This document shows positions 1 through 64,000 of a DNA stretch of 64,000 nt, in pieces. The stretch covers positions 310,001-374,000 of the forward strand of contig NZ_OBEA01000003.1 in the NCBI RefSeq assembly GCF_900215355.1, in the 5' to 3' direction. The stretch comes from Pseudooceanicola antarcticus (GTDB taxonomy: Bacteria > Pseudomonadota > Alphaproteobacteria > Rhodobacterales > Rhodobacteraceae). The stretch's first letter is position 1, and every line of letters begins with the position of its first letter. The notes below the pieces were generated by a model. The model was not told the DNA's origin. It ran no database searches and was given only the letters and a program-made list of their open reading frames with translations. The position numbers were made by a program, and so were the translations under genes.

Positions 1-1357
1 GCAGCAACAGCTCGCGCCCCTCGTCATCCGGGGCGGCGAAACGGTCCAGCGCCGGACCGGTCAGATCGGCGTTAAGCAGCTTTTCCCCCATCTCCGCATG
101 GCGCGCGGCCTGCCTGGCGCGGGCCTTTGTGACCCGCGCGCGGACCACCTCGGAACTGTCGCCCGAGGGGGGCAGGTCCAGCTCATAAAGCGGCATCTCC
201 GGCACCTCGAAGCGCAGGTCGAAGCGGTCCATCAGCGGCCCCGAGACCTTGCCCATGTATTTCTCTGAACATTTAGGCGCCTGGGAGCAGGCGCGGTCGG
301 GATTGGCCAGGAAGCCGCAGCGGCAGGGATTGGCCGCCCCCACCAGAAGCACCCGGCAGGGGTAGCGCACATGGGCCGCCGCGCGCGAGACGGTGACCTC
401 TCCGGTCTCCATAGGCTGGCGCAGGGTGTCGAGCACCGCAGGCGCGAACTCGGGCATCTCGTCGAGAAACAGCACCCCGTTGTGGGCCAGGGAGATCTCG
501 CCCGGCTGGGCCCCGCGCCCGCCGCCGATGATCGCCGCAGTGGATGCCGTGTGGTGCGGCTCGATGAAGGGCGGGGCCGCGCTGATCGTCCCGTTGAGCA
601 GCCCAGCAAGGGAATGCACGATGGAGGTCTCCAGCGCTTCGCGCGGGTCGAGGTCCGGCAGCAGGCCGGGCAAGCGCTTGGCCAGCATGGATTTTCCGGC
701 GCCAGGCGGGCCGATCATCAGCAGGTGGTGGCGCCCTGCGGCAGCGATCTCAAGCGCGCGCTTGGCTTTCTCCTGCCCGCGCACGTCGCGCATATCCGGG
801 GTTTCGCGCTGGCGGGTGACGGCGCCCGCCTCGGCCTCGGGCAGCGGGGCCTCTCCGGTCAGGTGGCGCACCAGCGCGCTCAGCGAAGGGGCGCCGGTGA
901 CACGGGTCGCCGCGCTCCAGGCCGCCTCGCCGGCGGAACTGGCGGCGCAAAGCAGCCCCCGGTCCTCTGCGGCGGCGGCCATGGCGGCAGGCAGGACGCC
1001 GGGCACGGGAATGATCGAGCCGTCCAGCGAAAGCTCGCCAAGCGAGCAGTAATCCTCGGCCACCTCGGCGGGCAGCACGTTCAGCGCCGTCAGGATCGCC
1101 AGCGCGATCGGCAGGTCATAGTGGCTGCCCGCCTTGGGCATGTCGGCGGGCGAGAGGTTGATCGTGATCCGCTGGGTCGGCAGGGCGATGCGCATGGCGG
1201 TCAGCGCCGAGCGCACCCGCTCGCGCGCTTCCGAGACCGCCTTGTCGGGCAGCCCGACGATGGAAAACCCCGGCACACCGGGCGAGAGCGCGCATTGCAC
1301 CTCGACCGGGGCGGCTTCGGCGCCGTGGAAGGCTACGGTATAGGTCCTTTTGACCAT
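1..1357 (-). CDS. comM: ComM/YifB-family Mg-chelatase-like AAA+ ATPase (3' end cut by window edge)
   Basis: The product begins MVKRTYTVAFHGAEAAPVEV, typical of YifB/ComM, and about 452 codons are present; the family is about 505 residues, so roughly 50 C-terminal residues lie outside the window. The Lon-like N-terminal fold (SIVGLPDKAVSEARERV) is followed by a Walker A (GPPGAGKSML), a Walker B (VLFLDEMPEF) and the NPCRCGF cysteine cluster of this family. ComM is a hexameric helicase that promotes branch migration when transformed DNA integrates; in species not known to be competent its role is unclear. The ATG at 1357 is the only start that keeps the conserved N-terminus. It reads out of the window, away from the GST gene upstream. 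Confidence 0.93.
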   Translation of the reverse strand, partial: MVKRTYTVAFHGAEAAPVEVQCALSPGVPGFSIVGLPDKAVSEARERVRSALTAMRIALPTQRITINLSPADMPKAGSHYDLPIALAILTALNVLPAEVAEDYCSLGELSLDGSIIPVPGVLPAAMAAAAEDRGLLCAASSAGEAAWSAATRVTGAPSLSALVRHLTGEAPLPEAEAGAVTRQRETPDMRDVRGQEKAKRALEIAAAGRHHLLMIGPPGAGKSMLAKRLPGLLPDLDPREALETSIVHSLAGLLNGTISAAPPFIEPHHTASTAAIIGGGRGAQPGEISLAHNGVLFLDEMPEFAPAVLDTLRQPMETGEVTVSRAAAHVRYPCRVLLVGAANPCRCGFLANPDRACSQAPKCSEKYMGKVSGPLMDRFDLRFEVPEMPLYELDLPPSGDSSEVVRARVTKARARQAARHAEMGEKLLNADLTGPALDRFAAPDDEGRELLL

Positions 1358-1422
1358 GTGATCCCCCGTGGTTCACACATGGTTAAGAGGCGAGGCCTTA
1401 GCGCTTGGTTAATGCCCGTCGG

Positions 1423-2307
1423 TCAATGCGCAGCCGAGAGCAGCGCCATCGTCGCGGGCCAGGCCCCGGCATCATTGACCGACTTGTCGCGGCAGGTCGG
1501 GTTGCAATAGCCGATGATCCGGCCGTCGATCTCGGCCAAATCGGTGACGGGCTTGCCGGAATAGGGGCAGGTCTGGTTGATCGAAGCGCCTTCGCTGACC
1601 GCGCGGGCAGGCAGGGGCGTGGGCCCGGGCCAGCTGCCGCGGGGCAGGTCCATGGCGTAGGGATCATGGGCGAAGGTCTCGGTCAGGGCCAGGGCGCGCC
1701 AGCGGCGGAAGGCGGGGTGGGCGAGCATGGCCTGCGCATAGGCAGCGAGGCGGGGAGAGACAGGCAGGCCGTAGCCCGCGATCCGGGCCGCGACCGGGGC
1801 GTAGAAGCAGTCGGCAAGCGACCAGGTGCCCATGATCCAGGGCCCCTCGGCACTGCGTTGCGTCTCGGCGTAGGCAAAGAGCTGGTCGAGCCGGGCGAGG
1901 TCGGCCAGCACCGCCTCGGAGGGCTCGAACCCCTGGTACTGACAGAGCAGCTGCATCGGGCAGGCGCCGCGCAGGGCGGTGAAGCCGGCGTGCATCTCAG
2001 AGACCAGCCAGCGCGCGGCGATCCGGGCACCGGGGTCGGCGGGCCAGAGGCCGGCCTCGGGGAAGTACTCGGCCAGATGTTCGGCCATGGCGAGGGTCTC
2101 GCCCAGCACATGGCCTTCGGGGGTGCGCAGCACCGGCACCAGGCGAGCGGGGGCCAGCCCGTGGCCTTCCAGCTGGGCCTGCAGGTTGCCGCCGTAGAGG
2201 TCGACCATCTGGCTCTTGACCGGCAGGCCGAAAGTCTCGAACATCAGCCAGCCGCGCAGCGACCAGCTGGAATAGGTTCGGGCGGCAATGAATAGCTCGT
2301 GGGGCAT
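1423..2307 (-). CDS. Glutathione S-transferase with C-terminal Cys-rich domain
   Basis: This 294-residue protein has a thioredoxin-like GST N-terminal domain (FIAARTYSSWSLRGW; the SSWS stretch is the usual Ser-type glutathione-activating site), a helical GST C-terminal domain to about residue 215, and an added tail of about 60 residues with three cysteines (TCPYSGKPVTDLAEIDGRII, then GYCNPTCRDK). Ordinary GSTs are 200-230 residues, so the tail is an extra module. Its Cys spacing resembles small metal-binding YHS-like domains, but that is inference. Single gene, opposite in direction to nothing nearby; a short AT-rich stretch follows upstream at about 2340-2400. Detoxification or thiol chemistry in the cytosol is likely; the substrate is unknown. 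Confidence 0.85.
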   Translation of the reverse strand: MPHELFIAARTYSSWSLRGWLMFETFGLPVKSQMVDLYGGNLQAQLEGHGLAPARLVPVLRTPEGHVLGETLAMAEHLAEYFPEAGLWPADPGARIAARWLVSEMHAGFTALRGACPMQLLCQYQGFEPSEAVLADLARLDQLFAYAETQRSAEGPWIMGTWSLADCFYAPVAARIAGYGLPVSPRLAAYAQAMLAHPAFRRWRALALTETFAHDPYAMDLPRGSWPGPTPLPARAVSEGASINQTCPYSGKPVTDLAEIDGRIIGYCNPTCRDKSVNDAGAWPATMALLSAAH

Positions 2308-2383
2308 GTGGATCTCCGCTGTTGTGACGGCAGGATAGCCTGAGCTTTATATCACGAAAAATGATTATTTGAGCGTATTTGCA

Positions 2384-2959
2384 TCACGGATTGTGATTGA
2401 TCGGCGTGACCGAGATCCCCGAGGGCGCCTGCTGGACAAGGGTCACAGAGAGCGGCTCGATCTTCTGGGACAGGACCTCACGCGGGGGGCAGCCGCGATG
2501 GCGGGCGATCTGGCCCAGGATGACGGCGAAGTGACAGACCACGATCAGGTCACCGCCCGCCGCCATGAGCCGATCCAGCGCGGCAGAGCAGCGGGCCTCC
2601 ATCTGGTGCCAGCTTTCCCCGCCGGGCGGGCGGGTGGCGCCGGGGTCGGTCCAGAAATCGCGGGAAAGTTCGGGGTCGCGGGCCTCGACCTCATTGGCGC
2701 TCAGCCCCTCCCAATCGCCGAAATGCAGCTCTCTCAGCTCCGGCTCGTCGGGCAGGCGCACCCGGTCGGGGGTGGCCAGCGCATCGGCGGTGGTGCGGGT
2801 ACGGGTAAGGTCGGACGAGACCAGCCGCGCCTTGGCGGGAAGCCAGTCCGACAGCCGGGCGATCCGGGCCCGGTCCGAGAGATCGGCGGGCAGGTCGGTC
2901 CAGCCGATGAGCGCCTTGGCATGGGTGGGCCCGTGGCGGACCAGGAAGAGGCGGCTCAC
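2384..2959 (-). CDS. cobC: Histidine phosphatase family protein, probable alpha-ribazole phosphatase (CobC-like)
   Basis: The 191-residue product starts at a GTG and opens SRLFLVRHGPT, the RHG phosphohistidine motif of the phosphoglycerate-mutase/CobC superfamily. The second catalytic His is in IVVCHFAVI, and ELHFGDWEGL is the CobC/PGM signature. The start codon lies inside the stop of cobU (GTGA overlap, 2956-2959), so the two are probably translationally coupled. That context favours alpha-ribazole-phosphate dephosphorylation in cobalamin nucleotide-loop assembly, although sequence alone cannot exclude another phosphate ester. A longer reading frame extends upstream to 3229, but it would run through cobU and has no conserved sequence. 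Confidence 0.82.
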   Translation of the reverse strand: MSRLFLVRHGPTHAKALIGWTDLPADLSDRARIARLSDWLPAKARLVSSDLTRTRTTADALATPDRVRLPDEPELRELHFGDWEGLSANEVEARDPELSRDFWTDPGATRPPGGESWHQMEARCSAALDRLMAAGGDLIVVCHFAVILGQIARHRGCPPREVLSQKIEPLSVTLVQQAPSGISVTPINHNP

Positions 2960-3483
2960 GTCCTGCCCTCCAGAAGGTGGGCACCCTTCAGCACATTGGG
3001 CAGACCGGCCACCACCTGCACCACGCAATCGGCCTGCCGGGCCAGCGCGATGTTCAGCCGTCCCTGAGCCTCGCGGAACTGCCGCGACAGCGCATCGCCG
3101 GGCACGATGCCCTGGCCGACCTCGTTGCTGACCGTCACCAGCGGCGCGGGATGAGAGGCGATATCGGCCAGCAGCCGCGCCTCGGCCCGCGCCATGTCGC
3201 TGCCTGCGAAGAGATGGTTGCTGAGCCACATGGTTGCGCAGTCAAAGAGCACCGGCAGAGATCCGCCAAGCGCTGCGCCAATTTCAAGCGGTGCCTCGAC
3301 GACCTGCCAGCCTGCACCGCGCCTGTCCCGGTGGATCTGAATTTTCGCTTCCATTTCAGCGTCATGCGCCTGGCCGCTGGCGATATATAGCCGCTCGGCC
3401 CCGAATCCGCAGACCAGTTCTTCGGCGAATTCCGACTTTCCCGAGGCCGCTCCGCCCAGCACCAGGATCTTCTCTCGGGACAT
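2956..3483 (-). CDS. cobU: Bifunctional adenosylcobinamide kinase/guanylyltransferase
   Basis: CobU (CobP) phosphorylates adenosylcobinamide and then transfers GMP to it, producing the activated form used in cobalamin assembly. The 175-residue protein has the P-loop GGAASGKS near its N-terminus, the SGQAHDAEMEAKIQIHRDRR segment containing the guanylylated His, the LFDCATMWLSNHL motif and VSNEVGQGIVP. I chose the ATG at 3483 (MSREKIL) because AGGGGG lies six to seven bases upstream; an in-frame ATG at 3507 adds eight residues without conservation. It is the first gene of a two-gene unit with the CobC-like phosphatase and is divergent from rpoH. Confidence 0.93.
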   Translation of the reverse strand: MSREKILVLGGAASGKSEFAEELVCGFGAERLYIASGQAHDAEMEAKIQIHRDRRGAGWQVVEAPLEIGAALGGSLPVLFDCATMWLSNHLFAGSDMARAEARLLADIASHPAPLVTVSNEVGQGIVPGDALSRQFREAQGRLNIALARQADCVVQVVAGLPNVLKGAHLLEGRT

Positions 3484-3628
3484 TTTTCCCCCTGCAAATG
3501 GAACCAATTCGCCCTACCGCGCGTATATCCCCCAATAGCGACAAGTCAAAGCATGGCCGGACCGAGGAGCGAGCTCCTTAGCTTTCAGGGTGACGGGGCC
3601 GCCATGCAACAGGCAGCAGGGGATCACA

Positions 3629-4507
3629 ATGGCGCAGACCGAACAGACCACCAGCACGCTCTCGCGGACCGCGATGAAGGCCGAGCTTCTCGATGCCGAA
3701 ACCGAGCTGAAGCTGGCCTATGCATGGCGCGACGAACGCGACACGGCGGCGTTGCACCGGCTGGTGACGGCCTACATGCGCCTGGCGATCTCCATGGCCT
3801 CGAAATACCGCCGCTACGGCGCACCGGTGAACGAGCTGATCCAGGAAGCGGGCCTCGGCCTGATGAAGGCTGCCGACAAGTTCGACCCCGACCGCGGGGT
3901 GCGCTTCTCGACCTATGCGGTGTGGTGGATCAAGGCGTCGATCCAGGAATACGTGATGCGCAACTGGTCCATGGTGCGCACCGGCTCGACCTCGTCCCAG
4001 AAGTCGCTCTTCTTCAACATGCGCCGCGTTCAGGCACGGCTTGAGCGCGAGGCCATGGCCCAGGGTGTCGAGCTGGACGGCCATCAGCTGCGCCAGCTCA
4101 TCGCCACCGAGGTCGGCGTGCCGCTGCGCGATGTCGAGATGATGGAGGGCCGGCTCTCGGGTTCCGATTTCTCGCTCAACGCCACGCAGAGCAGCGATGA
4201 AGAGGGGCGCGAGTGGATTGAAACTCTGGTGGACAATGGCGCCGGCACCGAAGAGATCGTGGCCGACAGCCATGACCGTTCCGCGCTGCGCCGCTGGCTG
4301 GCCGGCGCCATGGCCGAGCTCAACGACCGCGAGCGTCTGATCGTCGCCGAGCGCAAGCTGCGCGACACGCCGCGGACGCTTGAAAGCCTGGGCCGCGAGC
4401 TGGGCCTGTCGAAAGAGCGCGTGCGCCAGCTCGAGGCCGCGGCTTTCAGCAAGATGCGCCGCAAGCTGGACGGCGAGACCGCCGAAGCCCGCGCGCTGCT
4501 GCACTGA
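3629..4507 (+). CDS. rpoH: RNA polymerase sigma-32 family factor, RpoHII type
   Basis: This 292-residue sigma-70-family protein has region 2 (ELIQEAGLGLMKAADKFDP, then GVRFSTYAVWWIKASIQEYV), the RpoH box-like segment SSQKSLFFNMRRV, and region 4 with a helix-turn-helix (LGLSKERVRQLEAAAFSKMR). The RNWSMVRTGSTSSQKS stretch resembles the RpoHII subgroup of Rhodobacteraceae, associated with singlet-oxygen and heat stress, more than the RpoHI form. The ATG at 3629 follows GCAGGGGATCACA, a good ribosome-binding site; an ATG at 3590 would add 13 unconserved residues. A terminator follows at 4534. Divergent from cobU; the 145-bp gap between them holds both promoters. Confidence 0.94.
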   Translation: MAQTEQTTSTLSRTAMKAELLDAETELKLAYAWRDERDTAALHRLVTAYMRLAISMASKYRRYGAPVNELIQEAGLGLMKAADKFDPDRGVRFSTYAVWWIKASIQEYVMRNWSMVRTGSTSSQKSLFFNMRRVQARLEREAMAQGVELDGHQLRQLIATEVGVPLRDVEMMEGRLSGSDFSLNATQSSDEEGREWIETLVDNGAGTEEIVADSHDRSALRRWLAGAMAELNDRERLIVAERKLRDTPRTLESLGRELGLSKERVRQLEAAAFSKMRRKLDGETAEARALLH

Positions 4508-4533
4508 AGCCAAACGCGATACCTGCATGAGAA

Positions 4534-4566
4534 GCGGGGCAGGCCAGCGGGCCTTGCCCCGTTTTC
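4534..4566 (+). terminator. Rho-independent terminator after rpoH
   Basis: A GC-rich stem (CGGGGCAGGCC pairing with GGCCTTGCCCCG, one bulge) is followed directly by TTTT, 27 bases after the rpoH stop. Confidence 0.75.
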
Positions 4567-4689
4567 ACATGTGCGGATGCGGTCGTGGCGGCGCAGCTTG
4601 TGCCCGCCGCGCCCGCGTTCTACCCTGCCCGCAAGGGCCGCGCTGCGGCCAGGGTTTGTAGCCGCGATGCGGCAAGGGGCGGGGCTTTG

Positions 4690-5889
4690 ATGCTGTCAGG
4701 CAAGCGCATTCTTCTGATCATCTCGGGCGGGATCGCCGCCTTCAAGACCCCGGCTCTGATCCGGCTTCTGCGCGCCGAAGGCGCCGCCGTGACTCCGGTG
4801 ATGACTTCTGCCGCGGGCGAATTCGTCACGCCGCTGACCCTCTCGGCGCTGGCGGGCGAAAAGGTCTACCAGGAGCTCTTCGATCTGACCGACGAGGCCG
4901 AGATGGGCCATATCGAGCTTTCGCGCTCGGCTGACCTGATCGTCGTGGCCCCGGCCACCGCCAACCTGATGGCGAAGATGGCGCAGGGGCTGGCCGATGA
5001 CCTGGCCTCGACCCTGTTGCTGGCCACCGATACGCCGGTGCTGATCGCGCCGGCGATGAACGTGCGGATGTGGGATCACCCCGCGACGCAGCGCAACCTG
5101 GCCACGCTGAAGGGCGATGGCGTGCGGGTGGTCGGCCCGGACGAGGGCGACATGGCCTGTGGCGAATACGGGCCGGGCCGCATGTCCGAACCTGCGGCCA
5201 TCGTCGAGGCGGTGCGGGCCGAGCTCTCCTCGGGGCCGCTGTCGGGGCGTCGCATCGTCGTGACCTCGGGCCCCACCCATGAGCCCATCGACCCGGTGCG
5301 CTACATCGCCAACCGCTCTTCCGGCGCCCAGGGGACCGCGATTGCCCGCGCCCTGGCCGCGCTTGGTGCCGAGGTGGTCTTTGTCACCGGGCCGGCCGAT
5401 GTGCCCCCACCCGAGGGCGTCGAGGTGGTGCAGGTGCAGACCGCGCGGCAGATGCTGGAGGCCGTCGAGGCGGCGCTGCCGGCCGATGCTGCCGTCTTCG
5501 CCGCCGCCGTGGCCGATTGGCGCGTCTCTTCCGAAAGCGGCTCGAAGATCAAGAAGCAGCCCGGCGGCGTGCTGCCGGTGATGGAGTTCGCCGAGAACCC
5601 CGACATCCTTGCCGGGGTCTCGCAGATGAAAGAGGGGCGGCCCGGCCTGGTTGTGGGCTTCGCCGCCGAGACCGATGACGTGCTGGCCCATGCCACCGCC
5701 AAGCGCGCCCGCAAGGGCTGTGACTGGATCGTCGCCAATGACGTCAGCCCCGCCACCGGCATCATGGGCGGGACCGAGAACGCCGTTGTGCTGATCTCGG
5801 ACGCAGGCGCCGAGGAATGGCCGCGCATGGGCAAGGACGAGGTGGCGCGCAGGCTGGCTACGAAGATCTCGGGCGCGCTGGCGGGCTGA
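4690..5889 (+). CDS. coaBC: Bifunctional phosphopantothenoylcysteine decarboxylase / phosphopantothenate-cysteine ligase
   Basis: CoaBC makes 4'-phosphopantetheine for coenzyme A in two steps. The CoaC half (residues 1 to about 190) carries the flavin site ([17 protein letters not shown]), [18 protein letters not shown], the PAMNVRMW motif and the catalytic-loop Cys in [10 protein letters not shown]. The CoaB half follows with [20 protein letters not shown], the CTP/phosphopantothenate binding loop. From the ATG at 4690 the protein is 399 residues, the usual length; the frame opens upstream at 4585, but those 35 residues are low complexity. It starts a run of co-directional genes (dut, ThiF-like, M3 peptidase) with short gaps, so co-transcription is likely. 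Confidence 0.96.
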
Positions 5890-5908
5890 ACCGTCTGGTA
5901 CTGAGCTT

Positions 5909-6385
5909 ATGAACAGGTTGAACATGCAGAGACTCTCCATCCGGATCATGTGGGACGAAGGGGCGGACCAATCGCTGGGGCTGCCGCGCTACGAGACCGC
6001 CGGCGCGGCGGGGGCTGATCTGCGCGCCAACCTGCCCGACCGGGGCGAGATCGCGCTTGAGCCCGGTGATCGCACGCTGGTGCCCACGGGCCTGCGGCTG
6101 GCGATTCCGGCGGGCTTCGAGGTGCAGCTGCGTCCGCGCTCGGGCCTGGCGCTGAAGCATGGCATCACCCTGCCGAACAGCCCCGGCACCATCGACAGCG
6201 ACTATCGCGGCCCGCTTGGGGTCATCGTGCTGAACGCAGGCACCGAGACCTTCGTGATCGCCCATGGCGACCGCATCGCCCAGATGCTGGTGGCCCCGGT
6301 GATCCAGGCCGATTTCGACCTGGTCGAGACGTTGGACGAGACGGCGCGCGGGGCCGGGGGCTTCGGCTCGACCGGGCGGGGCTGA
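5909..6385 (+). CDS. dut: dUTP diphosphatase (dUTPase)
   Basis: The trimeric dUTPase hydrolyses dUTP to dUMP and pyrophosphate, keeping uracil out of DNA and supplying dUMP to thymidylate synthase. All five family motifs are present in order: [42 protein letters not shown] and the flexible C-terminal [13 protein letters not shown]. The length of 158 residues is normal. ATGs at 5909 and 5924 are both possible; neither has a strong Shine-Dalgarno, and AGG lies just before the second. The coaBC-dut order is common in alphaproteobacteria. Two bases separate its stop from the next gene. Confidence 0.96.
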
Positions 6386-6387
6386 CC

Positions 6388-7437
6388 TTGGGCTGGCTGC
6401 TTCTTCTCGGCGTGCTGATCTGGCTGGCGGGCGGCTGGCTGGATGTCTCTCGCGGCAGGCGCGGGGCGGTGCTGGCGGCGCTCTGGGCGCTGATCACCGG
6501 CGCGCTGGCGCTGCTGCCGCCGGGCCATGTGCTGGCGCAGGCCTGGGGCCCGCTGTCGGCCTGGCTGATCCTGGGCGGTGTCGTACTGCTGGTGCTGGGC
6601 TACATGCGCGGGCTGGCGCTGCTGAAGACCCGCGTCCGCGAAGAGCCCGCCCCCGACGGCCCGCAGCCGCTCTTTTCCGATGCCGAGCTTGCGCGCTACG
6701 CGCGCCACATCGTGCTGCGCGAGTTGGGCGGGCCGGGGCAGAAGAAGCTGAAAGAAGCCAGCGTTCTGGTCATCGGTGCCGGGGGCCTGGGCGCGCCCGC
6801 GCTGCTCTACCTGGCCGCCGCCGGGGTGGGGCGTATCGGCATCGTCGATGACGACGAGGTCTCGCTGTCCAACCTGCAGCGACAGGTGGTGCATGGGGAT
6901 GCCGATGTCGGGGACGCGAAGGTCTTTTCCGCCACCCGCCGCCTCAAGGCGCTGAACCCCCACGTGGAAATCCGCCCCTACAAGCGCCGTTTCGACGATG
7001 CCATCGCGGCAGAGCTGCTGGCGGACTACGACCTGATCCTCGATGGCTCGGACAATTTCGACACCCGCTACCTGTCGAACCGCACCGCCGTGGCGGCGGG
7101 CAAGCCTCTGGTCTCGGGCGCGCTGTCGCAATGGGAGGGCCAGCTGTCGGTCTTTCACCCGGCGTCAGGGGCGCCGTGCTATGCCTGCATCTTCCCCGAG
7201 GCCCCGGCCGAGGGCCTTGCGCCCTCTTGTGCCGAGGCGGGGGTGGTCGCGCCTCTGCCCGGCGTCGTCGGCGCGATGATGGCGGGCGAGGCGGTGAAGC
7301 TGATCACCGGCGCGGGCGCGGCCCTGCGCGGAGAGATGATGATTTACGACGCCCTCTGGGGCGAAACGAGGAAAATCGCGCTGAAGCGGCGGCCCGGCTG
7401 CCCCGTCTGCGGCGCAACTGACGAGGTGACACCATGA
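6388..7437 (+). CDS. ThiF/MoeB/HesA-family adenylyltransferase with N-terminal membrane segments
   Basis: The 349-residue product has two or three hydrophobic segments in residues 1-75 and then a complete E1-like domain. That domain has SDAELARYARHIVLRELGG, the ATP loop VLVIGAGGLGAPAL, DDDEVSLSNLQRQ, DGSDNFDTRYLSN and APSCAEAGVVAPLPGV. Two CxxC pairs (C264/C267 and C338/C341) match the structural zinc site. Members activate the C-terminus of small sulfur carriers such as MoaD or ThiS for molybdopterin or thiamine synthesis. The start is TTG at 6388, after GGGCGGGG. MoeB itself is soluble and about 250 residues, so the membrane-anchored N-terminus is the oddity. The stop overlaps the next start (ATGA). 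Confidence 0.88.
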   Translation: MGWLLLLGVLIWLAGGWLDVSRGRRGAVLAALWALITGALALLPPGHVLAQAWGPLSAWLILGGVVLLVLGYMRGLALLKTRVREEPAPDGPQPLFSDAELARYARHIVLRELGGPGQKKLKEASVLVIGAGGLGAPALLYLAAAGVGRIGIVDDDEVSLSNLQRQVVHGDADVGDAKVFSATRRLKALNPHVEIRPYKRRFDDAIAAELLADYDLILDGSDNFDTRYLSNRTAVAAGKPLVSGALSQWEGQLSVFHPASGAPCYACIFPEAPAEGLAPSCAEAGVVAPLPGVVGAMMAGEAVKLITGAGAALRGEMMIYDALWGETRKIALKRRPGCPVCGATDEVTP

Positions 7438-9458
7438 CCAACCCGCTGCTGACGACCTGGGACACGCCCTTTGGCCTGCCGCCCTTCGACAAGATCTCGG
7501 ACGAGGATTTCGCCCCGGCGCTGGACGCGGCGCTGGCCGCCCACGAGGTCGAGATTGCCGATATCGCCGACAATGCCGATGCGCCGAGTTTCGAGAACAC
7601 GATCCTGGCGCTCGAGGCCTCGGGCGAGGGGCTGGAAAAGGTGCTGGCACCCTTCTTCGCGCTGGCCGGTGCCGACAGCACCCCCGCCCGCGAGGCGCTG
7701 CAACGGCAGTTCTCGCCCAAGCTGGCGGCGCATTTCTCGGACATTCACGCCAACCGGGACCTCTTCGCCCGTATCGCCATGCTCTGGGAGAGCCGCGACG
7801 AGCTGGGCCTCGATGCCGATCAGGCGCGGCTTCTGTACCTCGTGCATCGCAGCTTCGTGCGCGCCGGTGCCGCGCTGACCGGCGACAAGGCGAAGCGGAT
7901 GAAAGAGATCATGGGACGGCTGGCCGAGCTGGGCACCGCCTTCACCCAGAACCTGCTGGCGGACGAGCGCAGCTGGACCATGCAGCTGTCCGAGGCCGAC
8001 CTGGCGCCGCTGCCCGCCTTCCTGGCCAGCGGTGCCCGCGCCGCCGGGGAAGAGCGCGATCTGCCGGGCCCGGTGGTGACGCTCTCGCGTTCGCTGATCG
8101 TGCCCTTCTTGCAGTTCTCGCCCGACCGCGCCCTGCGCCAGAAGGCCTTCGAGGCCTGGACCGCGCGCGGTGCGGGGGGCGGCGAGACCGACAACCGCGC
8201 CATCGTGGCCGAGATCCTCAAGCTGCGCGAGGAACGCGCGGCGCTGCTGGGCTACGAAAACTTCGCCACGTTCAAGCTTGAGACCGAGATGGCCGGCACT
8301 CCGGCCCGCGTCCGCGATCTGCTGACGCAGGTCTGGGAACCGGCGCGCGCCGCCGCGCTCTCGGACCAGGCCGAGATGGAGGCGATGCTGGAAGCCGATG
8401 GCGAGGCGCTGCCCTTCCAGCCCTGGGACTGGCGCTACTACGCCGAGAAGCGCCGCAAGGTGCTGCATGACATCGACGAGACGGCGCTGAAGCCCTACCT
8501 GCAGCTCGACCGGATGATCGAAGCGGCTTTCGACTGTGCCAAGCGCCTGTTCGGGCTGGAGTTCGCAGAGGTCTCTCTGCCCGGCTACCACCCGGACTGC
8601 CGCCACTTCGAGGTGACCCGCAACGGGGAACACGTGGCGCTCTTCATCGGGGATTACTTCGCCCGCGCCTCCAAGCGCTCGGGCGCATGGTGTTCGGCGA
8701 TCCGGGCCCAGGCGAAACTGCCGCGCGAACAGGCGCCGATCGTGGTCAACGTCTGCAACTTCACCAAGCCCGGCAAGGGCGAGGCGGCGCTGCTGTCCTA
8801 CGACGATGCGCGCACGCTCTTCCACGAGTTCGGCCATGCGCTGCACCAGATGCTCTCGGACGTGACCTACGAGCGCGTCTCGGGCACCTCGGTCAGCCGT
8901 GATTTCGTCGAGCTGCCGAGCCAGCTTTACGAGCACTGGCTGGAAGTGCCGGAGGTGCTGCAGAGCTTTGCCACCCACGTCGAGACCGGCGAGGCCATGC
9001 CGCAGGAGATGCTGGAGAAGGTGCTGGGGGCCGCGACCTTCGACATGGGCTTTGCCACGGTCGAATACATCGCCTCGGCGCTGGTGGATCTTGAGTTCCA
9101 CGACGGTCCGGCGCCTGCCGATCCGATGCAGAAGCAGCAGGAGGTGCTGGACGCGCTCGGCATGCCGCAGGCCATCGTGATGCGCCACGCGACGCCGCAG
9201 TTTGCCCATGTCTTCTCGGGCGATGGCTATTCCTCTGGCTACTACAGCTACATGTGGTCCGAGGTCATGGATGCCGACGCCTTCGAGGCCTTCGATGAAG
9301 CCGGCGGGGCCTTTGATCCCGAGATGGCGAAATCGCTGGAAGAGAACATCCTGTCCAAGGGCGGCTCGGTCGAGGCGGATGAGCTTTACACCCGCTTCCG
9401 TGGTCGGATGCCCGGACCGGAAGCCCTGCTCAAGGGGCGCGGGCTGGCGGCTGAGTGA
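7434..9458 (+). CDS. M3-family zinc oligopeptidase (peptidyl-dipeptidase Dcp/oligopeptidase A type)
   Basis: The 674-residue protein is the length of Dcp and OpdA, thimet-oligopeptidase relatives that degrade short peptides. The zinc site is H464-EFGH-468 in the context DARTLFHEFGHALHQML, with the downstream Glu ligand expected in RDFVELPSQLYEHW. The substrate-binding loop DGYSSGYYSYMWSEVMDAD near residue 600 is characteristic of M3A enzymes. There is no signal peptide, so it should act in the cytosol. I cannot separate dcp from prlC by eye; PFDKISDEDFAPALDAAL at the N-terminus is found in both. Its ATG overlaps the stop of the ThiF-like gene by four bases, so it is probably the last gene of the coaBC unit. 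Confidence 0.92.
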   Translation: MTNPLLTTWDTPFGLPPFDKISDEDFAPALDAALAAHEVEIADIADNADAPSFENTILALEASGEGLEKVLAPFFALAGADSTPAREALQRQFSPKLAAHFSDIHANRDLFARIAMLWESRDELGLDADQARLLYLVHRSFVRAGAALTGDKAKRMKEIMGRLAELGTAFTQNLLADERSWTMQLSEADLAPLPAFLASGARAAGEERDLPGPVVTLSRSLIVPFLQFSPDRALRQKAFEAWTARGAGGGETDNRAIVAEILKLREERAALLGYENFATFKLETEMAGTPARVRDLLTQVWEPARAAALSDQAEMEAMLEADGEALPFQPWDWRYYAEKRRKVLHDIDETALKPYLQLDRMIEAAFDCAKRLFGLEFAEVSLPGYHPDCRHFEVTRNGEHVALFIGDYFARASKRSGAWCSAIRAQAKLPREQAPIVVNVCNFTKPGKGEAALLSYDDARTLFHEFGHALHQMLSDVTYERVSGTSVSRDFVELPSQLYEHWLEVPEVLQSFATHVETGEAMPQEMLEKVLGAATFDMGFATVEYIASALVDLEFHDGPAPADPMQKQQEVLDALGMPQAIVMRHATPQFAHVFSGDGYSSGYYSYMWSEVMDADAFEAFDEAGGAFDPEMAKSLEENILSKGGSVEADELYTRFRGRMPGPEALLKGRGLAAE

Positions 9459-9503
9459 GCCCGAGGCATCCTTGCAGTTGTCGTGCTGAGACGTAGGGGG
9501 AGG

Positions 9504-9550
9504 TGGGGGCTCTGCCCCCACACCCCCGGAGTATTTCCAGCCTGGTGATG
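9504..9550 (+). repeat. Dispersed intergenic repeat, copy 1
   Basis: A hairpin TGGGGGC-TCT-GCCCCCA is followed by GAGTATTTCCAGCCTGGTGA. The second part recurs at 16913, 17036 (inverted), 19165 and 59292 (inverted). It lies just after the M3 peptidase and may also act as a terminator. Confidence 0.8.
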
Positions 9551-9608
9551 CACATGGCCGGGCTCTGTCGGACCGGCGTGGGCCTCTCGCCGAGGGCCGC
9601 GACAGGCT

Positions 9609-11606
9609 CTAGCTGGAGACCTGTTCGCGCAGGATGGCGCCGGTGAGCGAGATCATCAGGTAGGCCCCGGCAAGCACCATGAAGACGAGAATCGTGTTCT
9701 CGAAGGCGCGCGGATAGCTCGGGTCCTGCGGGGCCACGGGCCGTACCGAGGTGGTCAGGTAGCGGACCTGGCGGTTGGCTTCGAGCTCGGTCTGTTTCTC
9801 GTTCTGCAGGGCCGATTGCAGGAAGAGATCGGCGGTGGCCAGGTCGGCCTGGGCCATCTGCACCTGCGCCGTGTCCGCGGCCAGCGAAAGACCGTCGCCG
9901 CGGGCTTCGGTCATGCGGGCGTTGAGCCGCGCGAGCAGCTCGTTCAGGCGGGTGATATCCGACCGCACACCATCCACGCGGGCCTGGTTCGGGCGGGCGT
10001 TGTCCAGCAGCGCGGCCAGTTGCAGCTCTTTCTCCTGCAGCTGGATCTCGTAGGTCGAGATCTGGGTCCGCAGGGTGCCGATGACGGCCTCGGGGTCGAC
10101 CACGGTGCCCTCTTGCAGCTTCACCAGCCGCTCCTGCGCGGCGCGGCGCTCTTCCTTGGCTTTCTCGAGGCTCTCGCGGGCTGATTTCATCGCGTCGTCG
10201 CGCTTGCGGCGAGAGAGTTCGTCGACGCGTTCTTCCGCATAGGCGATGAGCTGGGTCGAGAAGACGGCGGCGATCTGCGGGTCGGCGGCGGCGACCTCCA
10301 TCTTGATGACGCCCTCGGTGGGGTCATAGCCGATCTTCACGTATTTCTTGTAGAGCTTGTAGGTGGCCTCGGTCGAGGCATCCGCAGGCAGGCGCTGGAT
10401 CGGGTCGATGCTTTCCTGCGAGAAATGCGCGGCAAAGCCTGTGTCCGCATCGAGGCGCACCATGGCGTCCTTCGATTGCAGGTAGCTTTGCACCGCGATG
10501 CTGTCCTGGTTGGTGGCGAACTGGGTGCCCGAGAGGAGCCCGCCGAGGGGCGAGCCGCTGGTGGCATCGGCCTGCAGGATCAGGAACTCTGAGGTCGCGG
10601 CATACATCGGCGTGGCCACGCGGTAGTAGTAATAGCCCGCCAGCATCGTCGGCAGCATGACGAAGAAGGCCAGCCGCACCAGCAGTTGCAGCGAGCGGCG
10701 GCGGCGGCGGCGCGAGATATCGCGCTGGATCTCCATGATCTCGCGCTGGCGGCGCTCGGAGGGGGCGATGCCCTGGGGGCCGACATGGGGCGAGGGCAGA
10801 TGCGCGTTCTGCCCGGCGGGCACGGTCTGCGGCAGCTGCACCTTGCCGGCCTCGGGGGCCGTACCGTGCTTCTGGGCGTTCTCGGGCAGCACCTCGAGCA
10901 TGTTGGCCCGCTGGAAGGGGTCCACGCCGCGTTCGCGCAGCAGGCGCACCGCGTCGAAATCCGAGGTCGGTGCCAGCCCGTGCTTCTGTGCCACCCGTCG
11001 CGCCATGCGCAGCTGGCGGCCGGTCAGACCCTCCTTGCGGATCGCATCCAGGTCGCCGACGCGGGGCGCGGGCTCTGCCTGGTCCTGGCCGGCCATCGGA
11101 TGCGGCTGCGGCGCGGGTTTCGGGCCGGGTTGCGGCTGCCCGGCCTGCGGCGCAGGGTGCGCTTGCGGCTGAGGATCGGGCCGGGGCTGCGCCTCTTGGG
11201 CCTGGGGCCTGCGGGGACGGGGGGCTGCTTCGGGCTCGGGCGGCTGTTGCGGGGCGGGCCGTTGAGGAGCGGGGCGTTGCGTTTCAGGCTGGGACGGACG
11301 GCGGGTCGGGCTGGTGCCTTCCACCGCGCTCAGGCGCTGCGAGGTCTGGGCCCGGCGCTCGGCCAGGCTTTGCGGACGCTCCGGTGCCGCCTGCCGGGGC
11401 TGGGCATCGCGGGGCGGGGCGGTGCGCGGCATGTCCTGCTGCTGCGCGGGGCGGCGCGGGCGCACGGGCTGCACCGGATCACCCAGTTGCAGCGGGGCCT
11501 CCGCCGCCTCGGGGGCGTCGCTCAGATGCGCGTCACCGGACATCGCCTCAGCGGAACCGGGGCTGCGCCGGATGCGGAATTTTCTAGCCTTGGGTTTCGT
11601 AGTCAT
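9609..11606 (-). CDS. Capsule/polysaccharide export inner-membrane protein, KpsE/BexC-like
   Basis: KpsE-type (polysaccharide co-polymerase/membrane-fusion) proteins span the periplasm and link an ABC exporter to the outer-membrane channel. This 665-residue protein has a transmembrane segment at about 307-330 (LLVRLAFFVMLPTMLAGYYY), a long periplasmic coiled coil (about 470-600, rich in E/R/K/Q) and a second membrane helix near the C-terminus (TILVFMVLAGAYLMISLTGA). Before the first helix lies an unusual 300-residue cytoplasmic arm, very rich in Pro, Gln, Ala and Arg; KpsE homologues are usually about 380 residues. The ATG at 11606 overlaps the end of the KpsT-like gene by 23 bases; an ATG at 11654 is the longer alternative. 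Confidence 0.83.
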   Translation of the reverse strand: MTTKPKARKFRIRRSPGSAEAMSGDAHLSDAPEAAEAPLQLGDPVQPVRPRRPAQQQDMPRTAPPRDAQPRQAAPERPQSLAERRAQTSQRLSAVEGTSPTRRPSQPETQRPAPQRPAPQQPPEPEAAPRPRRPQAQEAQPRPDPQPQAHPAPQAGQPQPGPKPAPQPHPMAGQDQAEPAPRVGDLDAIRKEGLTGRQLRMARRVAQKHGLAPTSDFDAVRLLRERGVDPFQRANMLEVLPENAQKHGTAPEAGKVQLPQTVPAGQNAHLPSPHVGPQGIAPSERRQREIMEIQRDISRRRRRRSLQLLVRLAFFVMLPTMLAGYYYYRVATPMYAATSEFLILQADATSGSPLGGLLSGTQFATNQDSIAVQSYLQSKDAMVRLDADTGFAAHFSQESIDPIQRLPADASTEATYKLYKKYVKIGYDPTEGVIKMEVAAADPQIAAVFSTQLIAYAEERVDELSRRKRDDAMKSARESLEKAKEERRAAQERLVKLQEGTVVDPEAVIGTLRTQISTYEIQLQEKELQLAALLDNARPNQARVDGVRSDITRLNELLARLNARMTEARGDGLSLAADTAQVQMAQADLATADLFLQSALQNEKQTELEANRQVRYLTTSVRPVAPQDPSYPRAFENTILVFMVLAGAYLMISLTGAILREQVSS

Positions 11607-12243
11607 AGAGCTGTTTCGCTTCTTCCAAGGTGTCGAACATATGCAGCTTGCCATCGCGCAGCACGGCGGCTTCGCGGGCGAATTTTTCCAGCGTCTTGGG
11701 CTGGTGCGAGACGATGATCACCGTCGTCGTCTCGAGCCGCTCGCGCAGGATCTCTCCGGCCTTGCGGTTGAACTCGACATCGGTCGAGTTCGGCATGCCC
11801 TCGTCGATGAGGTAGATGTCGAAGTCCAGCGCCAGCAGCAGCGCGAAACTGAAGCGCGCCCGCATCCCCGAGGAATAGGTGCCGAGCGGCTGATCGAAGT
11901 ATTCGCCCAGCCCGCAGAGCCAGCGGCAGAAGGCCTCGACATAGTCGGGGTCCAGCCCGTAGAGCCGCGCGATGTAGCGCGAGTTCTCCATGGCGGTGTG
12001 TTTCTTGATCACGCCGCCCATGAACCCCAGCGGGAAGGAGACGTTGCAACTGCGCCGGATCTCGCCCTCGTCGGGTTTCTCGAGACCGGCCATCATGTTG
12101 ATCAGGGTCGTCTTGCCGGTGCCGTTCGGGGCCAGGATTCCCAGCGACCGGCCAAGCTCCACCCGGAAGGAGACCTTTTCCAGGATCACCTTGTAGTGGC
12201 TGCCGGTCCAGAAGGACTTGCTGACATTGTCGAATTCGAGCAT
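11584..12243 (-). CDS. Capsule polysaccharide ABC exporter ATPase, KpsT-like
   Basis: The 219-residue ATP-binding subunit matches the KpsT/BexA/CtrD group: Walker A (LAPNGTGKTTLINMMAGL), ABC signature (TYSSGMRARFSFALLLALDF) and Walker B (IYLIDEGM). The Ser-Ser-Gly-Met-Arg signature is typical of polysaccharide exporters rather than importers. It would energise export of a capsular or lipid-linked polysaccharide across the inner membrane. It is translationally coupled to the KpsE-like gene downstream. The expected permease (KpsM) is not adjacent: upstream is nhaA and downstream is the M3 peptidase, so the permease must be encoded elsewhere or has been lost. Confidence 0.9.
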   Translation of the reverse strand: MLEFDNVSKSFWTGSHYKVILEKVSFRVELGRSLGILAPNGTGKTTLINMMAGLEKPDEGEIRRSCNVSFPLGFMGGVIKKHTAMENSRYIARLYGLDPDYVEAFCRWLCGLGEYFDQPLGTYSSGMRARFSFALLLALDFDIYLIDEGMPNSTDVEFNRKAGEILRERLETTTVIIVSHQPKTLEKFAREAAVLRDGKLHMFDTLEEAKQLYDYETQG

Positions 12244-12378
12244 GCGCTCTCCGGCTGGATCTACCCGAGGATTCCGAGCTTGTTTACTTGGCTTTGGTTA
12301 ACGGACCTCTGCCTGCAGTATGTCGGATTTGCGAATGGCATGCCAAGTGAAGCGGGCGAAAATGTGACCCGGAAAGGG

Positions 12379-12434
12379 TAATCCGGCGGGGGTGCCGCCG
12401 GATTACGAGGTCGTGAAGCCCCCGACCGGGGGCG
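12379..12434 (-). terminator. Two hairpins downstream of nhaA
   Basis: A perfect inverted repeat GTAATCCGGCGG/CCGCCGGATTAC spans 12379-12408. A second hairpin, GCCCCC-GACC-GGGGGC, lies at about 12419-12434, closer to the nhaA stop. Neither has a convincing T-run on the minus strand, so termination or 3'-end stabilisation are both possible. The rest of the 12244-12453 gap holds nothing I recognise. Confidence 0.5.
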
Positions 12435-12453
12435 AATTTCGGCCGAAGTCTGA

Positions 12454-13719
12454 CTAGACGTTTACCTTTTTGACCCGGCAGACGATCCCGGCAAGGACCG
12501 AGATCACGGCCGCGGCGAAGCTGAACAGCGCACCCATCTTGGCGGCATCCTGCACCGGGCCGGCGTCGAAGGCGACCGAGGCGATGAAGAGCGACACGGT
12601 GAAGCCGATGGCCGCGACGCAGCCCACCACCAGCAGGTCGATGGTGCGCATCCCCTCGGGCAGACCCAGTCGCAGCACATGGGCCCCGATCGAGCCGAAG
12701 ATGACGATCCCGATGGGCTTGCCGATCAGCAGGCCCGCCAGCACCAGCCAGGTGGGCTCGGAGATCGAGGAGAACTCGACGCCCGCGTTCATCAGGCCGA
12801 AGAAGAACAGGATGATCTCGACCGGGTGCTTCAGCGCGTGTTCGATGTAGTTCAGCAGGTCGCTCAGATAGACTTCGGCCTCGCTGAAGAACCCGAAGGC
12901 GCGGTCGGCGTGGGGGATCGTCGGCACGATGGGCAGCAGGCCGAGCGCGGGGTGGATGCCGGCGCGCATGAAGCCGTACCAGCTGATGCAGGCGGCGATC
13001 AGGTAGGGCCAGAAGGTCAGCTTGCGGCGCATCCAGGTCGAGTTCGGGCGCAGCTGGTTGTGCCGGTCGAGGCGGCGCGGCAGGTAGTTGCAGAGCAGGA
13101 AGACCCCGACGGCGGCGCAGAGCGACAGCAGCAGCCACTCCGGACCCAATTCGCCCGAGGGGTAGAAGATCGCCAGGATGATCAGCCCCGCCGCGTCATC
13201 GGCAATGGCCAGCAGCAGCAGGAAGCGCACCGCTGGGTGGCCCGCGCCGAAGACCAGGCGGCCCACCAGGTAAGAGAAGGCGATGTCGGTCGCCGTGGGG
13301 ATCGCCCAGCCGTTCTTGACCGCGTCGAAGGTGTCCGAGCCCAGCACCAGCGCCAGGCCGAGGTAGACCGCGATCGGGCCCAGCATGCCGCCGGCGGTGG
13401 CGAAGAGCGGCGTCGCCGCCTTCTTGCCGCGCAGGGAGCCCTCCTGCAGGATCACAGCTTCCCAGACTTCCTTGGCCGCGATGGCGAAGAAGAAGGCCAT
13501 CAGCATGTCGTTGATCAGGTAGTGCAGCGAAAGTTCGCGGTAGGCGACGGTTCCGTCCGCGGCCAGGTGGGCCTCGCCGATGGGCGCGTGGTCCCAGATC
13601 ACCATGTGGATGAAGTGGTGATAGCCGTCCGCGTCGATATTGGCCCAGATCAGCGCAGTAAGCGCGCCGAGTATGAGCAGCAGCGAATAATTCGTGATGA
13701 AATTCCAGACGCGATACAT
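12454..13719 (-). CDS. nhaA: Na+/H+ antiporter NhaA
   Basis: NhaA exchanges two external protons for one cytosolic Na+ and controls pH and sodium tolerance, consistent with a marine lifestyle. The protein has about 12 hydrophobic helices and the key family motifs: IPTATDIAFSYLVGRLVFG (the conserved Asp of the unwound TM4) and LLLLAIADDAAGLIILAIFY (the ion-binding Asp pair of TM5). A periplasmic loop of about 35 residues between TM1 and TM2 is longer than in E. coli. I take the ATG at 13719 (MYRVWNF), which has GAGGG seven bases upstream, giving 421 residues. A GTG at 13803 would add 28 polar residues (EDTPQQLPGPDK...) and cannot be excluded. Confidence 0.94.
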   Translation of the reverse strand: MYRVWNFITNYSLLLILGALTALIWANIDADGYHHFIHMVIWDHAPIGEAHLAADGTVAYRELSLHYLINDMLMAFFFAIAAKEVWEAVILQEGSLRGKKAATPLFATAGGMLGPIAVYLGLALVLGSDTFDAVKNGWAIPTATDIAFSYLVGRLVFGAGHPAVRFLLLLAIADDAAGLIILAIFYPSGELGPEWLLLSLCAAVGVFLLCNYLPRRLDRHNQLRPNSTWMRRKLTFWPYLIAACISWYGFMRAGIHPALGLLPIVPTIPHADRAFGFFSEAEVYLSDLLNYIEHALKHPVEIILFFFGLMNAGVEFSSISEPTWLVLAGLLIGKPIGIVIFGSIGAHVLRLGLPEGMRTIDLLVVGCVAAIGFTVSLFIASVAFDAGPVQDAAKMGALFSFAAAVISVLAGIVCRVKKVNV

Positions 13720-13916
13720 GAAGGCCCTCACCAAGTCCCTGAAGCTTTTGGTCCGGTTAACGGGTTTGTCCGGTCCGGGCAACTGCTGGGGGGTATCCTC
13801 CACCGCACAATGTCCTTGCTGACGCCGCCTTTTGAGGCGGCCATGGGCCAATGCTCATCAAGGGACCTGCCGAAGATCGCCGGTACCCGCCGATGGTTTC
13901 GGCAGCGGGCGAAGGG

Positions 13917-13955
13917 GCAAAGGCAGGGCCCGCCTATTGCTGGACCCTGCCTTTG
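13917..13955 (-). terminator. Terminator-like hairpin after the ArsP-type permease gene
   Basis: A perfect 12-bp inverted repeat, GCAAAGGCAGGG and CCCTGCCTTTGC with a 15-base loop, starts 39 bases beyond the permease stop. There is only a short T-run inside the stem, so it may be a processing or stability element. Confidence 0.55.
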
Positions 13956-13993
13956 CAGGTTTCAAGGGGGCTCTTGGCCGCACGGGCAGAAAC

Positions 13994-15025
13994 TCAGCCG
14001 ACGAGGCTCCAGGCGGCACCGGCCAGGATCGCGCCGCTGATGGCAAAGCCCAGGTAGGTGGCGAAGACGCGGGGCTTGACCAGGGCCCAGACCGCCACCG
14101 CCGCCGGGATCGAGCTGACGCCACCGGCGATGACGAAGGACATCGCGGCGCCGGGCGCCATGCCCTGGGACAGAAGTCCGTCGACCAGCGGCACGGCGGC
14201 GTAGCCGTTCAGATAGGCCGGCGCGCCGACGATGGCCCCCAGGACGATGGGTTGCAGGCCCTCGCCGCCCAGCAGGCTGGCGATCCATTCGGCCGGCAGG
14301 TAGCGCAGCATCACGGCCTCCAGCAGGTAGGCCAGCAGCAGCCACTTGCCCAGGAAGAGGACGTTCTCCAGCGCGGTGTCGCGGAAGGTCTCGCGCCGGG
14401 CCGCCTCGTTCCAGAAGCGCCAGACGGGTTTGCCCTGGAAGGGCTTCGCCGGGCCGCAGCCGCAGCCAGAGGCGCGGGGCCGCGCGCGCAGCGGATCGGC
14501 GAAGACGGCAGAGCCCTTGAAGGCCATGACCACCGCGCCGCCGAAGAGGCCAAGCGCCACCGCCGCCACGGTCTTGCCGATGGCGAAGTCGAGGCCCAGC
14601 GTGCCCGTGGTGATCGAGAACATCGCCGGGTCCATCAGCGGAGAGCTGAGCCAGAAGGCCATCACCGCCGAGAGCGGCGCGCCGACCGCCAGCAGGGCGG
14701 CGATGAAGGGGATCACCTGGCAGGAGCAGAAGGGCGAGAGCCCGCCCAGCAGGGCCGCCATGACGATCATCCGCGTCTCGCGTCCCTCGAAGGCCCGGCC
14801 CAGCAGGGTCTCGGCGCCGGTGGCCTTCATGTAGGCCACCGCCAGCACGGCAAAGAGCAGGAAGGGCAGGGTGCCCAGGAAGGCCCCCGCTGTCAGCTGC
14901 AGCGCCTCGGGCAGGTAGGAGGTGTCGACAAGGGCGATGGCCAGCAGGGTCAGCACGAAGGCCACCCAGGCGCCGTCGAGGCGCGCCGCCAGCAGGCGGG
15001 TGCGGCTCAGGATCATCTCAGTCAT
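13994..15025 (-). CDS. Permease, DUF318/ArsP (YraQ) family
   Basis: This 343-residue, roughly eight-helix membrane protein has two related halves, each with the family signature (GLSPFCSCQVIPFIAALLAV and IVGAPAYLNGYAAVPLVDGL). ArsP members of this family export trivalent organoarsenicals; others are of unknown substrate. The CSC pair in the first half and the loop GCGCG between halves could bind soft metals or arsenicals. The gene is coupled to the arsR-type gene upstream (8-base overlap), which supports a metal or metalloid role. The start ATG at 15025 follows GGAGAG; a longer start at 15055 lacks conservation. Confidence 0.87.
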   Translation of the reverse strand: MTEMILSRTRLLAARLDGAWVAFVLTLLAIALVDTSYLPEALQLTAGAFLGTLPFLLFAVLAVAYMKATGAETLLGRAFEGRETRMIVMAALLGGLSPFCSCQVIPFIAALLAVGAPLSAVMAFWLSSPLMDPAMFSITTGTLGLDFAIGKTVAAVALGLFGGAVVMAFKGSAVFADPLRARPRASGCGCGPAKPFQGKPVWRFWNEAARRETFRDTALENVLFLGKWLLLAYLLEAVMLRYLPAEWIASLLGGEGLQPIVLGAIVGAPAYLNGYAAVPLVDGLLSQGMAPGAAMSFVIAGGVSSIPAAVAVWALVKPRVFATYLGFAISGAILAGAAWSLVG

Positions 15026-15380
15026 TGCAGGTCTCTCCGCATGTGTCCTGCGCATCGGCGCAGCAGTTTTCCAGAAGGAAGGCCGCCAGACCCTCCAGGT
15101 CCTCGTAGGCCACGGCGGCGCAGAGGATCGAGCGCCCCTGGCGCTCCTGCGTCACCAGCCCGGCCTGGGCCAGGATCTTCAGGTGGTGGGTCAGGGTCGA
15201 GCCGGTGACGCCGGAGCGTTCGCCCAGCTCGCCGATCCTCAGCCCCTTGCGCCCCGCCCGCACCAGACAGCGCAGCACCATCAGGCGCTGTTCGCTGCCA
15301 AGCGCGGCGAAGGTCGAAGCGGCAACCTCGAGGCTGAGGCCTTGCGTGTCGGGTATCGTGGCTGATTGTTTCATGATCAT
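15018..15380 (-). CDS. ArsR/SmtB-family winged-helix transcriptional regulator
   Basis: The 120-residue protein has the ArsR helix-turn-helix (ALGSEQRLMVLRCLVRAG, then SGVTGSTLTHHLKILAQAGL). Its C-terminus is cysteine-rich (LENCCADAQDTCGETC), a plausible sensor site for As(III) or a soft metal, placed differently from the classical CVC of helix alpha-3. It probably represses itself and the permease gene it overlaps. The start is the ATG at 15380 or at 15374 (MKQS). A 7-bp inverted repeat ATTTCGA/TCGAAAT lies 35 bases upstream, in the divergent promoter region shared with the glycosylase gene. Confidence 0.9.
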   Translation of the reverse strand: MIMKQSATIPDTQGLSLEVAASTFAALGSEQRLMVLRCLVRAGRKGLRIGELGERSGVTGSTLTHHLKILAQAGLVTQERQGRSILCAAVAYEDLEGLAAFLLENCCADAQDTCGETCND

Positions 15381-15436
15381 CGAAATAAACCGACTCGCCG
15401 CCATCTGTCGAGTCATTTCGACATTTATCGAAATAA
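15379..15436. promoter_or_regulatory. Probable ArsR operator in the divergent promoter
   Basis: The inverted repeat ATTTCGACATTTATCGAAAT lies at 15415-15434 (7-bp arms, 6-base spacer). The 10-mer ATCGAAATAA occurs twice in direct orientation, at 15379 and 15427. Palindromes of this size and AT content are typical of ArsR-family operators. The second copy touches the start codon of the glycosylase gene. Confidence 0.6.
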
Positions 15437-16074
15437 TGCGCGTTGCCTCCGGGCGGCAGAGCCCCCAGATTGGGCGGGTGCAAGAGCTTCTCTCCGATAT
15501 CCGCGCCTGCCGCCTCTGCGCCGCGCGCTTTGCCGCCACCCGCACCCGGCATGGGCCCGCGCCGGTGGTCTGGCTGGACCCGCGCGCCCGCATCCTGATC
15601 GCCGGACAGGCACCGGGGCTGCAGGCGCATGAGAAGCAGCGCCCCTTCGATGACCGCTCCGGGGACCGGCTGCGCGACTGGATGGGGGTCACGCGAGAGG
15701 AGTTCTACGACCTGGCGAACCTCGCCTTCCTGCCCGCCGCCTTCTGCTTTCCGGGCTACGATGCCAGGGGCTCGGACCTGCCGCCACCGAAGCTCTGCGC
15801 CGAGACCTGGCACGCGCAGGTGCTGAAGGGCCTACCGGGTCTTCGCCTGCGGCTGATGATCGGCGCCTATTCGCAGCGCTTCCACATGGGCTCCCGCGCC
15901 TCCCTGACCGAGACCGTCTCGCGCTGGCGTGAGGCTCCGCCGGGCGTCATCCCCTTGCCTCATCCCTCCTGGCGCAATACGGCATGGCTGAAGCGCAACC
16001 CATGGTTCGAGACCGAGCTGCTGCCGGTCCTGCGCCAACAGGTACGAAAGGCCCTCTCCCGAGGGAAGGAATGA
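15436..16074 (+). CDS. Uracil-DNA glycosylase family protein
   Basis: The 212-residue protein belongs to the uracil-DNA glycosylase superfamily in the broad sense: IRACRLCAARF near the N-terminus, LIAGQAPGLQAHEKQRPF (motif A-like GQAPG), and the C-terminal LPHPSWRNTAWLKRNPWF (the HPS motif). The catalytic Asp of classical UDGs is not obvious, so base excision is inferred from the family rather than proven. The ATG at 15436 has no clear Shine-Dalgarno and sits on the ArsR-type operator; a GTG at 15478 is possible. It is divergent from arsR and overlaps sseB by one base (TGATG). Confidence 0.82.
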   Translation: MRVASGRQSPQIGRVQELLSDIRACRLCAARFAATRTRHGPAPVVWLDPRARILIAGQAPGLQAHEKQRPFDDRSGDRLRDWMGVTREEFYDLANLAFLPAAFCFPGYDARGSDLPPPKLCAETWHAQVLKGLPGLRLRLMIGAYSQRFHMGSRASLTETVSRWREAPPGVIPLPHPSWRNTAWLKRNPWFETELLPVLRQQVRKALSRGKE

Positions 16075-16862
16075 TGAGCGAAGAGACCCCCCTCGACCGC
16101 GCCCATGCGGTGATGGAAGCCGCCCCCGCCGATGACAACGCGCGCCTGCGCTTCTACGAACGCCTCGCCGACAGCGAGCTCTTCCTGCTGCTGGCCGGAG
16201 AGGCCGAGGGCGATGCCGCCGCGCCCGAGCTCTTTCCCGTCGAGGATGTGAGCTTCGTGCTGGTCTTCGACCGCGAAGAGCGCCTCTCGGCCTTCACCGC
16301 GCGCCCCTCGCCCTATGCGGCCATGTCGGGCCGTGCCATCGTCGAGCAGCTGGCAGGGCAGGGCGTCGGTCTTGCGGTGAACCTCGAAACCCCCTCGGCC
16401 ATCCTGATCCCGCCCGAGGCGGTCGCCTGGCTGGCCGAGACCATCGCCCATGAGCCTTCCGAGGTCGAAGCGCAGATCGAGGCCTTCCACCCGCCCGCCG
16501 GCCTGCCCGAGGCGCTGATCACCGCCCTGGACCAGAAGCTCGCAACCGCGCGCGGGCTGGCCGATTGCGCCTTCCTCGCCGGCACCGAGGATGACTCCGG
16601 ACGGCGCTCGCACATGCTGGCCTTCATTGACGCGATCCCCGGCGCGGAGCCGGCCCTGGCCCGCGCCGCCTCCGAGGCGCTGACCTTCTCGGGCATCGAG
16701 GCGGGCCAGATGGACGTGGGGTTCTTCCGCGCCTCCGATGTCCATGCCGGTGCCCTGGCCCGCGTGGGCCTGCGTTTCGATCTGCCCAAGCCGCCCGAGC
16801 CGCAGGAGCTGACCCGCGCGGCACCGGGCAGCGACCCCGAGAAACCGCCGATCCTGCGGTGA
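16074..16862 (+). CDS. SseB-family protein
   Basis: The 262-residue product matches the SseB N-terminal domain family (FYERLADSELFLLL, VFDREERLSAFTARPSPYA, then NLETPSAILIPPEAVAWL). The name comes from an enhanced serine sensitivity gene of E. coli, and no biochemical role is established. No signal peptide or membrane helix is visible. ATGs at 16071 and 16074 are adjacent, with GGGAAGGA just upstream; the second gives the better spacing. The one-base overlap with the glycosylase gene suggests one transcript. Confidence 0.82.
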   Translation: MSEETPLDRAHAVMEAAPADDNARLRFYERLADSELFLLLAGEAEGDAAAPELFPVEDVSFVLVFDREERLSAFTARPSPYAAMSGRAIVEQLAGQGVGLAVNLETPSAILIPPEAVAWLAETIAHEPSEVEAQIEAFHPPAGLPEALITALDQKLATARGLADCAFLAGTEDDSGRRSHMLAFIDAIPGAEPALARAASEALTFSGIEAGQMDVGFFRASDVHAGALARVGLRFDLPKPPEPQELTRAAPGSDPEKPPILR

Positions 16863-16868
16863 GCGGGC

Positions 16869-16935
16869 GGGGGCTCTGCCCCCCTTGAGCCCTGGCGGGC
16901 TCAATTCCCCCCGGAGTATTTTCAGCCTGGTGATG
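16869..16935 (+). repeat. Dispersed intergenic repeat, copy 2
   Basis: Hairpin GGGGGCTCTGCCCCC, a second small hairpin (GAGCCC-TGGC-GGGCTC, 16887-16902), then the core GAGTATTTTCAGCCTGGTGA ending at 16935. It forms an inverted pair with copy 3. Confidence 0.8.
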
Positions 16936-17058
16936 AGCAGGGGGACAGCGACGGAAAGGCGGCCTCCTTCGCCGTGAAGGGCGTACCACGCGCAAAGTGG
17001 GAAAGTAGGCCGCCTGTCAGGGGACGAACCCGCTGCATCACCAGGCTGGAAATACTCC
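16913..17058. repeat. Inverted pair of repeat cores with nested inverted repeat
   Basis: The core at 16913-16935 is matched by its inverted copy at 17036-17058 (one base different). Inside lie AGGCGGCCT (16957) and AGGCCGCCT (17007), also inverted. The 146-bp unit could fold into a long hairpin, like a BIME or a miniature inverted-repeat element. I see no gene in it. It lies between sseB and lolC. Confidence 0.7.
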
Positions 17059-17154
17059 CGCCGGAGGCATGGCGCGAAAGCGCCAAATCGGGGCAGGCAG
17101 CCTTGACGACAGGGGGCTGCCGCTCCACCTTCCGCCAGACCCCGCAAGGGGTGC

Positions 17155-18459
17155 ATGCAAAGGAACGATGACTTGAGCAGATCCGCCCCGCCGTTTGCCC
17201 GCTATGAATGGATGATCGCCTGGCGCTACATGCGCGCGCGGCGGGCCGAGGGCGGGGTCTCGGTGATGACCTGGATCTCGCTTGTCGGGATCTCGCTGGC
17301 GGTCTTCGCGCTGATTGCCACGCTTTCGGTGCGGGCGGGCTTCCGGGCCGAGTTCGTCGACACGATCCTGGGCGCCAATGCCCATGTGACGGTGTTCAAC
17401 TCGGCCGAGGCGCAGGCCAATGGCACCCTGTCGCGCGCCATTTCCGATTACGAAGAGCGCGCGGCGCGGATCGCCGCGGTCGAGGGCGTGACCCGCGCCG
17501 CCCCGCTGATCAAGTCGCAGCTGATGGCCAATGCAAATGGCAGCAACGCCGGTGTCGAGGTCTTCGGTATCGCGGCGGACGACCTGGCCGCCATTCCGCG
17601 CATCGCCGAGCCGCTCGAGGCCCAGGGCGATATCGCCCGTTTCCCGGAGGGCGTGGCCATCGGCTCGGGCGTGGCACGCGAGCTGGGTGTCATGGCGGGC
17701 GACAAGATCAAGCTGATCTCGCCTGACGGGGTGAAGACCGCCTTCGGGACCTCGCCCCGCGTCAAGGTCTACGAGGTCACCTATGTCTTCACGGCCGGGC
17801 GCTACGACATCGACCGAACCCGGCTCTACATGCCCTTCGCCGAGGCGCAGAGCTTCTTCAACCGCGAGGGCGTGGCCGACGAGATCGAGATCATGGTCGA
17901 GGATCCCGATGACGTTGACAAATACGCCCTGCCGATCCTGGTTGCCGCCGGGGACCGGGCGCTGATCTGGACCTGGCGGGATGCCTCTGGGGCCTTCCTG
18001 AGGGCGCTCACCGTCGAGGACAACGTGATGTTCATCATCATGGCGATCCTCGTGCTGATCGCCTCGCTCAACATCACCTCCGGCCTCGTGATGCTGGTCA
18101 AGAACAAGGGCCGCGACATCGGCATCCTGCGCACCATGGGGCTGACCGAGGGCGCGGTGATGCGGGTCTTCTTCATCTGCGGCGCCTTCACCGGCATCAT
18201 CGGCACCGCCGTGGGACTGGTGCTGGGGGTGCTCTTCGCGCTCTACATCGACCCGATCTTCAGCCTGGTGAACTATGTCTCGGGCGGTGGCGTCTGGGAC
18301 CCTTCGGTGCGCGGCATCTACAACCTGCCCGCCAAGTTGCAGCTGGGCGACGTGATCTCTTCGGTCGCGCTGTCGCTGGTGCTGTCCTTTGGCGTGACGA
18401 TCTTTCCCGCCCGCCGCGCGGCGCGGCTGAACCCGGTGGAGGCCCTGCGCTATGAGTGA
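17155..18459 (+). CDS. lolC: Lipoprotein-releasing ABC transporter permease LolC/LolE
   Basis: The LolCDE complex pulls mature lipoproteins out of the inner membrane and hands them to LolA. This 434-residue permease has the FtsX/LolE topology: one N-terminal helix ([20 protein letters not shown]), a large periplasmic MacB-like domain, and three C-terminal helices. It also shows the family motifs [20 protein letters not shown] and the C-terminal [17 protein letters not shown]. As in other alphaproteobacteria, one permease probably forms a homodimer. A TTG at 17173 with AAGGA eight bases upstream gives a product starting at [13 protein letters not shown] and may be the real start. It overlaps lolD by eight bases. 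Confidence 0.94.
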
Positions 18460-19135
18460 TCCCGTCCTCTGCCTTGATCGCCTGGTGAAGACCTACAATC
18501 CAGGTCTGCCCAACGAGATTACCGTGCTGCGCGAGGCCTCCCTGGAGATCGCGCAGGGAGAGGTCGTGGCAATGGTCGCCCCCTCGGGCTCGGGCAAGTC
18601 GACGCTGCTGCATATCGCGGGGCTGCTGGATGCGCCGGACAGCGGCTCCGTGCGGGTGAACGGCACCGAGGTCTCGGGCCTGTCGGACCGCCGCCGTACC
18701 GCGATCCGCCGCGACGAGCTGGGCTTCGTCTACCAGTTCCACCACCTGCTGCCCGAGTTCTCGGCGGCCGAGAACATCGCCCTGCCGCAGCTGGCCGCAG
18801 GCGCCTCGCGCGGGGCCGCCATGGCGCGGGCCGCGGAGCTGCTGGAGCACGTGGATCTTTCGCCCCGCGCCGATCACCGGCCCGCGGAGCTTTCGGGGGG
18901 TGAGCAGCAACGCGTGGCCTTCTGCCGGGCGCTGGCCAACGGCCCCTCGCTGCTGCTGGCGGATGAGCCGACCGGCAATCTTGATCCCGCCACCTCGGAG
19001 CGGGTCTTCGAGGCGCTGATGTCGCTGGTGCGCGAGACGGGCATGGGAGCGCTGATCGCCACCCATAACCTCGAGCTTGCCGGACGCATGGACCGGGTGT
19101 TGCGGATGGAGGACGGGCGGCTGGTGGCCGGATAG
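18452..19135 (+). CDS. lolD: Lipoprotein-releasing ABC transporter ATPase LolD
   Basis: The 227-residue ATPase of the Lol complex has Walker A ([19 protein letters not shown]), the Q-loop ([15 protein letters not shown], with the LLPEF typical of LolD/MacB ATPases), the signature [18 protein letters not shown] and Walker B ([12 protein letters not shown]). It is encoded with its permease, with overlapping ends (18452-18459). A hairpin with TTTT follows at 19190. Confidence 0.95.
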
Positions 19136-19164
19136 CCGCGCGTCGCGCGGCTTGCCTTCGGCGA

Positions 19165-19186
19165 GAGTATTTTCAGCCTGGTGATG
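19165..19186 (+). repeat. Dispersed intergenic repeat, copy 4 (core only)
   Basis: GAGTATTTTCAGCCTGGTGA is present without the GGGGGC hairpin, just after lolD and directly before its terminator. Confidence 0.78.
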
Positions 19187-19189
19187 AAC

Positions 19190-19222
19190 AAGGGCGCGTC
19201 CGGCTTCGGGCGCGCCCTTTTC
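19190..19222. terminator. Terminator between lolD and the facing small gene
   Basis: Stem AAGGGCGCG/CGCGCCCTT with a 12-base loop, followed by TTTT on the plus strand and AA-rich bases on the other side. It can serve the two convergent genes. Confidence 0.75.
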
Positions 19223-19235
19223 CCAGGTGTCGGGG

Positions 19236-19568
19236 TCAGTTGGCGAGCAGGTCCGAGACAATGCCGATGGCGCGGGCCACCGTCGCGGTGTCTCGCATCA
19301 CTTGGTAGACCTCGTCGTCGTAGCGGACATAGCGGTAGCCCTCTTCGGGGGCGCGCAGGCCGAAGCGGTCGTAGTCACGGATGATGACGTAGCCGTCGGG
19401 CAGGCGGTCTCCGGGGGCGTAGAACTGGCGCATCTTCTTCTGGTGGCCGGGGGGCACCTGGCCGACGCCCCAGCCCTTGCCGTTGTTGTGCCCGTTGCCG
19501 GGGTTTGCATACGCGGCCCCCGAGAGGGCGGTGACGGCGGTGAGCGTGGCGAAGAGGATATGTTTCAT
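19236..19568 (-). CDS. Small secreted protein, RcnB/YohN-like
   Basis: The 110-residue product has a clear signal peptide (MKHILFATLTAVTALSGAAYA, cleavage near residue 21), a Gly/Asn-rich start (NPGNGHNNGKGWGVGQVPPG), and a C-terminal part with GDRLPDGYVIIRDYDRFGL and YRYVRYDDEVYQV. The YVRVGDDVYLV-like pattern recalls RcnB, a periplasmic protein involved in nickel/cobalt efflux in E. coli, but many relatives have no known role. Single gene, convergent with lolD. The ATG at 19568 follows AGGAGCCAGCC. Confidence 0.72.
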   Translation of the reverse strand: MKHILFATLTAVTALSGAAYANPGNGHNNGKGWGVGQVPPGHQKKMRQFYAPGDRLPDGYVIIRDYDRFGLRAPEEGYRYVRYDDEVYQVMRDTATVARAIGIVSDLLAN

Positions 19569-19615
19569 GGCTGGCTCCTGTTTAGGGAGGCAACGCCGGG
19601 AGGGAAGGGGTGGTT

Positions 19616-20401
19616 TCAGGGGCGGTGGGGGATACGCTGGGTTTCGCCGATCTTGGACATCTTGAATACAATGTTGTTCCCAAAGCCTGATGAGGCGTGG
19701 AACTCTTGCCGTTCCCTTATGCCATTCCCGAATGTGTAGGTGATTGTAGCGAAAAGATTTCTGCCTTCATACGTGTCCCCTCGGAAGTCTTCTATTGATG
19801 TGGCGCCGGTTGCGATTGCTCCAATTTCGAATTGAGCAACCTCCTGCGTCTCGGTTCTTAGCACCACGCTAAGGGATGATGCAGCGCCGCCTGCATTGTG
19901 GAGATGAAATTGGTGTAGGGTCACGAAAGCTTTGAGGCGAAAAGCTGGAGAACGAAATGTCCCCTTTGGGTCGGGCTGCTCGGGCATCCTGAAACTGATG
20001 CTGAAAATCGGTTTGGCCGCCTCTTCGATCCGGACACGTTCTTCCTCGAGCTTCAGTTTCTCATGCTCGATACCTGACCGCGTCACCTCCAGCATAGCCT
20101 TCTGCTGCTCCACCGACGCACGCATCTCCTTCGCCTGAAGGTTCAGAGCATCCACGCTGTTCTGCAGCTCTTCCCCCTGCTGGAAGAAGCCCAGCACCAC
20201 CCAGAAGAGCGCCAGTGGTCCGAAGGCTCCAGCCAGAAAGTCCCCAACTTCATTCAGCTTGAGGGGGGAGCCCGGAAGAAGCTCCACGATGCCCAAAGAT
20301 GCCAATAGCGGCAGGCCGCCGAACAGAAGAACGATGTAGATAGCAGTGCAGAGCAACCCGATACGCGCTAGTCGCTTGGGCCGCCGCTCCCCCTCACACA
20401 T
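19616..20401 (-). CDS. Hypothetical two-helix membrane protein with coiled coil, behind parE
   Basis: I do not recognise a named family. The 261-residue protein has two predicted membrane helices (about 13-40 and 52-72; GDFLAGAFGPLALFWVVLGF), then a charged coiled coil (about 75-130, QLQNSVDALNLQAKEMRASV-like heptads) and a C-terminal beta-rich domain of about 120 residues. The GDFLAGAFGPLAL motif occurs in many uncharacterised proteins from variable genome regions. The ATG overlaps the parE stop by eight bases, so it is read through from parE. Its base composition is visibly lower in GC than its neighbours, and codon use is less biased, suggesting later acquisition. Function unknown. Confidence 0.75.
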   Translation of the reverse strand: MCEGERRPKRLARIGLLCTAIYIVLLFGGLPLLASLGIVELLPGSPLKLNEVGDFLAGAFGPLALFWVVLGFFQQGEELQNSVDALNLQAKEMRASVEQQKAMLEVTRSGIEHEKLKLEEERVRIEEAAKPIFSISFRMPEQPDPKGTFRSPAFRLKAFVTLHQFHLHNAGGAASSLSVVLRTETQEVAQFEIGAIATGATSIEDFRGDTYEGRNLFATITYTFGNGIRERQEFHASSGFGNNIVFKMSKIGETQRIPHRP

Positions 20402-22352
20402 CCAGCTCTTCCACGAACCTTGCGTTCTCCTGGATGTACTGGAAGCGCAGCTCGGGCTTCTTGCCCATCAGGCGCTCGACCAGGTCGCCGGTCTCGCCGG
20501 GTTCATCCTCGTCGATGGTCACCCGGATCAGCTTGCGGGTCGCCGGGTCCATGGTGGTCGACTTCAGGTCCTTGGCGTCCATCTCGCCAAGGCCCTTGAA
20601 GCGCGAGACGTCGATCTTGCCGCGTCCGCCCAGGCCCTTTTCCAGCCAGATGTCGCGCTCTTCCTCGGTCTGGGCGTAGACGTGGGTCGCGCCCTGCGTC
20701 AGACGGAACAGCGGCGGGCAGGCCAGGTAGAGGTGGCCCTGGTCGATCATCGGCCGCATCTGGGTGAAGAAGAAGGTCATCAGCAGCGACGCGATATGGG
20801 CGCCGTCGACGTCCGCATCGGTCATGATGATGATCTTGTCGTAGCGCAGATCGTCGATGTTGAACTTGGTGCCGAGGCCGACGCCAAGCGCCTGGCACAT
20901 GTCCGCGATCTCCTGGTTGGCGCCGATCTTGTTGCTGGCCGCGCCCAGCACGTTCAGGATCTTGCCGCGCAGGGGCAGCAGGGCCTGGGTCTTGCGGTTG
21001 CGGGCCATCTTGGCAGAGCCGCCGGCCGAGTCGCCCTCGACCAGGAAGAGCTCGGTGCCCTCGCGGGTGTTGCTCGAGCAATCGGCCAGCTTGCCGGGCA
21101 GGCGCAGCCGCTTGGTGGCCGACTTCCGCTGGGTCTCTTTCTCCTGCCGGCGCTTCAGGCGCTCTTCGGCGCGCAGGATCAGGAAATCGAGGATCGCGCC
21201 GGCGGACTTGCTGTCGCTGGCCAGCCAGTTGTCGAAGTGGTCGCGCACGGCGTTCTCGACCAGCTTCTGCGCGGCGGTGGTGGCCAGGCGGTCCTTGGTC
21301 TGGCCGACAAACTCGGGCTCACGGATGAAGCAGGAGACCAGCGCACAGCCCCCCGTCACCAGGTCCTCGCGGGTGATCTGGGCGGCCTTCTTGTTGTTCA
21401 CCAGCTCGCCATAGGCGCGGATGCCCTTGAGGATCGCGGCCCAGAAGCCGGCCTCGTGGGTCCCGCCCTCGGGGGTGGGGACGGTGTTACAGTAGGACTG
21501 GATGAAGCCGTCGCGGGTGGGCGTCCAGTTGATCGCCCATTCGACGCGGCCCGGCTCTCCGAAACGCTCCATGAAGTCGACGCGGCCGCCGAAGGGGTTG
21601 TCGGCATAGGTGGACGAGCCTTCCAGCGTCTCCTTCAGGTAGTCCGACAGGCCGCCGGGGAAGTGGAAGGTGGCCTCGGTGGGGGTCACGCCGTCGTCGA
21701 TGGCGGTCTTCCAGCGGATCTCGACACCCGAGAACAGGTAGGCCTTGGAGCGGATCGACTTGAAGAGCCGCGCGGGCTTGAAGCGGTGGCTGCCGAAGAT
21801 CTGTTCGTCGGCGTGGAAGGTGGTGGTGGTGCCGCGCCGGTTGGGGGCGGCACCGATCTCTTCGACCGGACCCAGGGGGATGCCGCGCGAGAAGCGCTGT
21901 TCGACCAGCTTGCGGTCACGGGCCACCTGGACGACCATCGAATCCGACAGAGCGTTCACGACCGAGGCGCCCACCCCGTGCAGGCCGCCCGAGGTCTCGT
22001 AGGCCTTGCCCGAGAACTTGCCGCCCGCGTGCAGCGTGCAGAGGATCACCTCGAGCGCCGATTTGCCGGGGAACTTGGGGTGCGGGTCGAAGGGCATGCC
22101 GCGGCCGTTGTCGCGCACGGTCAGCGAGTAATCCTCGTGCAGCTCGACCTCGATGCGGTTGGCGTGACCGGCGACGGCCTCGTCCATCGAGTTGTCGAGG
22201 ATTTCTGCCACCATGTGGTGCAGGGCGCGTTCATCGGTGCCGCCGATATACATGCCGGGGCGCTTGCGGACCGGCTCCAACCCTTCGAGCACCTCGATGG
22301 AGGAGGCGTCGTAGGTTTGCGGCTCGGCGCCCTTGAGTAGATCGTCAGACAT
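20394..22352 (-). CDS. parE: DNA topoisomerase IV subunit B
   Basis: ParE is the ATPase subunit of topoisomerase IV, which unlinks daughter chromosomes. The 652-residue protein has the GHKL ATPase motifs (EILDNSMDEAVAG, DNGRGMPFD, GLHGVGASVVNALS) and the TOPRIM motifs EGDSAGGSAKMARNR and MTDADVDGAHIASLL. It ends with the short ParE-type tail (MGKKPELRFQYIQENARFVE) rather than the long GyrB insertion. The start MSDDLLKG is in the usual place. It is divergent from the MATE gene and followed by an overlapping hypothetical gene. Confidence 0.97.
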   Translation of the reverse strand: MSDDLLKGAEPQTYDASSIEVLEGLEPVRKRPGMYIGGTDERALHHMVAEILDNSMDEAVAGHANRIEVELHEDYSLTVRDNGRGMPFDPHPKFPGKSALEVILCTLHAGGKFSGKAYETSGGLHGVGASVVNALSDSMVVQVARDRKLVEQRFSRGIPLGPVEEIGAAPNRRGTTTTFHADEQIFGSHRFKPARLFKSIRSKAYLFSGVEIRWKTAIDDGVTPTEATFHFPGGLSDYLKETLEGSSTYADNPFGGRVDFMERFGEPGRVEWAINWTPTRDGFIQSYCNTVPTPEGGTHEAGFWAAILKGIRAYGELVNNKKAAQITREDLVTGGCALVSCFIREPEFVGQTKDRLATTAAQKLVENAVRDHFDNWLASDSKSAGAILDFLILRAEERLKRRQEKETQRKSATKRLRLPGKLADCSSNTREGTELFLVEGDSAGGSAKMARNRKTQALLPLRGKILNVLGAASNKIGANQEIADMCQALGVGLGTKFNIDDLRYDKIIIMTDADVDGAHIASLLMTFFFTQMRPMIDQGHLYLACPPLFRLTQGATHVYAQTEEERDIWLEKGLGGRGKIDVSRFKGLGEMDAKDLKSTTMDPATRKLIRVTIDEDEPGETGDLVERLMGKKPELRFQYIQENARFVEELDV

Positions 22353-22487
22353 CTGGATTCCCGGCTGCTCGTGTTGTTCTTGGTCGCGCCATTATGTCAG
22401 TGCGGGGGGGCGGCGAAAAGAGGGCCTGCGCGCATGGCTGCGGCGGCGCGTCCGGGCCTTGCCGAATTTCCCGGCGAAGCCTAAGGG

Positions 22488-23897
22488 ATGGTGATGACCT
22501 ATCCCCTTTCATATGGCCACCACCTGAAACAGGTGCTGGTGCTGGGCCTGCCGCTGGCGGGTAGCCAGCTGGCGCAGATTGCCCTGAGCCTGGTCGATAC
22601 GGCCATGCTGGGCTGGTACGATCCGACCGCCCTTGCGGCACAGACCCTGGCCTCGGGGCTGTTCCTGGTGCTGCTTCTGGCAAGTTCCGGCTTTGCCTCG
22701 GCGCTGCCGCCGCTGGTGGCGGGGGCCGAGGCGCGCGGCGACACCACCCAGGCGCGGCGGCTGACCCGCATGGCGCTGTGGCTTTCGGTGATCGCCGGGC
22801 TCGTGTCGCTGCCGATCCTGCTTTCGGCCGAGCCGATCTTCCTGGCCCTTGGCCAGAAGCCCGAGATCGCGGCGCTGGCGGGGGATTACCTGGACGTGCT
22901 GGCCTGGGGGATCTTCCCGGCGCTGGCCACCATGGTGCTGAAGAGCTACCTCTCGGCGCTCGAACGCTCGCACGTGGTGCTGGCGGTGATGCTGGTGGCG
23001 CTGGTAATCAATGCGGCAGCGAACTACGCGCTGATCTTCGGCAACTGGGGCCTGCCCGAGCTGGGCGTGACCGGCGCGGCCATTGCCTCGCTGCTGATGC
23101 ATTTGGCGACGATGATCTTCCTGTGCGGCTACGTGCAGAAGGTGCTGCCCGAGCAGGCGCTGTTCCAGAGGCTGTGGAAATCCGACCCCGAGAGCCTGGC
23201 GCGGGTCTTCCGCCTGGGCTGGCCCATCGGGCTGACCATGGTGGCCGAAGTGGGGCTCTTCGGCACCTCCTCTGTCTTCATGGGCTGGCTGGGCGAGACC
23301 GCCCTGGCGGCGCATGGGATCGCGCTGCAGGTGACCTCGGTGATCTTCATGGTCCACCTCGGGTTGAGCCAGGCGGCGACGATCCGGGCCGGGCAATCCT
23401 ATGGGCGCGGCGCGATGGCGGACCTGGTGCGCGGGGCGAAGGCGGCCATCGGGCTGTCGATGCTGGCGGTGCTGACCACCAGCGCGGTGATCATCGCGGT
23501 GCCCGAGGTTCTGGTCGGTCTCTTCCTCGACCCCAACGCCCCCGGCCGGGACGAGATCATCGCCGTCGGCCGCGTCTTCCTGATCGCCGCGGCGCTCTTC
23601 CAGCTCACCGATGCCCTGCAGGTCATGGCGCTTGGCCTGCTGCGCGGCCTGCAGGATACCCGCCGCCCGATGATCTTCGCCGCGATCAGCTACTGGGTCG
23701 TGGGCGCTCCGGCGGCCTGGTATCTGTCCAGCCAGACCGAGATCGGAGGCGTCGGCGTCTGGCTCGGGCTTGCCGCTGGCCTGACCCTGGCGGCGGTGAG
23801 CATGATGACCCGTTTCTGGCGCAGTGTCGTGCCCGCAGCCAGGGCCGCGCTGGAAGCCGAAGGCGCGGTGCAGCCCGCCTCGGGTGGCTCGGACTAG
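22488..23897 (+). CDS. MATE-family multidrug efflux transporter
   Basis: The 469-residue protein has 12 hydrophobic helices in two MatE halves: LKQVLVLGLPLAGSQLAQIAL with LSLVDTAMLGWY in the first, and VFRLGWPIGLTMVAEVGLFG with GIALQVTSVIFMVHLGLSQA in the second. This pattern is the NorM branch, which exports cationic drugs or dyes using Na+ or H+. GLLRGLQDTRRPM in the second half is also typical. Single gene, divergent from parE; substrate not predictable. ATGs at 22488 and 22494 are equivalent by eye. Confidence 0.93.
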   Translation: MVMTYPLSYGHHLKQVLVLGLPLAGSQLAQIALSLVDTAMLGWYDPTALAAQTLASGLFLVLLLASSGFASALPPLVAGAEARGDTTQARRLTRMALWLSVIAGLVSLPILLSAEPIFLALGQKPEIAALAGDYLDVLAWGIFPALATMVLKSYLSALERSHVVLAVMLVALVINAAANYALIFGNWGLPELGVTGAAIASLLMHLATMIFLCGYVQKVLPEQALFQRLWKSDPESLARVFRLGWPIGLTMVAEVGLFGTSSVFMGWLGETALAAHGIALQVTSVIFMVHLGLSQAATIRAGQSYGRGAMADLVRGAKAAIGLSMLAVLTTSAVIIAVPEVLVGLFLDPNAPGRDEIIAVGRVFLIAAALFQLTDALQVMALGLLRGLQDTRRPMIFAAISYWVVGAPAAWYLSSQTEIGGVGVWLGLAAGLTLAAVSMMTRFWRSVVPAARAALEAEGAVQPASGGSD

Positions 23898-23991
23898 GGG
23901 GCACACCGGGAGCAGGGGCGTCGTGCCCCGCCCGCGCGCCGGAAGATCAACTAAGGAAACATGGGGCGCCGCCGGAGCGGCCCCGTGGCGC

Positions 23992-24405
23992 TCAATCCTG
24001 GCTGCGGTCCCTGAGAAGCCGGTCGGCGCGTTTGCGCACCAGCACCTGGCGCAGGTCGTGCATGGCCATGAGCAGGCTGTCGGTGACCGCCTCCAGAGCC
24101 TCTTCGCTGGCCTTGGTCTGGGCCCAGTGGGCGGTCTGGTTCAGGTGGTCCACGGCGCGGAAGATGTCATCCATCTCGCGCGCTGCCAGGACCTCGCGGC
24201 GCTCTTCCATCCAGGTACGGATCGCGGCGATGTCCTCGGGCCCGAGGTCGCGGTCGCCATGGGGCTTGATGTCGCCGTTGCGGATATTGGCCACGGCGAT
24301 CTGCTCCATCCCGAGCCGCCGCTGGCGATCCTCCGAGCTGACCCGGAAGACCGCCGCGCCATTGTCGCGGATACGGAAGAAATACGGGGGCAGGTCTGTG
24401 CTCAT
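23992..24405 (-). CDS. Conserved hypothetical protein of Rhodobacterales type
   Basis: The 137-residue protein starts MSTDLPPYFFRIRDNGAAVF, after a strong site (GGGAAGGAAGAGAGAC). The N-terminal half looks like a small beta domain (RVSSEDRQRRLGMEQIAVAN, then IRNGDIKPHGDR), and the rest is helical (EERREVLAAREMDDIFRAVD, SLLMAMHDLRQVLVRKRADR). I cannot name a function. There are no membrane helices or cysteines. It follows aatA on the same strand with a 25-base gap, so it is probably co-transcribed. Confidence 0.75.
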   Translation of the reverse strand: MSTDLPPYFFRIRDNGAAVFRVSSEDRQRRLGMEQIAVANIRNGDIKPHGDRDLGPEDIAAIRTWMEERREVLAAREMDDIFRAVDHLNQTAHWAQTKASEEALEAVTDSLLMAMHDLRQVLVRKRADRLLRDRSQD

Positions 24406-24430
24406 GTCTCTCTTCCTTCCCTGATGGCCC

Positions 24431-26141
<1,711 letters not shown>

Positions 26142-26145
<4 letters not shown>

Positions 26146-26423
26146 GCGACGCCTCCCTCTCCGAGACCTATCCCCACGGGGAACCGCGCGAGATCCGACT
26201 GAAGCGCATGAAAATGCGCTCCATGCGGCGGGGTATCAAGGAGATGGACATCATCCTGATGCGCTTCTGCGAGACCCGGCTCGAAGAGCTCGATGCCGAG
26301 GGGCTGGATCTCTACGATGCGGTGCTCAGCCAGAACGACCAGGACCTCTATCAATGGGTCTCGGGACAGGCCGAGCCGCCCGAGGCCCTGGCGCCGATGA
26401 TCGCCCGTATCGCTGAGCGTTGA
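26142..26423 (+). CDS. sdhE: FAD assembly factor SdhE (succinate dehydrogenase assembly factor 2)
   Basis: SdhE assists covalent attachment of FAD to the flavoprotein subunit of succinate dehydrogenase. The 93-residue product has the family motif MRSMRRGIKEMDIILMRF, including the essential RGxxE (RGIKE), and LDAEGLDLYDAVLSQNDQDL followed by W in YQWVSG. The start ATG overlaps the stop of the XRE gene. It is slightly longer at the N-terminus than the E. coli protein. Confidence 0.92.
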
Positions 26424-26435
26424 ATATGCGCTAAA

Positions 26436-26471
26436 CAACCCTGGGTTGATTCCCGTGGCCAATTGGTCACG
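26436..26471. promoter_or_regulatory. Two palindromes upstream of the adhesin gene
   Basis: CAACCCTGGGTTG (26436-26448, perfect) and CGTGGCCAATTGGTCACG (26454-26471, one mismatched pair) lie 122-157 bases before the adhesin start. Their size and symmetry suit dimeric regulator sites. The first has too short a loop to be a hairpin terminator. Confidence 0.45.
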
Positions 26472-26592
26472 TCCCGGCCCGGTGGCTGTCAAAACATACA
26501 TGCGCGTGGGTATGGTTCTTTGTCCCGGAGCACCGCCCCCCTAGGAAAATGTGTGACTGCCGCAAGGCATCTTGTTCCTGGGAGGACGTTTC

Positions 26593-28203
26593 ATGTTCCG
26601 CAAGCTAAATAGCCAGCTCATTCCTGCACTTGTTTTCCTGTCCCTGCCGCTCGCCGCACAGGCGGCCAATGATATCGACGGCGCCAATGGCTCGACCATC
26701 GACGCGAGCTCGGACCTGAATTCGGTATGTGGCGAAGGAAATACGCTGACCAATGATTCCGACCGCAACACCGTCTGCGGCTGGAACAACACCGTCGATG
26801 ATCGCAGCTGGGGCAACGATGTCTCGGGCGCCAACAACGAGGTGCTGGGCAACTCCGACGTCAACTCGGTGACCGGCAACGGGAACGAGATCAGCGGCAA
26901 TTCCAACCGCAACGACGTCAGCGGCACCGGGAACACCCTAACCACCTCGGACAACAACGTGACCAGCGGCCAGAACAACACGCTGACCACCTCCGACCGC
27001 AACGTGGTGGGCGGCCATGGCAACCAGCTGACCTCGAGCAACGTCAACGGCGTGATCGGCCATTCCAACGTGGTGACCGGCTCCAACCGCAACTTCGTGA
27101 GCGGTTCGGCGAACCAGGTGCTGAACGGCTCCCAGAACAACACCGTCAGCGGCGACCAGCAGGTTCTGGACAATGTCGAGGGCAACGCGGTCTCGGGCCG
27201 TCTGAACGCGGTGACAGACACCAGCCTCAACAACATCGTGGGCGGCGGACAGAACACCGTCACCAGCTCGGATTTCAACATCGTGGGCGGCAGCCAGCAG
27301 ACGATCACCGGCGACAGCGATCTCAACATCGTCTCGGGCTGGCTCAACAGCGCCACCGGCGGCAGTGACTGGAACGCCATCTCGGGCTACCGCAACGACC
27401 TGAGCAATGATTCCGACCAGAACGTCGTCGGCGGTGATGACAATGACCTCGATAACAGTGACCTGAACGTGGTCGGCGGCCAGAACAACGATCTGACCGG
27501 CACCGCCTACAGCTTCGTGTCCGGCCAGGACAACACGCTGACCAATGGCAGCTACAACACCGTTTCGGGCATGGGCAACACCCTGGCCGATGGCAGCTCC
27601 AACACCTCGCTTCTGGGCTCCGGCAATACCGTCGACGGTTCGGGCAATGGCGTGATCGGTGAGAACAACACGGTGACCGGCGCCAACAACAACGTGATGG
27701 GCGACGGCAATACCGTCACCACCGATGGCGGCCTGGTGCTGGGCAACGGCGGTACGGTGACGGCAAGCAACGGCGTGGCCATCGGCAACGGTGCCCAGGC
27801 AACCGCGGCCAATTCGGTGGCCATCGGCTCCGGCTCGGTTGCCGGTGCGGCCAATACGGTCTCCTTCGGCTCGACCGGCTCCGAACGGCGTCTGACCAAC
27901 GTGGCCGCCGGCGTTGATCCCACCGATGCGGTGAACGTCAGCCAGCTGAACGCGGGCCAGGCCAGCGCCTTCGCGGGTGTTGCCGCGGCGATCTCGCTGG
28001 GCACCTCGCAGATGCCCTCGGCCCCCGGCAAGACGGCGGTCAACTGGGGCATCGGTCACTTCGGTGGCGAAAGCGCCCTGGGCATCAGCATGGTGCATGC
28101 GCTGGAGAACTTCGCCAGCACCAATGCCTCGATCAGCATGGGCCTGAGCCGCACCACCACCGGCATGACCGCGGTGCGCATCGGCGGCGGCTTTGAATTC
28201 TGA
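26593..28203 (+). CDS. Trimeric autotransporter adhesin (YadA-like) with 26 head repeats
   Basis: The 536-residue protein has a signal peptide (cleaved after AAQA at about 24), a passenger of 26 consecutive repeats (about residues 43-425) and a YadA-type C-terminal anchor. The repeats follow the pattern N-x-V-x-G-x-x-N and run 15-16 residues in most of the head, becoming 14 residues with the classical VAIGNGA/VAIGSGS form near the end. A neck ([20 protein letters not shown], with DAVNVSQL) precedes an anchor of about 89 residues ending in Phe (GGGFEF). Cys46 and Cys62 sit at the same position in the first two repeats. The ATG at 26593 follows GGAGG. It should form a trimer on the cell surface; the ligand is unknown. 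Confidence 0.9.
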
Positions 28204-28254
28204 TATGGCGGGGGCGGCGGTTGATCCGCTGCCCCGACCAGCCAGGAGCCTTCC

Positions 28255-28596
28255 ATGAGACAGAGCCTTCCCGCGGTCGCCATCAGCGCGGCCCTTCTTG
28301 CGTCCCCGGCCCTCGGGCAGGCACAGGAGGCGACCTCGCCCGTGCCGCCGGTGGCAGAGTTCACCATCTGCATCGTCGACGCGGGTCTGCCGGACAACAT
28401 CACCTATTTCGGCACCGCCACACGCAATACCCGCATGACCTGCGAACACCTGCCCCGTACGGCTGAGAGCCCGACCCTGCCGATGCTCTACGCCAGCGGC
28501 TGGCGGCTGGTGCAGGTGGTGGGAGAGGGCTGGATCGCAGAGCCCGACAGCCTGCGCACGCGGTCTCCGATCTACTACCTGGAACGGCTGCGCTAG
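28255..28596 (+). CDS. Small secreted protein downstream of the adhesin
   Basis: The 113-residue product has a signal peptide (MRQSLPAVAISAALLASPAL, cleavage near GQAQ) and a mature part of about 90 residues with two cysteines (FTICIVDAGLPDN and RMTCEHLP), which could form a disulfide. I recognise no domain. It begins 52 bases after the adhesin stop with AGGAG upstream, so it is probably in the same transcript and could act with it in the periplasm or outside. Function unknown. Confidence 0.78.
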   Translation: MRQSLPAVAISAALLASPALGQAQEATSPVPPVAEFTICIVDAGLPDNITYFGTATRNTRMTCEHLPRTAESPTLPMLYASGWRLVQVVGEGWIAEPDSLRTRSPIYYLERLR

Positions 28597-28604
28597 GGCC
28601 GGCG

Positions 28605-28624
28605 AGGGTGGGCTAAACCCACCT
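28605..28624. repeat. GGGTGGG/CCCACC inverted repeat (second repeat family), copy 1
   Basis: AGGGTGGG-CTAAA-CCCACCTT lies between two converging genes and can serve as a weak hairpin terminator. Related sequence occurs at 34082 and 41513. Confidence 0.5.
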
Positions 28625-28641
28625 TCACGCCCGCCGCCCGT

Positions 28642-29370
28642 TCAGCCCCGGCGCAGCTCCAGCCGCAGCACCAGCACGTAACCCGTCGCCACCACGGCGG
28701 CGAGGGCGAACCAGGTCAGCGCATAGCTGAGGTGGGCATTGCGGAAGCGCACCACGGTGCGGCCTCCGCGCGGCCAGGCGTCTCCGACCCTTTCGACATC
28801 GACGAAATAGGGCGCGGCGCGCGCGAGGCCCTTCGCTTCGGTGATCGAGCCCACGTCGCGGCGATACCATGTCCCGGCCTCGGGTGCGTTGCGGCGGGCG
28901 AAGAGCCAGCGGTGGTCCTCGGACAGGCGCAACAGTCCGGTGAGGCGGACCTCTCCCTGCGGGCGCAGGAATTCTCCGGTGCGCGCCTCTGCCTCGGGCA
29001 CCACGCCGCGGTTCACCAGCACCACCGTGCCGTCACCGCGCAGGAGCGGTGTCAGCACCCAGAAGGCCGGGCCATAGTCGGAGGGCGTGTAGATCAGCAC
29101 CTCTTCGTCATGCAGGTAGCGGCCTGCGAGGGTGACACGGGTGTATTCGGCCTGGGTGCCGGCGCCAGAGGCGATCTCTGCCCAGGCCTCAGGCCCCGGA
29201 GCGGGCACGGGGGCGGCGTGGATGCGGGCCTCGACCCGTTCGATCAGGTCCAGCTTCCAGTGCAGGCGCTGCACCTGCCAGACCCCCAGCCAGGAAAAGC
29301 CCCCGATGCCGATCACGGCGATCAGCGTGGCGAGCATCAGGCGGGGCCAGCGCGGAGAGACTTTCGTCAT
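28642..29370 (-). CDS. SURF1-family oxidase assembly protein
   Basis: SURF1 (Shy1) proteins help insert heme a or o into terminal oxidases. The 242-residue protein has the expected two membrane helices at the ends (LMLATLIAVIGIGGFSWLGV and YALTWFALAAVVATGYVLVL) with a periplasmic domain between. It shows the family motifs GVWQVQRLHWKLDLI, VLVNRGVVP and RWLFARRNAPEAGTWYRRDV. It lies at the end of the cyoABCD cluster, 78 bases after cyoD, so its client is probably the bo3 oxidase encoded beside it. Confidence 0.92.
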   Translation of the reverse strand: MTKVSPRWPRLMLATLIAVIGIGGFSWLGVWQVQRLHWKLDLIERVEARIHAAPVPAPGPEAWAEIASGAGTQAEYTRVTLAGRYLHDEEVLIYTPSDYGPAFWVLTPLLRGDGTVVLVNRGVVPEAEARTGEFLRPQGEVRLTGLLRLSEDHRWLFARRNAPEAGTWYRRDVGSITEAKGLARAAPYFVDVERVGDAWPRGGRTVVRFRNAHLSYALTWFALAAVVATGYVLVLRLELRRG

Positions 29371-29448
29371 GGCAACCTCGGGGCTTTGGGAATGCGAAGG
29401 GGCCGGCGCTTGCGCGCGGCCCCCTCCCGTGTCGTGGCGCGGGGCGGG

Positions 29449-29823
29449 TCAGCCCTGCTGGCTCTGCAGGTTCATCATCTGCTCCATGTCGGGCATGGGC
29501 ATCATGTTCTCGTTCATGTTGTGCATGACCCAGAGAGAGCCCGCCAGGACGATCACCAGGATGATCACCGAGAAGATGGTGGCGACCAAGGTCCAGCCCT
29601 CTTCGCTGGAGGTGCCGACATGCAGGAAATAGACCAGGTGGACGATGATCTGCAGCGCGCCCATCCCCATAATCAGGGCGATGGTGAGATTGCGCGGCAG
29701 GTCGACCTCGCCCATGACCAGGCCGAATGGCAGGATGGTCAGGATCGCCGCCATGGCGAAGCCAATCATCAGGCGGCCCATGGTGCCATGGCTGCCGGAG
29801 TGGGTGTTCACATGCTCGCTCAT
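29449..29823 (-). CDS. cyoD: Cytochrome bo3 ubiquinol oxidase subunit IV
   Basis: The 124-residue subunit has three membrane helices (MIGFAMAAILTILPFGLVMG, LTIALIMGMGALQIIVHLVY, VATIFSVIILVIVLAGSLWV) and the motif HVGTSSEEGWTL typical of CyoD. The C-terminus is Met-rich (MNENMMPMPDMEQMMN), longer than in E. coli, and may bind copper; that is inference. Its start overlaps the cyoC stop by one base. Confidence 0.95.
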   Translation of the reverse strand: MSEHVNTHSGSHGTMGRLMIGFAMAAILTILPFGLVMGEVDLPRNLTIALIMGMGALQIIVHLVYFLHVGTSSEEGWTLVATIFSVIILVIVLAGSLWVMHNMNENMMPMPDMEQMMNLQSQQG

Positions 29824-30407
29824 CAGATCAGCCTCACCAGGTAGACGAAGGAGAAGACCCCGATCCAGATCAGGTCGAGGAAGTGCCAGAACATCGACAG
29901 CGTGCCGAGGCGGCGCATGTTCGGGCCGTTCAACCCGTGCAGGCGCAGCTGCGCGATCAGCGTGACCAGCCAGATCAGACCGCCGGTGACGTGCAGCCCG
30001 TGGGTGCCGACGAGGGCGAAGAAGGCCGACAGGAAGGCCGAGCGGTCGGGGCCTGCGCCGATGTGGATCAGGTGGGCGAACTCGTAGAGCTCCATCCCGA
30101 TGAAGCCCGCGCCCAGCAGGCCGGTGACCACCAGCCAGGCGGTGGTAGCGTCCAGCTTCTGCTTCTCGGCCGAGAGCATCGCCAGGCCGAAGGTCACCGA
30201 CGAGAAGAGCAGCAGCGCGGTTTCCACCGCGATGAAGCCTGGCTCGAACAGGTCCTTCGGGCCGGGGCCGCCGGCGAAGCCGCCGCCCAGCACCGCGTAG
30301 GTGGCGAAGAGGGCACCGAAGATGATGCAGTCGCTCATCAGGTAGATCCAGAACCCGATGTTGGTCGGGCTCTGGTGATGGGCGTGGTGTGCGTCAGCCG
30401 CGCTCAT
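29823..30407 (-). CDS. cyoC: Cytochrome bo3 ubiquinol oxidase subunit III
   Basis: The 194-residue, five-helix protein belongs to the heme-copper oxidase subunit III family: [20 protein letters not shown] at the N-terminus, [20 protein letters not shown], and [20 protein letters not shown], the family His-Gly-His signature region. It supports subunit I and proton uptake. It overlaps cyoB by four bases (ATGA). Confidence 0.96.
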
Positions 30408-32398
30408 GCCGAGGCTCCTTTCGCTTCCGTCGCCGCGATCTCATCCGGCTGGATGTAATAGTCGCGGTTGTAGTTGAAGGTATGGGCGATGCCGATGGCC
30501 AGCATGGCCACGAAGCTCAGGATCGCCAGCCACCAGATGTACCAGACCATGGCGAAGCCGAAGGCCAGCGCGAAGGCCGAGATCAGCACGCCGGTGGCGG
30601 TATCCTTCGGCATGTGGATCGGCTGGTAGTCGGTCGACCACTTGAAGCCCTCTTCCTTCATCTTCCAGAACATGTCGCGGCCGGTGACCACGATGTCCTG
30701 CGGGAAGTTGTACTTCTGCGGCGGCGACTGGTTGGCCCACTCGAGGGTGCGCGCGTCCCAGGGGTCTCCGCCACAGGCCAGGCGCTTGCGGTCGCGGATC
30801 GAGACGTAGAAGCACATGAAGGTGGACAGGATACCGAAGAGGATCACCACGGCGCCCAGGGCGGCGACCAGGAAGTAGGGCTGCCAGCCCATGTCCGCGT
30901 AGGAGTTCATCCGCCGCGTCACCCCCATCAGGCCAAGCGCGTAGAGCGGCATGAAGGCCAGGTAGAAGCCCACGAACCAGCCCCAGAAGGCGCGCTTGCC
31001 CCAGCGGTCATCCAGCTTGAAGCCGAAGGCCTTGGGCCACCAGAAGGTGACCGCGGCATAGACGCCGAAGACGACCCCGCCGATGATCACGTTGTGGAAG
31101 TGGGCCACCAGGAACAGCGTGTTGTGCAGCTGGAAGTCGACGGGCGGAACGGCCAGCAGGACGCCGGTCATGCCGCCGATGGTGAAGGTCACCAGGAAGC
31201 CGATGGTCCAGTACATCGGCAGCTCCATCCGCACGCGGCCCCGGTACATGGTGAACAGCCAGTTGAAGATCTTCACCCCCGTCGGCACCGCGATGATCAT
31301 CGTGGTGATGCCGAAGAAGGTGTTGACGTTGGCGCCCGATCCCATGGTGAAGAAGTGGTGCAGCCAGACCACGAAGCTCAGCACCATGATGCAGGCCGTG
31401 GCCCAGACCATCGTGGCGTAACCGAACAGCGGCTTGCGCGAGAAGGTGGCGACGATTTCCGAGAAGACACCGAAGATCGGGATGATGAGGATGTAGACCT
31501 CGGGGTGGCCCCAGATCCAGATCAGGTTGATGTACATCATCGCATTCCCACCGAAGTCATTGGTGAAGAAGCGGAAGTCCAGGTAGCGATCCAGCGTCAG
31601 CAGCGCCAGGGTGGCGGTCAGCACCGGGAAGGCCGCGACGATCAGCACGTTGGTGATCAGGGTGTTCCAGGTGAAGATCGGCATCATCATCATCTTCATG
31701 CCGGGCGCGCGCATCTTCAGGATCGTGGCGATCAGGTTGATCCCCGACAGCGTGGTGCCCACGCCCGCGATCTGCAACGCCCAGAGATAGTAATCCATCC
31801 CCGGCCCGGTGCTGTAGGAAGCCCCCGAAAGCGGCGGGAAGGCCAGCCAGCCGACGCGGGCGAACTCCCCGATGAAGAGCGAGATGTTGACCAGCAGCGC
31901 GCCCGCCACCGTCATCCAGAACGAGAAGTTGTTCAGGAAGGGGAAGGCCACGTCGCGGGCACCGATCTGCGTCGGCATGACGTAGTTCATGATGCCGGTG
32001 ACGAAGGGCATGGCGACGAAGAAGATCATGATCACGCCATGGGCGGTGAAGACCTGGTCGTAGTGATGCGGCGGCAGGTAGCCCTCGGCGCCGCCGGCGG
32101 CCAGCGCCTGTTGCAGGCGCATCATCAGCGCATCGGCAAAGCCGCGCACCATCATGATGAAGCCCAGCACCATGTACATGATGCCGATCTTCTTGTGGTC
32201 GACCGAGATCACCCAGTCACGCCACAGCGGCAGCCAGAGCCGGAAGCGGGTCATCAGCGCCAGCACGATCAGCCCGGCCAGGCCGACGCCCAGGAAGGTG
32301 CCGATGAGGATCGGCTCGTGATAGGGAATCCAGTCGAAGGTCAGCCGTCCGAAGATCGGCGACCAGGTCTCTTGCGGTTGTACGTGTCCGGTTGCCAT
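30404..32398 (-). CDS. cyoB: Cytochrome bo3 ubiquinol oxidase subunit I
   Basis: The 664-residue catalytic subunit reduces O2 to water and pumps protons. The heme and CuB ligand motifs are all visible: [20 protein letters not shown] (heme b His), [20 protein letters not shown] (CuB His with the His-Tyr crosslink), [10 protein letters not shown] (two CuB His) and [14 protein letters not shown] (heme ligands). The N-terminal [18 protein letters not shown] is the CyoB-type extra helix. The ATG at 32398 overlaps the cyoA stop (TGATG). The frame extends to 32434, but that part is cyoA coding sequence. Confidence 0.97.
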
Positions 32399-33465
32399 CA
32401 GGATTTGGCCTTTGCATCGAGAGGCGTGCGGCAAAGCTTGTCGGGGTCTGCCAGGAAGGCCTCGTAGTAATGTTTCGGTTCAGGCGCGGGCAGCGAGATC
32501 GGATTGCCGAAGCCGTCGATCGCGCGGTGCCGGTCGTATTCGTAGAAGGGCACGTTGGGGATGCCCTGCAGGCCGCCGCCGCCCATCATGTCCATCATCA
32601 TCATGTCGCCCATGCAGACGGTGTCCTCGGCCACGCAGAGCTCGACGATGCGGTCGAAGAGACCTTCGCTGACGCTGCCGTAGTAGCTGACCGGCGCGTC
32701 GATGCTGGGGGTCTCGAGCGCGAGGTAGCTCTCGGCATTGAGGGGGGCGCCTTCGGCCTTCACCCTGGCGACCCAGGCGTCGAAGCCCGCGTCATCCATG
32801 GCCAGCGTGTCGAAGGTCATCTGGCTGAAGCCGGGGCCCGAGTAATGCGCCGAACGGCCCGGATAGGTGCCCTCGTGGTCGGCGATCAGGTGCAGCTTCG
32901 TCTCCATGCCGGCCATGGAATAGACCATGCCGCCAAGCGCCGGGATCGACAGGGTGTTCATCACCGTCGACGAGGTCAGCGAGAAGTTGATCGGCCGCCC
33001 GGCAGGCACCGCCAGCTCGTTGACCGAGGCGACGCCCAGCTCGGGGTAGATGAACAGCCACTTCCAGTCGAGAGAGACCGCCTGCACCTCGACGGGCTCG
33101 CCCGCTTCCAGGTGGTCCAGCGGGCGGTAGGGGTCCAGCCGGTGGGTATAGATCCAGGTGAAATAGCCGAGGCCGACGATGATCAGGATCGGCACGCCCC
33201 AGACCAGCACCTCGAGCTTCGAGGAGTGGGTGAAGCCGGGATCGTAGTCCGAGATATCCTCTCGGTCGGCGCGGTATCTCAGCGGGAAGTACACCGCCAT
33301 GAAGAGCACCGGCAGGATGACGATCAGCATCAGCAGGGTAGAGATGATCAGGAGGTTCCTCTCCTGGTCCGCGACCCAGCCGGAGGGGGCCAGGACATGG
33401 TACTGACAGCCGGAAAGCGCCAATGCGCCCGCCATGGCCAGCAGGGGTTTTGTCATTCGGAGCAA
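32398..33465 (-). CDS. cyoA: Cytochrome bo3 ubiquinol oxidase subunit II (lipoprotein)
   Basis: CyoA is the membrane-anchored periplasmic subunit; it lacks the CuA ligands of cytochrome c oxidases, as expected here. The 355-residue protein has a lipobox (ALALSGC), two helices ([20 protein letters not shown] and [20 protein letters not shown]), and the cupredoxin fold with [20 protein letters not shown] and [20 protein letters not shown]. The TTG at 33465 has AGAGG eight bases upstream; an ATG at 33456 is an alternative. It is the first gene of cyoABCD-surf1; its promoter must lie in the long gap upstream. Confidence 0.95.
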
Positions 33466-34146
33466 CGTCTTCGCCTCTTGGTCTTCCAGCGGTCAAATGG
33501 AGGAGCGGCCGCCGGCCCGGAGTGGGGAATGCAGGCCTTCGGCTACGCCTTGTTGCAGGTGACAACACCGGGGCGGATTGCCGCACTGCCGCAAAAAGGG
33601 CCGGTTAGTAACGTATTTTTGAGCGTAGATAGCGTGAAAGAGCGTCTTGGCGAGGCTGTCGTGGCCCGAAACGACCGGGGATCATGCCGCGATCTGGCCG
33701 AATTCCGCGCCGCAATGCAGCGGAAAGGGGTGTCTGCGACTCACTTTCAGGACGGCATGCGGGGTGGGTCGTGGGCGCGGCACAGAGAGATGGTCGCCAT
33801 CGCCTGAGGGCCGGGCGCATCGGCTGTATCGCCGCCCTTGGTGCGCCGCCCCTCCCGAATGCGGCGGCCGTGTCAGCACCCTTGGAGCCTGTGCGCGTGT
33901 CGCGGGGCAGGGGGGGCGATCCCGCCGTCCCGGAGACCTGGACCCGGCAAAAGCTGGCCCCGAAGCATCCTGCGTCGAGCTGGGGCAGGGCGGTGCCGGC
34001 AGGTGCTTTGGCTGTCGCGCGGCAGAGGTGGGATGTCTCCCACACTACGCGGTCGTGAGCGCCCGCGCTTTGTGCCGGGCATAGGGTGGGTGAAATGTAC
34101 CCTGCCCTCTACGTGCCCCGCAGGGGGGGCAAGGTGCATACGGATG
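33466..34146. other. 680-bp gap upstream of cyoA without a convincing gene
   Basis: The cyoA promoter should lie here. TTGTTGCAGGTGACAA (33550-33565) has TTGT/ACAA ends like a CRP/FNR-family site, a weak suggestion only. An AT-rich stretch (TAGTAACGTATTTTTG) sits at 33607-33622. A TTG-started frame at 33619-33807 (62 codons) has no recognisable features or Shine-Dalgarno. Other open frames here are GC-driven. The 3' part contains copy 2 of the GGGTGGG repeat. Confidence 0.5.
34082..34112. repeat. GGGTGGG repeat family, copy 2
   Basis: TAGGGTGGGTGAAATGTACC, followed by CCTGCCCTCTACG, resembles the TAGGGTGG...CCACCCTA unit at 41513, with an imperfect second arm. It lies 35 bases beyond the end of the MarR-type gene. 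Confidence 0.45.
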
Positions 34147-34647
34147 TCAGTAGATGTAGCGGATCTGGTCGCTCCAGAAGCGTTCCACCCGGCGCAGCGA
34201 GGTGGTGATGTCGTCGAGTCCGCCGAAGTCCAGCACGCCGCGGCTTTCCAGGCCCTCTGCATGGCGGGCGAAGAGTTCTGACACGACCTCGCGGATCTCG
34301 CGGCCCTTCTGGGTCAGCCGCACCCGGACGGACCGGCGGTCGATCTCGCAGCGCTCGTGGTGCATGTAGCCCATTTCGACCAACTTCTTCAGATTGTAGC
34401 TGACATTGCTGCCCTGGTAGTAGCCGCGCGACTTGAGCTCGCCCGCGGTGACCTCGTTCTCGCCGATGTTGAAGAGCAGCAGCGCCTGCACCGCGTTGAT
34501 TTCCAGCACGCCGACGCGCTCGAACTCGTCCTTGATCACGTCCAGCAGCAGCCGATGCAGGCGTTCGACCAGTGCCAGCGCCTCGAGGTAGCCCTGCATG
34601 AACTCCTTCGGCGCCAAGCCTGGCCCGATCGCGTTCTGAATGCTCAT
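34147..34647 (-). CDS. MarR-type winged-helix transcriptional regulator, LdtR-like
   Basis: The 166-residue protein has the MarR layout: an N-terminal dimer helix (EFMQGYLEALALVERLHRLL), a winged helix (AVQALLLFNIGENEVTAGEL, then YQGSNVSYNLKKLVEMGYMH), and the wing RRSVRVRLTQKGREI. The sequence resembles LdtR of Rhizobiales/Rhodobacterales, which regulates cell-wall L,D-transpeptidase and motility genes, but targets here are not predictable. The ATG at 34647 follows CGGAGAC; a longer start at 34713 lacks conservation. Single gene. Confidence 0.87.
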   Translation of the reverse strand: MSIQNAIGPGLAPKEFMQGYLEALALVERLHRLLLDVIKDEFERVGVLEINAVQALLLFNIGENEVTAGELKSRGYYQGSNVSYNLKKLVEMGYMHHERCEIDRRSVRVRLTQKGREIREVVSELFARHAEGLESRGVLDFGGLDDITTSLRRVERFWSDQIRYIY

Positions 34648-34733
34648 CACTGTCTCCGTCGCATAACCTGAGGCGAAATTCGGCGAAATTCCCAAAAATC
34701 CGGTTAATTCCAAATGGATAGACAGATCCGTGG

Positions 34734-35462
34734 TTAACGGAGCCTCTCGCCGCGTTGCGGCAGGGTGCCGCGGGCAGAACTGTCGCCCGCCTGGGCCAGG
34801 GGAAGAATGGCAAGCTCTTTCAACAGTTTGCGCACCATCGCCTCTTCAAAGTCCCGAAAGCCGTAGGCGGTCTCGACGAAGGCCTCCGCGCCGCGCAGCA
34901 CATGGGCACGGTAGTAGGCCGAGAGCTCGGCGATATTGTCGGGACGGGCGATGACCAGGCCGTTGACCGTCACCGCGCCCATGTCGATACCGCGCGGAAC
35001 GGGGCCGACGTTGTGCTTGCCGTCGCCCGAGACATCCAGCACCTGCCGCCAGCACCCCTCCTGCTGCGCCAGGGCGCGGGCGCCGAAGGTCAGCGCCGGT
35101 CCGATGGCGGTCGTGGGCTCCATCGGGCTGCGGGCGGTGCCGCGCAGCCGGGCCTGGAAGGCGGCGATGGCGGCCTCGGAAGAAAGCTCGGCCCAGGGCG
35201 CCAGCACCCGCTGGTCGCCGGGGCCGCTCCATTCGTAGACCATCATCCGCACCGGCGCGCCGGGCAGGGCGGCCAGCGCTTCGCGCACCTGGGCATTGTC
35301 CAGCGCCCGCGCCAGCCCCTCGAGTTGCAGCCGGTATTCGTCATCGTCGACAGAGCCCGAGACATCCAGGCCAAGCGCCAGCGCCTCGCGGCAGGGGGTG
35401 GCGGCAACGGCGGTGGTCAGGGGACAGGCCAGCAGCGCCAGCGCCAGGATCAGCCGCAGCAT
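34734..35462 (-). CDS. DUF1194 von Willebrand-type secreted protein, paralogue 2
   Basis: The 242-residue product has a signal peptide (MLRLILALALLACPLTTAVA) and a DUF1194 domain with the MIDAS motif LGLDVSGSVDDDEYRLQLEG (DxSxS), plus VLDVSGDGKHNVGP, where a second acidic cluster completes a metal-binding von Willebrand A fold. NGLVIARPDNIAELSAYYRA and GFRDFEEAMVRKL at the end are family hallmarks. The role of DUF1194 proteins is unknown; periplasmic protein-protein contacts are likely. It overlaps its paralogue by 13 bases. Confidence 0.85.
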   Translation of the reverse strand: MLRLILALALLACPLTTAVAATPCREALALGLDVSGSVDDDEYRLQLEGLARALDNAQVREALAALPGAPVRMMVYEWSGPGDQRVLAPWAELSSEAAIAAFQARLRGTARSPMEPTTAIGPALTFGARALAQQEGCWRQVLDVSGDGKHNVGPVPRGIDMGAVTVNGLVIARPDNIAELSAYYRAHVLRGAEAFVETAYGFRDFEEAMVRKLLKELAILPLAQAGDSSARGTLPQRGERLR

Positions 35463-36202
35463 CGGGTGCCCCCGGCGGAGCCAAGGCGCATGTCGTTGAG
35501 CTCGCGGAAGAGCTTCAGCGTCATGGCGCGGCGGAAGTCGGCGAAACCCTGGGCGACCTGGACGAAGGCGCCGGGGCCGCGGATCAGCTCGCCCTCGTAG
35601 AAAGAGACCACGGCGGAATCGGGACCCGAGACCGCCAGGCCGTTCACCGTCACCTCGGCAAGCGGGAAATGGGCATAGGCCAGGGCCGGAGAGAAGCCTT
35701 CGTTGTTGATCCCGTCGCCCGAGACGTCGATCACCTGCCGGTCGCAGGGGGGCGCCTCGGCCAGCAGGCCCGCCGCATAGCCCAGAGCATAGCCCGCGGC
35801 CGTGGGGAAACCCTCGTGGCTGCGGGTGGCGCCGCCGATGCGGGCCACGGCGCGGTCGATATCGGCATCGCTGCCCAGCATCATCCAGGGCAGGATCACC
35901 GCCTGCTGGTAGCGTCCGCTCCACTCGTAGGCCGCCAGGGCCACGGGAGCGCCGCCAAGCAGGATCACCTGCCGGATGTCGGGGTCATTCAGCGCCGCCG
36001 CAAGCCCGTCCCGCTGCAGGGCGTATTCCTCGGTATCGACCGAGGCCGATACATCCAGAGCCAGGAGCAGCGCCAGCCGGCACTCCTGGGCCGCCGCTGC
36101 GCGCGGCAGCAGCAACAGTAGCGCCAGGACGACCGGGGCCAGCAGGACAGCCGGGGCGCAGCGCCCGGCCCATCCGTCCTGCCTGCGGCCCCGGCGGCCC
36201 AT
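35450..36202 (-). CDS. DUF1194 von Willebrand-type secreted protein, paralogue 1
   Basis: The 250-residue protein has a basic N-terminus, a signal or anchor helix (VLLAPVVLALLLLLPRAAAA) and a DUF1194 domain with ALLLALDVSASVDTEEYALQ (MIDAS DxSxS), VIDVSGDGINNEG and VNGLAVSGPDSAVVSFYEGE. It is plainly related to the next gene, with the same order of motifs, so the pair arose by tandem duplication. Start at ATG 36202, one base after the gloA stop; the ribosome-binding site is weak, so translation may depend on coupling to gloA. Confidence 0.83.
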   Translation of the reverse strand: MGRRGRRQDGWAGRCAPAVLLAPVVLALLLLLPRAAAAQECRLALLLALDVSASVDTEEYALQRDGLAAALNDPDIRQVILLGGAPVALAAYEWSGRYQQAVILPWMMLGSDADIDRAVARIGGATRSHEGFPTAAGYALGYAAGLLAEAPPCDRQVIDVSGDGINNEGFSPALAYAHFPLAEVTVNGLAVSGPDSAVVSFYEGELIRGPGAFVQVAQGFADFRRAMTLKLFRELNDMRLGSAGGTRCCG

Positions 36203-36203
36203 C

Positions 36204-36632
36204 TTACCAGTGGCCCGTGTTTTCCATCGAGGCCCAGGGCTCGGCAGGCTCCAGCGCCTCGCCTTCCTGCAGCAGTTCGATGGAGATATTGTCGGGGCTG
36301 CGCACGAAGGCCATGTGGCCATCACGCGGCGGGCGGTTGATGGTCACGCCCGCATCCATCAGCTTCTGGCACATCTCGTAGATATTGCCGACGGAATAGG
36401 CCAGGTGGCCGAAGTGGCGGCTGTCCGAGGGCAGGCCCTCGTCGCCGTCCCAGTTCCAGGTCAGCTCGACCGGGCATTCCTCCTGGCCTTCGGGGGCCAT
36501 GAAGATCAGGCTGAAGCGACCGGCTTCCACGTCGTGGCGGCGGATCTCCTTCAGGCCCAGGAGCTCGTAGAAGGCCATGGATTTCTCCAGGTCCTTCACC
36601 CGGACCATCGTATGCAGATAGCGAACTTTCAT
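36204..36632 (-). CDS. gloA: Lactoylglutathione lyase (glyoxalase I)
   Basis: Glyoxalase I converts the methylglyoxal-glutathione hemithioacetal to S-lactoylglutathione. The 142-residue protein opens YLHTMVRVKDLEKSMAFYEL (metal-ligand His near residue 7) and has ELTWNWDGDEGL (Glu ligand), FGHLAYSVGNIYEMC (second His) and the C-terminal DNISIELLQEGEAL (second Glu), all typical of the Ni/Zn GloA family. It is the first gene of a unit with the two DUF1194 genes. Confidence 0.95.
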   Translation of the reverse strand: MKVRYLHTMVRVKDLEKSMAFYELLGLKEIRRHDVEAGRFSLIFMAPEGQEECPVELTWNWDGDEGLPSDSRHFGHLAYSVGNIYEMCQKLMDAGVTINRPPRDGHMAFVRSPDNISIELLQEGEALEPAEPWASMENTGHW

Positions 36633-36728
36633 CGCGTCTTCCCTTTCGTCGTGCCTAGAGCCGGGCGGGGGCCCGTACCCTTTCGCATCGAAGGTAGCAG
36701 CCGCAGCGCGATTGTCGAACCGAAAGGC

Positions 36729-38183
36729 TCAGAAGGCCGAGCGGATCGACAGGCCAAGCCCGCTGCTGCGGGTCTCGTAGATCGCCACGTTGGACCGGGT
36801 GCGCGCGGCCTCCAGGGTCAGCACGGGGTTGAAGCCCATGTAGTCGAGCTCGCTGAAGACCAGCTGCAGCTCGGCGCGGATCTCTTCGTCGAGGCGGCCA
36901 TCGAGACTGTAGGGCGAGCTGTCGAAATCGCGGCTGCGGGCCTCTAGCGTCAGGCTGGGGTCGGCGCCAAGGCTCTCTCCCAGCCACCGGGCCCTGGGCG
37001 AGAGGCGCGCGCCAAGGCGCAGGTCGCGGTAATCGGCCGAGCTGAGATCGGAGGTGGAGCGGGAGAAGCTGCCGTAGAGGCTGAGCTGGCCGCCGCCGAA
37101 GGCGTGATCCCAGCCAAGCGACAGAAGGCCCACGTCGGCCTCGGGCGCGGCCGCGCCGCGGCGGGTCTCGAGGGACAGCGTGCCGCTCACACGGTTACGG
37201 GGCGAAAGCGAATGGCTGAGCTTCGCCTCGCCGCGCAGGAAGGCACCATAGGGATCGCCGCCATGGAAGTTCTGCCCGGCCCAGGCGCTCATCACCAGCT
37301 CGTCGCGGGTCTCGCCCAGCAACATCCGGCGGCTCAGCCCGGCGGCCAGGCTGGCAGAGCTGAAGTCGCTGCCCTCGGCATCGGGGGCGGCGGCCCGGGC
37401 CTCGTCCGACAGAAGGTAGCCGCTGTGCCGGGCGCGCAGCATGAGGTCGGTGGCCCGGTCCTCGGTCTGGCTGAGCCGGTAGCGGGTATCGGCCCCGAAG
37501 CTCAGCTCCACCCCGCTCAGCGCCTGGGCATCGCCCGAGAGGGCGAATTCCCAGGGCAGCCCGTCGATGGTGAAACTGTCATGCATCGAGCCGTTGTTGA
37601 GGTTGTCCGTCGGTGTCACCGCGAAGCTGAGCCGGGTCGACCAGGGATTGCGCAGGCGGACATACTTGAAGTCGCGGATGGCGCGGGCGCGGGTGGCCCG
37701 GTTGGGGGCGGCCTCGGCGGCGCGGCGCAGCCAGAGCTGGGCGCGGGTGCGGTGTCCGGCGCTGGCCAGCACCTGGGCGCGGATCAGCGCGGCGGCATAT
37801 CGCTCGGTATCGTCGGAGGCCAGGTCCCAGGCGGCGCGGGCAGCCGTGCCGGCCTCGCCGTCGTTTCCAATGGCACGGGCGGCCTGGGCGAGAAGAAGTT
37901 GGGCGGAAAAATCCCTGGCGTCGCGGGCGAGCAGCGCGCGGGCCAGCTCCATCGCAGTGGCGGCATCGCCGCGCTGCAGCCGCTTCGCCGCCAGGGCGCG
38001 CATCTGCAGCGGGGTCAGCTCGAAGCGGGCGGCATCGGGGGCGGGGGTCTCGGCCCCGGCCGCGGGGGGCAGGGAGAGCGAAAGGGGCAGCGCCAGCACG
38101 GCCAGCAGGGCTCCGCGGGCTGTCGCCCTGCGGATCGCCCGTGCTGCGCCACCCTGCTGTGCCTCGGCCCCCTTGCCCCGCAT
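36729..38183 (-). CDS. Slam-type surface lipoprotein assembly modifier (TPR plus outer-membrane barrel)
   Basis: Slam proteins move lipoproteins across the outer membrane to the cell surface. The 484-residue product has an N-terminal signal (GALLAVLALPLSLSLPPAAG), an alpha-helical TPR-like region (about 50-170; LAAKRLQRGDAATAMELARA) and a beta barrel from about 185 to the terminal Phe. The barrel starts RLSFAVTPTDNLNNGS, a Slam hallmark, and ends RSSGLGLSIRSAF. Length matches Neisseria Slam (about 490). The ATG at 38183 lies four bases after the stop of a lipoprotein gene, its probable client, so the two form an operon. That client carries a nonsense codon. Confidence 0.82.
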   Translation of the reverse strand: MRGKGAEAQQGGAARAIRRATARGALLAVLALPLSLSLPPAAGAETPAPDAARFELTPLQMRALAAKRLQRGDAATAMELARALLARDARDFSAQLLLAQAARAIGNDGEAGTAARAAWDLASDDTERYAAALIRAQVLASAGHRTRAQLWLRRAAEAAPNRATRARAIRDFKYVRLRNPWSTRLSFAVTPTDNLNNGSMHDSFTIDGLPWEFALSGDAQALSGVELSFGADTRYRLSQTEDRATDLMLRARHSGYLLSDEARAAAPDAEGSDFSSASLAAGLSRRMLLGETRDELVMSAWAGQNFHGGDPYGAFLRGEAKLSHSLSPRNRVSGTLSLETRRGAAAPEADVGLLSLGWDHAFGGGQLSLYGSFSRSTSDLSSADYRDLRLGARLSPRARWLGESLGADPSLTLEARSRDFDSSPYSLDGRLDEEIRAELQLVFSELDYMGFNPVLTLEAARTRSNVAIYETRSSGLGLSIRSAF

Positions 38184-38187
38184 CGGA

Positions 38188-39204
38188 TCAGCGATAGAGG
38201 ATGAAGCCGCCGGTCTCCTGGACCGTCCGCCCGTCGACGCGCGGATCATCCGAGGTCATGACGATGATGCCGACGATCTCATCCGCGTCCACGGTGGGGT
38301 CGTCGTCGTCCGCCAGGATCGCGTAGTAGGTGCCGCTTTCGTACTCTTTGAGAACGGCCCCATCCGAGGAATAGCTGATCACGCTGCCGGCGATCTCGCC
38401 GTTGTCATCGGCCACGCCGGGCTGGATGACAAAGGTCAGCGTGGGCAGGGTGGTAGCCTCGAGCGCGGTGGCGATATCCGAGGTGATGTCGTTGCCGTCG
38501 CTGTCGAAGACCTCTCGGTTGGTGATCTCGCCCTTCACGCCGGAGCCCGTGTTGAAGTCCTCGAAGTCGATGTCGACGGTCATGTCGCCCTGGGTGTATT
38601 CCAGGCCGGCCGAGCCGTCGAAGACCCGCACGCCGCCATAGCCGCCACTGTAGCTTGCCTGGCCGCTGGTCGGCAGGGTGACCTCGCCGTTGCGCTGGTA
38701 GATGAAGCCGCCGAAACCGTAGGGGACGTAGCCGCCCGAGCGCGCGATGGCGAATTCGGTCCGGCCGCTGGACGAGACGCCGTAGAGCGCCCGGTGCATC
38801 AGCTGGCTGACCTCGGTGCCCGTCTCTGCATCCTCGTAGCTCATCGAGCCTTCGTAGAGCGCGTAGCCCCCGAGCGTGCCGAAGGGGGTGGTGACGCGGT
38901 CGTACTCATTGTCTCCATCGAAGGCGAGGCCGTCGACAGTGAAGGTATCATCGGTGGAATTGTAGGAGACGGACGAGACATAGCCGCCGCCCTCTGCGTT
39001 CTGTCCCTCGCGCCGGAAGATCGAGGCGCTCGACACGGGCGAGGTGGTCCCCGGCGGCAGGGTGCGATCGGAATCGATGCCCGAGCCTTCGTCCTCGTCG
39101 GTGCTTCCGCCGCTGTCTTCTTACGTGTCGAAGGGATTCGACGAATTTCCGCAAGAGCTGACAGCCAATGCCGCCAGCAGCAGAAGGATCCAGGTCCGTG
39201 CCAT
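38188..39204 (-). pseudogene. Surface lipoprotein (Slam substrate, TbpB-barrel-like) broken by an in-frame TAA
   Basis: The frame opens at ATG 39204 with GAGG seven bases upstream and encodes MARTWILLLLAALAVSSCGN, a clean lipoprotein signal with lipobox AVSSC. After 27 codons it hits TAA (39121-39123) and then continues in the same frame for about 310 codons to 38188. That part is an acidic Gly/Ser/Asp linker (EDSGGSTDEDEGSG), then a beta-rich domain ending VDGRTVQETGGFILYR, as in transferrin-binding-protein-like surface lipoproteins. Without the stop it would be a 338-residue client for the Slam gene four bases downstream. A GTG at 39036 could restart translation but gives no export signal. 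One base change (CAA, GAA or TAC to TAA) explains it; a sequencing error is possible. Confidence 0.8.
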
Positions 39205-39416
39205 ATCGCTGCCTCGTATATGCTCGACGGGCCTCTGACGGGCCCCTTTGCCGGGCAGCTTTCCCATGGTGCCCGGAAAAGTCAATTGCCCATGGGGCTT
39301 ACAAGGCGAACTTCGCGCCTTTGCTGCAGGACTGCACTACTCTATCTAGAGGTTCCGCTCTTCGTTCCCACAAGATACCCTTAGGGTTGACCGATCTAGT
39401 GTAAAGGATTCGCCCC

Positions 39417-40322
39417 ATGCCGCTCTCCTCCGACCAGCAGGCTGAAATCGACGCCCTGCGTTCCGAGACCCGCCAGACCCTGCGCGCGACCGTCCCCGGC
39501 ATGGAGGCGCATCTCTACAAGGCCTATCCCGTGCTCGACCACGGCTTCGTGCGGGTGGTGGACTACATGGGCGATGATGCCGCCATCTGCCAGGCCGCGC
39601 GGGTCTCTTACGGCAAGGGCACCAAGTCGGTGCAGAACGACGAGGGGCTGATCCGCTACCTAATGCGCCACTGGCACTCGACCCCCTTCGAGATGTGCGA
39701 GCTCAAGCTGCACGTGAAGCTGCCGGTCTTCGTCGCCCGCCAGTGGATCCGCCACCGCACCGCCAACGTGAACGAATACTCGGCCCGCTACTCGATCCTC
39801 GACCGCGAATTCTACATCCCCGCCCCCGAGAACCTGGCCGCGCAATCCGTGGTCAACAACCAGGGCCGCGGCCAGGCGCTGACCGGCGAAGAGGCCGCGC
39901 GCGTGCTGGAATACCTCAAGGCCGACAGCACCCGCGCCTATGACCACTATGCCGAGATGATCTCGGACGAGGGCCAGCAGGGCCTGGCGCGCGAGCTGGC
40001 GCGGATGAACCTGCCCGCCAATGTCTACACCCAGTGGTACTGGAAGGTGGACCTGCACAACCTGCTGCACTTCCTGCGCCTGCGCGCCGACACCCACGCC
40101 CAGTACGAGATCCGCGTCTATGCCGAGGAGATCTGCAAGCTGGTCGCCGACTGGGTGCCCTTCGCCTACAAGGCCTTCGAGGACTACCGCCTGGGCGCGG
40201 TCACCATGTCGGCCCAGATGGTCGATTGCCTGCGTCGGATGATCGCCGGGGAAGAGGTGACCGAAGAGAACTGCGGCATGAGCAAGCGGGAATGGCGCGA
40301 GTTTATGGGGGTTGTGGGGTGA
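39417..40322 (+). CDS. thyX: FAD-dependent thymidylate synthase ThyX
   Basis: ThyX methylates dUMP to dTMP using methylenetetrahydrofolate, FAD and NADPH. The 301-residue protein contains the ThyX motif as [17 protein letters not shown] (RHRx7S), [20 protein letters not shown] before it, and [19 protein letters not shown], with the catalytic Arg/Ser region near the end. The ATG at 39417 has AAAGGA nearby. It works with dut (at 5909), which supplies dUMP. Its TGA overlaps the start of the next gene (GTGA). Confidence 0.96.
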
Positions 40323-41476
40323 CGCAACTGGTGCCGGAAGGGGCGGACGATCCGCGCTTTTCGGAGCTTTTGCGAGCAACAGATCCGGCTGCAATGCACC
40401 TCAGGCTGGACGGTAAGCAGGTCTCTGGCCCGGAACGCTATGGATCAGCGAAAGCGATGGTGGCCGCTATTAACCGTCTGGAGCCAGAAGTACGACTTCA
40501 GCTTTCCGTGCTCGGCGACGAATTTGGCCCCAACAAAGAGGACCTAGAAGATATTCTCTTCCCAAGTCTTCAACATAGGTTGCTAGAGAGCTTTGCGGTG
40601 ACGCGGCGAGGTAGTGACAGGCAAGCCGCAATCCAAGGTTTGAATGTTGCTGGTCTTGCTGCGGTAGAAGCCAGTTTGCGAGTTCGAAATGGTGTGCTTA
40701 GAGACCTAAAAATCGGCACTCTGACGCTATTCGGTTTCGGCACGGTGCGGCTTGAAAACTGTGTGATCGGCCGTTTGATAATCTCAGGTGACGGAAACCC
40801 GGACATTGTCATTCGAGGAGGTCGGATCCTCATGATTGATGTCGAAGAAGACCCGCACATCCGAAGTCTCGAAGTATCCGGCGTGCATATCTCCAAGAGA
40901 CCTATGGCTTCCCAGCCGTCCAAGGAAGACTGGCCAGTTTGGCTTCGGCTGGACGCGGTTGCGTTCCGACGCTTGCACCGTTGGGCACAAGAGAAAGAGG
41001 ACGCCAAGCTCGCTCATCAAATGCGCGGCCATCAGCTTTCGGTAGACTACTACAAGGCGGATCGGCCAGAGCGTTTCTTCCTGTCGCTTTGGTGGCTGTT
41101 CGGAAACTACGGTCTGAGCCTGTGGCGCCCGCTTCTTTGGTTGCTCCTTTCCTTCGCTATTCTTGTCGATCTGCTTCTCTGGTGTGGATCAGTCCCTGGG
41201 GTCGACCAGATTGCTTCAGCGGTCGGGCCGCCAGGCGGAGGCGCCGCAGATGGCTGGCGGAGAGTGCTATTCGGCGACGATATGAGCGCGCAGCTGGCGC
41301 GGGCAGTTGTCGGGGCGACTGAAAGCATCTTCTCTCCGGTCAACGTCTTCTCTACCCGGAAGCTGGTTGTGCCATCTGCACCCTGGGTAGCTGTCTTCCA
41401 GTTCTTCTACAGCTATCTCTGCCTTGGCCTGATCTTCCTGTTCGGCTTTTCGATCCGTCGCCGTTTCAAGATCTGA
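40319..41476 (+). CDS. Hypothetical membrane protein with beta-helix-like middle, behind thyX
   Basis: I cannot assign a family. The 385-residue product has a helical N-terminal part, a central stretch of about 75 residues with short alternating strands ([40 protein letters not shown]) that looks like a beta-helix or pentapeptide-like fold, and two C-terminal membrane regions ([20 protein letters not shown] and [20 protein letters not shown]). It starts at a GTG inside the thyX stop, with GGGGG upstream, so translation is coupled. Base composition is clearly lower in GC than thyX. This suggests a later insertion that uses thyX expression, as for the gene behind parE. Confidence 0.72.
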
Positions 41477-41512
41477 TCGCCGGGAGTCTAGGACCAGCCC
41501 TCTCAATCCGCA

Positions 41513-41560
41513 TAGGGTGGGAGCCACCACCCCACCAAAGGTGGACCGCCATCCACCCTA
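41513..41560. repeat. GGGTGGG repeat family, copy 3
   Basis: Inverted arms TAGGGTGG (41513-41520) and CCACCCTA (41553-41560) flank GAGCCACCACCCCACC-type sequence. It lies between two converging genes. The rest of the 41477-41623 gap holds nothing I recognise. Confidence 0.6.
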
Positions 41561-41623
41561 CGCCCGCAACCACCGGCGGGGCATCCGACCGGGGCCAGGG
41601 CTTAGGGCTGCGGCCCGTCCCTC

Positions 41624-42034
41624 TCAGCCCGCCCCACCGAACAGCCCCCGCGTCACCAGCACGCCGACCAGCGCCGAGGTGCCGGTCAGCACGATGCCCC
41701 AGGTCAGGTCCACCGCCACCATTGTGGGCGACCATGCCTTCAGTACGGCATAGTTGGTGATCTCGTAGGTGCCATAGGCCATGGCGCCGATCAGGGCTCC
41801 GTTCAGCAGGGCCTGCAGGGGCCGTCCGTCCTCAAGCGCGGGAAGCGAGACGAACCAGATCACCCCGGCGACGTAGAACATGTAGAAGACCGCCGCCGGC
41901 AGCAGGCGGGGGTCGTCCAACAGCTGGTCTCCGAGGCGGATCTCGAAGAGCGGCCGCATGACGAGCTTCAGCATCACGGCATCGAGGCCGAGGAAGACCA
42001 CGGCGGTCACGAGGTAGAGGGTGAGTGTCTGCAT
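41624..42034 (-). CDS. DUF2177 family membrane protein, copy 1
   Basis: The 136-residue protein has four hydrophobic helices (LTLYLVTAVVFLGLDAVMLK, AAVFYMFYVAGVIWFVSLPA, LLNGALIGAMAYGTYEITNY, DLTWGIVLTGTSALVGVLVT) and the DUF2177 motif AYGTYEITNYAVLKAWSPTM. Its function is unknown. Start at ATG 42034 with GGGAGA upstream; a longer frame reaches 42409 without conservation. A paralogue of the same length is transcribed divergently from 42434. Confidence 0.87.
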   Translation of the reverse strand: MQTLTLYLVTAVVFLGLDAVMLKLVMRPLFEIRLGDQLLDDPRLLPAAVFYMFYVAGVIWFVSLPALEDGRPLQALLNGALIGAMAYGTYEITNYAVLKAWSPTMVAVDLTWGIVLTGTSALVGVLVTRGLFGGAG

Positions 42035-42433
42035 TTTGAAGTCTCCCGAGTTGAAGGGGATACGGCGGCGGATACCAACCGGATCACTCGGCAGTGAAGA
42101 GCGTGACACCCCCGCGCAGCCCGTGCGCGCCCTTGCCCCTGCCGCGAAGCCCTTGCGCCGGGCCTTGCAGGGCCCGCGCGCGACTAGACCAGATGGCCGG
42201 AGGGCAGGCAATGGCGGGGCAAGCAGGGGCCGTGGCAGGCGGCGGATCGCGGGGCAGGGGCCTCGGGCCGGGCCGCGCGCCGCGGGGCGCGACCAAAAGG
42301 CACCAGCCATACACCTCTTTGATAGCGACATATTGCCAATAGCTTGCGGCTCGGTCGATGCTGATATGGTCGGGCGAATGATCCGGTGGATATGGATTGT
42401 CGTATTCATTTTGAATTTAGAGAAAGTCGTGAC
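42035..42433. other. 400-bp divergent intergenic region between DUF2177 paralogues
   Basis: It must hold both promoters. The half nearer copy 1 is very GC-rich with several short hairpins (for example GGGCCTTGCAGGGCCC near 42161). The half nearer copy 2 is AT-rich (ATATTGCCAATAGC, ATTTTGAATTTAG), which suits a promoter. Open frames here are GC-driven. I see no clear operator. Confidence 0.4.
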
Positions 42434-42844
42434 GTGCAGCTTATCGTTCTATACCTCGTGACCGCTGCGGTCTTCTTTTCCCTGGATGCCGCGATGCTGC
42501 GGATCGCCCTGCGCCCGCTCTTCGCCAGGCAGCATGCGTTCATGAGGCGCGAGAAGCCGCTGCTGCTGCCGGCGGTGCTCTATTACCTCGTCTACGTGGC
42601 GGCGATTCTCTGGTTCGTGTCCTGGCCGGCGCTCGAGGCCGATCTGCCCTCCAAGGCCCTGGCGAACGGAGCTTTCCTCGGCGCCGTCAGCTTCGGCTCT
42701 CACCAGGTGAACAACTACTCCATCATGCGCGACTGGTCGCCCCTGCTGGTGGTGGTGGATGTCATCTGGGGCGCACTTCTGACCGCGGTTGCGGCCGTGG
42801 TTGGCGTGCTGGCCTGTTGGATCTTCCTCCCCGTCATGGGCTAG
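42434..42844 (+). CDS. DUF2177 family membrane protein, copy 2
   Basis: Also 136 residues and four helices, with VQLIVLYLVTAAVFFSLDAA aligning to the start of copy 1 and SFGSHQVNNYSIMRDWSPLL in place of the YGTYEITNY motif. The alignment with copy 1 points to the GTG at 42434 as the start, with AGAGAAAG upstream; an ATG at 42386 would add 16 polar residues. The two genes are divergent, so they arose by inverted duplication or were brought together. The role is unknown. Confidence 0.83.
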   Translation: MQLIVLYLVTAAVFFSLDAAMLRIALRPLFARQHAFMRREKPLLLPAVLYYLVYVAAILWFVSWPALEADLPSKALANGAFLGAVSFGSHQVNNYSIMRDWSPLLVVVDVIWGALLTAVAAVVGVLACWIFLPVMG

Positions 42845-43020
42845 GCCCCGGGCCGTTCCCGGTGCAGGTTAGCCCCTGGACGCGTCCACCCAATCCCCGC
42901 CCCCGCGCCATGGCGAGGCGGGCCATCCTGCCCCTTCGCCGCCGCCGGGCACCCCTTCGTGGTTTGTTATCGAAGAAATGTCATGAATCTGTTACGTTCC
43001 TGCAAAGGAGACAGCAGATC

Positions 43021-43338
43021 ATGCGCCCGATCCTCACGACACTTTCGGCCCTTCTCGGCGCCCTGGTGCCGGCCCTCGCGCCCTCTCAGGTGCAGGCGGT
43101 CTCGCCCATTGCAGAGGTCATCTGCGACCAGACGCCCCGGCTGGAAAACCGTTTGAAGACAACAATGAACTCCGAGCGCGAAGGCCTGGGCCTGCGCGGT
43201 CCGGAACAGGTGATGGAGCTATGGACCACGCCGGGCGGCGATTGGACCATGGTCGTCACCTATGCCACGGGCAAATCCTGCATCGTCGCGATGGGAGAAG
43301 CCTGGCAGGGGGGCCTGCGCGCACAGGACCCAACGTGA
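43021..43338 (+). CDS. Small secreted protein
   Basis: The 105-residue product has a signal peptide (MRPILTTLSALLGALVPALA, cleavage near VQA at 27) and a mature domain with two cysteines (EVICDQTPRLENRL and GKSCIVAMGEAW). The segment VMELWTTPGGDWTMVVTYAT looks like a small beta domain. I recognise no named family beyond similar short periplasmic proteins in related bacteria. The ATG follows AAAGGAG at ten bases. Single gene, convergent with csp. Confidence 0.78.
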   Translation: MRPILTTLSALLGALVPALAPSQVQAVSPIAEVICDQTPRLENRLKTTMNSEREGLGLRGPEQVMELWTTPGGDWTMVVTYATGKSCIVAMGEAWQGGLRAQDPT

Positions 43339-43398
43339 ACCCCCGGTTCACCGGGGATGGGGATTCACTGAGATGTTGAATGTCAGGGTCCCGGCTGC

Positions 43399-43605
43399 TC
43401 AGAGCAGCTTCAGGTCGCCGGCCATCTTTCGGCCGTCCCGTCCCTCGGTCAGCTCGTAGCCGACCTTCTGGTTGTCCGCCAATCCGGTCAACCCGGAGCG
43501 TTCCACTGCTGAAATATGTACGAAGACATCCTTCCCACCTTCTTCGGGTTCGATGAAGCCGTAGCCTTTGGTCGTGTTGAACCACTTTACGGTGCCTACA
43601 GGCAT
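43399..43605 (-). CDS. Cold-shock domain protein (CspA family)
   Basis: The 68-residue protein is a single cold-shock domain with RNP1 (KGYGFIEPEEG) and RNP2 (DVFVHISAVERSGL), which bind single-stranded RNA or DNA and melt RNA structure. The start ATG at 43605 (MPVGTVKWFN) follows GAGGGAG. About 90 bases of untranslated leader before the next gene could include the long 5' leader common for csp genes; no cold box is evident by eye. Confidence 0.95.
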   Translation of the reverse strand: MPVGTVKWFNTTKGYGFIEPEEGGKDVFVHISAVERSGLTGLADNQKVGYELTEGRDGRKMAGDLKLL

Positions 43606-43801
43606 GCCGTTTCTCCCTCTTGCCGTTCCACCCCGGCGTCGTCCGGGGGTCTTCGATGACGGCACGTATCCCCTAATACTCCGGGACTTTCGCACCTTGC
43701 CACATGGTCAGGATTGCATTCGTTTTGTAAAAAGCAAGCAAAACGAGGGCCGTTGTGACTTTCAGCCCCGTATTTCGCGCAAGAAGACGAAAGGGACAGC
43801 G

Positions 43802-44116
43802 ATGAAGCTCTACGGTTTGAAAAACTGCGATACCTGCCGCAAGGCCGCCAAGGCCCTGCCGGGGGCCGAGCTGGTCGACCTGCGCCAGGAGCCGCTGCCC
43901 GAACCCCTTCTGGACAAGGCGCTGGCGAGCTTCGGAGAGGCCCTGGTCAACCGCCGCTCGACCACCTGGCGCGGCCTCGACGAGGCCGAGCGCGCCCGGC
44001 CGCCCAAGGATCTGCTGCGCGATCACGCCTCGCTGATGAAGCGGCCCCTTATATCCGACGGAGAGGATCTCTATCTGGGATGGACCGCGGATGTGCAGAA
44101 GGCGCTTGGCCTGTGA
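43802..44116 (+). CDS. ArsC/Spx-family protein (YffB-like)
   Basis: The 104-residue protein has the ArsC-like thioredoxin fold opening MKLYGLKNCDTCRKAAKAL, with the CxxC pair at residues 9 and 12, and later VNRRSTTWRGLDEAER and LISDGEDLYLGW. The CDTC and WRGL patterns fit the YffB branch, which probably acts as a glutathione-dependent thiol reductase rather than as an arsenate reductase. The ATG at 43802 follows AAGGGA; the frame is open further upstream without conservation. Confidence 0.88.
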   Translation: MKLYGLKNCDTCRKAAKALPGAELVDLRQEPLPEPLLDKALASFGEALVNRRSTTWRGLDEAERARPPKDLLRDHASLMKRPLISDGEDLYLGWTADVQKALGL

Positions 44117-44158
44117 TGTCCGCAGGGATGGTTGGAACGGTAATGGAAGGATGGCCCC

Positions 44159-44527
44159 TTGCGTAATGCGGCATTGATCCTGGGTTTGGTCGGCGGGCTG
44201 ATGGCGCTGGTCGTGGGTTTTGCGGCCTATGGCTATACCGAGGCGATCCGCGCCTGGGGCGAGGTCGACGGCCTCTTCCACCAGGTCGCCAATGTCGAGG
44301 CGATGCGCACGGCGGGCCTGCTGTCTCCGATCCTGGCCATCGCGGGGGCCGGCATGGCGCGCAGCCGGGCGCTCTGGGCGGGCGTCCTGATGCTGGCCTC
44401 GGTCGCGGGCTTCTACATGGGCTTCGGCGTGACCTTCTTCACCCTCTTCCCCATGGCCTTCATCGCGATTGCGGGCCTTCTGGCGCTGGCCGCAGGTCGC
44501 CCGGATGAGCCGGTGCGCCACTTCTGA
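44159..44527 (+). CDS. Hypothetical small membrane protein
   Basis: The 122-residue protein has three or four hydrophobic helices (ALILGLVGGLMALVVGFAAY, AGLLSPILAIAGAGMARSRA, ALWAGVLMLASVAGFYMGFG, FFTLFPMAFIAIAGLLALAA), all joined by short loops. I recognise no family. The start is TTG at 44159, with GGAAGGA nine bases upstream; no ATG is in place. Its last 68 bases overlap the end of the facing doxX gene. It may follow the ArsC-like gene in one transcript (42-base gap). Confidence 0.7.
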   Translation: MRNAALILGLVGGLMALVVGFAAYGYTEAIRAWGEVDGLFHQVANVEAMRTAGLLSPILAIAGAGMARSRALWAGVLMLASVAGFYMGFGVTFFTLFPMAFIAIAGLLALAAGRPDEPVRHF

Positions 44528-45041
44528 AAAGAAGACGATCCAGGGACAGGGCGCCCGCGCCCTGCACCGCCAGCACGGCCAGGGTGAAGACCCAGAAGGC
44601 GCGCTGATCCAGGATCACCCCATCCGGCAGACGGTCGAACCAGGCCCCGAGGGTGGCCGCATGTTCGATGCCGCCGTGACCGTAGAGATCCGTCAGGCTC
44701 TGCACGGCGATGAACCCCACCATGCCAAGGGCGGCCAGCCGCGTCAGCAGACCCAGCACGATGAGCGCCGGCAGGACGAACTCGGCCCAGGTGCCCGCAG
44801 TGACCACGGCCCAGTGGAAGATCCCCAGCTTCGAGACATCGTAGCCAACGGCCTCGAAGGCCTTCGGAAAGATCTGCGCATAGGCGCCGACCGAAGGGGT
44901 CAGGACGCCGAAGATGCCATCGCCCAGCTTGGTCATGGCAGAGGCCCAGAAGTAGGGCAGCAGCACGGCGGCGAAGATGAAACGCGCCAGCAGCGGCAGC
45001 AGCGGCGAGAGCCGCGAGAGGGCTTGGGTCGGGTCGGTCAT
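44460..45041 (-). CDS. DoxX-family membrane protein of the bufferin operon
   Basis: The 193-residue DoxX protein has four helices (LLARFIFAAVLLPYFWASAM, VTAGTWAEFVLPALIVLGLL, RLAALGMVGFIAVQSLTDLY, AFWVFTLAVLAVQGAGALSL). DoxX proteins often accompany MNIO/DUF692 operons; a role in quinone-linked electron transfer or redox support is plausible. It overlaps bufC by four bases, placing it in the bufA-bufB-bufC-doxX operon. The final part overlaps the facing gene by 68 bases. Confidence 0.87.
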   Translation of the reverse strand: MTDPTQALSRLSPLLPLLARFIFAAVLLPYFWASAMTKLGDGIFGVLTPSVGAYAQIFPKAFEAVGYDVSKLGIFHWAVVTAGTWAEFVLPALIVLGLLTRLAALGMVGFIAVQSLTDLYGHGGIEHAATLGAWFDRLPDGVILDQRAFWVFTLAVLAVQGAGALSLDRLLFRSGAPAHPGDLRPAPEGPQSR

Positions 45042-45793
45042 CGGGCGATCTCCACTGCGGTCAGGGCGCTGCCTTGCAGCAGCAGGCCAAGGATGGCGGG
45101 CAGGTCGGCGTCGGGCGCCTCCGCTATTGCGGCCCCCGACGCCTGCTCGGCGCTCTGTCCCTGGCCAAGTGCCTCTATGAAGCCCGCGCCTCCGGCGGGC
45201 AGATGGTGCGGCTCCGGGTCGTAGCCGGGGCGGGTGATCAGGATGTCCTCGGCCTCGGGGCGGGGCGGGGGGCCATCGTGGTGGGCCAGCTGCCAGATCT
45301 GCCAGAGCGGCCAGGACGAGCGCAGCACCCTGAGCGAGGGCGCGAGGCGCAGATGCGCCTGGGCCAGCACCTCGGGCGGCAGCGCCGCCAGCCTGGCGGG
45401 CTCCAGCGGCGTGGCATCGGCGGCGTGGTAGCTTTCGCGCATCGCCAGATCCAGCCGCGCCACATCGGGCAGGTAGCCCAGATGCGCCAGCGGCTGGAAG
45501 CGCTGCAGGAAGGCGGGCAGGGCCTCGCCATAGCGGAACATCAGCGGAGAGCTGGGCGGATGCGCCCTGAGGAAGGGCGCGGCCAGCGCGCGCAGGTTCT
45601 CGTCCCCCAGAAGCGCGCGCAGGGTCGGGAAACCCTCCAGCACGGCCTCGGTCAGGCCAACCGCCACGTTGTTGCGATAGACCGAGAAGCGCCGCCCGGC
45701 CGGGCCGCCATGGCCATCCCGCAGGGTCTCGGGCACCAGGGCCTCGGGGTGCAGCATGGCCTCGCGGAACGCCTGCTGAGAGAGCGGGGTCAT
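45038..45793 (-). CDS. bufC: DUF2063 domain protein, BufC-type partner of the MNIO enzyme
   Basis: The 251-residue protein begins [14 protein letters not shown] and contains the DUF2063 motif [20 protein letters not shown], followed by [20 protein letters not shown] and [20 protein letters not shown]. These proteins are usually labelled putative DNA-binding, but in MNIO operons they act as the RiPP-recognition partner that brings the precursor to the enzyme. The ATG overlaps the bufB stop (ATGA). It ends with a four-base overlap with doxX, so the unit is tightly coupled. Confidence 0.88.
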
Positions 45794-46641
45794 GTCGTCA
45801 CCCTTTGCTGCGCGGCCTCGGCGCGGCGTGCCTCTTCGGCCAACACAGGCCAGTCGGGCACGTCGTTGTCCCATTCGATCAGCAGGGGTTTCGGCCCCGA
45901 GAGCGCCAGCACGTGATCCAGCAGCGCCCAGACCGGATCGGCCACCTCGCGGCCATGGCTGTCGATCAGCAGCGGCCGGCCCGCGTCGTCTTCATCCTCG
46001 TCATGGCCGCCCAGATGGATCTCGCCCACCTTCTCCAGCGGGAAGTCCTGCACGTAGGCGCGCGGGTCCAGACCAAGATTCACCGCCGAGACAAAGACGT
46101 TGTTCACGTCCAGCAACAGCCCGCAGCCGGTGCGCCGGCTGACTTCGCGCAGGAAGTCGGTCTCGGACATCTCGCTTTCGGCAAAGGCCAGGTAGGACGA
46201 GGGGTTTTCCAGCAGCATCGGGCGGCCAAGCGCCTCCTGCACCTGGTCCACGTGGGCCACCACGCGGGCCAGGGTCGTGGAGGTGTAGGGCAGGGGCAGC
46301 AGGTCGTTGAAATAGGCGCTCTCATGGGTCGACCAGGCCAGGTGCTCCGAGAAGCTGGCCGGGTTCAGCCACTGGCAGAGGTGACGCAGGCGGGAAAGGT
46401 GCTCGCTGTCCAGCGCCCCCTCGCCGCCGATCGACAGGCCGACGCCATGCACCGAGATGGGGAAGCGCTCGGCCAGATGGCGCAGCATGGCAATCGGCCG
46501 CCCGCCCTCGCCCATGTAGTTCTCGGCGTGGATCTCCAGCCAGCCTACGGGGGCGGGGTTCTCGAGGATGGACGTGTAGTGCTGCGCCTTGAAGCCGACA
46601 CCGGGTCGCGGCGGCAGGTTGGACGAGGACTGGTCGAACAT
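45790..46641 (-). CDS. bufB: Multinuclear non-heme iron oxidative enzyme (MNIO, DUF692), BufB
   Basis: MNIOs use two or three iron ions to modify Cys side chains in ribosomally made peptides. The 283-residue TIM-barrel protein shows the conserved metal-site motifs: [85 protein letters not shown] and [14 protein letters not shown]. Combined with a BufA-type precursor upstream this is the bufferin group, which makes copper-binding thiooxazole-type peptides. The ATG at 46641 (MFDQSSS) gives the normal length; the longer open frame to 46815 is in the intergenic region. Confidence 0.93.
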
Positions 46642-46753
46642 GGGAACACTCTCCTGTTGAGCCTTTCGCAAACCGCCCTCGGGGCCGCTTGCGAAAGGGT
46701 CGGCGGGCAAGAGCGATGCGCCCCGCGGTCGGGGCGGGGCGCATCGTCGGGGC

Positions 46754-47068
46754 TCAGCCCTCCATCGGCAGGTCACGCTCCAGCGCTTCGAGCGAGCCCA
46801 TGCGGGCGGTGCCATCTGCCATGGCGGGCAGCTCGATCATGGTGCACTTGCCCGCGTCGACGAGGGTCCAGGCGTTGCCCTGGTAGTCGACCTTCGAGGT
46901 GCCGGCACAGGTGGTGCCGGGGCCGGCGGCGCAATCGTTCTCGCCGGCCAGGGACACGCCGAAGCACTTCTCCTTGGCCATGTCATCCGCCACGGCGGTA
47001 GAGGCATGGGCGGTCAGGGCGGCGGCGAAAGCGCCTGCAACGGCGGCGGTCTTGAGAATGGTGGACAT
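46754..47068 (-). CDS. bufA1: Bufferin precursor BufA1 (DUF2282)
   Basis: The 104-residue precursor has a signal peptide ([20 protein letters not shown], cleavage near VADD) and a core with four cysteines: C35, C46, C54 and C75 ([20 protein letters not shown], then [15 protein letters not shown] and GKCTM). [15 protein letters not shown] is the family signature. In characterised bufferins the central Cys residues are modified by the MNIO to bind copper, and the peptide is exported to the periplasm. Here BufB and BufC follow directly. The ATG at 47068 has GGGAGA upstream. A SigF-like promoter lies 57 bases before it (47125-47150). Confidence 0.92.
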
Positions 47069-47124
47069 GGATATCTCCCTAGGTGATCCGATCGGCACGC
47101 CGTCATGGCGTCCGTGCCTTACCC

Positions 47125-47150
47125 TTCGCGGGGCAGAGGGCCTTCGTTAC
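47125..47150 (-). promoter_or_regulatory. ECF (SigF-type) promoter of the bufferin operon
   Basis: On the minus strand, GTAACG (47150-47145) is followed after exactly 16 bases by CGAA (47128-47125). The SigF consensus known from Caulobacter is GTAACC-N16-CGAA. The expected start of transcription is about 50 bases before the bufA1 start. Confidence 0.75.
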
Positions 47151-47197
47151 AGGCCTCACGAACGAGTGAAGAGATTGCAGAAAAATCCCCGCTGGCT

Positions 47198-47223
47198 GTA
47201 ACGTTTCGCTACTCATCCGCGAA
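47198..47223 (+). promoter_or_regulatory. ECF (SigF-type) promoter of the sigma/anti-sigma genes
   Basis: On the plus strand, GTAACG (47198-47203), 16 bases, then CGAA (47220-47223). It is the mirror image of the bufA1 promoter and points to auto-regulation. The -10 lies 11 bases before the likely ATG at 47235, so the mRNA would have a very short leader. Confidence 0.75.
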
Positions 47224-47234
47224 TGGAGAGTGGA

Positions 47235-47867
47235 ATGAACGACCGTAACGCGCTTTGGGGGGACCTCCTTCGCCGTGGCAATGCCGGGGACGGGGCGGCC
47301 TATGCCCGCTTCCTCACGGCGGCGCTGCCGGTGCTGCGCAACATTGCGCGGGCGCGGCTCTCGGGCGGGACGGCGGAAGAGGTCGAGGACGTGGTGCAGG
47401 AGGCGCTGCTGGCGATACATGCCAAGCGCCACACCTGGCGCGAGACCGAGCCGGTGACGCCCTGGCTCTATGCCATCGCCCGCTACAAATGCGCCGATGC
47501 GGCGCGCAGGCGGCGGGCGCGTGGCGGGCATGGCGGGGCGGATGTGCCGATCGAGGACCTGGCCGAGGTCCTGCCCGACGAAGCCCTGGGAGAGATCACC
47601 GCGGCGCGCGACCTGGGCCAATTGCTGGACCGGATAGACACCAGGGCGGCGGACATCGTGCGCTCGGTCGGGGTCGCGGGCGAAAGCGCCGGAGAGGTCG
47701 GCGCCCGCCTCGGGATGACCGAGGGCGCGGTGCGGGTCGCCTATCACCGGGCCATGCAGCGCCTGAAGGCGCTGGCCGACGAGACGAACATGCAACCGGG
47801 CCGAGACCCGGACCGACAGCAACTGACAGGACAAGAGGCGGAAACAGCAGTAGGACGACGAAGATGA
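47235..47867 (+). CDS. sigF: ECF-family RNA polymerase sigma factor, SigF-like
   Basis: The 210-residue protein has sigma region 2 (EEVEDVVQEALLAIHAKRHT, then PVTPWLYAIARYKCADAARR) and region 4 (VGARLGMTEGAVRVAYHRAM). It is followed by an NrsF-type anti-sigma gene with a four-base overlap (ATGA), the arrangement of Caulobacter SigF. It probably directs transcription from the two GTAACG-N16-CGAA sites in the divergent gap, controlling itself and the bufferin operon. The ATG at 47223 overlaps the -10 element and cannot be used from that promoter; 47235 (MNDRNALW) with GGAGAG is preferred. Confidence 0.9.
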   Translation: MNDRNALWGDLLRRGNAGDGAAYARFLTAALPVLRNIARARLSGGTAEEVEDVVQEALLAIHAKRHTWRETEPVTPWLYAIARYKCADAARRRRARGGHGGADVPIEDLAEVLPDEALGEITAARDLGQLLDRIDTRAADIVRSVGVAGESAGEVGARLGMTEGAVRVAYHRAMQRLKALADETNMQPGRDPDRQQLTGQEAETAVGRRR

Positions 47868-48505
47868 AGACCGAAGACCTGATATCCTCGCTGGCGGCAG
47901 ATACCGCTCCCTCCCCCGCGATCGCGGTGGAAACCCGGCTGCCCGGCCTGCTGGTCCTGGGCCTGATGGTCACCGCGCTGAGCTTCGCGCTGGTGCTGGG
48001 GCCGCGCCCGGACCTGGCGACCGCGCTGGCCAACCCCATGGTGCTGGCCAAGACCCTGCTGCCGCTGCTGCTGGCCGCCCTGGCCCTGCCGCTGGTGCTG
48101 CGCGACGCCCGCCCCGGTGCCCGCTACGGCCTGCCCGGCACGTTGATCTGGGCCGTGCCGCTGGCGGTGCTGGGCCTCGTGGTGCTGGCCTTCCTGACCG
48201 TCGATCCCGCCGAGCGTTTGCGCCTCTTCATCGGCCATTCGATCCCGGTCTGCCTGCCCGCGATCACCCTGCTGTCGCTGCCCATGCTGGCGGGCCTGCT
48301 GGTCTCGCTGCGCCGTGGCGCCCCGGTGAACCCCTCCCGCTGCGGCGCGCTGGCGGGGCTGGTGGCCGCAGGCTTCGCCACGGCGATCTATTCGACCTTC
48401 TGCATCGAGGACAGCCCGCTCTTCTACGGCATCTGGTACTCGGCCGGCATCGGCATCGCCACGGGGCTGGGCGCCCTGGCAGGGCGACACCTGCTGAAGT
48501 GGTAG
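47864..48505 (+). CDS. nrsF: Anti-sigma factor NrsF (DUF1109)
   Basis: The 213-residue membrane protein has six hydrophobic helices and a short cytosolic N-terminus (MKTEDLISSLAADTAPSPAI) that should hold the sigma factor. Cys130 (HSIPVCLPAITLLSL) and Cys180 (YSTFCIEDSPLFYG) are near the positions of the two conserved Cys of Caulobacter NrsF (about 131 and 181), which are needed to sense metal stress; a third Cys is at 160. Metal binding at these residues would release the sigma factor. It overlaps the sigma gene by four bases and is followed by a terminator. Confidence 0.88.
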   Translation: MKTEDLISSLAADTAPSPAIAVETRLPGLLVLGLMVTALSFALVLGPRPDLATALANPMVLAKTLLPLLLAALALPLVLRDARPGARYGLPGTLIWAVPLAVLGLVVLAFLTVDPAERLRLFIGHSIPVCLPAITLLSLPMLAGLLVSLRRGAPVNPSRCGALAGLVAAGFATAIYSTFCIEDSPLFYGIWYSAGIGIATGLGALAGRHLLKW

Positions 48506-48535
48506 GCCAGCCGCTGATCGTCACGACCGGACAGA

Positions 48536-48565
48536 AGGGCGCCCCTTGCGGCGCCCTCCCTGTTT
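48536..48565. terminator. Terminator after nrsF
   Basis: Stem AGGGCGCC/GGCGCCCT (48536-48557) followed by CCCTGTTTT, 31 bases after the nrsF stop. It faces the convergent glyoxalase-family gene. Confidence 0.75.
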
Positions 48566-48574
48566 TAGGCTGGG

Positions 48575-49120
48575 CTATTGGTCCTGCTGGCAGAAGCGGA
48601 TGCGGTTGCCGAAGGGGTCGGTGACCTCGACCTGCAACCCCCAGGGCAGTTCCTCCAGTCCAGGGCGATTGTAGGGATATCGGGTCTCGCTGAGCGCGCG
48701 ATGCAGCGCGCGCAGGTTCGCGGTGGCGACGAAGACCGTGGCGCCGGGGCTGGCATCGCCGTGGTGTTCGGACAGATGCAGGCTCAGATCGCCTCGCTCG
48801 ATCCCCATGTAGAGCGGCATATCGGCTGCGAAACGGTGCTCGAAGGTAACGCGGAAGCCCAGGAAGTCGCAGTAGAACGCCCGCGCCTTCGCCTCGTCGA
48901 AGATGCGCAGGATCGGGCTGCACCGCAGGAAGCGCGGCGCGTCATCGGGCGCGGCTTGCCTGGCTAGAGCGGCGCAGGCGGTGTTCCAGTCGGGGTGGCC
49001 CAGGCTGCGGGCGACGAGCTCCAGCGCGCTGGAATGAGAGATCTCCGTCCCCTCAAGGGACAGGGCAGCCCGCAGGTTCCGGGCCATGGACTTGGCTTGC
49101 TCGGGGGTGGTGGTCATCAC
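48575..49120 (-). CDS. Glyoxalase-superfamily protein with N-terminal helical domain
   Basis: The 181-residue protein has an N-terminal helical domain (about 1-55; MARNLRAALSLEGTEISHSS, LELVARSLGHPDWNTACAAL) that accompanies a glyoxalase/bleomycin-resistance fold (about 65-180; LRIFDEAKARAFYCDFLGFR, SLHLSEHHGDASPGATVFVA, DPFGNRIRFCQQ). This matches a known architecture in which the N-terminal part is called glyoxalase-related. The catalytic substrate is unknown. ATGs at 49120 and 49117 are adjacent; the upstream site is AGGAG. Confidence 0.82.
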   Translation of the reverse strand: MMTTTPEQAKSMARNLRAALSLEGTEISHSSALELVARSLGHPDWNTACAALARQAAPDDAPRFLRCSPILRIFDEAKARAFYCDFLGFRVTFEHRFAADMPLYMGIERGDLSLHLSEHHGDASPGATVFVATANLRALHRALSETRYPYNRPGLEELPWGLQVEVTDPFGNRIRFCQQDQ

Positions 49121-49358
49121 GAACTCCTGCCAGCGACGGGCATCTCTGCCTTCGGTGCCCGCATTACCGATATGTCACTGGACGGGTCGTTGAAGAAGGC
49201 GTCCGGGATGCTTTCACCTTGCCGGGATGGCGCGGGCGGCGGGCAGCATGGGCCCTCGCCAGATGGCCCTATTCGCCGTGGCCCGTCAAGATCCGGCCGG
49301 GGACGGGCCGCTCATGGCGCACCGGGTGCAGCCTGCGGGGGCCATGGGCACGAAGACG

Positions 49359-49384
49359 AAAGGGCGCCCCGTGGGGCGCCCTTT
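49359..49384 (-). terminator. Terminator after thrS
   Basis: A perfect 12-bp stem, AAAGGGCGCCCC and GGGGCGCCCTTT with a two-base loop, lies 23 bases after the thrS stop. The rest of 49121-49406 shows no gene. Confidence 0.7.
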
Positions 49385-49406
49385 GCGATTGTCTTGTGGT
49401 CGGGCC

Positions 49407-51353
49407 TTAAAGCAGGTCCGGGGCCATGGCCTCGCGCGCCAGCTGCTCGACGATCTCGTCCAGCTTCTGGGTCTTGGTCTGCTTCTCGCCAAGGCGGCGG
49501 GTGCTGACGGTGCGCTCTTCGACTTCCTTCATGCCGCAGGCCAGGATGTAGGGCACCTTGCCCACCGAGTGCTCGCGGACCTTGTAGTTGATCTTCTCGT
49601 TGCGCAGGTCGGCCTCGGCGCGCACGCCACGGGCCTTCAGCGCCTCGACCACCTCAAGGCAATAGTCGTCGGCATCCGAGACGATGGCCGCGACGACCAC
49701 CTGACGCGGGGCCAGCCAGACCGGCAGCTTGCCGGCGTGTTCCTCGATCAGGATGCCGATGAAGCGCTCGAAGCTGCCCAGGGTGGCGCGGTGCAGCATG
49801 ACCGGGCGGTGCTTCTCACCGTCTTGTCCGATGTAGCTGGCCTCCAGCCGCTCGGGCAGGTTCGGGTCGACCTGCAGGGTGCCACACTGCCAGTTCCGGC
49901 CGATGGCGTCGGTCAGCGTGAACTCGAGCTTCGGACCATAGAAGGCGCCTTCGCCCTCGAGGATCTCGAAGTCGTAGCCCGCCGCCTTGCAGGCATCGCC
50001 CAGGGCCTTCTCGACCATGTCCCAGCTCTCGTCGCTGCCGATGCGCTTCTCGGGGCGGGTCGAAAGCTTGATGGTCCAGTCGTGGAAGCCCAGGTCCGCA
50101 TAGACCTTGGACAGGAAGGCGATGAAGCGGGCGGTTTCGCTTTCGATCTGGTCTTCGGTGCAGAAGATGTGGCCATCGTCCTGGGTGAAGCCGCGCACCC
50201 GCATGATGCCATGCAGCGCGCCCGAGGGCTCGTAGCGCGCGCAAGAGCCGAACTCGGCCATGCGCAGCGGCAGGTCGCGGTAGGACTTCAGGCCGTGGTT
50301 GAACACCTGCACGTGGCAGGGGCAGTTCATCGGCTTCAGCGCGTTGACGGTCTTCTCGCGGGCATGGTCCTCGTCCACTTCGACGATGAACATGTTCTCC
50401 TGGTAGTTGCCCCAGTGGCCCGAGGCCTCCCAGAGCTTGCGGTTCACCACCTGCGGGGTGTTGACCTCGACATAGCCGCCGCGCCGTTGCTGGCGGCGCA
50501 TGTAATCCTGCAGCTCGGTGTAGATGGTCCAGCCGTTGGGGTGCCAGAAGACCTGGCCGGGGGCCTCTTCCTGCATGTGGAACAGGCCCATCTCGCGGCC
50601 CAGGCGACGGTGGTCGCGCTTGGCGGCCTCCTCCAGCATGGTCAGGTGCTTCTTCAGCTTTTCCTTGCCGGTGAAGGCAACGCCGTAGATCCGCTGCAGC
50701 ATCGCGCGCGAGCTGTCGCCGCGCCAGTAGGCGCCGGCCACGGACATCAGCTTGAACGCATCGCCTGGCACCTGGCCGGTGTGCTGCAGGTGCGGGCCAC
50801 GGCACAGGTCCTGCCAGTCGCCGTGCCAGTACATGCGCAGCGGCTCGTCGCCGGGGATGCTCTCGATCAGCTCGACCTTGTAGGGCTCGCCACGGTCCTC
50901 GTAGTACTTGATCGCCACGTCGCGGTCCCAGACCTCGGTGCGGACGGGATCGCGAAGATTGATGATTTCCTTCATCTTCTTCTCGATCTCGCCCAGATCT
51001 TCCGGGGTGAAGGGCTCGGCGCGGTCGAAGTCGTAGTACCAGCCATCCTTGATCACCGGACCGATTGTGACCTTCACGTCGGGCCAGATCTCCTGCACGG
51101 CGCGGGCCATGATGTGGGCCAGGTCATGGCGCACCAGCTCGTTGGCCTGCTCTTCGTCCTTCATCGTGTGAATGGCGATCGAGGCATCCTCGGTGATCGG
51201 CCACTGCAGGTCCCAGTGCTGACCGTTGACGGTGGCGGAAATGGCCTTCTTGGCCAGCGAGGTGGAGATGCCGGCAGCCACGTCGGCAGGGGTGATCCCT
51301 GCGTCGTAGTCGCGTGCATTGCCATCGGGGAAGGTGAGGGAGATCTGGGACAT
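49407..51353 (-). CDS. thrS: Threonine-tRNA ligase
   Basis: ThrRS charges tRNA-Thr. The 648-residue protein has the N-terminal TGS domain ([20 protein letters not shown]), the editing domain ([20 protein letters not shown], then RGPHLQHTG), the class II core with the zinc Cys in [13 protein letters not shown] and motif 2 [20 protein letters not shown]. The C-terminal anticodon-binding domain carries [20 protein letters not shown]. Normal length. The gap of 213 bases upstream holds its promoter; no T-box is expected or seen. Confidence 0.97.
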
Positions 51354-51567
51354 ATGTCGTCCTCCTCGTCAGTTTGGCGCCCACGGAACGCCCGGTTGCG
51401 GGTTATGTGTCTGCGCCTTTTGGCCCCTGCGCGGGCAAGGGTCAAGGCAGAGAATGGGCCGCGCCCGCCCTGTCGCGGAGCGGCCACAGCTCCTGACGCC
51501 GGGCGGTCACCGCTGAACCTTTTGTCGCCTCGCGCGTTGGGTTGGCCGACCAGCAGAAGGGCCAGTC

Positions 51568-52821
51568 ATGAACGAAGAAGAGCTATTCGCGCGGATTTCC
51601 GGGGCGGAAGAGACGCCGGACAAGCGCGAAGGCAGGAACGGGCTGCGAGAGATCGCCGCCCTGTCGATGACCAAGATCAGCGACGGGCTGATCGACCCGA
51701 AACTGGTGCTTTCCTGGCTGTTGAACGCGCTTGGTGCGCCGGCCGCCTTCGTCACCGCCCTCGTGCCCATCCGCGAGGCGGGGGCGCTGTTGCCGCAGAT
51801 GCTGCTGGCCGCCCGGCTGAAGACACTGGCGCATCGCAAGTGGATGTGGGCGGGGGGCTCGGTCCTGCAGGGGCTGGCGGCCCTGGGCATCGCCGCCTCG
51901 GGGCTTGCCTTCGAGGGCTGGCTGGCCGGGCTGGCGATCTGCGCCGCCCTGGCCGTGCTGGCGCTGGCACGGGCGGCCTGCTCGGTCTCCTTCAAGGAGG
52001 TTCAGGGCAAGACCATCGCCAAGACCCGGCGCGGCGCGGTGACCGGGCTGGCCAGCTCGCTGGCCTCGGTGGCCGTGGTGCTCTTCGCCGCCCTGCTGCT
52101 CTCGGGCCTTCTGCAGGATCGCGGAGCGGTGGTGATCGCCGTGGCGCTGGCCGGTGTGCTCTGGCTGCTGGCCGGGGCGCTCTTCTCGACCCTCAGCGAG
52201 CCCGCGAGCGAGGTCGAGGACGCCCCCGGCCTGCCGCCCCTGCGCAAGACGCTGGCCGAGGACCCGGACCTGCGCCGCTTCATCGCGGTGCGCGGCCTGC
52301 TGGTGCCGACCGCGCTGGCCCCGCCCTATATCGTGCTGCTCTCGCAGGAAGACGGAGAGGGCCTGCTGGGGCAGTTGGGTGCCATGCTTCTGGCCTCGGC
52401 GCTGGCCTCTTTCCTGTCGTCCTATCTCTGGGGGCGGCTGGCGGACCGCTCGGCCCGCATGGTGCTGGCGGCGGCGGGGGGCTGCGCGGCGCTCGCCATG
52501 GTGGCGATGCTGGCGCTCTACTGGGCGGGAATGGCCGGCACGGTCTGGGCCGGGCCGGTGGTGCTCTTTGGCCTGATGGTGGCCTACCACGGGGTGTGGC
52601 AGGCGCGCTCGACCTACCTGGTGGACATGGCGCCGAAGGAGGCGCGCGCGCGCTATGCCTCTGTCGCCAATACGATGATCGGCTCGATCCTGTTGCTGGC
52701 CGGGCTCTTCGGCGGCGCGGTCTCGACCCTGTCGGCGGCCTGGGCGCTGGCGGGCTTCGCCGTGATCTCGGCAGCCGGCGGGGCGCTGGCCCTGACACTG
52801 CGCGAGGTCGAGCGGGGCTGA
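51568..52821 (+). CDS. Major facilitator superfamily transporter
   Basis: The 417-residue protein has 12 hydrophobic helices after a polar N-terminus (MNEEELFARISGAEETPDKR). Helical pairs include VLSWLLNALGAPAAFVTALV and GWLAGLAICAALAVLALARA, and a typical MFS loop is seen in SSYLWGRLADRSARMVL. The loop motif in LVDMAPKEARARYASVANTM resembles transporters of unknown substrate in Rhodobacterales. Start ATG at 51568; divergent from thrS. No substrate can be assigned. Confidence 0.85.
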   Translation: MNEEELFARISGAEETPDKREGRNGLREIAALSMTKISDGLIDPKLVLSWLLNALGAPAAFVTALVPIREAGALLPQMLLAARLKTLAHRKWMWAGGSVLQGLAALGIAASGLAFEGWLAGLAICAALAVLALARAACSVSFKEVQGKTIAKTRRGAVTGLASSLASVAVVLFAALLLSGLLQDRGAVVIAVALAGVLWLLAGALFSTLSEPASEVEDAPGLPPLRKTLAEDPDLRRFIAVRGLLVPTALAPPYIVLLSQEDGEGLLGQLGAMLLASALASFLSSYLWGRLADRSARMVLAAAGGCAALAMVAMLALYWAGMAGTVWAGPVVLFGLMVAYHGVWQARSTYLVDMAPKEARARYASVANTMIGSILLLAGLFGGAVSTLSAAWALAGFAVISAAGGALALTLREVERG

Positions 52822-52875
52822 TGTTGCCCTTGGGCGCGGCTCGTGCCAATCATCCCCCAAACGAGGGGAGCCAAC

Positions 52876-53631
52876 ATGACCGACGCAAGCCGTATCGCCA
52901 CGCCGCAGGGCCGGACCCTGGCCTATCACCTGACCGAAGCGGCGGGGGAGCGCCCGACGGTGGTCTTCCTGGGCGGGTTCAACTCGGACATGGGCGGCAC
53001 CAAGGCGGTCTTCCTCGAGGAATGGTGCGCCGGGCAGGGCCTGTCGTTCCTGCGCTTCGACTACTCGGGCCACGGCGAAAGCTCCGAGGCCTTCACAGAT
53101 GGCTGTATCGGTGACTGGGCCGAGGATGCCGCGTTCATCCTCTCCGAGGTGACCTCGGGGCCGCTGATCCTCGTGGGGTCGTCGATGGGGGGCTGGATCT
53201 CGCTGCTGATGACCCGCCGCATGCCCGAACGCATCGCGGGCCTCGTCACCATCGCCGCCGCCCCCGATTTCACCGAGGACAGCATGTGGGCGGGCTTCAC
53301 CGAGGCGCAGCGCCTGGCGCTGGAGATGGTGGAACAAGTCGCCCTGCCGTCGGAATACGGCGAGCCCTACGTGATCACCAAGCGGCTGATCGAGGACGGG
53401 CGCAACCACCTGCTGCTGCGCGATCCCGTCCCGCTGCCCTTCCCGGTGCGCTTCCTGCACGGCACCGCCGATGCGGATGTCGAGCTGTCGGTCGCCCTGC
53501 GCCTGATGGAACGGGCCGAGGGGGCCGATATCCACCTGCGCCTGGTCAAGGGCGCGGACCACAGGTTCTCGACGCCGGAATGCCTGGCGCTGATCTCGGG
53601 CGCCATCGAAGAGGTGCTGGCCGCGCTCTAG
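52876..53631 (+). CDS. Alpha/beta hydrolase
   Basis: The 251-residue protein has the nucleophile elbow LVGSSMGGWISLLMTRRMP (GxSxG as GSSMG), an oxyanion stretch (VVFLGGFNSDMGGTKA), a catalytic acid in RFLHGTADADVELSVALR, and the His in LVKGADHRFSTPECLALI. The pattern of FDYSGHGESSEAF, with GFNSDM before it, is like the ABHD10-type depalmitoylating esterases of bacteria and mitochondria. The ATG at 52876 follows AGGGGAG. It starts 54 bases after the MFS gene and may be co-transcribed. Confidence 0.9.
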   Translation: MTDASRIATPQGRTLAYHLTEAAGERPTVVFLGGFNSDMGGTKAVFLEEWCAGQGLSFLRFDYSGHGESSEAFTDGCIGDWAEDAAFILSEVTSGPLILVGSSMGGWISLLMTRRMPERIAGLVTIAAAPDFTEDSMWAGFTEAQRLALEMVEQVALPSEYGEPYVITKRLIEDGRNHLLLRDPVPLPFPVRFLHGTADADVELSVALRLMERAEGADIHLRLVKGADHRFSTPECLALISGAIEEVLAAL

Positions 53632-53667
53632 GCGGCCAGGCGCCTGCCCGGCGCCCGGCCTCGGCGC

Positions 53668-54372
53668 TCAGGCCTTCTTCTTCTCGGGGATCAGCTGCTG
53701 CGCCATGCCGGCGAGCAGCAGGTAGAGGCTGACGATCACCAGCAGCACCTCGGTCCAGTCGGGCATGACGAAATTGCGCAGGGTGCCATAAAGAGCCAGG
53801 GTCACCCAGAGGGCTGCCATGGGCAGGGTGACCTGCCGCCAGCGCTTGGTGCGGACCGGGTGGATGAACTTCAGCGGCAGGAACATCATCGGCGTCAGCA
53901 CCAGGATGATGGCGACCATGATCATCCAGTGCGGCTCGGTGGCGAAGAAGACCAGCACCACCATGTTCCAGCAGCCGGGGAAGCCCCAGAAGCTGTTGTC
54001 ATCGGTCTTCATCCGCGTGTCGGCGAAATAGACCGAGCTGGCAAAGGCGATCAGCAGCACGCCGAACCAGCCCGTCCAGCCCGGCAGCAGCCCGCTCTGG
54101 TAGAGGGCGAAGGCGGGAATGAAGACATAGGTCAGGAAGTCGATGATCAGGTCCAGCAGCACCCCGTCGATCTGGGCGGCGTGGGTCTTCACGTCGTAGC
54201 GCCGGGCCAGCGGCCCGTCGAGGCCGTCGACCGCGAAGGCCACCACCAGCCAGAGATACATTGTCTCCCAGGCCGAATTGGCCGCGGCGATGATCGCCAG
54301 CATGGAAAAGACCGCACCAGTGGCGGTCAGGAGATGGACGGAGACGGCGCGCATGCGGACAGGAGAAATCAT
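53668..54372 (-). CDS. pcs: Phosphatidylcholine synthase
   Basis: Pcs condenses CDP-diacylglycerol with choline to make phosphatidylcholine, a pathway found in bacteria that interact with eukaryotes and in many marine alphaproteobacteria. The 234-residue membrane protein has the CDP-alcohol transferase motif VDGLDGPLARRYDVKTHAAQ followed by IDGVLLDLIIDFLTYVFIPA (D-x2-DG-x2-AR-x-G/D-x3-D form), with about seven hydrophobic helices. The ATG at 54372 or 54354 (MRAVSVHLLTATGAV) is plausible; neither has a strong Shine-Dalgarno. Choline must be imported, and I see no transporter for it here. Confidence 0.91.
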   Translation of the reverse strand: MISPVRMRAVSVHLLTATGAVFSMLAIIAAANSAWETMYLWLVVAFAVDGLDGPLARRYDVKTHAAQIDGVLLDLIIDFLTYVFIPAFALYQSGLLPGWTGWFGVLLIAFASSVYFADTRMKTDDNSFWGFPGCWNMVVLVFFATEPHWMIMVAIILVLTPMMFLPLKFIHPVRTKRWRQVTLPMAALWVTLALYGTLRNFVMPDWTEVLLVIVSLYLLLAGMAQQLIPEKKKA

Positions 54373-54439
54373 GCAGGAGGCTAGCCACAAATCCGCAAGC
54401 GAGACAAGGGAATGCGACAGCGCAGGTGTCGGTCTGCGC

Positions 54440-55375
54440 TCATCTGCGCGGATGGGCCTTGCGGTAGACCTCCATCAGGCGGGCGCTGTCGACCGCCGTA
54501 TAGGCCTGGGTGGTCGAAAGGCTGGCATGTCCCAGCAGCTCCTGGATCGCCCGCAGATCGCCGCCTGCGTTGAGCAGGTGGGTGGCGAAGCTGTGGCGCA
54601 TGGCATGGGGCGTGGCGCTGGCGGGCAGGCCCATCTGGGCCCGCACCTGGGCCATGGCCTTGCGGATCGATTGCGGCGGCAGGGGGCCACCCCTTATGCC
54701 GCGAAACACCGGCAGGTCGGGCTCCATCGGCCAGGGGCAGAGCGCCATGTAGCGCTCGACGCTGGCGCGGGCCGGGGCGATCAGCGGAACGATGCGCTCC
54801 TTGCCGCCCTTGCCGCGAATGCGCAGGCTGTCGCCCAGGGGCAGGTCGGCACCGCTGAGGCCAAGCGCCTCTGAAATCCGCAGCCCGCAGCCATAGAGCA
54901 ACGTCACCACCGCCACGTCGCGGGCCGAAACCCAGTCGCGGGCATCCTGTTCGCCCAGTTGCTCCAGCATCTGCGCCGCATCGGGCTCGGACAGCGGGCG
55001 CGGCAGCTTGCGCTGGTAGCGCGGCGAGCGGGCCGAAAGCACCGCCGTGGCATCGAAGCCTTCGCGTTCGGCCAGCCAGCGATAGAAGCCCTTCACGGCG
55101 GAAAGCTTGCGCGCCAGGCTGCGCGGCCCGCAACCACCGGCGCGCAGATGCGCCATCCAGGCCCGCATGTCGCTGAGCGTGACCTCCTTCAGAGGCCCCA
55201 GGCCCTGGGGCCCGCCCTTGTGGTGGCTCATGAAGGAGAGATAGTCGACGAGATCGCCGCGATAGGCGGTCAGCGTGTTGTCGGCCCGGTCCAGCAAGGC
55301 GCCCTGCGCCTCCAGCCAGTCGGCCAGCGCATCGCGCGCCGCCGCCGAAATCGCAAGACCGCCGTCCCGGCTCAT
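54440..55375 (-). CDS. xerC: Tyrosine recombinase XerC
   Basis: XerC with XerD resolves chromosome dimers at dif. The 311-residue protein has the N-terminal core-binding domain (DALADWLEAQGALLDRADNT, then LTAYRGDLVDYLSFMSHHKG) and the catalytic domain with the active-site set: Arg in LLYGCGLRISEALGL, Lys in IRGKGGKERIVPL, HxxR in HAMRHSFATHLLNAGGD, His in LGHASLSTTQAY and Tyr in that last motif. Nearby DUF484 is the usual partner gene; the two overlap by four bases (ATGA). Confidence 0.93.
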   Translation of the reverse strand: MSRDGGLAISAAARDALADWLEAQGALLDRADNTLTAYRGDLVDYLSFMSHHKGGPQGLGPLKEVTLSDMRAWMAHLRAGGCGPRSLARKLSAVKGFYRWLAEREGFDATAVLSARSPRYQRKLPRPLSEPDAAQMLEQLGEQDARDWVSARDVAVVTLLYGCGLRISEALGLSGADLPLGDSLRIRGKGGKERIVPLIAPARASVERYMALCPWPMEPDLPVFRGIRGGPLPPQSIRKAMAQVRAQMGLPASATPHAMRHSFATHLLNAGGDLRAIQELLGHASLSTTQAYTAVDSARLMEVYRKAHPRR

Positions 55376-56088
55376 GACAGCCAGCGGCGCATCGTCCTCT
55401 CGAAGACGCCGGCGAAGAAGCCCAGCAGGTCGGTGCCCTGCTGCGGGGTGAACTGGTGCGGGTCCTCGGACCCCATCAGCAGCATCCCCGGCAGTCGCCC
55501 GGTGCCGAAGTCCAGCCGCAGGCAGGCTTCCGAGAAGGTATAGGCGGATTTCTCGCCGTAGAGCTCGGCGGGGCCGGCCTCGATCTGGCGCAGCACCACC
55601 TGGCGGGTGGGAGAGTTGCGGTGGCCGTCCATGTAGGCGGCGATGAAGCCCGGTTCGACCACCCGCAGCACCTCGCCCAGACGGCTGACCGCCGGGTCGT
55701 CGCCCGCTTCATTGGATTCCAGCACCAGGTGCATCGAATCGACGCCCAGGATGTCGCTGACCTCGCCCTCGAGATCACGCAGGAAGGTCTCGAACTCCTG
55801 CGCGTCCATCATGCGCAGCAGGGCGCGGTGGATCTGGTTGGTCCCGGCGAGGTTCTCGTAGGCCGCGGCGATGACGCTGCGGTGGGTATCCTCGAGCCGG
55901 TCAAGCCGCGCTTCCAGGCGCTCCATGGCGATGCCGCGCAGGTCGACGATATTGCCGCCCATGGTCTTTTCATTGGCCGCAACGAGGGCCTGCATCATGT
56001 CGCGGTCATCAAGGATGATGTCGGGGCGTGCCAGGACCCGCTCGCGCAGCTTGCGGTCCAGCTCGGGCTTGCCGGGGGTCGTGTTCAT
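55372..56088 (-). CDS. DUF484 family protein
   Basis: The 238-residue GAF-like protein belongs to the DUF484 family, which usually sits beside xerC. Its N-terminus (ELDRKLRERVLARPDIILDD and RDMMQALVAANEKTMGGNIV) and middle (LEDTHRSVIAAAYENLAGTN, IHRALLRMMDAQEFETFLRD) are helical; the C-terminal part, ending LLGFFAGVFERTMRRWLS, resembles a ligand-sensing GAF fold. Function unknown, possibly linked to recombination or cell-cycle control. It precedes xerC with a four-base overlap. Confidence 0.88.
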   Translation of the reverse strand: MNTTPGKPELDRKLRERVLARPDIILDDRDMMQALVAANEKTMGGNIVDLRGIAMERLEARLDRLEDTHRSVIAAAYENLAGTNQIHRALLRMMDAQEFETFLRDLEGEVSDILGVDSMHLVLESNEAGDDPAVSRLGEVLRVVEPGFIAAYMDGHRNSPTRQVVLRQIEAGPAELYGEKSAYTFSEACLRLDFGTGRLPGMLLMGSEDPHQFTPQQGTDLLGFFAGVFERTMRRWLS

Positions 56089-56217
56089 TGCAGCCTCGGT
56101 GTTTCTCGTCGGTCGGGACGGTACCAGAATTCCGGGCCATTTTCGCGCGTTTTCACCAGGGGCGTCCAGAGGTGTTGCGCGGGGGGCAGAGACTTTGGTG
56201 GCAAGGCCGCAAATAAG

Positions 56218-56244
56218 AAAGCGGAGGGACTTTCCCTCCGCTTT
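56218..56244 (-). terminator. Terminator after the transaldolase gene
   Basis: A perfect 12-bp stem, AAAGCGGAGGGA and TCCCTCCGCTTT with a three-base loop, lies 22 bases after the stop codon. Confidence 0.78.
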
Positions 56245-56265
56245 CGAATGTTCATCAGGGGGGGA

Positions 56266-56919
56266 TCAGAGGATCTTGATTCCCGCGTCCTTGATGTCGG
56301 CCAGGAAGGCGGCCAGGCCCTTGTCGGTCAGGGGATGGTTGGCCAGGGCCTTGATCACGGCAGGCGGTGCGGTGATCACATCGGCACCAATCCGCGCAGA
56401 TTCGGCCACGTGGTTCGCGGTGCGGATCGAAGCGGCCAGGATCTCGGTCTCGTAGTTGTAGTTGTCGTAGACCGTGCGGATGTCCTCGATCAGCTGCATG
56501 CCGTCGAGGTTGATGTCATCGAGGCGGCCGATGAAGGGGCTGATGAAGGTCGCGCCGGCCTTGGCGGCCAGCAGCGCCTGGTTGGCGCTGAAGCAAAGCG
56601 TCACGTTGACCATGGCGCCATCGTCCGACAGCACCTTGCAGGCCTTCAGGCCGTCCCAGGTCAGCGGCACCTTCACCGCGATGTTGTCGGCGATCTCGAG
56701 AAGCTTGCGGCCTTCGGCGATCATCTGGTCGGCCTCGGTGGCGACGACCTCGGCAGAGACGGGGCCCTCGACGAGGTCGCAGATCTCCTTGGTCACTTCC
56801 AGGATGTCCCGGCCGGACTTCTTGATCAGCGAGGGGTTGGTGGTCACGCCGTCCACCATGCCAAGCTCATTCAGCTCGGCGATGGCGGGGACGTCGGCGG
56901 TATCGACGAAGAACTTCAT
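56266..56919 (-). CDS. fsa: Transaldolase-like fructose-6-phosphate aldolase
   Basis: The 217-residue enzyme is the short transaldolase/FSA type (class I aldolase). [20 protein letters not shown] is the usual opening; [16 protein letters not shown] holds the substrate loop, [20 protein letters not shown] the Schiff-base Lys (KVPLT), and [20 protein letters not shown] the family signature. It either transfers dihydroxyacetone in the pentose phosphate pathway or cleaves fructose 6-phosphate; members of this length in alphaproteobacteria are mostly annotated as transaldolase. Single gene; divergent from priA with a shared gap of about 85 bases. Confidence 0.93.
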
Positions 56920-57005
56920 GGCAAGGGTTCCCGTGGTTGATTGTGTCGCCCCGCGTTTACCCGATAGAGTGCACTGCCGAAACCCCTGACACGCGAGCGC
57001 GCCCT

Positions 57006-59258
57006 TTGGCCGACCCCGATCCTCTTTTCACTGCCTCGCTTTTCGACGAGACCCCCGCCTACAGCTATGCCCCCGCCGATTACGCGGCCGGAGAGCTGGT
57101 CTCGGTGCTGACCACGCAGCCGCTGGACCGGCCGCTGGACTACCTGGCGCCCGAGGGCGGGGTGGCGGATGGTGCCTTCGTCATGGTGCCGCTCGGACCG
57201 CGGCAGGTGCTGGGCGTGGTCTGGGGCAGGGGGCTGGGCGGTTTCGACCTGAAGAAGGCCCGGCGCATCCATGCCGTTCTGCCCGTGCCGCCGATGCGCG
57301 AAGAGATGCGCGACTTCCTGACCCGCGCGGGCGACTACACCCTGACCTCGATGCCCGCCATGCTGCGGCTGGCCACCCGCGCGCCGGGGCTGACCAACCC
57401 GCCCTCGATGCAGAAGGTCTACCGGCTGGGCGAGGGCGAACCGGATCGGATGACCGATGCGCGCAGCCGCGTTCTGGCGGTGCTGGAGGAATTCGGCGGC
57501 CTGGCCTTCACCCTGAAGGAGCTCTCGGATGCCGCCGGGGTCACCTCCTCGGTGATCAAGGGGCTGGTCAAGCAGGGCGCGGTCTTTGAAGAGAACACCC
57601 CCCGCGACCTGCCCTTCCCGCGGCTCGACCCCGCGCTGCCCGGCAAGACCCTCTCCGAGGCGCAACAGGCCGCCTCCGATACCCTGCGCGAGGGGATCAA
57701 TTCGGGCCGCTACGGCACCACCCTGCTGCGCGGCATCACCGGCTCGGGCAAGACCGAGGTCTACCTGGAAGCCGTCGCCGCCTGTCTTGCCAGGGGGCGT
57801 CAGGCCATGGTGCTGCTGCCCGAGATCGCGCTCTCGGCCGAATTCCTGTCTCGGGTCGAGAAGCGCTTCGGTGCCCGCCCCGCCGAATGGCACTCGGGCG
57901 TGACCATGACCGAGCGCCGCCGCACCTGGAAGATGGTGGCAGAGGGCGGCGCGCAGCTGGTCGTGGGCGCCCGCTCGGCGCTCTTCCTGCCCTACCGCGA
58001 TCTTGGCCTGATCGTGGTGGATGAGGAACACGACAGCTCCTACAAGCAGGAAGATGGCGTGCTCTACAACGCCCGCGACATGGCGGTGCTGCGCGCCTCC
58101 CTGGCGGGGGCCCAGGTGGTGCTGGCCTCGGCCACGCCCTCGCTGGAAAGCTGGGTCAACGCCCAGGCGGGCAAGTACCGCCGCCTCGACCTGAAATCCC
58201 GCTTCGGCTCCGCCGCCCTGCCCGAGATGCGCGCCATCGACATGCGCGCCGAGGACATGCCCAAGGGCCGCTGGATCTCGCCCCGGCTGCAATCCGAGGT
58301 GATGAAACGGGTCGAGAACGGCGAGCAGGCGCTCCTCTTTCTCAACCGGCGCGGCTATGCGCCGGTCACCCTCTGCCGCGCCTGCGGCGACCAGATCGAA
58401 TGCCCGCAATGCGACGCCCGCATGGTCGAGCACCGCTTCCTCAAGCGCCTGATGTGCCACCAGTGCGGCGAGAGCATGCCGATCCCCGAGACCTGCCCCA
58501 AGTGCGAGGCCGAGGGCACGCTCTCGGCCGTGGGGCCCGGTGTCGAGCGGCTGACCGAAGAGGCGACGGAGCTCTTCCCCGAGGCCCGTATCGCCACCCT
58601 CTCATCAGACCTCTTCGCCTCGGCCCGCGCCCTGAAACAGGCGGTCGAAACCATCGCCACCGGCGGCGCCGATATCATCGTCGGCACCCAGCTGGTGGCC
58701 AAGGGCCACAACTTCCCGCTGCTGACCCTGGTCGGCGTGATCGACGCCGACCTCGGCCTGCATGGCTCCGACATGCGGGCGGCGGAAAAGACCTTCCAGC
58801 TGATGCGCCAGGTGGCGGGCCGCGCGGGCCGCGCCGAGAAACCGGGCGAGGCGCTGATGCAGACCTTCCAGCCCGAACACCCGGTGATCCGCGCCATCCT
58901 CTCGGGCGACGAAGAGGAATTCTGGAACGCCGAGGCCGAAAGTCGCGCGCAGGCGGGCATGCCGCCCTTCGGGCGCATGGCCGGGATCATCCTGTCCTCG
59001 GAACGGGCCGAAGAGGCCTTCGAGGCCGGCACGATGCTGGCCCGCCACGACGGGCCGATCCGCCAGGCCGGCGCGGTGGTCTACGGTCCGGCCCCGGCCC
59101 CCATTGCCCGCATCCGCGGCTGGCACCGGGTGCGCATGCTGGTCAAGGCCCCGAAGGGCGTGGCGCTGCAACGGGCGGTCTCGGACTGGATCGGCGGGGT
59201 ACGGCTGCCGAAGACCCTGCGCCTCTCGGTCGATATCGATCCCCAAAGCTTCTACTGA
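57006..59258 (+). CDS. priA: Primosomal helicase PriA (replication restart)
   Basis: PriA reloads DnaB at broken forks. The 750-residue protein has an N-terminal 3'-DNA-binding domain ([20 protein letters not shown]), Walker [14 protein letters not shown], the DEEH motif [16 protein letters not shown] and eight zinc-binding cysteines ([13 protein letters not shown], then [17 protein letters not shown]). Helicase motif [20 protein letters not shown] and the [19 protein letters not shown] motif follow. The start is a TTG at 57006 or upstream at 56937 (also TTG); no ATG is in place, and I chose the downstream one because the sequence before it resembles intergenic DNA. Confidence 0.94.
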
Positions 59259-59291
59259 CCCCCGCGTCCGCCTGGCCCGCCCCCCCTTGCG

Positions 59292-59356
59292 CATCACCAG
59301 GCTGAAAATACTCCGGGGGAATTGGGCCCGCAGGGCGCAAGGGGGCAGAGCCCCCC
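59292..59356 (-). repeat. Dispersed intergenic repeat, copy 5 (inverted)
   Basis: The core reads TCACCAGGCTGAAAATACTC on the plus strand (the reverse complement of copies 2 and 4), followed by a spacer and the hairpin GGGGGCAGAGCCCCC at 59341-59355. The order is the mirror of copy 2. It is placed between priA and an MFS gene. Confidence 0.78.
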
Positions 59357-59449
59357 CTTCGGACCCGCAAAATCCGCACATCCCGCTGCGCAAGGCCCGC
59401 GTCATCATTTTTCTGGGAGTTTCCGGTGACCGGGAGTAAAGGACATCGC

Positions 59450-60685
59450 ATGAAAACGACGACTCCCCTTGCCGAAGCGCAGAGCCTGCCCTTCTGGCGC
59501 CGCCCGCTGGCCCTGCTCTTCGTCATGGCGGCGGCGATGCCCATCTCCTTCGCCACCTGGTCGGCCCTGCTGAACAACTTCGTCATCGAGGCGGCAGAGT
59601 TCAACGGCTCGGACATCGGCTGGCTGCACACGGTCCGCGAGATCCCGGGCTTCCTGGCCATCGGGGTGATCCTGGTGCTGCTGATCGTGCGCGAACAGAC
59701 CCTGGCGCTGACCTCGCTGATGCTGCTGGGGATCTCGACGGCGCTGACGGCCTGGTTCCCCAGCCTCGGCGGCATCCTGGTGATCACCTTCCTCAGCTCG
59801 GTGGGTTTCCACTACTACGAGGCGGTGAACCAGTCGCTGCAGCTGCAATGGCTGACCAAGGAAGAGGCGCCGCGGGTGCTGGGCAAGCTGCTGGCCACCG
59901 GCTCGGCGGCGACACTGGTCAGCTACGGGCTGATCCTGATGCTCTGGGACCCGCTGGGGCTGACCTACAACATGGTCTACATGGCCGCAGGCGCCACCAC
60001 CCTGGCGCTGGTCGCCTTCGCCCGCTTCGCCTATCCGCAGTTCGAGGCCCCCCATCCGCAGCGCAAGACCATGGTGCTGCGCCGCCGCTACTGGCTTTAT
60101 TACCTGATGCAGTTCATGGCCGGCGCCCGCCGCCAGATCTTCGTCGTCTTCGCGGGCTTCATGATGGTCGAGCGCTTCGGCTTCGACGTGCACGAGGTCA
60201 CCTCGCTCTTCCTGATCACCCTGGTGTCGAACATGATCCTCGCCCCGGTGCTGGGCCGCGCCGTTGGCCACTTCGGCGAGCGCCGGGTGCTGCTGGTGGA
60301 ATATGCCTCGCTGGCGGTCATCTTCCTGCTCTACGGCGGGATCTACTATTTCTCCTGGGGTCTGGTGCTGGCGGCGGTGCTCTATGTCATCGACAATATC
60401 TTCTTCGCCCTGGCGCTGGCGCTGAAGACCTACTTCCAGAAGATCGCCGACCCCGGCGACATCGCCCCCACGGCGGCAGTGGCCTTCACCATCAACCACA
60501 TCGCGGCGGTCTTCCTGCCGGCGACGCTGGGCTACCTCTGGCTGGTCTCTCCCGGCGCGGTCTTCTTCCTTGCCGCCGGCATGGCCGCCTGCTCGTTCCT
60601 CTTCGCGCTGATGATCCCGCGCCACCCGGAACCGGGCTACGAGACCATCTTCGGCCGCAAGAAGCTGGCCGAAGCCGCAGAATAA
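59450..60685 (+). CDS. Major facilitator superfamily transporter
   Basis: The 411-residue protein has 12 helices (LALLFVMAAAMPISFATWSA, VREIPGFLAIGVILVLLIVR, LTSLMLLGISTALTAWFPSL and so on) and an MFS-type central loop near 195-205 (QFEAPHPQRKTMVLRRRYW). Conserved residues such as HYYEAVNQSLQLQWLTKEEA and AGARRQIFVVFAGFMMVERF suggest a family of its own within MFS, common in Rhodobacterales, with unknown substrate. The ATG at 59450 follows AAAGGA. Single gene. Confidence 0.87.
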   Translation: MKTTTPLAEAQSLPFWRRPLALLFVMAAAMPISFATWSALLNNFVIEAAEFNGSDIGWLHTVREIPGFLAIGVILVLLIVREQTLALTSLMLLGISTALTAWFPSLGGILVITFLSSVGFHYYEAVNQSLQLQWLTKEEAPRVLGKLLATGSAATLVSYGLILMLWDPLGLTYNMVYMAAGATTLALVAFARFAYPQFEAPHPQRKTMVLRRRYWLYYLMQFMAGARRQIFVVFAGFMMVERFGFDVHEVTSLFLITLVSNMILAPVLGRAVGHFGERRVLLVEYASLAVIFLLYGGIYYFSWGLVLAAVLYVIDNIFFALALALKTYFQKIADPGDIAPTAAVAFTINHIAAVFLPATLGYLWLVSPGAVFFLAAGMAACSFLFALMIPRHPEPGYETIFGRKKLAEAAE

Positions 60686-60740
60686 GGGCGCAGAGCCCCC
60701 GCACCCCTGCTTGACGGGGGCGCGGGCAGGCTCTACCCCC
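60686..60740. terminator. GC-rich inverted repeats between MFS and prmA genes
   Basis: GGGCGCAGAGCCCCCGCACC and the complementary GGGGGCGCGGGCAGGCTCTA face each other across CTGCTTGAC. The GCAGAGCCCCC piece resembles the hairpin of the dispersed repeat at 59341. No T-run is seen. Confidence 0.45.
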
Positions 60741-60766
60741 GCGCCAAACGCTCAAGCGAGGAACTC

Positions 60767-61642
60767 ATGGCCACCTGGACCGCACTGACCACCCTGACCA
60801 GCAAGGCGGACGCCGAGGCGCTCGGCGCCGCCATGGAAAACCTCGTGCCCGAGGCCACCGGCATCGGTGTCTTCGAGGTAGAGGACGACTCGGGCCTCTG
60901 GGAGGTCGGCGGCTACTTCGAGGAGAAGCCCGACATCGCCGGTCTCGAGCTTCTGGCCAAGATGAACGGCGCCAAGCCCTTCGCCGTCTCCGAGCTGCCC
61001 GAGACCGACTGGGTCGCCCATGTGAAGCGCGAGCTGGCGCCGGTCGAGGCCGGTCGCTTCTTCGTCTATGGCTCCCATGACGCCGACAAGGTGCCCCAGG
61101 ACCCCGCCAAGATCCCGCTGCTGATCGAGGCCGCCATGGCCTTCGGCACCGGCCACCACGGCACCACCCTGGGCTGCCTGCGGGCGCTGGACCGGCTGGA
61201 TACCGAAGGGTTCTCGACTGATCGCACCGCCGACATCGGTTGCGGCACCGCCGTGCTGGCCATGGCCGCCGCGCGGATCTGGCCCGGCACGCCCGTCGCC
61301 GGTGACATCGACCCGGTTGCGGTCGAGGTGGCCGAGGCCAACATGCGCGCCAACGACATGGCCGGCCGTGTCACCTGCGTCGAGGCCGCGGGCTTCGGCA
61401 ACCCGGCCCTGGAAGCCGGCGCCCCCTATGGCCTGGTCTTCGCCAATATCCTGATGGGGCCGCTGATCTCGCTGGCCCCCGATATCGCGGCGCACCTGGA
61501 AACCGGCGGCTACGCGATCCTCTCGGGCCTGCTGAACGAACAGGCCGATGCGGTGCAAGAGGCCTATGAAAACGCCGGGTTCACGCTCCACCACGCCGAG
61601 CAGATCCGCGAGTGGACCACGCTCACCCTGCGCAAGCTCTGA
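60767..61642 (+). CDS. prmA: Ribosomal protein L11 methyltransferase
   Basis: PrmA trimethylates ribosomal protein L11 using S-adenosylmethionine. The 291-residue protein has an N-terminal substrate domain (WTALTTLTSKADAEALGAAM) and a Rossmann methyltransferase domain with the SAM motif TADIGCGTAVLAMAAARIWP, DIDPVAVEVAEANMRAND, and AFGTGHHGTTLGCLRALDRL, the PrmA signature. FANILMGPLISLAPDIAAHL is the substrate-binding NxL motif. Normal length; the ATG is preceded by AGCGAGGAACTC. Confidence 0.96.
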   Translation: MATWTALTTLTSKADAEALGAAMENLVPEATGIGVFEVEDDSGLWEVGGYFEEKPDIAGLELLAKMNGAKPFAVSELPETDWVAHVKRELAPVEAGRFFVYGSHDADKVPQDPAKIPLLIEAAMAFGTGHHGTTLGCLRALDRLDTEGFSTDRTADIGCGTAVLAMAAARIWPGTPVAGDIDPVAVEVAEANMRANDMAGRVTCVEAAGFGNPALEAGAPYGLVFANILMGPLISLAPDIAAHLETGGYAILSGLLNEQADAVQEAYENAGFTLHHAEQIREWTTLTLRKL

Positions 61643-61780
61643 ACAGGCTCTCCGACCTTGGTCGCAAGGGGCGGTGATTGGTCCGAAAGGCCCAATTGCC
61701 GCCCCATTCGCGTTCTAGCCCTTGGGAATACCCGGCCGAAAGGCGGGGTCCTCCGGGGGGCGAGGCATCTGGGGAGAGCC

Positions 61781-62134
61781 ATGAACCAGTCCATGCGGAA
61801 CTTCGACGAGCGGCTGCGTCGCATCGAGCGCGCGCGTGGCGGCAAGGGGCGGGCGACCCGCTATCTCATCGACGACCGGGGCAGGGTGCGGCGGCGCGGT
61901 GCCCGGCGCTATTCGCTCTGGCGGCTGATCCGTGCGCTGGCCCTGCTGGCCCTGGCGCTCCTCGTCCTCAAGATCGTCGCTTTCGCGGCGCTCGGAGAGG
62001 CCGAATATGGCCACCGGGCCGAAGAGCTGGCCGCCGGCTCGGGCCTTGAGCAATTGATCGCCCGCGGGCTGGCGCCCGACCCCCTCACCCTGGCCCTGGC
62101 CCCTTATCTGCGCCCGCTGCTGAAAGACCTCTGA
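61781..62134 (+). CDS. Hypothetical basic protein with one membrane helix
   Basis: The 117-residue protein has a strongly basic N-terminal half (RLRRIERARGGKGRATRYLI, RGRVRRRGARRYSLWR), one membrane helix (LIRALALLALALLVLKIVAF), and a short C-terminal part (AEEGHRAEELAAGSGLEQ-like, GLAPDPLTLALAPYLRPLLK). I recognise no family. The positive-inside charge suggests the N-terminus is cytosolic, perhaps touching nucleic acid or lipid. The ATG at 61781 follows GGGGAGAGCC. Confidence 0.75.
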   Translation: MNQSMRNFDERLRRIERARGGKGRATRYLIDDRGRVRRRGARRYSLWRLIRALALLALALLVLKIVAFAALGEAEYGHRAEELAAGSGLEQLIARGLAPDPLTLALAPYLRPLLKDL

Positions 62135-62155
62135 GCCCCTCCGCCGGACATGAAG

Positions 62156-62185
62156 AAAGCCGCCCCGGTGTCCCGGAACGGCTTT
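62156..62185. terminator. Hairpin between the convergent genes at 62134 and 62235
   Basis: Stem AAAGCCG/CGGCTTT (62156-62162 and 62179-62185) with an inner CCGG/CCGG pairing. Only weak T-runs follow, on both sides, so it could serve either gene. Confidence 0.6.
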
Positions 62186-62234
62186 GCTTCTCGTACCCCG
62201 AAAGTGGCGGCCACGGGGGCCGCGTCGGGATCTG

Positions 62235-62429
62235 TTAGCGGGCGACGTCGTCGATATCGCCGCGGACGAGGCCGATATCGTTCAGTTCACGGTCGGTCAG
62301 GCGCGACAGGGCCTTCCGGGTCACACGGGCGTCGTTCCAGTTGACGACGGCGGCGACGAGGTGATGCACGGCCGAAGCGATCGGCAGGGCGAAGGAGGTC
62401 GAGGCGGCGTTGCGGGTGATATGGGTCAT
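62235..62429 (-). CDS. DUF1127 small protein
   Basis: The 64-residue protein ends with the DUF1127 motif LSRLTDRELNDIGLVRGDID, an arginine- and acid-rich helical segment common in alphaproteobacteria, often in small proteins that bind RNA or affect phosphate and stress responses. The N-terminus has a hydrophobic helix (ALPIASAVHHLVAAVVNW). The upstream region, 62430-62560, carries repeated ATTTCTGCATG-type sequence. Confidence 0.87.
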   Translation of the reverse strand: MTHITRNAASTSFALPIASAVHHLVAAVVNWNDARVTRKALSRLTDRELNDIGLVRGDIDDVAR

Positions 62430-62767
62430 GTTCAGGTCCTTTCGGGGGGAGGGGCCTAACTGCGGCCCGACGTGTTTCTGGAACCGCAGCTAGAGTTTTC
62501 TTTCCGCCCAAACAATCGGCATTTCTGCATGAGTAGCATGCAATTTCTGCATGTCTCGGCGATCATCACAAATCTTTCTCAGGTTGCATGAAATTCCGTG
62601 ACAATCGGGTCGTGAGTTGATCACGGGAGGTCGGGTTCGCACCTTTGCGACACCCCGCGGGGCCCGCGACGCCACCGGGATCGGCCCTTGGCGGATGTTC
62701 CCCTTTCGTGCTAGTCGTGAAAAAACCTCGGAAAAATCCCGAGGGCGGGCGGCAGAAAGGGCAGCAG
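62430..62767. promoter_or_regulatory. Divergent promoter region between DUF1127 and ruvC genes, with a tandem motif
   Basis: ATTTCTGCATG occurs twice, at 62521-62531 and 62543-62553 (22 bases apart, two helical turns), and a related inverted copy (TTGCATGAAATT) lies at about 62584-62595. This suggests one or two dimeric regulators binding on one face of the DNA. No convincing gene is present; open frames here are GC-driven. Confidence 0.45.
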
Positions 62768-63280
62768 ATGCGGATTCTCGGGATCGACCCCGGTTTGCAG
62801 AACCTCGGCTGGGGTGTGATTCGTGTCGAAGGCAGCCGGATCTCTCACCTGGGCAACGGTGTCTGCCATGGCACGGGCACCGCGCTGGCGCAGCGCCTGC
62901 TGGCGCTGCATGACCAGCTCTGCGAGGTCTTCACCCAATTCGAGCCCGATGCCGCCGCGGTCGAGCATGTCTTCGTCAACCGCGACGGAGCGGGGACACT
63001 GAAGCTGGGGCAGGCGCGTGGCGTCGCCCTGCTGGTGCCGGCGCGCTTCGGGCTGGAGGTCGGCGAATATGCCCCCAACCAGATCAAGAAGACCGTCGTC
63101 GGCGTCGGCCATGCCGACAAGAAGCAGATCCAGCACATGGTGAAGATGCAGCTGCCCGGCGTGACCTTCGCCGGTCCCGATGCCGCCGATGCGCTGGCGG
63201 TGGCAATCTGCCATGCGCGCCATGCGGGCTCGTCGCTGGCGCAACTCATCAACAAGCAGGTCCCCAAGGTGAAGGCATGA
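62768..63280 (+). CDS. ruvC: Holliday junction resolvase RuvC
   Basis: RuvC cuts Holliday junctions after RuvAB migration. The 170-residue protein has the four acidic catalytic residues of the RNase H-like fold: Asp in [17 protein letters not shown], Glu in [18 protein letters not shown], and two Asp in [17 protein letters not shown]. The ATG at 62768 follows GGCAGAAAGGGCAGCAG. Its stop overlaps ruvA by four bases (ATGA), as in other alphaproteobacteria; ruvB is expected just beyond the right end. Confidence 0.96.
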
Positions 63281-63951
63281 TCGGCAAGATTTCCGGACGG
63301 ATCGACTTCAAGGCGCTGGATCACGTGCTGATCGACGTGCGCGGCGTCGGCTACATCGTCTACTGCTCGGACCGCACCCTGGCCACGCTGCCCGGACCGG
63401 GTGAGGCGGCGGCCCTCTATACCGACCTGGTGGTGCGCGAGGATCTTCTTCAGCTCTTCGGCTTCCCCACCATGGTGGAAAAGGAATGGCACCGGCTGCT
63501 GACCTCGGTGCAGGGGGTGGGGGCCAAGGCCTCGCTGGCGATCCTCGGGGCGCTTGGTCCCGACGGGGTGGGCCGCGCTATCGCCCTTGGCGACTGGAAC
63601 GCGGTGAAGGCCGCGAAGGGCGTCGGCCCCAAGATCGCGCAGCGCGTGGTGGCCGAGCTGAAGGACAAGGCGCCCGCCGTCATGGCCATGGGCGGCGGTG
63701 CCGCCACGCCCGACCCGCTGCCCGACGACGCCCCGGTGGTCGAGACACCCGCGCCCCGGAAGACCGCGCCCAAGCCCGCGCCCAAGCCCGCCGCCAACGT
63801 GCAGGGCGATGCGCTCTCGGCACTGGCCAACCTGGGCTATCAGCCGTCGGAAGCCGCCTCGGCCGTGGCGCAGGCGCTGACCGATGACCCCGAGCTGGAC
63901 ATGTCCGGCCTGATCCGCGCCGCGCTGCGCCTGCTCGCCCCGAAGGATTGA
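63277..63951 (+). CDS. ruvA: Holliday junction DNA helicase subunit RuvA
   Basis: RuvA binds four-way junctions and loads the RuvB motor. The 224-residue protein has the N-terminal OB fold ([20 protein letters not shown]), two helix-hairpin-helix motifs ([40 protein letters not shown]), a Pro/Ala-rich linker ([20 protein letters not shown]) that is longer than in E. coli, and the RuvB-binding domain ([20 protein letters not shown]). The stop is followed by about 49 bases to the window end. Confidence 0.96.
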
Positions 63952-64000
63952 GAGGTTAACAGCGCCGCCGGAAAGCCTTTCGCCACCGTGCGCCCGACAC

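Follow-up and report, generated by a model that had tools for sequence, protein, structure and literature searches.

The window analysed here is a stretch of 64,000 nucleotides from the genome of Pseudooceanicola antarcticus, an organism of the same order as Rhodobacter sphaeroides. It holds a bufferin-1 operon on the minus strand, divergent from a sigF-nrsF pair on the plus strand, with a shared gap between the two units. Comparison with Pfam bears out the protein identities that a preliminary description of this DNA had proposed for bufA, the bufferin operon and the sigma/anti-sigma pair. The bufA gene (46754 to 47068, minus strand) encodes the bufferin-1 precursor, a DUF2282 protein (Pfam, 4.6e-23) with four cysteines at residues 35, 46, 54 and 75, and its start is likely the ATG at 47068 rather than the GTG at 47098. 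The same strand carries bufB (45790 to 46641; start ATG 46641, read in the sequence), which encodes an MNIO enzyme (PF05114, MNIO/MbnB_TglH_ChrH, 2.9e-105) and is the one MNIO gene of the genome, then bufC (45038 to 45793), a DUF2063 protein gene whose start was taken from the translated open reading frame, and last in the operon the gene of a DoxX-family protein (44460 to 45041), these two families being likewise assigned with Pfam. On the plus strand, sigF (47235 to 47867), placed by Pfam and by the alignment of relatives, encodes an ECF16-type sigma factor with the two domains of an ECF-type protein (Sigma70_r2, 2.5e-11; Sigma70_r4, 6.8e-07). The start of nrsF (47864 to 48505, plus strand) overlaps the sigF stop, and its product, a membrane anti-sigma factor, matches the Pfam family 'negative regulator of sigma F' (PF06532, 2e-54) over the full profile length. 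The pair is thus an ECF16 (SigF/NrsF) system divergent from a bufferin-1 operon, and the locus has the make-up of a bufferin-1 cluster, with a Cys-rich DUF2282 precursor, an MNIO, a DUF2063 partner, DoxX and sigma/NrsF, the same composition as given in PMC12452194.

The longest open reading frame of sigF begins at ATG 47223, inside the -10 element of its own promoter. The likely start is ATG 47235, because the longer frame overlaps the -10, GGAG precedes 47235 and the relatives align there. NrsF has cysteines at 130, 160 and 180, two of which lie, by numbering rather than by alignment, near the conserved anti-sigma pair, found at 131/181 in Caulobacter (PMC3511200) and at 129/179 in OsrA (PMC3420878).

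The gap carries one SigF (ECF16)-type promoter per strand: GTAACGAAGGCCCTCTGCCCCGCGAA at 47125 to 47150 on the minus strand for the bufferin operon (-35 GTAACG at 47150-47145, N16, -10 CGAA at 47128-47125) and GTAACGTTTCGCTACTCATCCGCGAA at 47198 to 47223 on the plus strand for sigF-nrsF (-35 GTAACG, N16, -10 CGAA). GTAACG-N16-CGAA had been reported on both strands of the gap, and a pair of such sites had been called unlikely by chance. Sequence and coordinates are exact, the spacer is 16 in both, and these are the only two occurrences in the 64-kb window, against a mean of 0.04 and a largest count of 1 in 100 dinucleotide shuffles of it. The consensus invoked for Caulobacter SigF, GTAACC-N16-CGAA, is indeed in print (PMC3511200). 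Over the whole 4,232,532-bp genome, GTAAC-N17-CGAA occurs five times, versus 13 for a backwards-read control pattern. The remaining three of the five lie inside stop-to-stop open frames of at least 150 aa, which leaves the gap pair as the only plausible strict-consensus sites in the genome, with the caveat that open frames alone do not prove genes when a genome is rich in G+C. Both gap elements are almost certainly SigF promoters. If transcription starts 6 bp after the -10, an offset that we borrowed from the mapped ecfF start of Bradyrhizobium japonicum (PMC3420878), the bufA transcript would begin near 47119 (minus strand) and the sigF transcript near 47229 (plus strand), about 6 nt before ATG 47235, which would leave the sigF mRNA only about 6 nt of leader. 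A G-rich stretch follows CGAA at both promoters (47224-47230 and 47124-47118) and is common in near relatives on both sides.

Aligning the gap in relatives and scanning upstream of their buf genes had been proposed as a check, and by both routes the promoters prove to be conserved. Among 103 NrsF-sigma loci, 66 have GTAAC-N15..17-CGAA on the sigF strand no more than 500 bp ahead of the sigma domain (18/27, 14/17 and 34/59 by neighbourhood class) and 49 have it on the opposite strand (22, 13 and 14 by the same classes); a reversed control pattern gave one site in total over the 103 loci. Four of the loci (L036, L037, L038 and L041) had been fetched by the promoter-pair pattern itself, and without them the counts, made by hand, are 62/99 and 45/99. 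The opposite-strand motif tracks the buf genes: it is found at 35 of the 44 loci with a divergent bufA or bufB (31/40 without the four pattern-fetched loci) versus 14 of the 59 others. Left out before this count were 22 duplicate, repeat or below-cut-off loci and three without an adjacent sigma gene; of the NrsF matches, six that fell short of the cut-off were left out, as were three that passed it but were partial (G667:C34, G379:C197 and G524:C1).

At closer range we aligned 20 gaps, 18 from the window's genus and two from near genera. The sigF-side GTAAC is present in all 20; CGAA is replaced by CGTA in L018 and L024, and the spacer is 15 rather than 16 in L007, L010, L017, L018 and L024. 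On the bufA side, GTAAT replaces GTAAC in L027. The alignment leaves out L013, where bufA, the gap and both promoters are apparently missing: the sigma match, from residue 45, overlaps the bufB match (from residue 48) by about 20 bases, and nrsF is full length. Another genome of the window's genus, G011, had no NrsF match above the cut-off, just weak ones, one of them broken by three stops, which suggests that the SigF/NrsF system may have been lost in that species. A class-wide search with the promoter-pair pattern matched 10 of 385 genomes. Helical phasing of the two promoters was suggested by an offset of 73 bp in close relatives, with a few at 62, 74 and 84 and one at 116, and was rejected on the class-wide offsets of 81, 78, 72, 56, 62, 84, 73, 74, 72 and 71, which are unphased. 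At two loci, L039 and L045, a pair of GTAAC-N17-CGAA sites pointing away from each other separates bufA from a divergently oriented bufB, in a gap that lacks sigF.

The preliminary description predicted from the promoter pair that this sigma factor drives its own gene and the bufferin operon. The conserved promoters and the work on Caulobacter and Sinorhizobium support this prediction, and we infer that SigF drives both operons; the part that concerns its own gene may not hold exclusively, since autoregulation of sigF is only partial in Caulobacter (PMC3511200). In that organism, the promoter of the bufferin operon is backed by microarray, 5' RACE and lacZ fusions, and the activity of the sigF promoter rises on sigF overexpression, with sigF itself not strongly autoregulated (PMC3511200). 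The SigF regulon of Caulobacter is copper-induced (PMC8224329), and TGTAAC/GCGAA promoters have been mapped by 5' RACE in another ECF16 system (PMC8315932). The prediction is therefore sound yet, given the Caulobacter mapping and the Sinorhizobium prediction, already established for the system, and it was incomplete in that the conserved palindrome between the promoters had been missed. The promoter finding itself is ordinary, one more instance of the ECF16-bufferin layout; the novelty is the conserved candidate operator.

The bufA leader has a predicted 5'-proximal stem-loop (47093 to 47114, minus strand, from RNA folding). In a single-sequence fold the window's leader alone is not significant (z -0.34). 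Across 36 bufA leaders, picked by hand from the promoter survey, mean z was -1.72 for the 19 outside the genus (Wilcoxon p 1.9e-6, with loci treated as independent) and -1.32 for the 17 within it, and 13 sequences outside those 36, at opposite-strand sites without an identified bufA, gave a mean of -0.65. For 50 sequences downstream of sigF-strand sites, coding sequence included, the mean was +0.18. The bufA stem-loop recurs with different sequences in other families (35 other loci folded), and no compensatory two-sided pair changes were found among 14 leaders of the family. This hairpin may stabilise the bufferin precursor mRNA.

Between the two promoters lies a conserved palindrome, TCACGAACGAGTGA (TCAC-N6-GTGA; 47156 to 47169), which the alignment and a matrix match mark as a predicted CenR operator. 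In the window its end is 5 bp upstream of the bufA -35, and its centre lies at about -43.5 from the inferred bufA start site and about -66.5 from the inferred sigF start site. The palindrome aligns in all 20 gaps, as TCGC-N6-GTGA in L026. It is separated from the bufA -35 by 5 bp in 17 of the 20, by 6 in one and by 16 in two, and from the sigF -35 by 28 bp in 17, with 27, 29 and 71 in one each. In the two gaps with 16 bp, the added 11 bp amount to roughly one turn of the helix, and the palindrome keeps its usual distance from sigF. Mean pairwise identity is 82% for the palindrome (20 gaps) versus 46% for the adjoining 28-bp segment (17 gaps) and 44% for the spacers of the bufA promoter (19), and the spacing to both promoters is near-fixed although the intervening sequence varies. 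A run of at least four A/T was seen by eye between the palindrome and the sigF -35 in 20/20 aligned gaps. In the window, the A-tract at 47181 to 47185 (plus strand), about 44-48 bp upstream of the inferred sigF start site, could serve as an UP element of the sigF promoter.

The palindrome is not confined to the genus. Outside it, exact TCAC-N6-GTGA occurs in 5 of 32 opposite-strand upstream regions (shuffle mean 0.02) and, at loci without an opposite-strand site, in 10 of 28 sigF-strand upstream regions (shuffle mean 0.02). ACACGAAAGCGTGAG stands on the bufA side of L036 and L038. In the window's own genome, the palindrome 15-mer with at most two mismatches has four matches, among which the gap copy alone is exact; the other three (L047-L049) had no obvious link on inspection. 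The strict form TCACGANNTCGTGA is present in 9/9 genomes of genus g281 and absent from the six searched genomes of the window's genus. In family f171 it lies next to a GNAT-like gene, beside a GCAATAT-ATATTGC-type repeat (L139, L144-L147, L149 and L150), and in L139, L144 and L149 it is located between the GNAT-like gene and a phasin-like gene.

What might bind this element is suggested by published CenR sites. EMSA and promoter point mutants have shown that CenR of Sinorhizobium meliloti recognises AGTCAC-N6-GTGACT, a site centred at -42 that adjoins the srlA -35 on its upstream side (PMC9561847), and 31 ChIP-supported CenR sites are available for R. sphaeroides (PMC9275681). On a matrix built from these 31 sites, whose training sites score 0.6-16.4, the top match in the window is the palindrome (47155-47169, minus strand; score 13.10, rank 1 of 127,972 positions), followed by another site at 12.95; a text search for the palindrome had led to the choice of this matrix, so the ranking was not blind. 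The matrix is also not very selective. Near 12 unrelated ArsR-family loci of the genome it finds two matches, 14.8 and 13.4, above 13.10, and the palindrome's score alone is unexceptional for the genome because equal or higher matches occur elsewhere. At CenR-positive loci outside the genus the match rate is 2.3e-4 per position, the sites themselves included. In the window's genome, the best-scoring orientation of the palindrome is toward bufA, co-directional and 5 bp from the -35; the opposite orientation scores higher in several relatives, as expected of a palindrome. The table of 31 CenR targets in R. sphaeroides contains no ECF16, ECF or bufferin gene or promoter (PMC9275681).

The genome of the window has ten Trans_reg_C matches, one of which, C5:308247, is the CenR ortholog, an OmpR-type protein with Asp56 whose gene is preceded by ACACGAGAGCGTGAG, one base off the R. 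sphaeroides cenR site ACACGAGCGCGTGAG. With this protein as reference, the CenR orthologs of 60 other genomes are 59-99% identical and the next best protein is 42% identical; among the genomes compared here, the ortholog call rests on Asp56, the upstream site and identity to the window's protein. An ortholog is thus present in 61/78 genomes (59-100% identity, the window's own included) and missing in 17: the seven genomes from outside the class, none of which has it, and ten from within. This absence, judged on at most 37 first-look candidates per genome, is strong but not absolute. This comparison left out 21/99 entries, all of loci without a scored site. CenKR has been reported absent from Sphingomonadales and outside the class (PMC9275681). 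G045 and G180, the genomes of the sigF-less gaps L039 and L045, were without a CenR match. Within the window's genus, ACACG-N4-CGTGA stands upstream of cenR in 14/14 parsed loci (4 more were unparsed).

Matches to the CenR matrix co-occur with CenR. Counting as a match any position that passes a 1e-4-per-position threshold within 62 bp upstream of a -35, at 78 loci with a SigF-type promoter, we found a CenR-matrix match at 44/62 loci in CenR-bearing genomes versus 0/16 in those without CenR; the 25/103 loci without GTAAC-N15..17-CGAA within 300 bp were left unscored. The count is 26/44 for CenR-positive loci outside the window's genus, and in terms of genus means the contrast is 13/23 with CenR versus 0/13 without (Fisher p 5e-4, Mann-Whitney p 0.0014). 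Two hundred column-permuted matrices matched on average 2.35, and at most 16, of the same 62 loci for which the real matrix matched 44. The 18/62 loci of CenR-bearing genomes with no match at this threshold are real exceptions. Since the presence of CenR follows clades, a confounder, co-occurrence supports but does not prove the assignment to CenR, and the pattern would equally arise from another regulator that shares CenR's distribution. Taken together with the matrix match, these comparisons of sequence make CenR the probable ligand of the palindrome, its candidate operator.

Such another regulator, for instance an ArsR-type metal sensor or a different global regulator distributed like CenR, is the foremost alternative owner of the palindrome. 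Besides the clade-structured presence of CenR, it can draw on one S. meliloti promoter with the repeat that belongs to an ArsR-family gene, SMc01226 (PMC9561847), and on the strict palindrome that also precedes a phasin-like gene in f171 genomes. We consider it unlikely, as the independent ChIP-derived matrix of R. sphaeroides fits the palindrome, including its position adjoining the -35, and as the cenR genes of the genus itself carry ACACG-N4-CGTGA upstream in every parsed locus; against an ArsR-type owner in particular, TCAC-N6-GTGA was found in 0/12 ArsR-family loci of the genome (about 3.1 kb around each). Another account is that SigF alone controls both operons and that the palindrome, conserved for structural reasons or present by chance, has no relevant ligand. 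The Caulobacter and Sinorhizobium texts do explain expression by the sigma factor (PMC3511200, PMC6180224), and the 18 CenR-positive loci without a match agree with it, but the palindrome's identity (82%, versus 46% and 44% nearby), its near-fixed spacing and its recurrence in other families render it improbable. That CenR binds but represses or insulates, limiting basal or read-through transcription between the promoters, is more doubtful still: CenR is predicted to repress 17/59 units of R. sphaeroides, but the repressing motif sites sit between the -35 and the start site, 28/31 R. sphaeroides sites lie directly upstream of a -35 and are read as activating (PMC9275681), and the palindrome is upstream of both -35 elements in the gap.

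We therefore favour, with a probability of about 0.6, a composite reading in which SigF drives both divergent operons and CenR, an envelope-stress response regulator, co-regulates them via the candidate site. It builds on the two promoters and their conservation, and on the palindrome with its CenR-site match, near-fixed spacing and co-occurrence with cenR, all of which are observed here. The gap would be a composite bidirectional stress-control region. By extension from the relatives, on which we rely for recognition by SigF, for its release from NrsF and for induction by metals, NrsF would hold SigF at the membrane and a periplasmic metal or redox signal would free it; SigF-RNA polymerase would fire the minus promoter, for bufA-bufB-bufC-doxX, and the plus promoter, for sigF-nrsF, a positive feedback capped by nrsF. 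The binding of CenR at the gap, and its sign, are our own proposal: OmpR-type CenR would bind the single site at 47156-47169 between the promoters, as a class II activator at bufA, with a centre at about -43.5 that adjoins the -35, and would act on sigF from about -66.5. Given CenR, activation is likelier than repression. The outcome would be that the envelope-stress system CenKR is coupled to the bufferin response.

A wider proposal, which we put forward tentatively, is that CenR, an essential regulator of envelope stress, directly controls the ECF16 (SigF/NrsF) regulon, bufferin operons among it, in those Alphaproteobacteria that possess CenR. A single dimer, placed at near-fixed distances between the two divergent ECF promoters, would contact polymerase at both; full copper-buffering output would need a periplasmic metal or redox signal, which frees SigF, as well as a signal of envelope state through CenK-CenR; and the wiring would have been lost or never present in genomes without CenR, where the ECF promoters would stand alone. 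Among the matches listed for the open literature and its main texts, with subscription papers and supplements outside this scope, there is no published link from CenR to ECF16 or bufferin promoters. Nor, among those matches, does CenR appear in papers that join bufferin, NrsF, ECF16 or DUF2282. The main texts of PMC10746171 and PMC11389396 hold no sigma or bufferin-related words, and of two papers that do hold CenR/CenKR, PMC10470753 mentions copper once and PMC9275681 mentions neither copper nor sigF nor msrP. Bufferins, peptides that chelate copper, were described as a family only recently, and in the texts examined their control is tied to the SigF/NrsF pair alone. If CenR acts here too, the response to copper would be linked to the pathway in charge of envelope integrity and cell division; there would be a concrete operator to mutate, defined sets of genomes with and without the wiring, and a natural example of an ECF sigma factor helped at divergent promoters by a two-component regulator. 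Should the CenR reading prove wrong, the region would still add a clean new case to the known ECF16 layout.

Three ECF16 systems bear comparison with this locus. In Caulobacter crescentus, SigF-NrsF (CC3253-CC3252) and CC3254-CC3257 comprise the same families, DUF2282, DUF692/MNIO, DUF2063, DoxX, ECF sigma and NrsF, and GTAACC-N16-CGAA lies upstream of both units, as here, with C at position 6 of the -35 where the window has G (PMC3511200). Caulobacter possesses, in addition, the YedY-like CC2748 and another operon of the DUF2282-DUF692-DUF2063 type (PMC3511200), whereas the window's genome has one MNIO gene and no further plausible strict-consensus site; the text examined of the Caulobacter account makes no mention of a palindrome (PMC3511200). 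The RpoE7-EcfR7 pair of S. meliloti, also ECF16, is divergent from the orthologous cluster SMb20527-SMb20530 with one predicted promoter per unit, as in the window; no activating signal was found among those tried, and the main text does not use the word palindrome (PMC6180224). EcfF-OsrA of B. japonicum is an autoregulated ECF16 sigma/anti-sigma operon whose motif has a spacer of N14-15, with no divergent bufferin operon in the text examined, and the mapped ecfF start site, 6 bp after the -10, overlaps the annotated start codon, an arrangement that we propose for the window as well (PMC3420878). As for CenR, most of the genes that it is known to control serve the envelope, division or stress responses (PMC9275681, PMC9561847). 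A point against the CenR reading is that the R. sphaeroides consensus is given in print as TGA-N8-TGA, a direct repeat (PMC9275681), whereas the element that matches in the window is a palindrome. The CenR sites of R. sphaeroides and of S. meliloti srlA share T(C/G)AC-N6-GTGA directly upstream of the -35, just as in the window (PMC9275681, PMC9561847).
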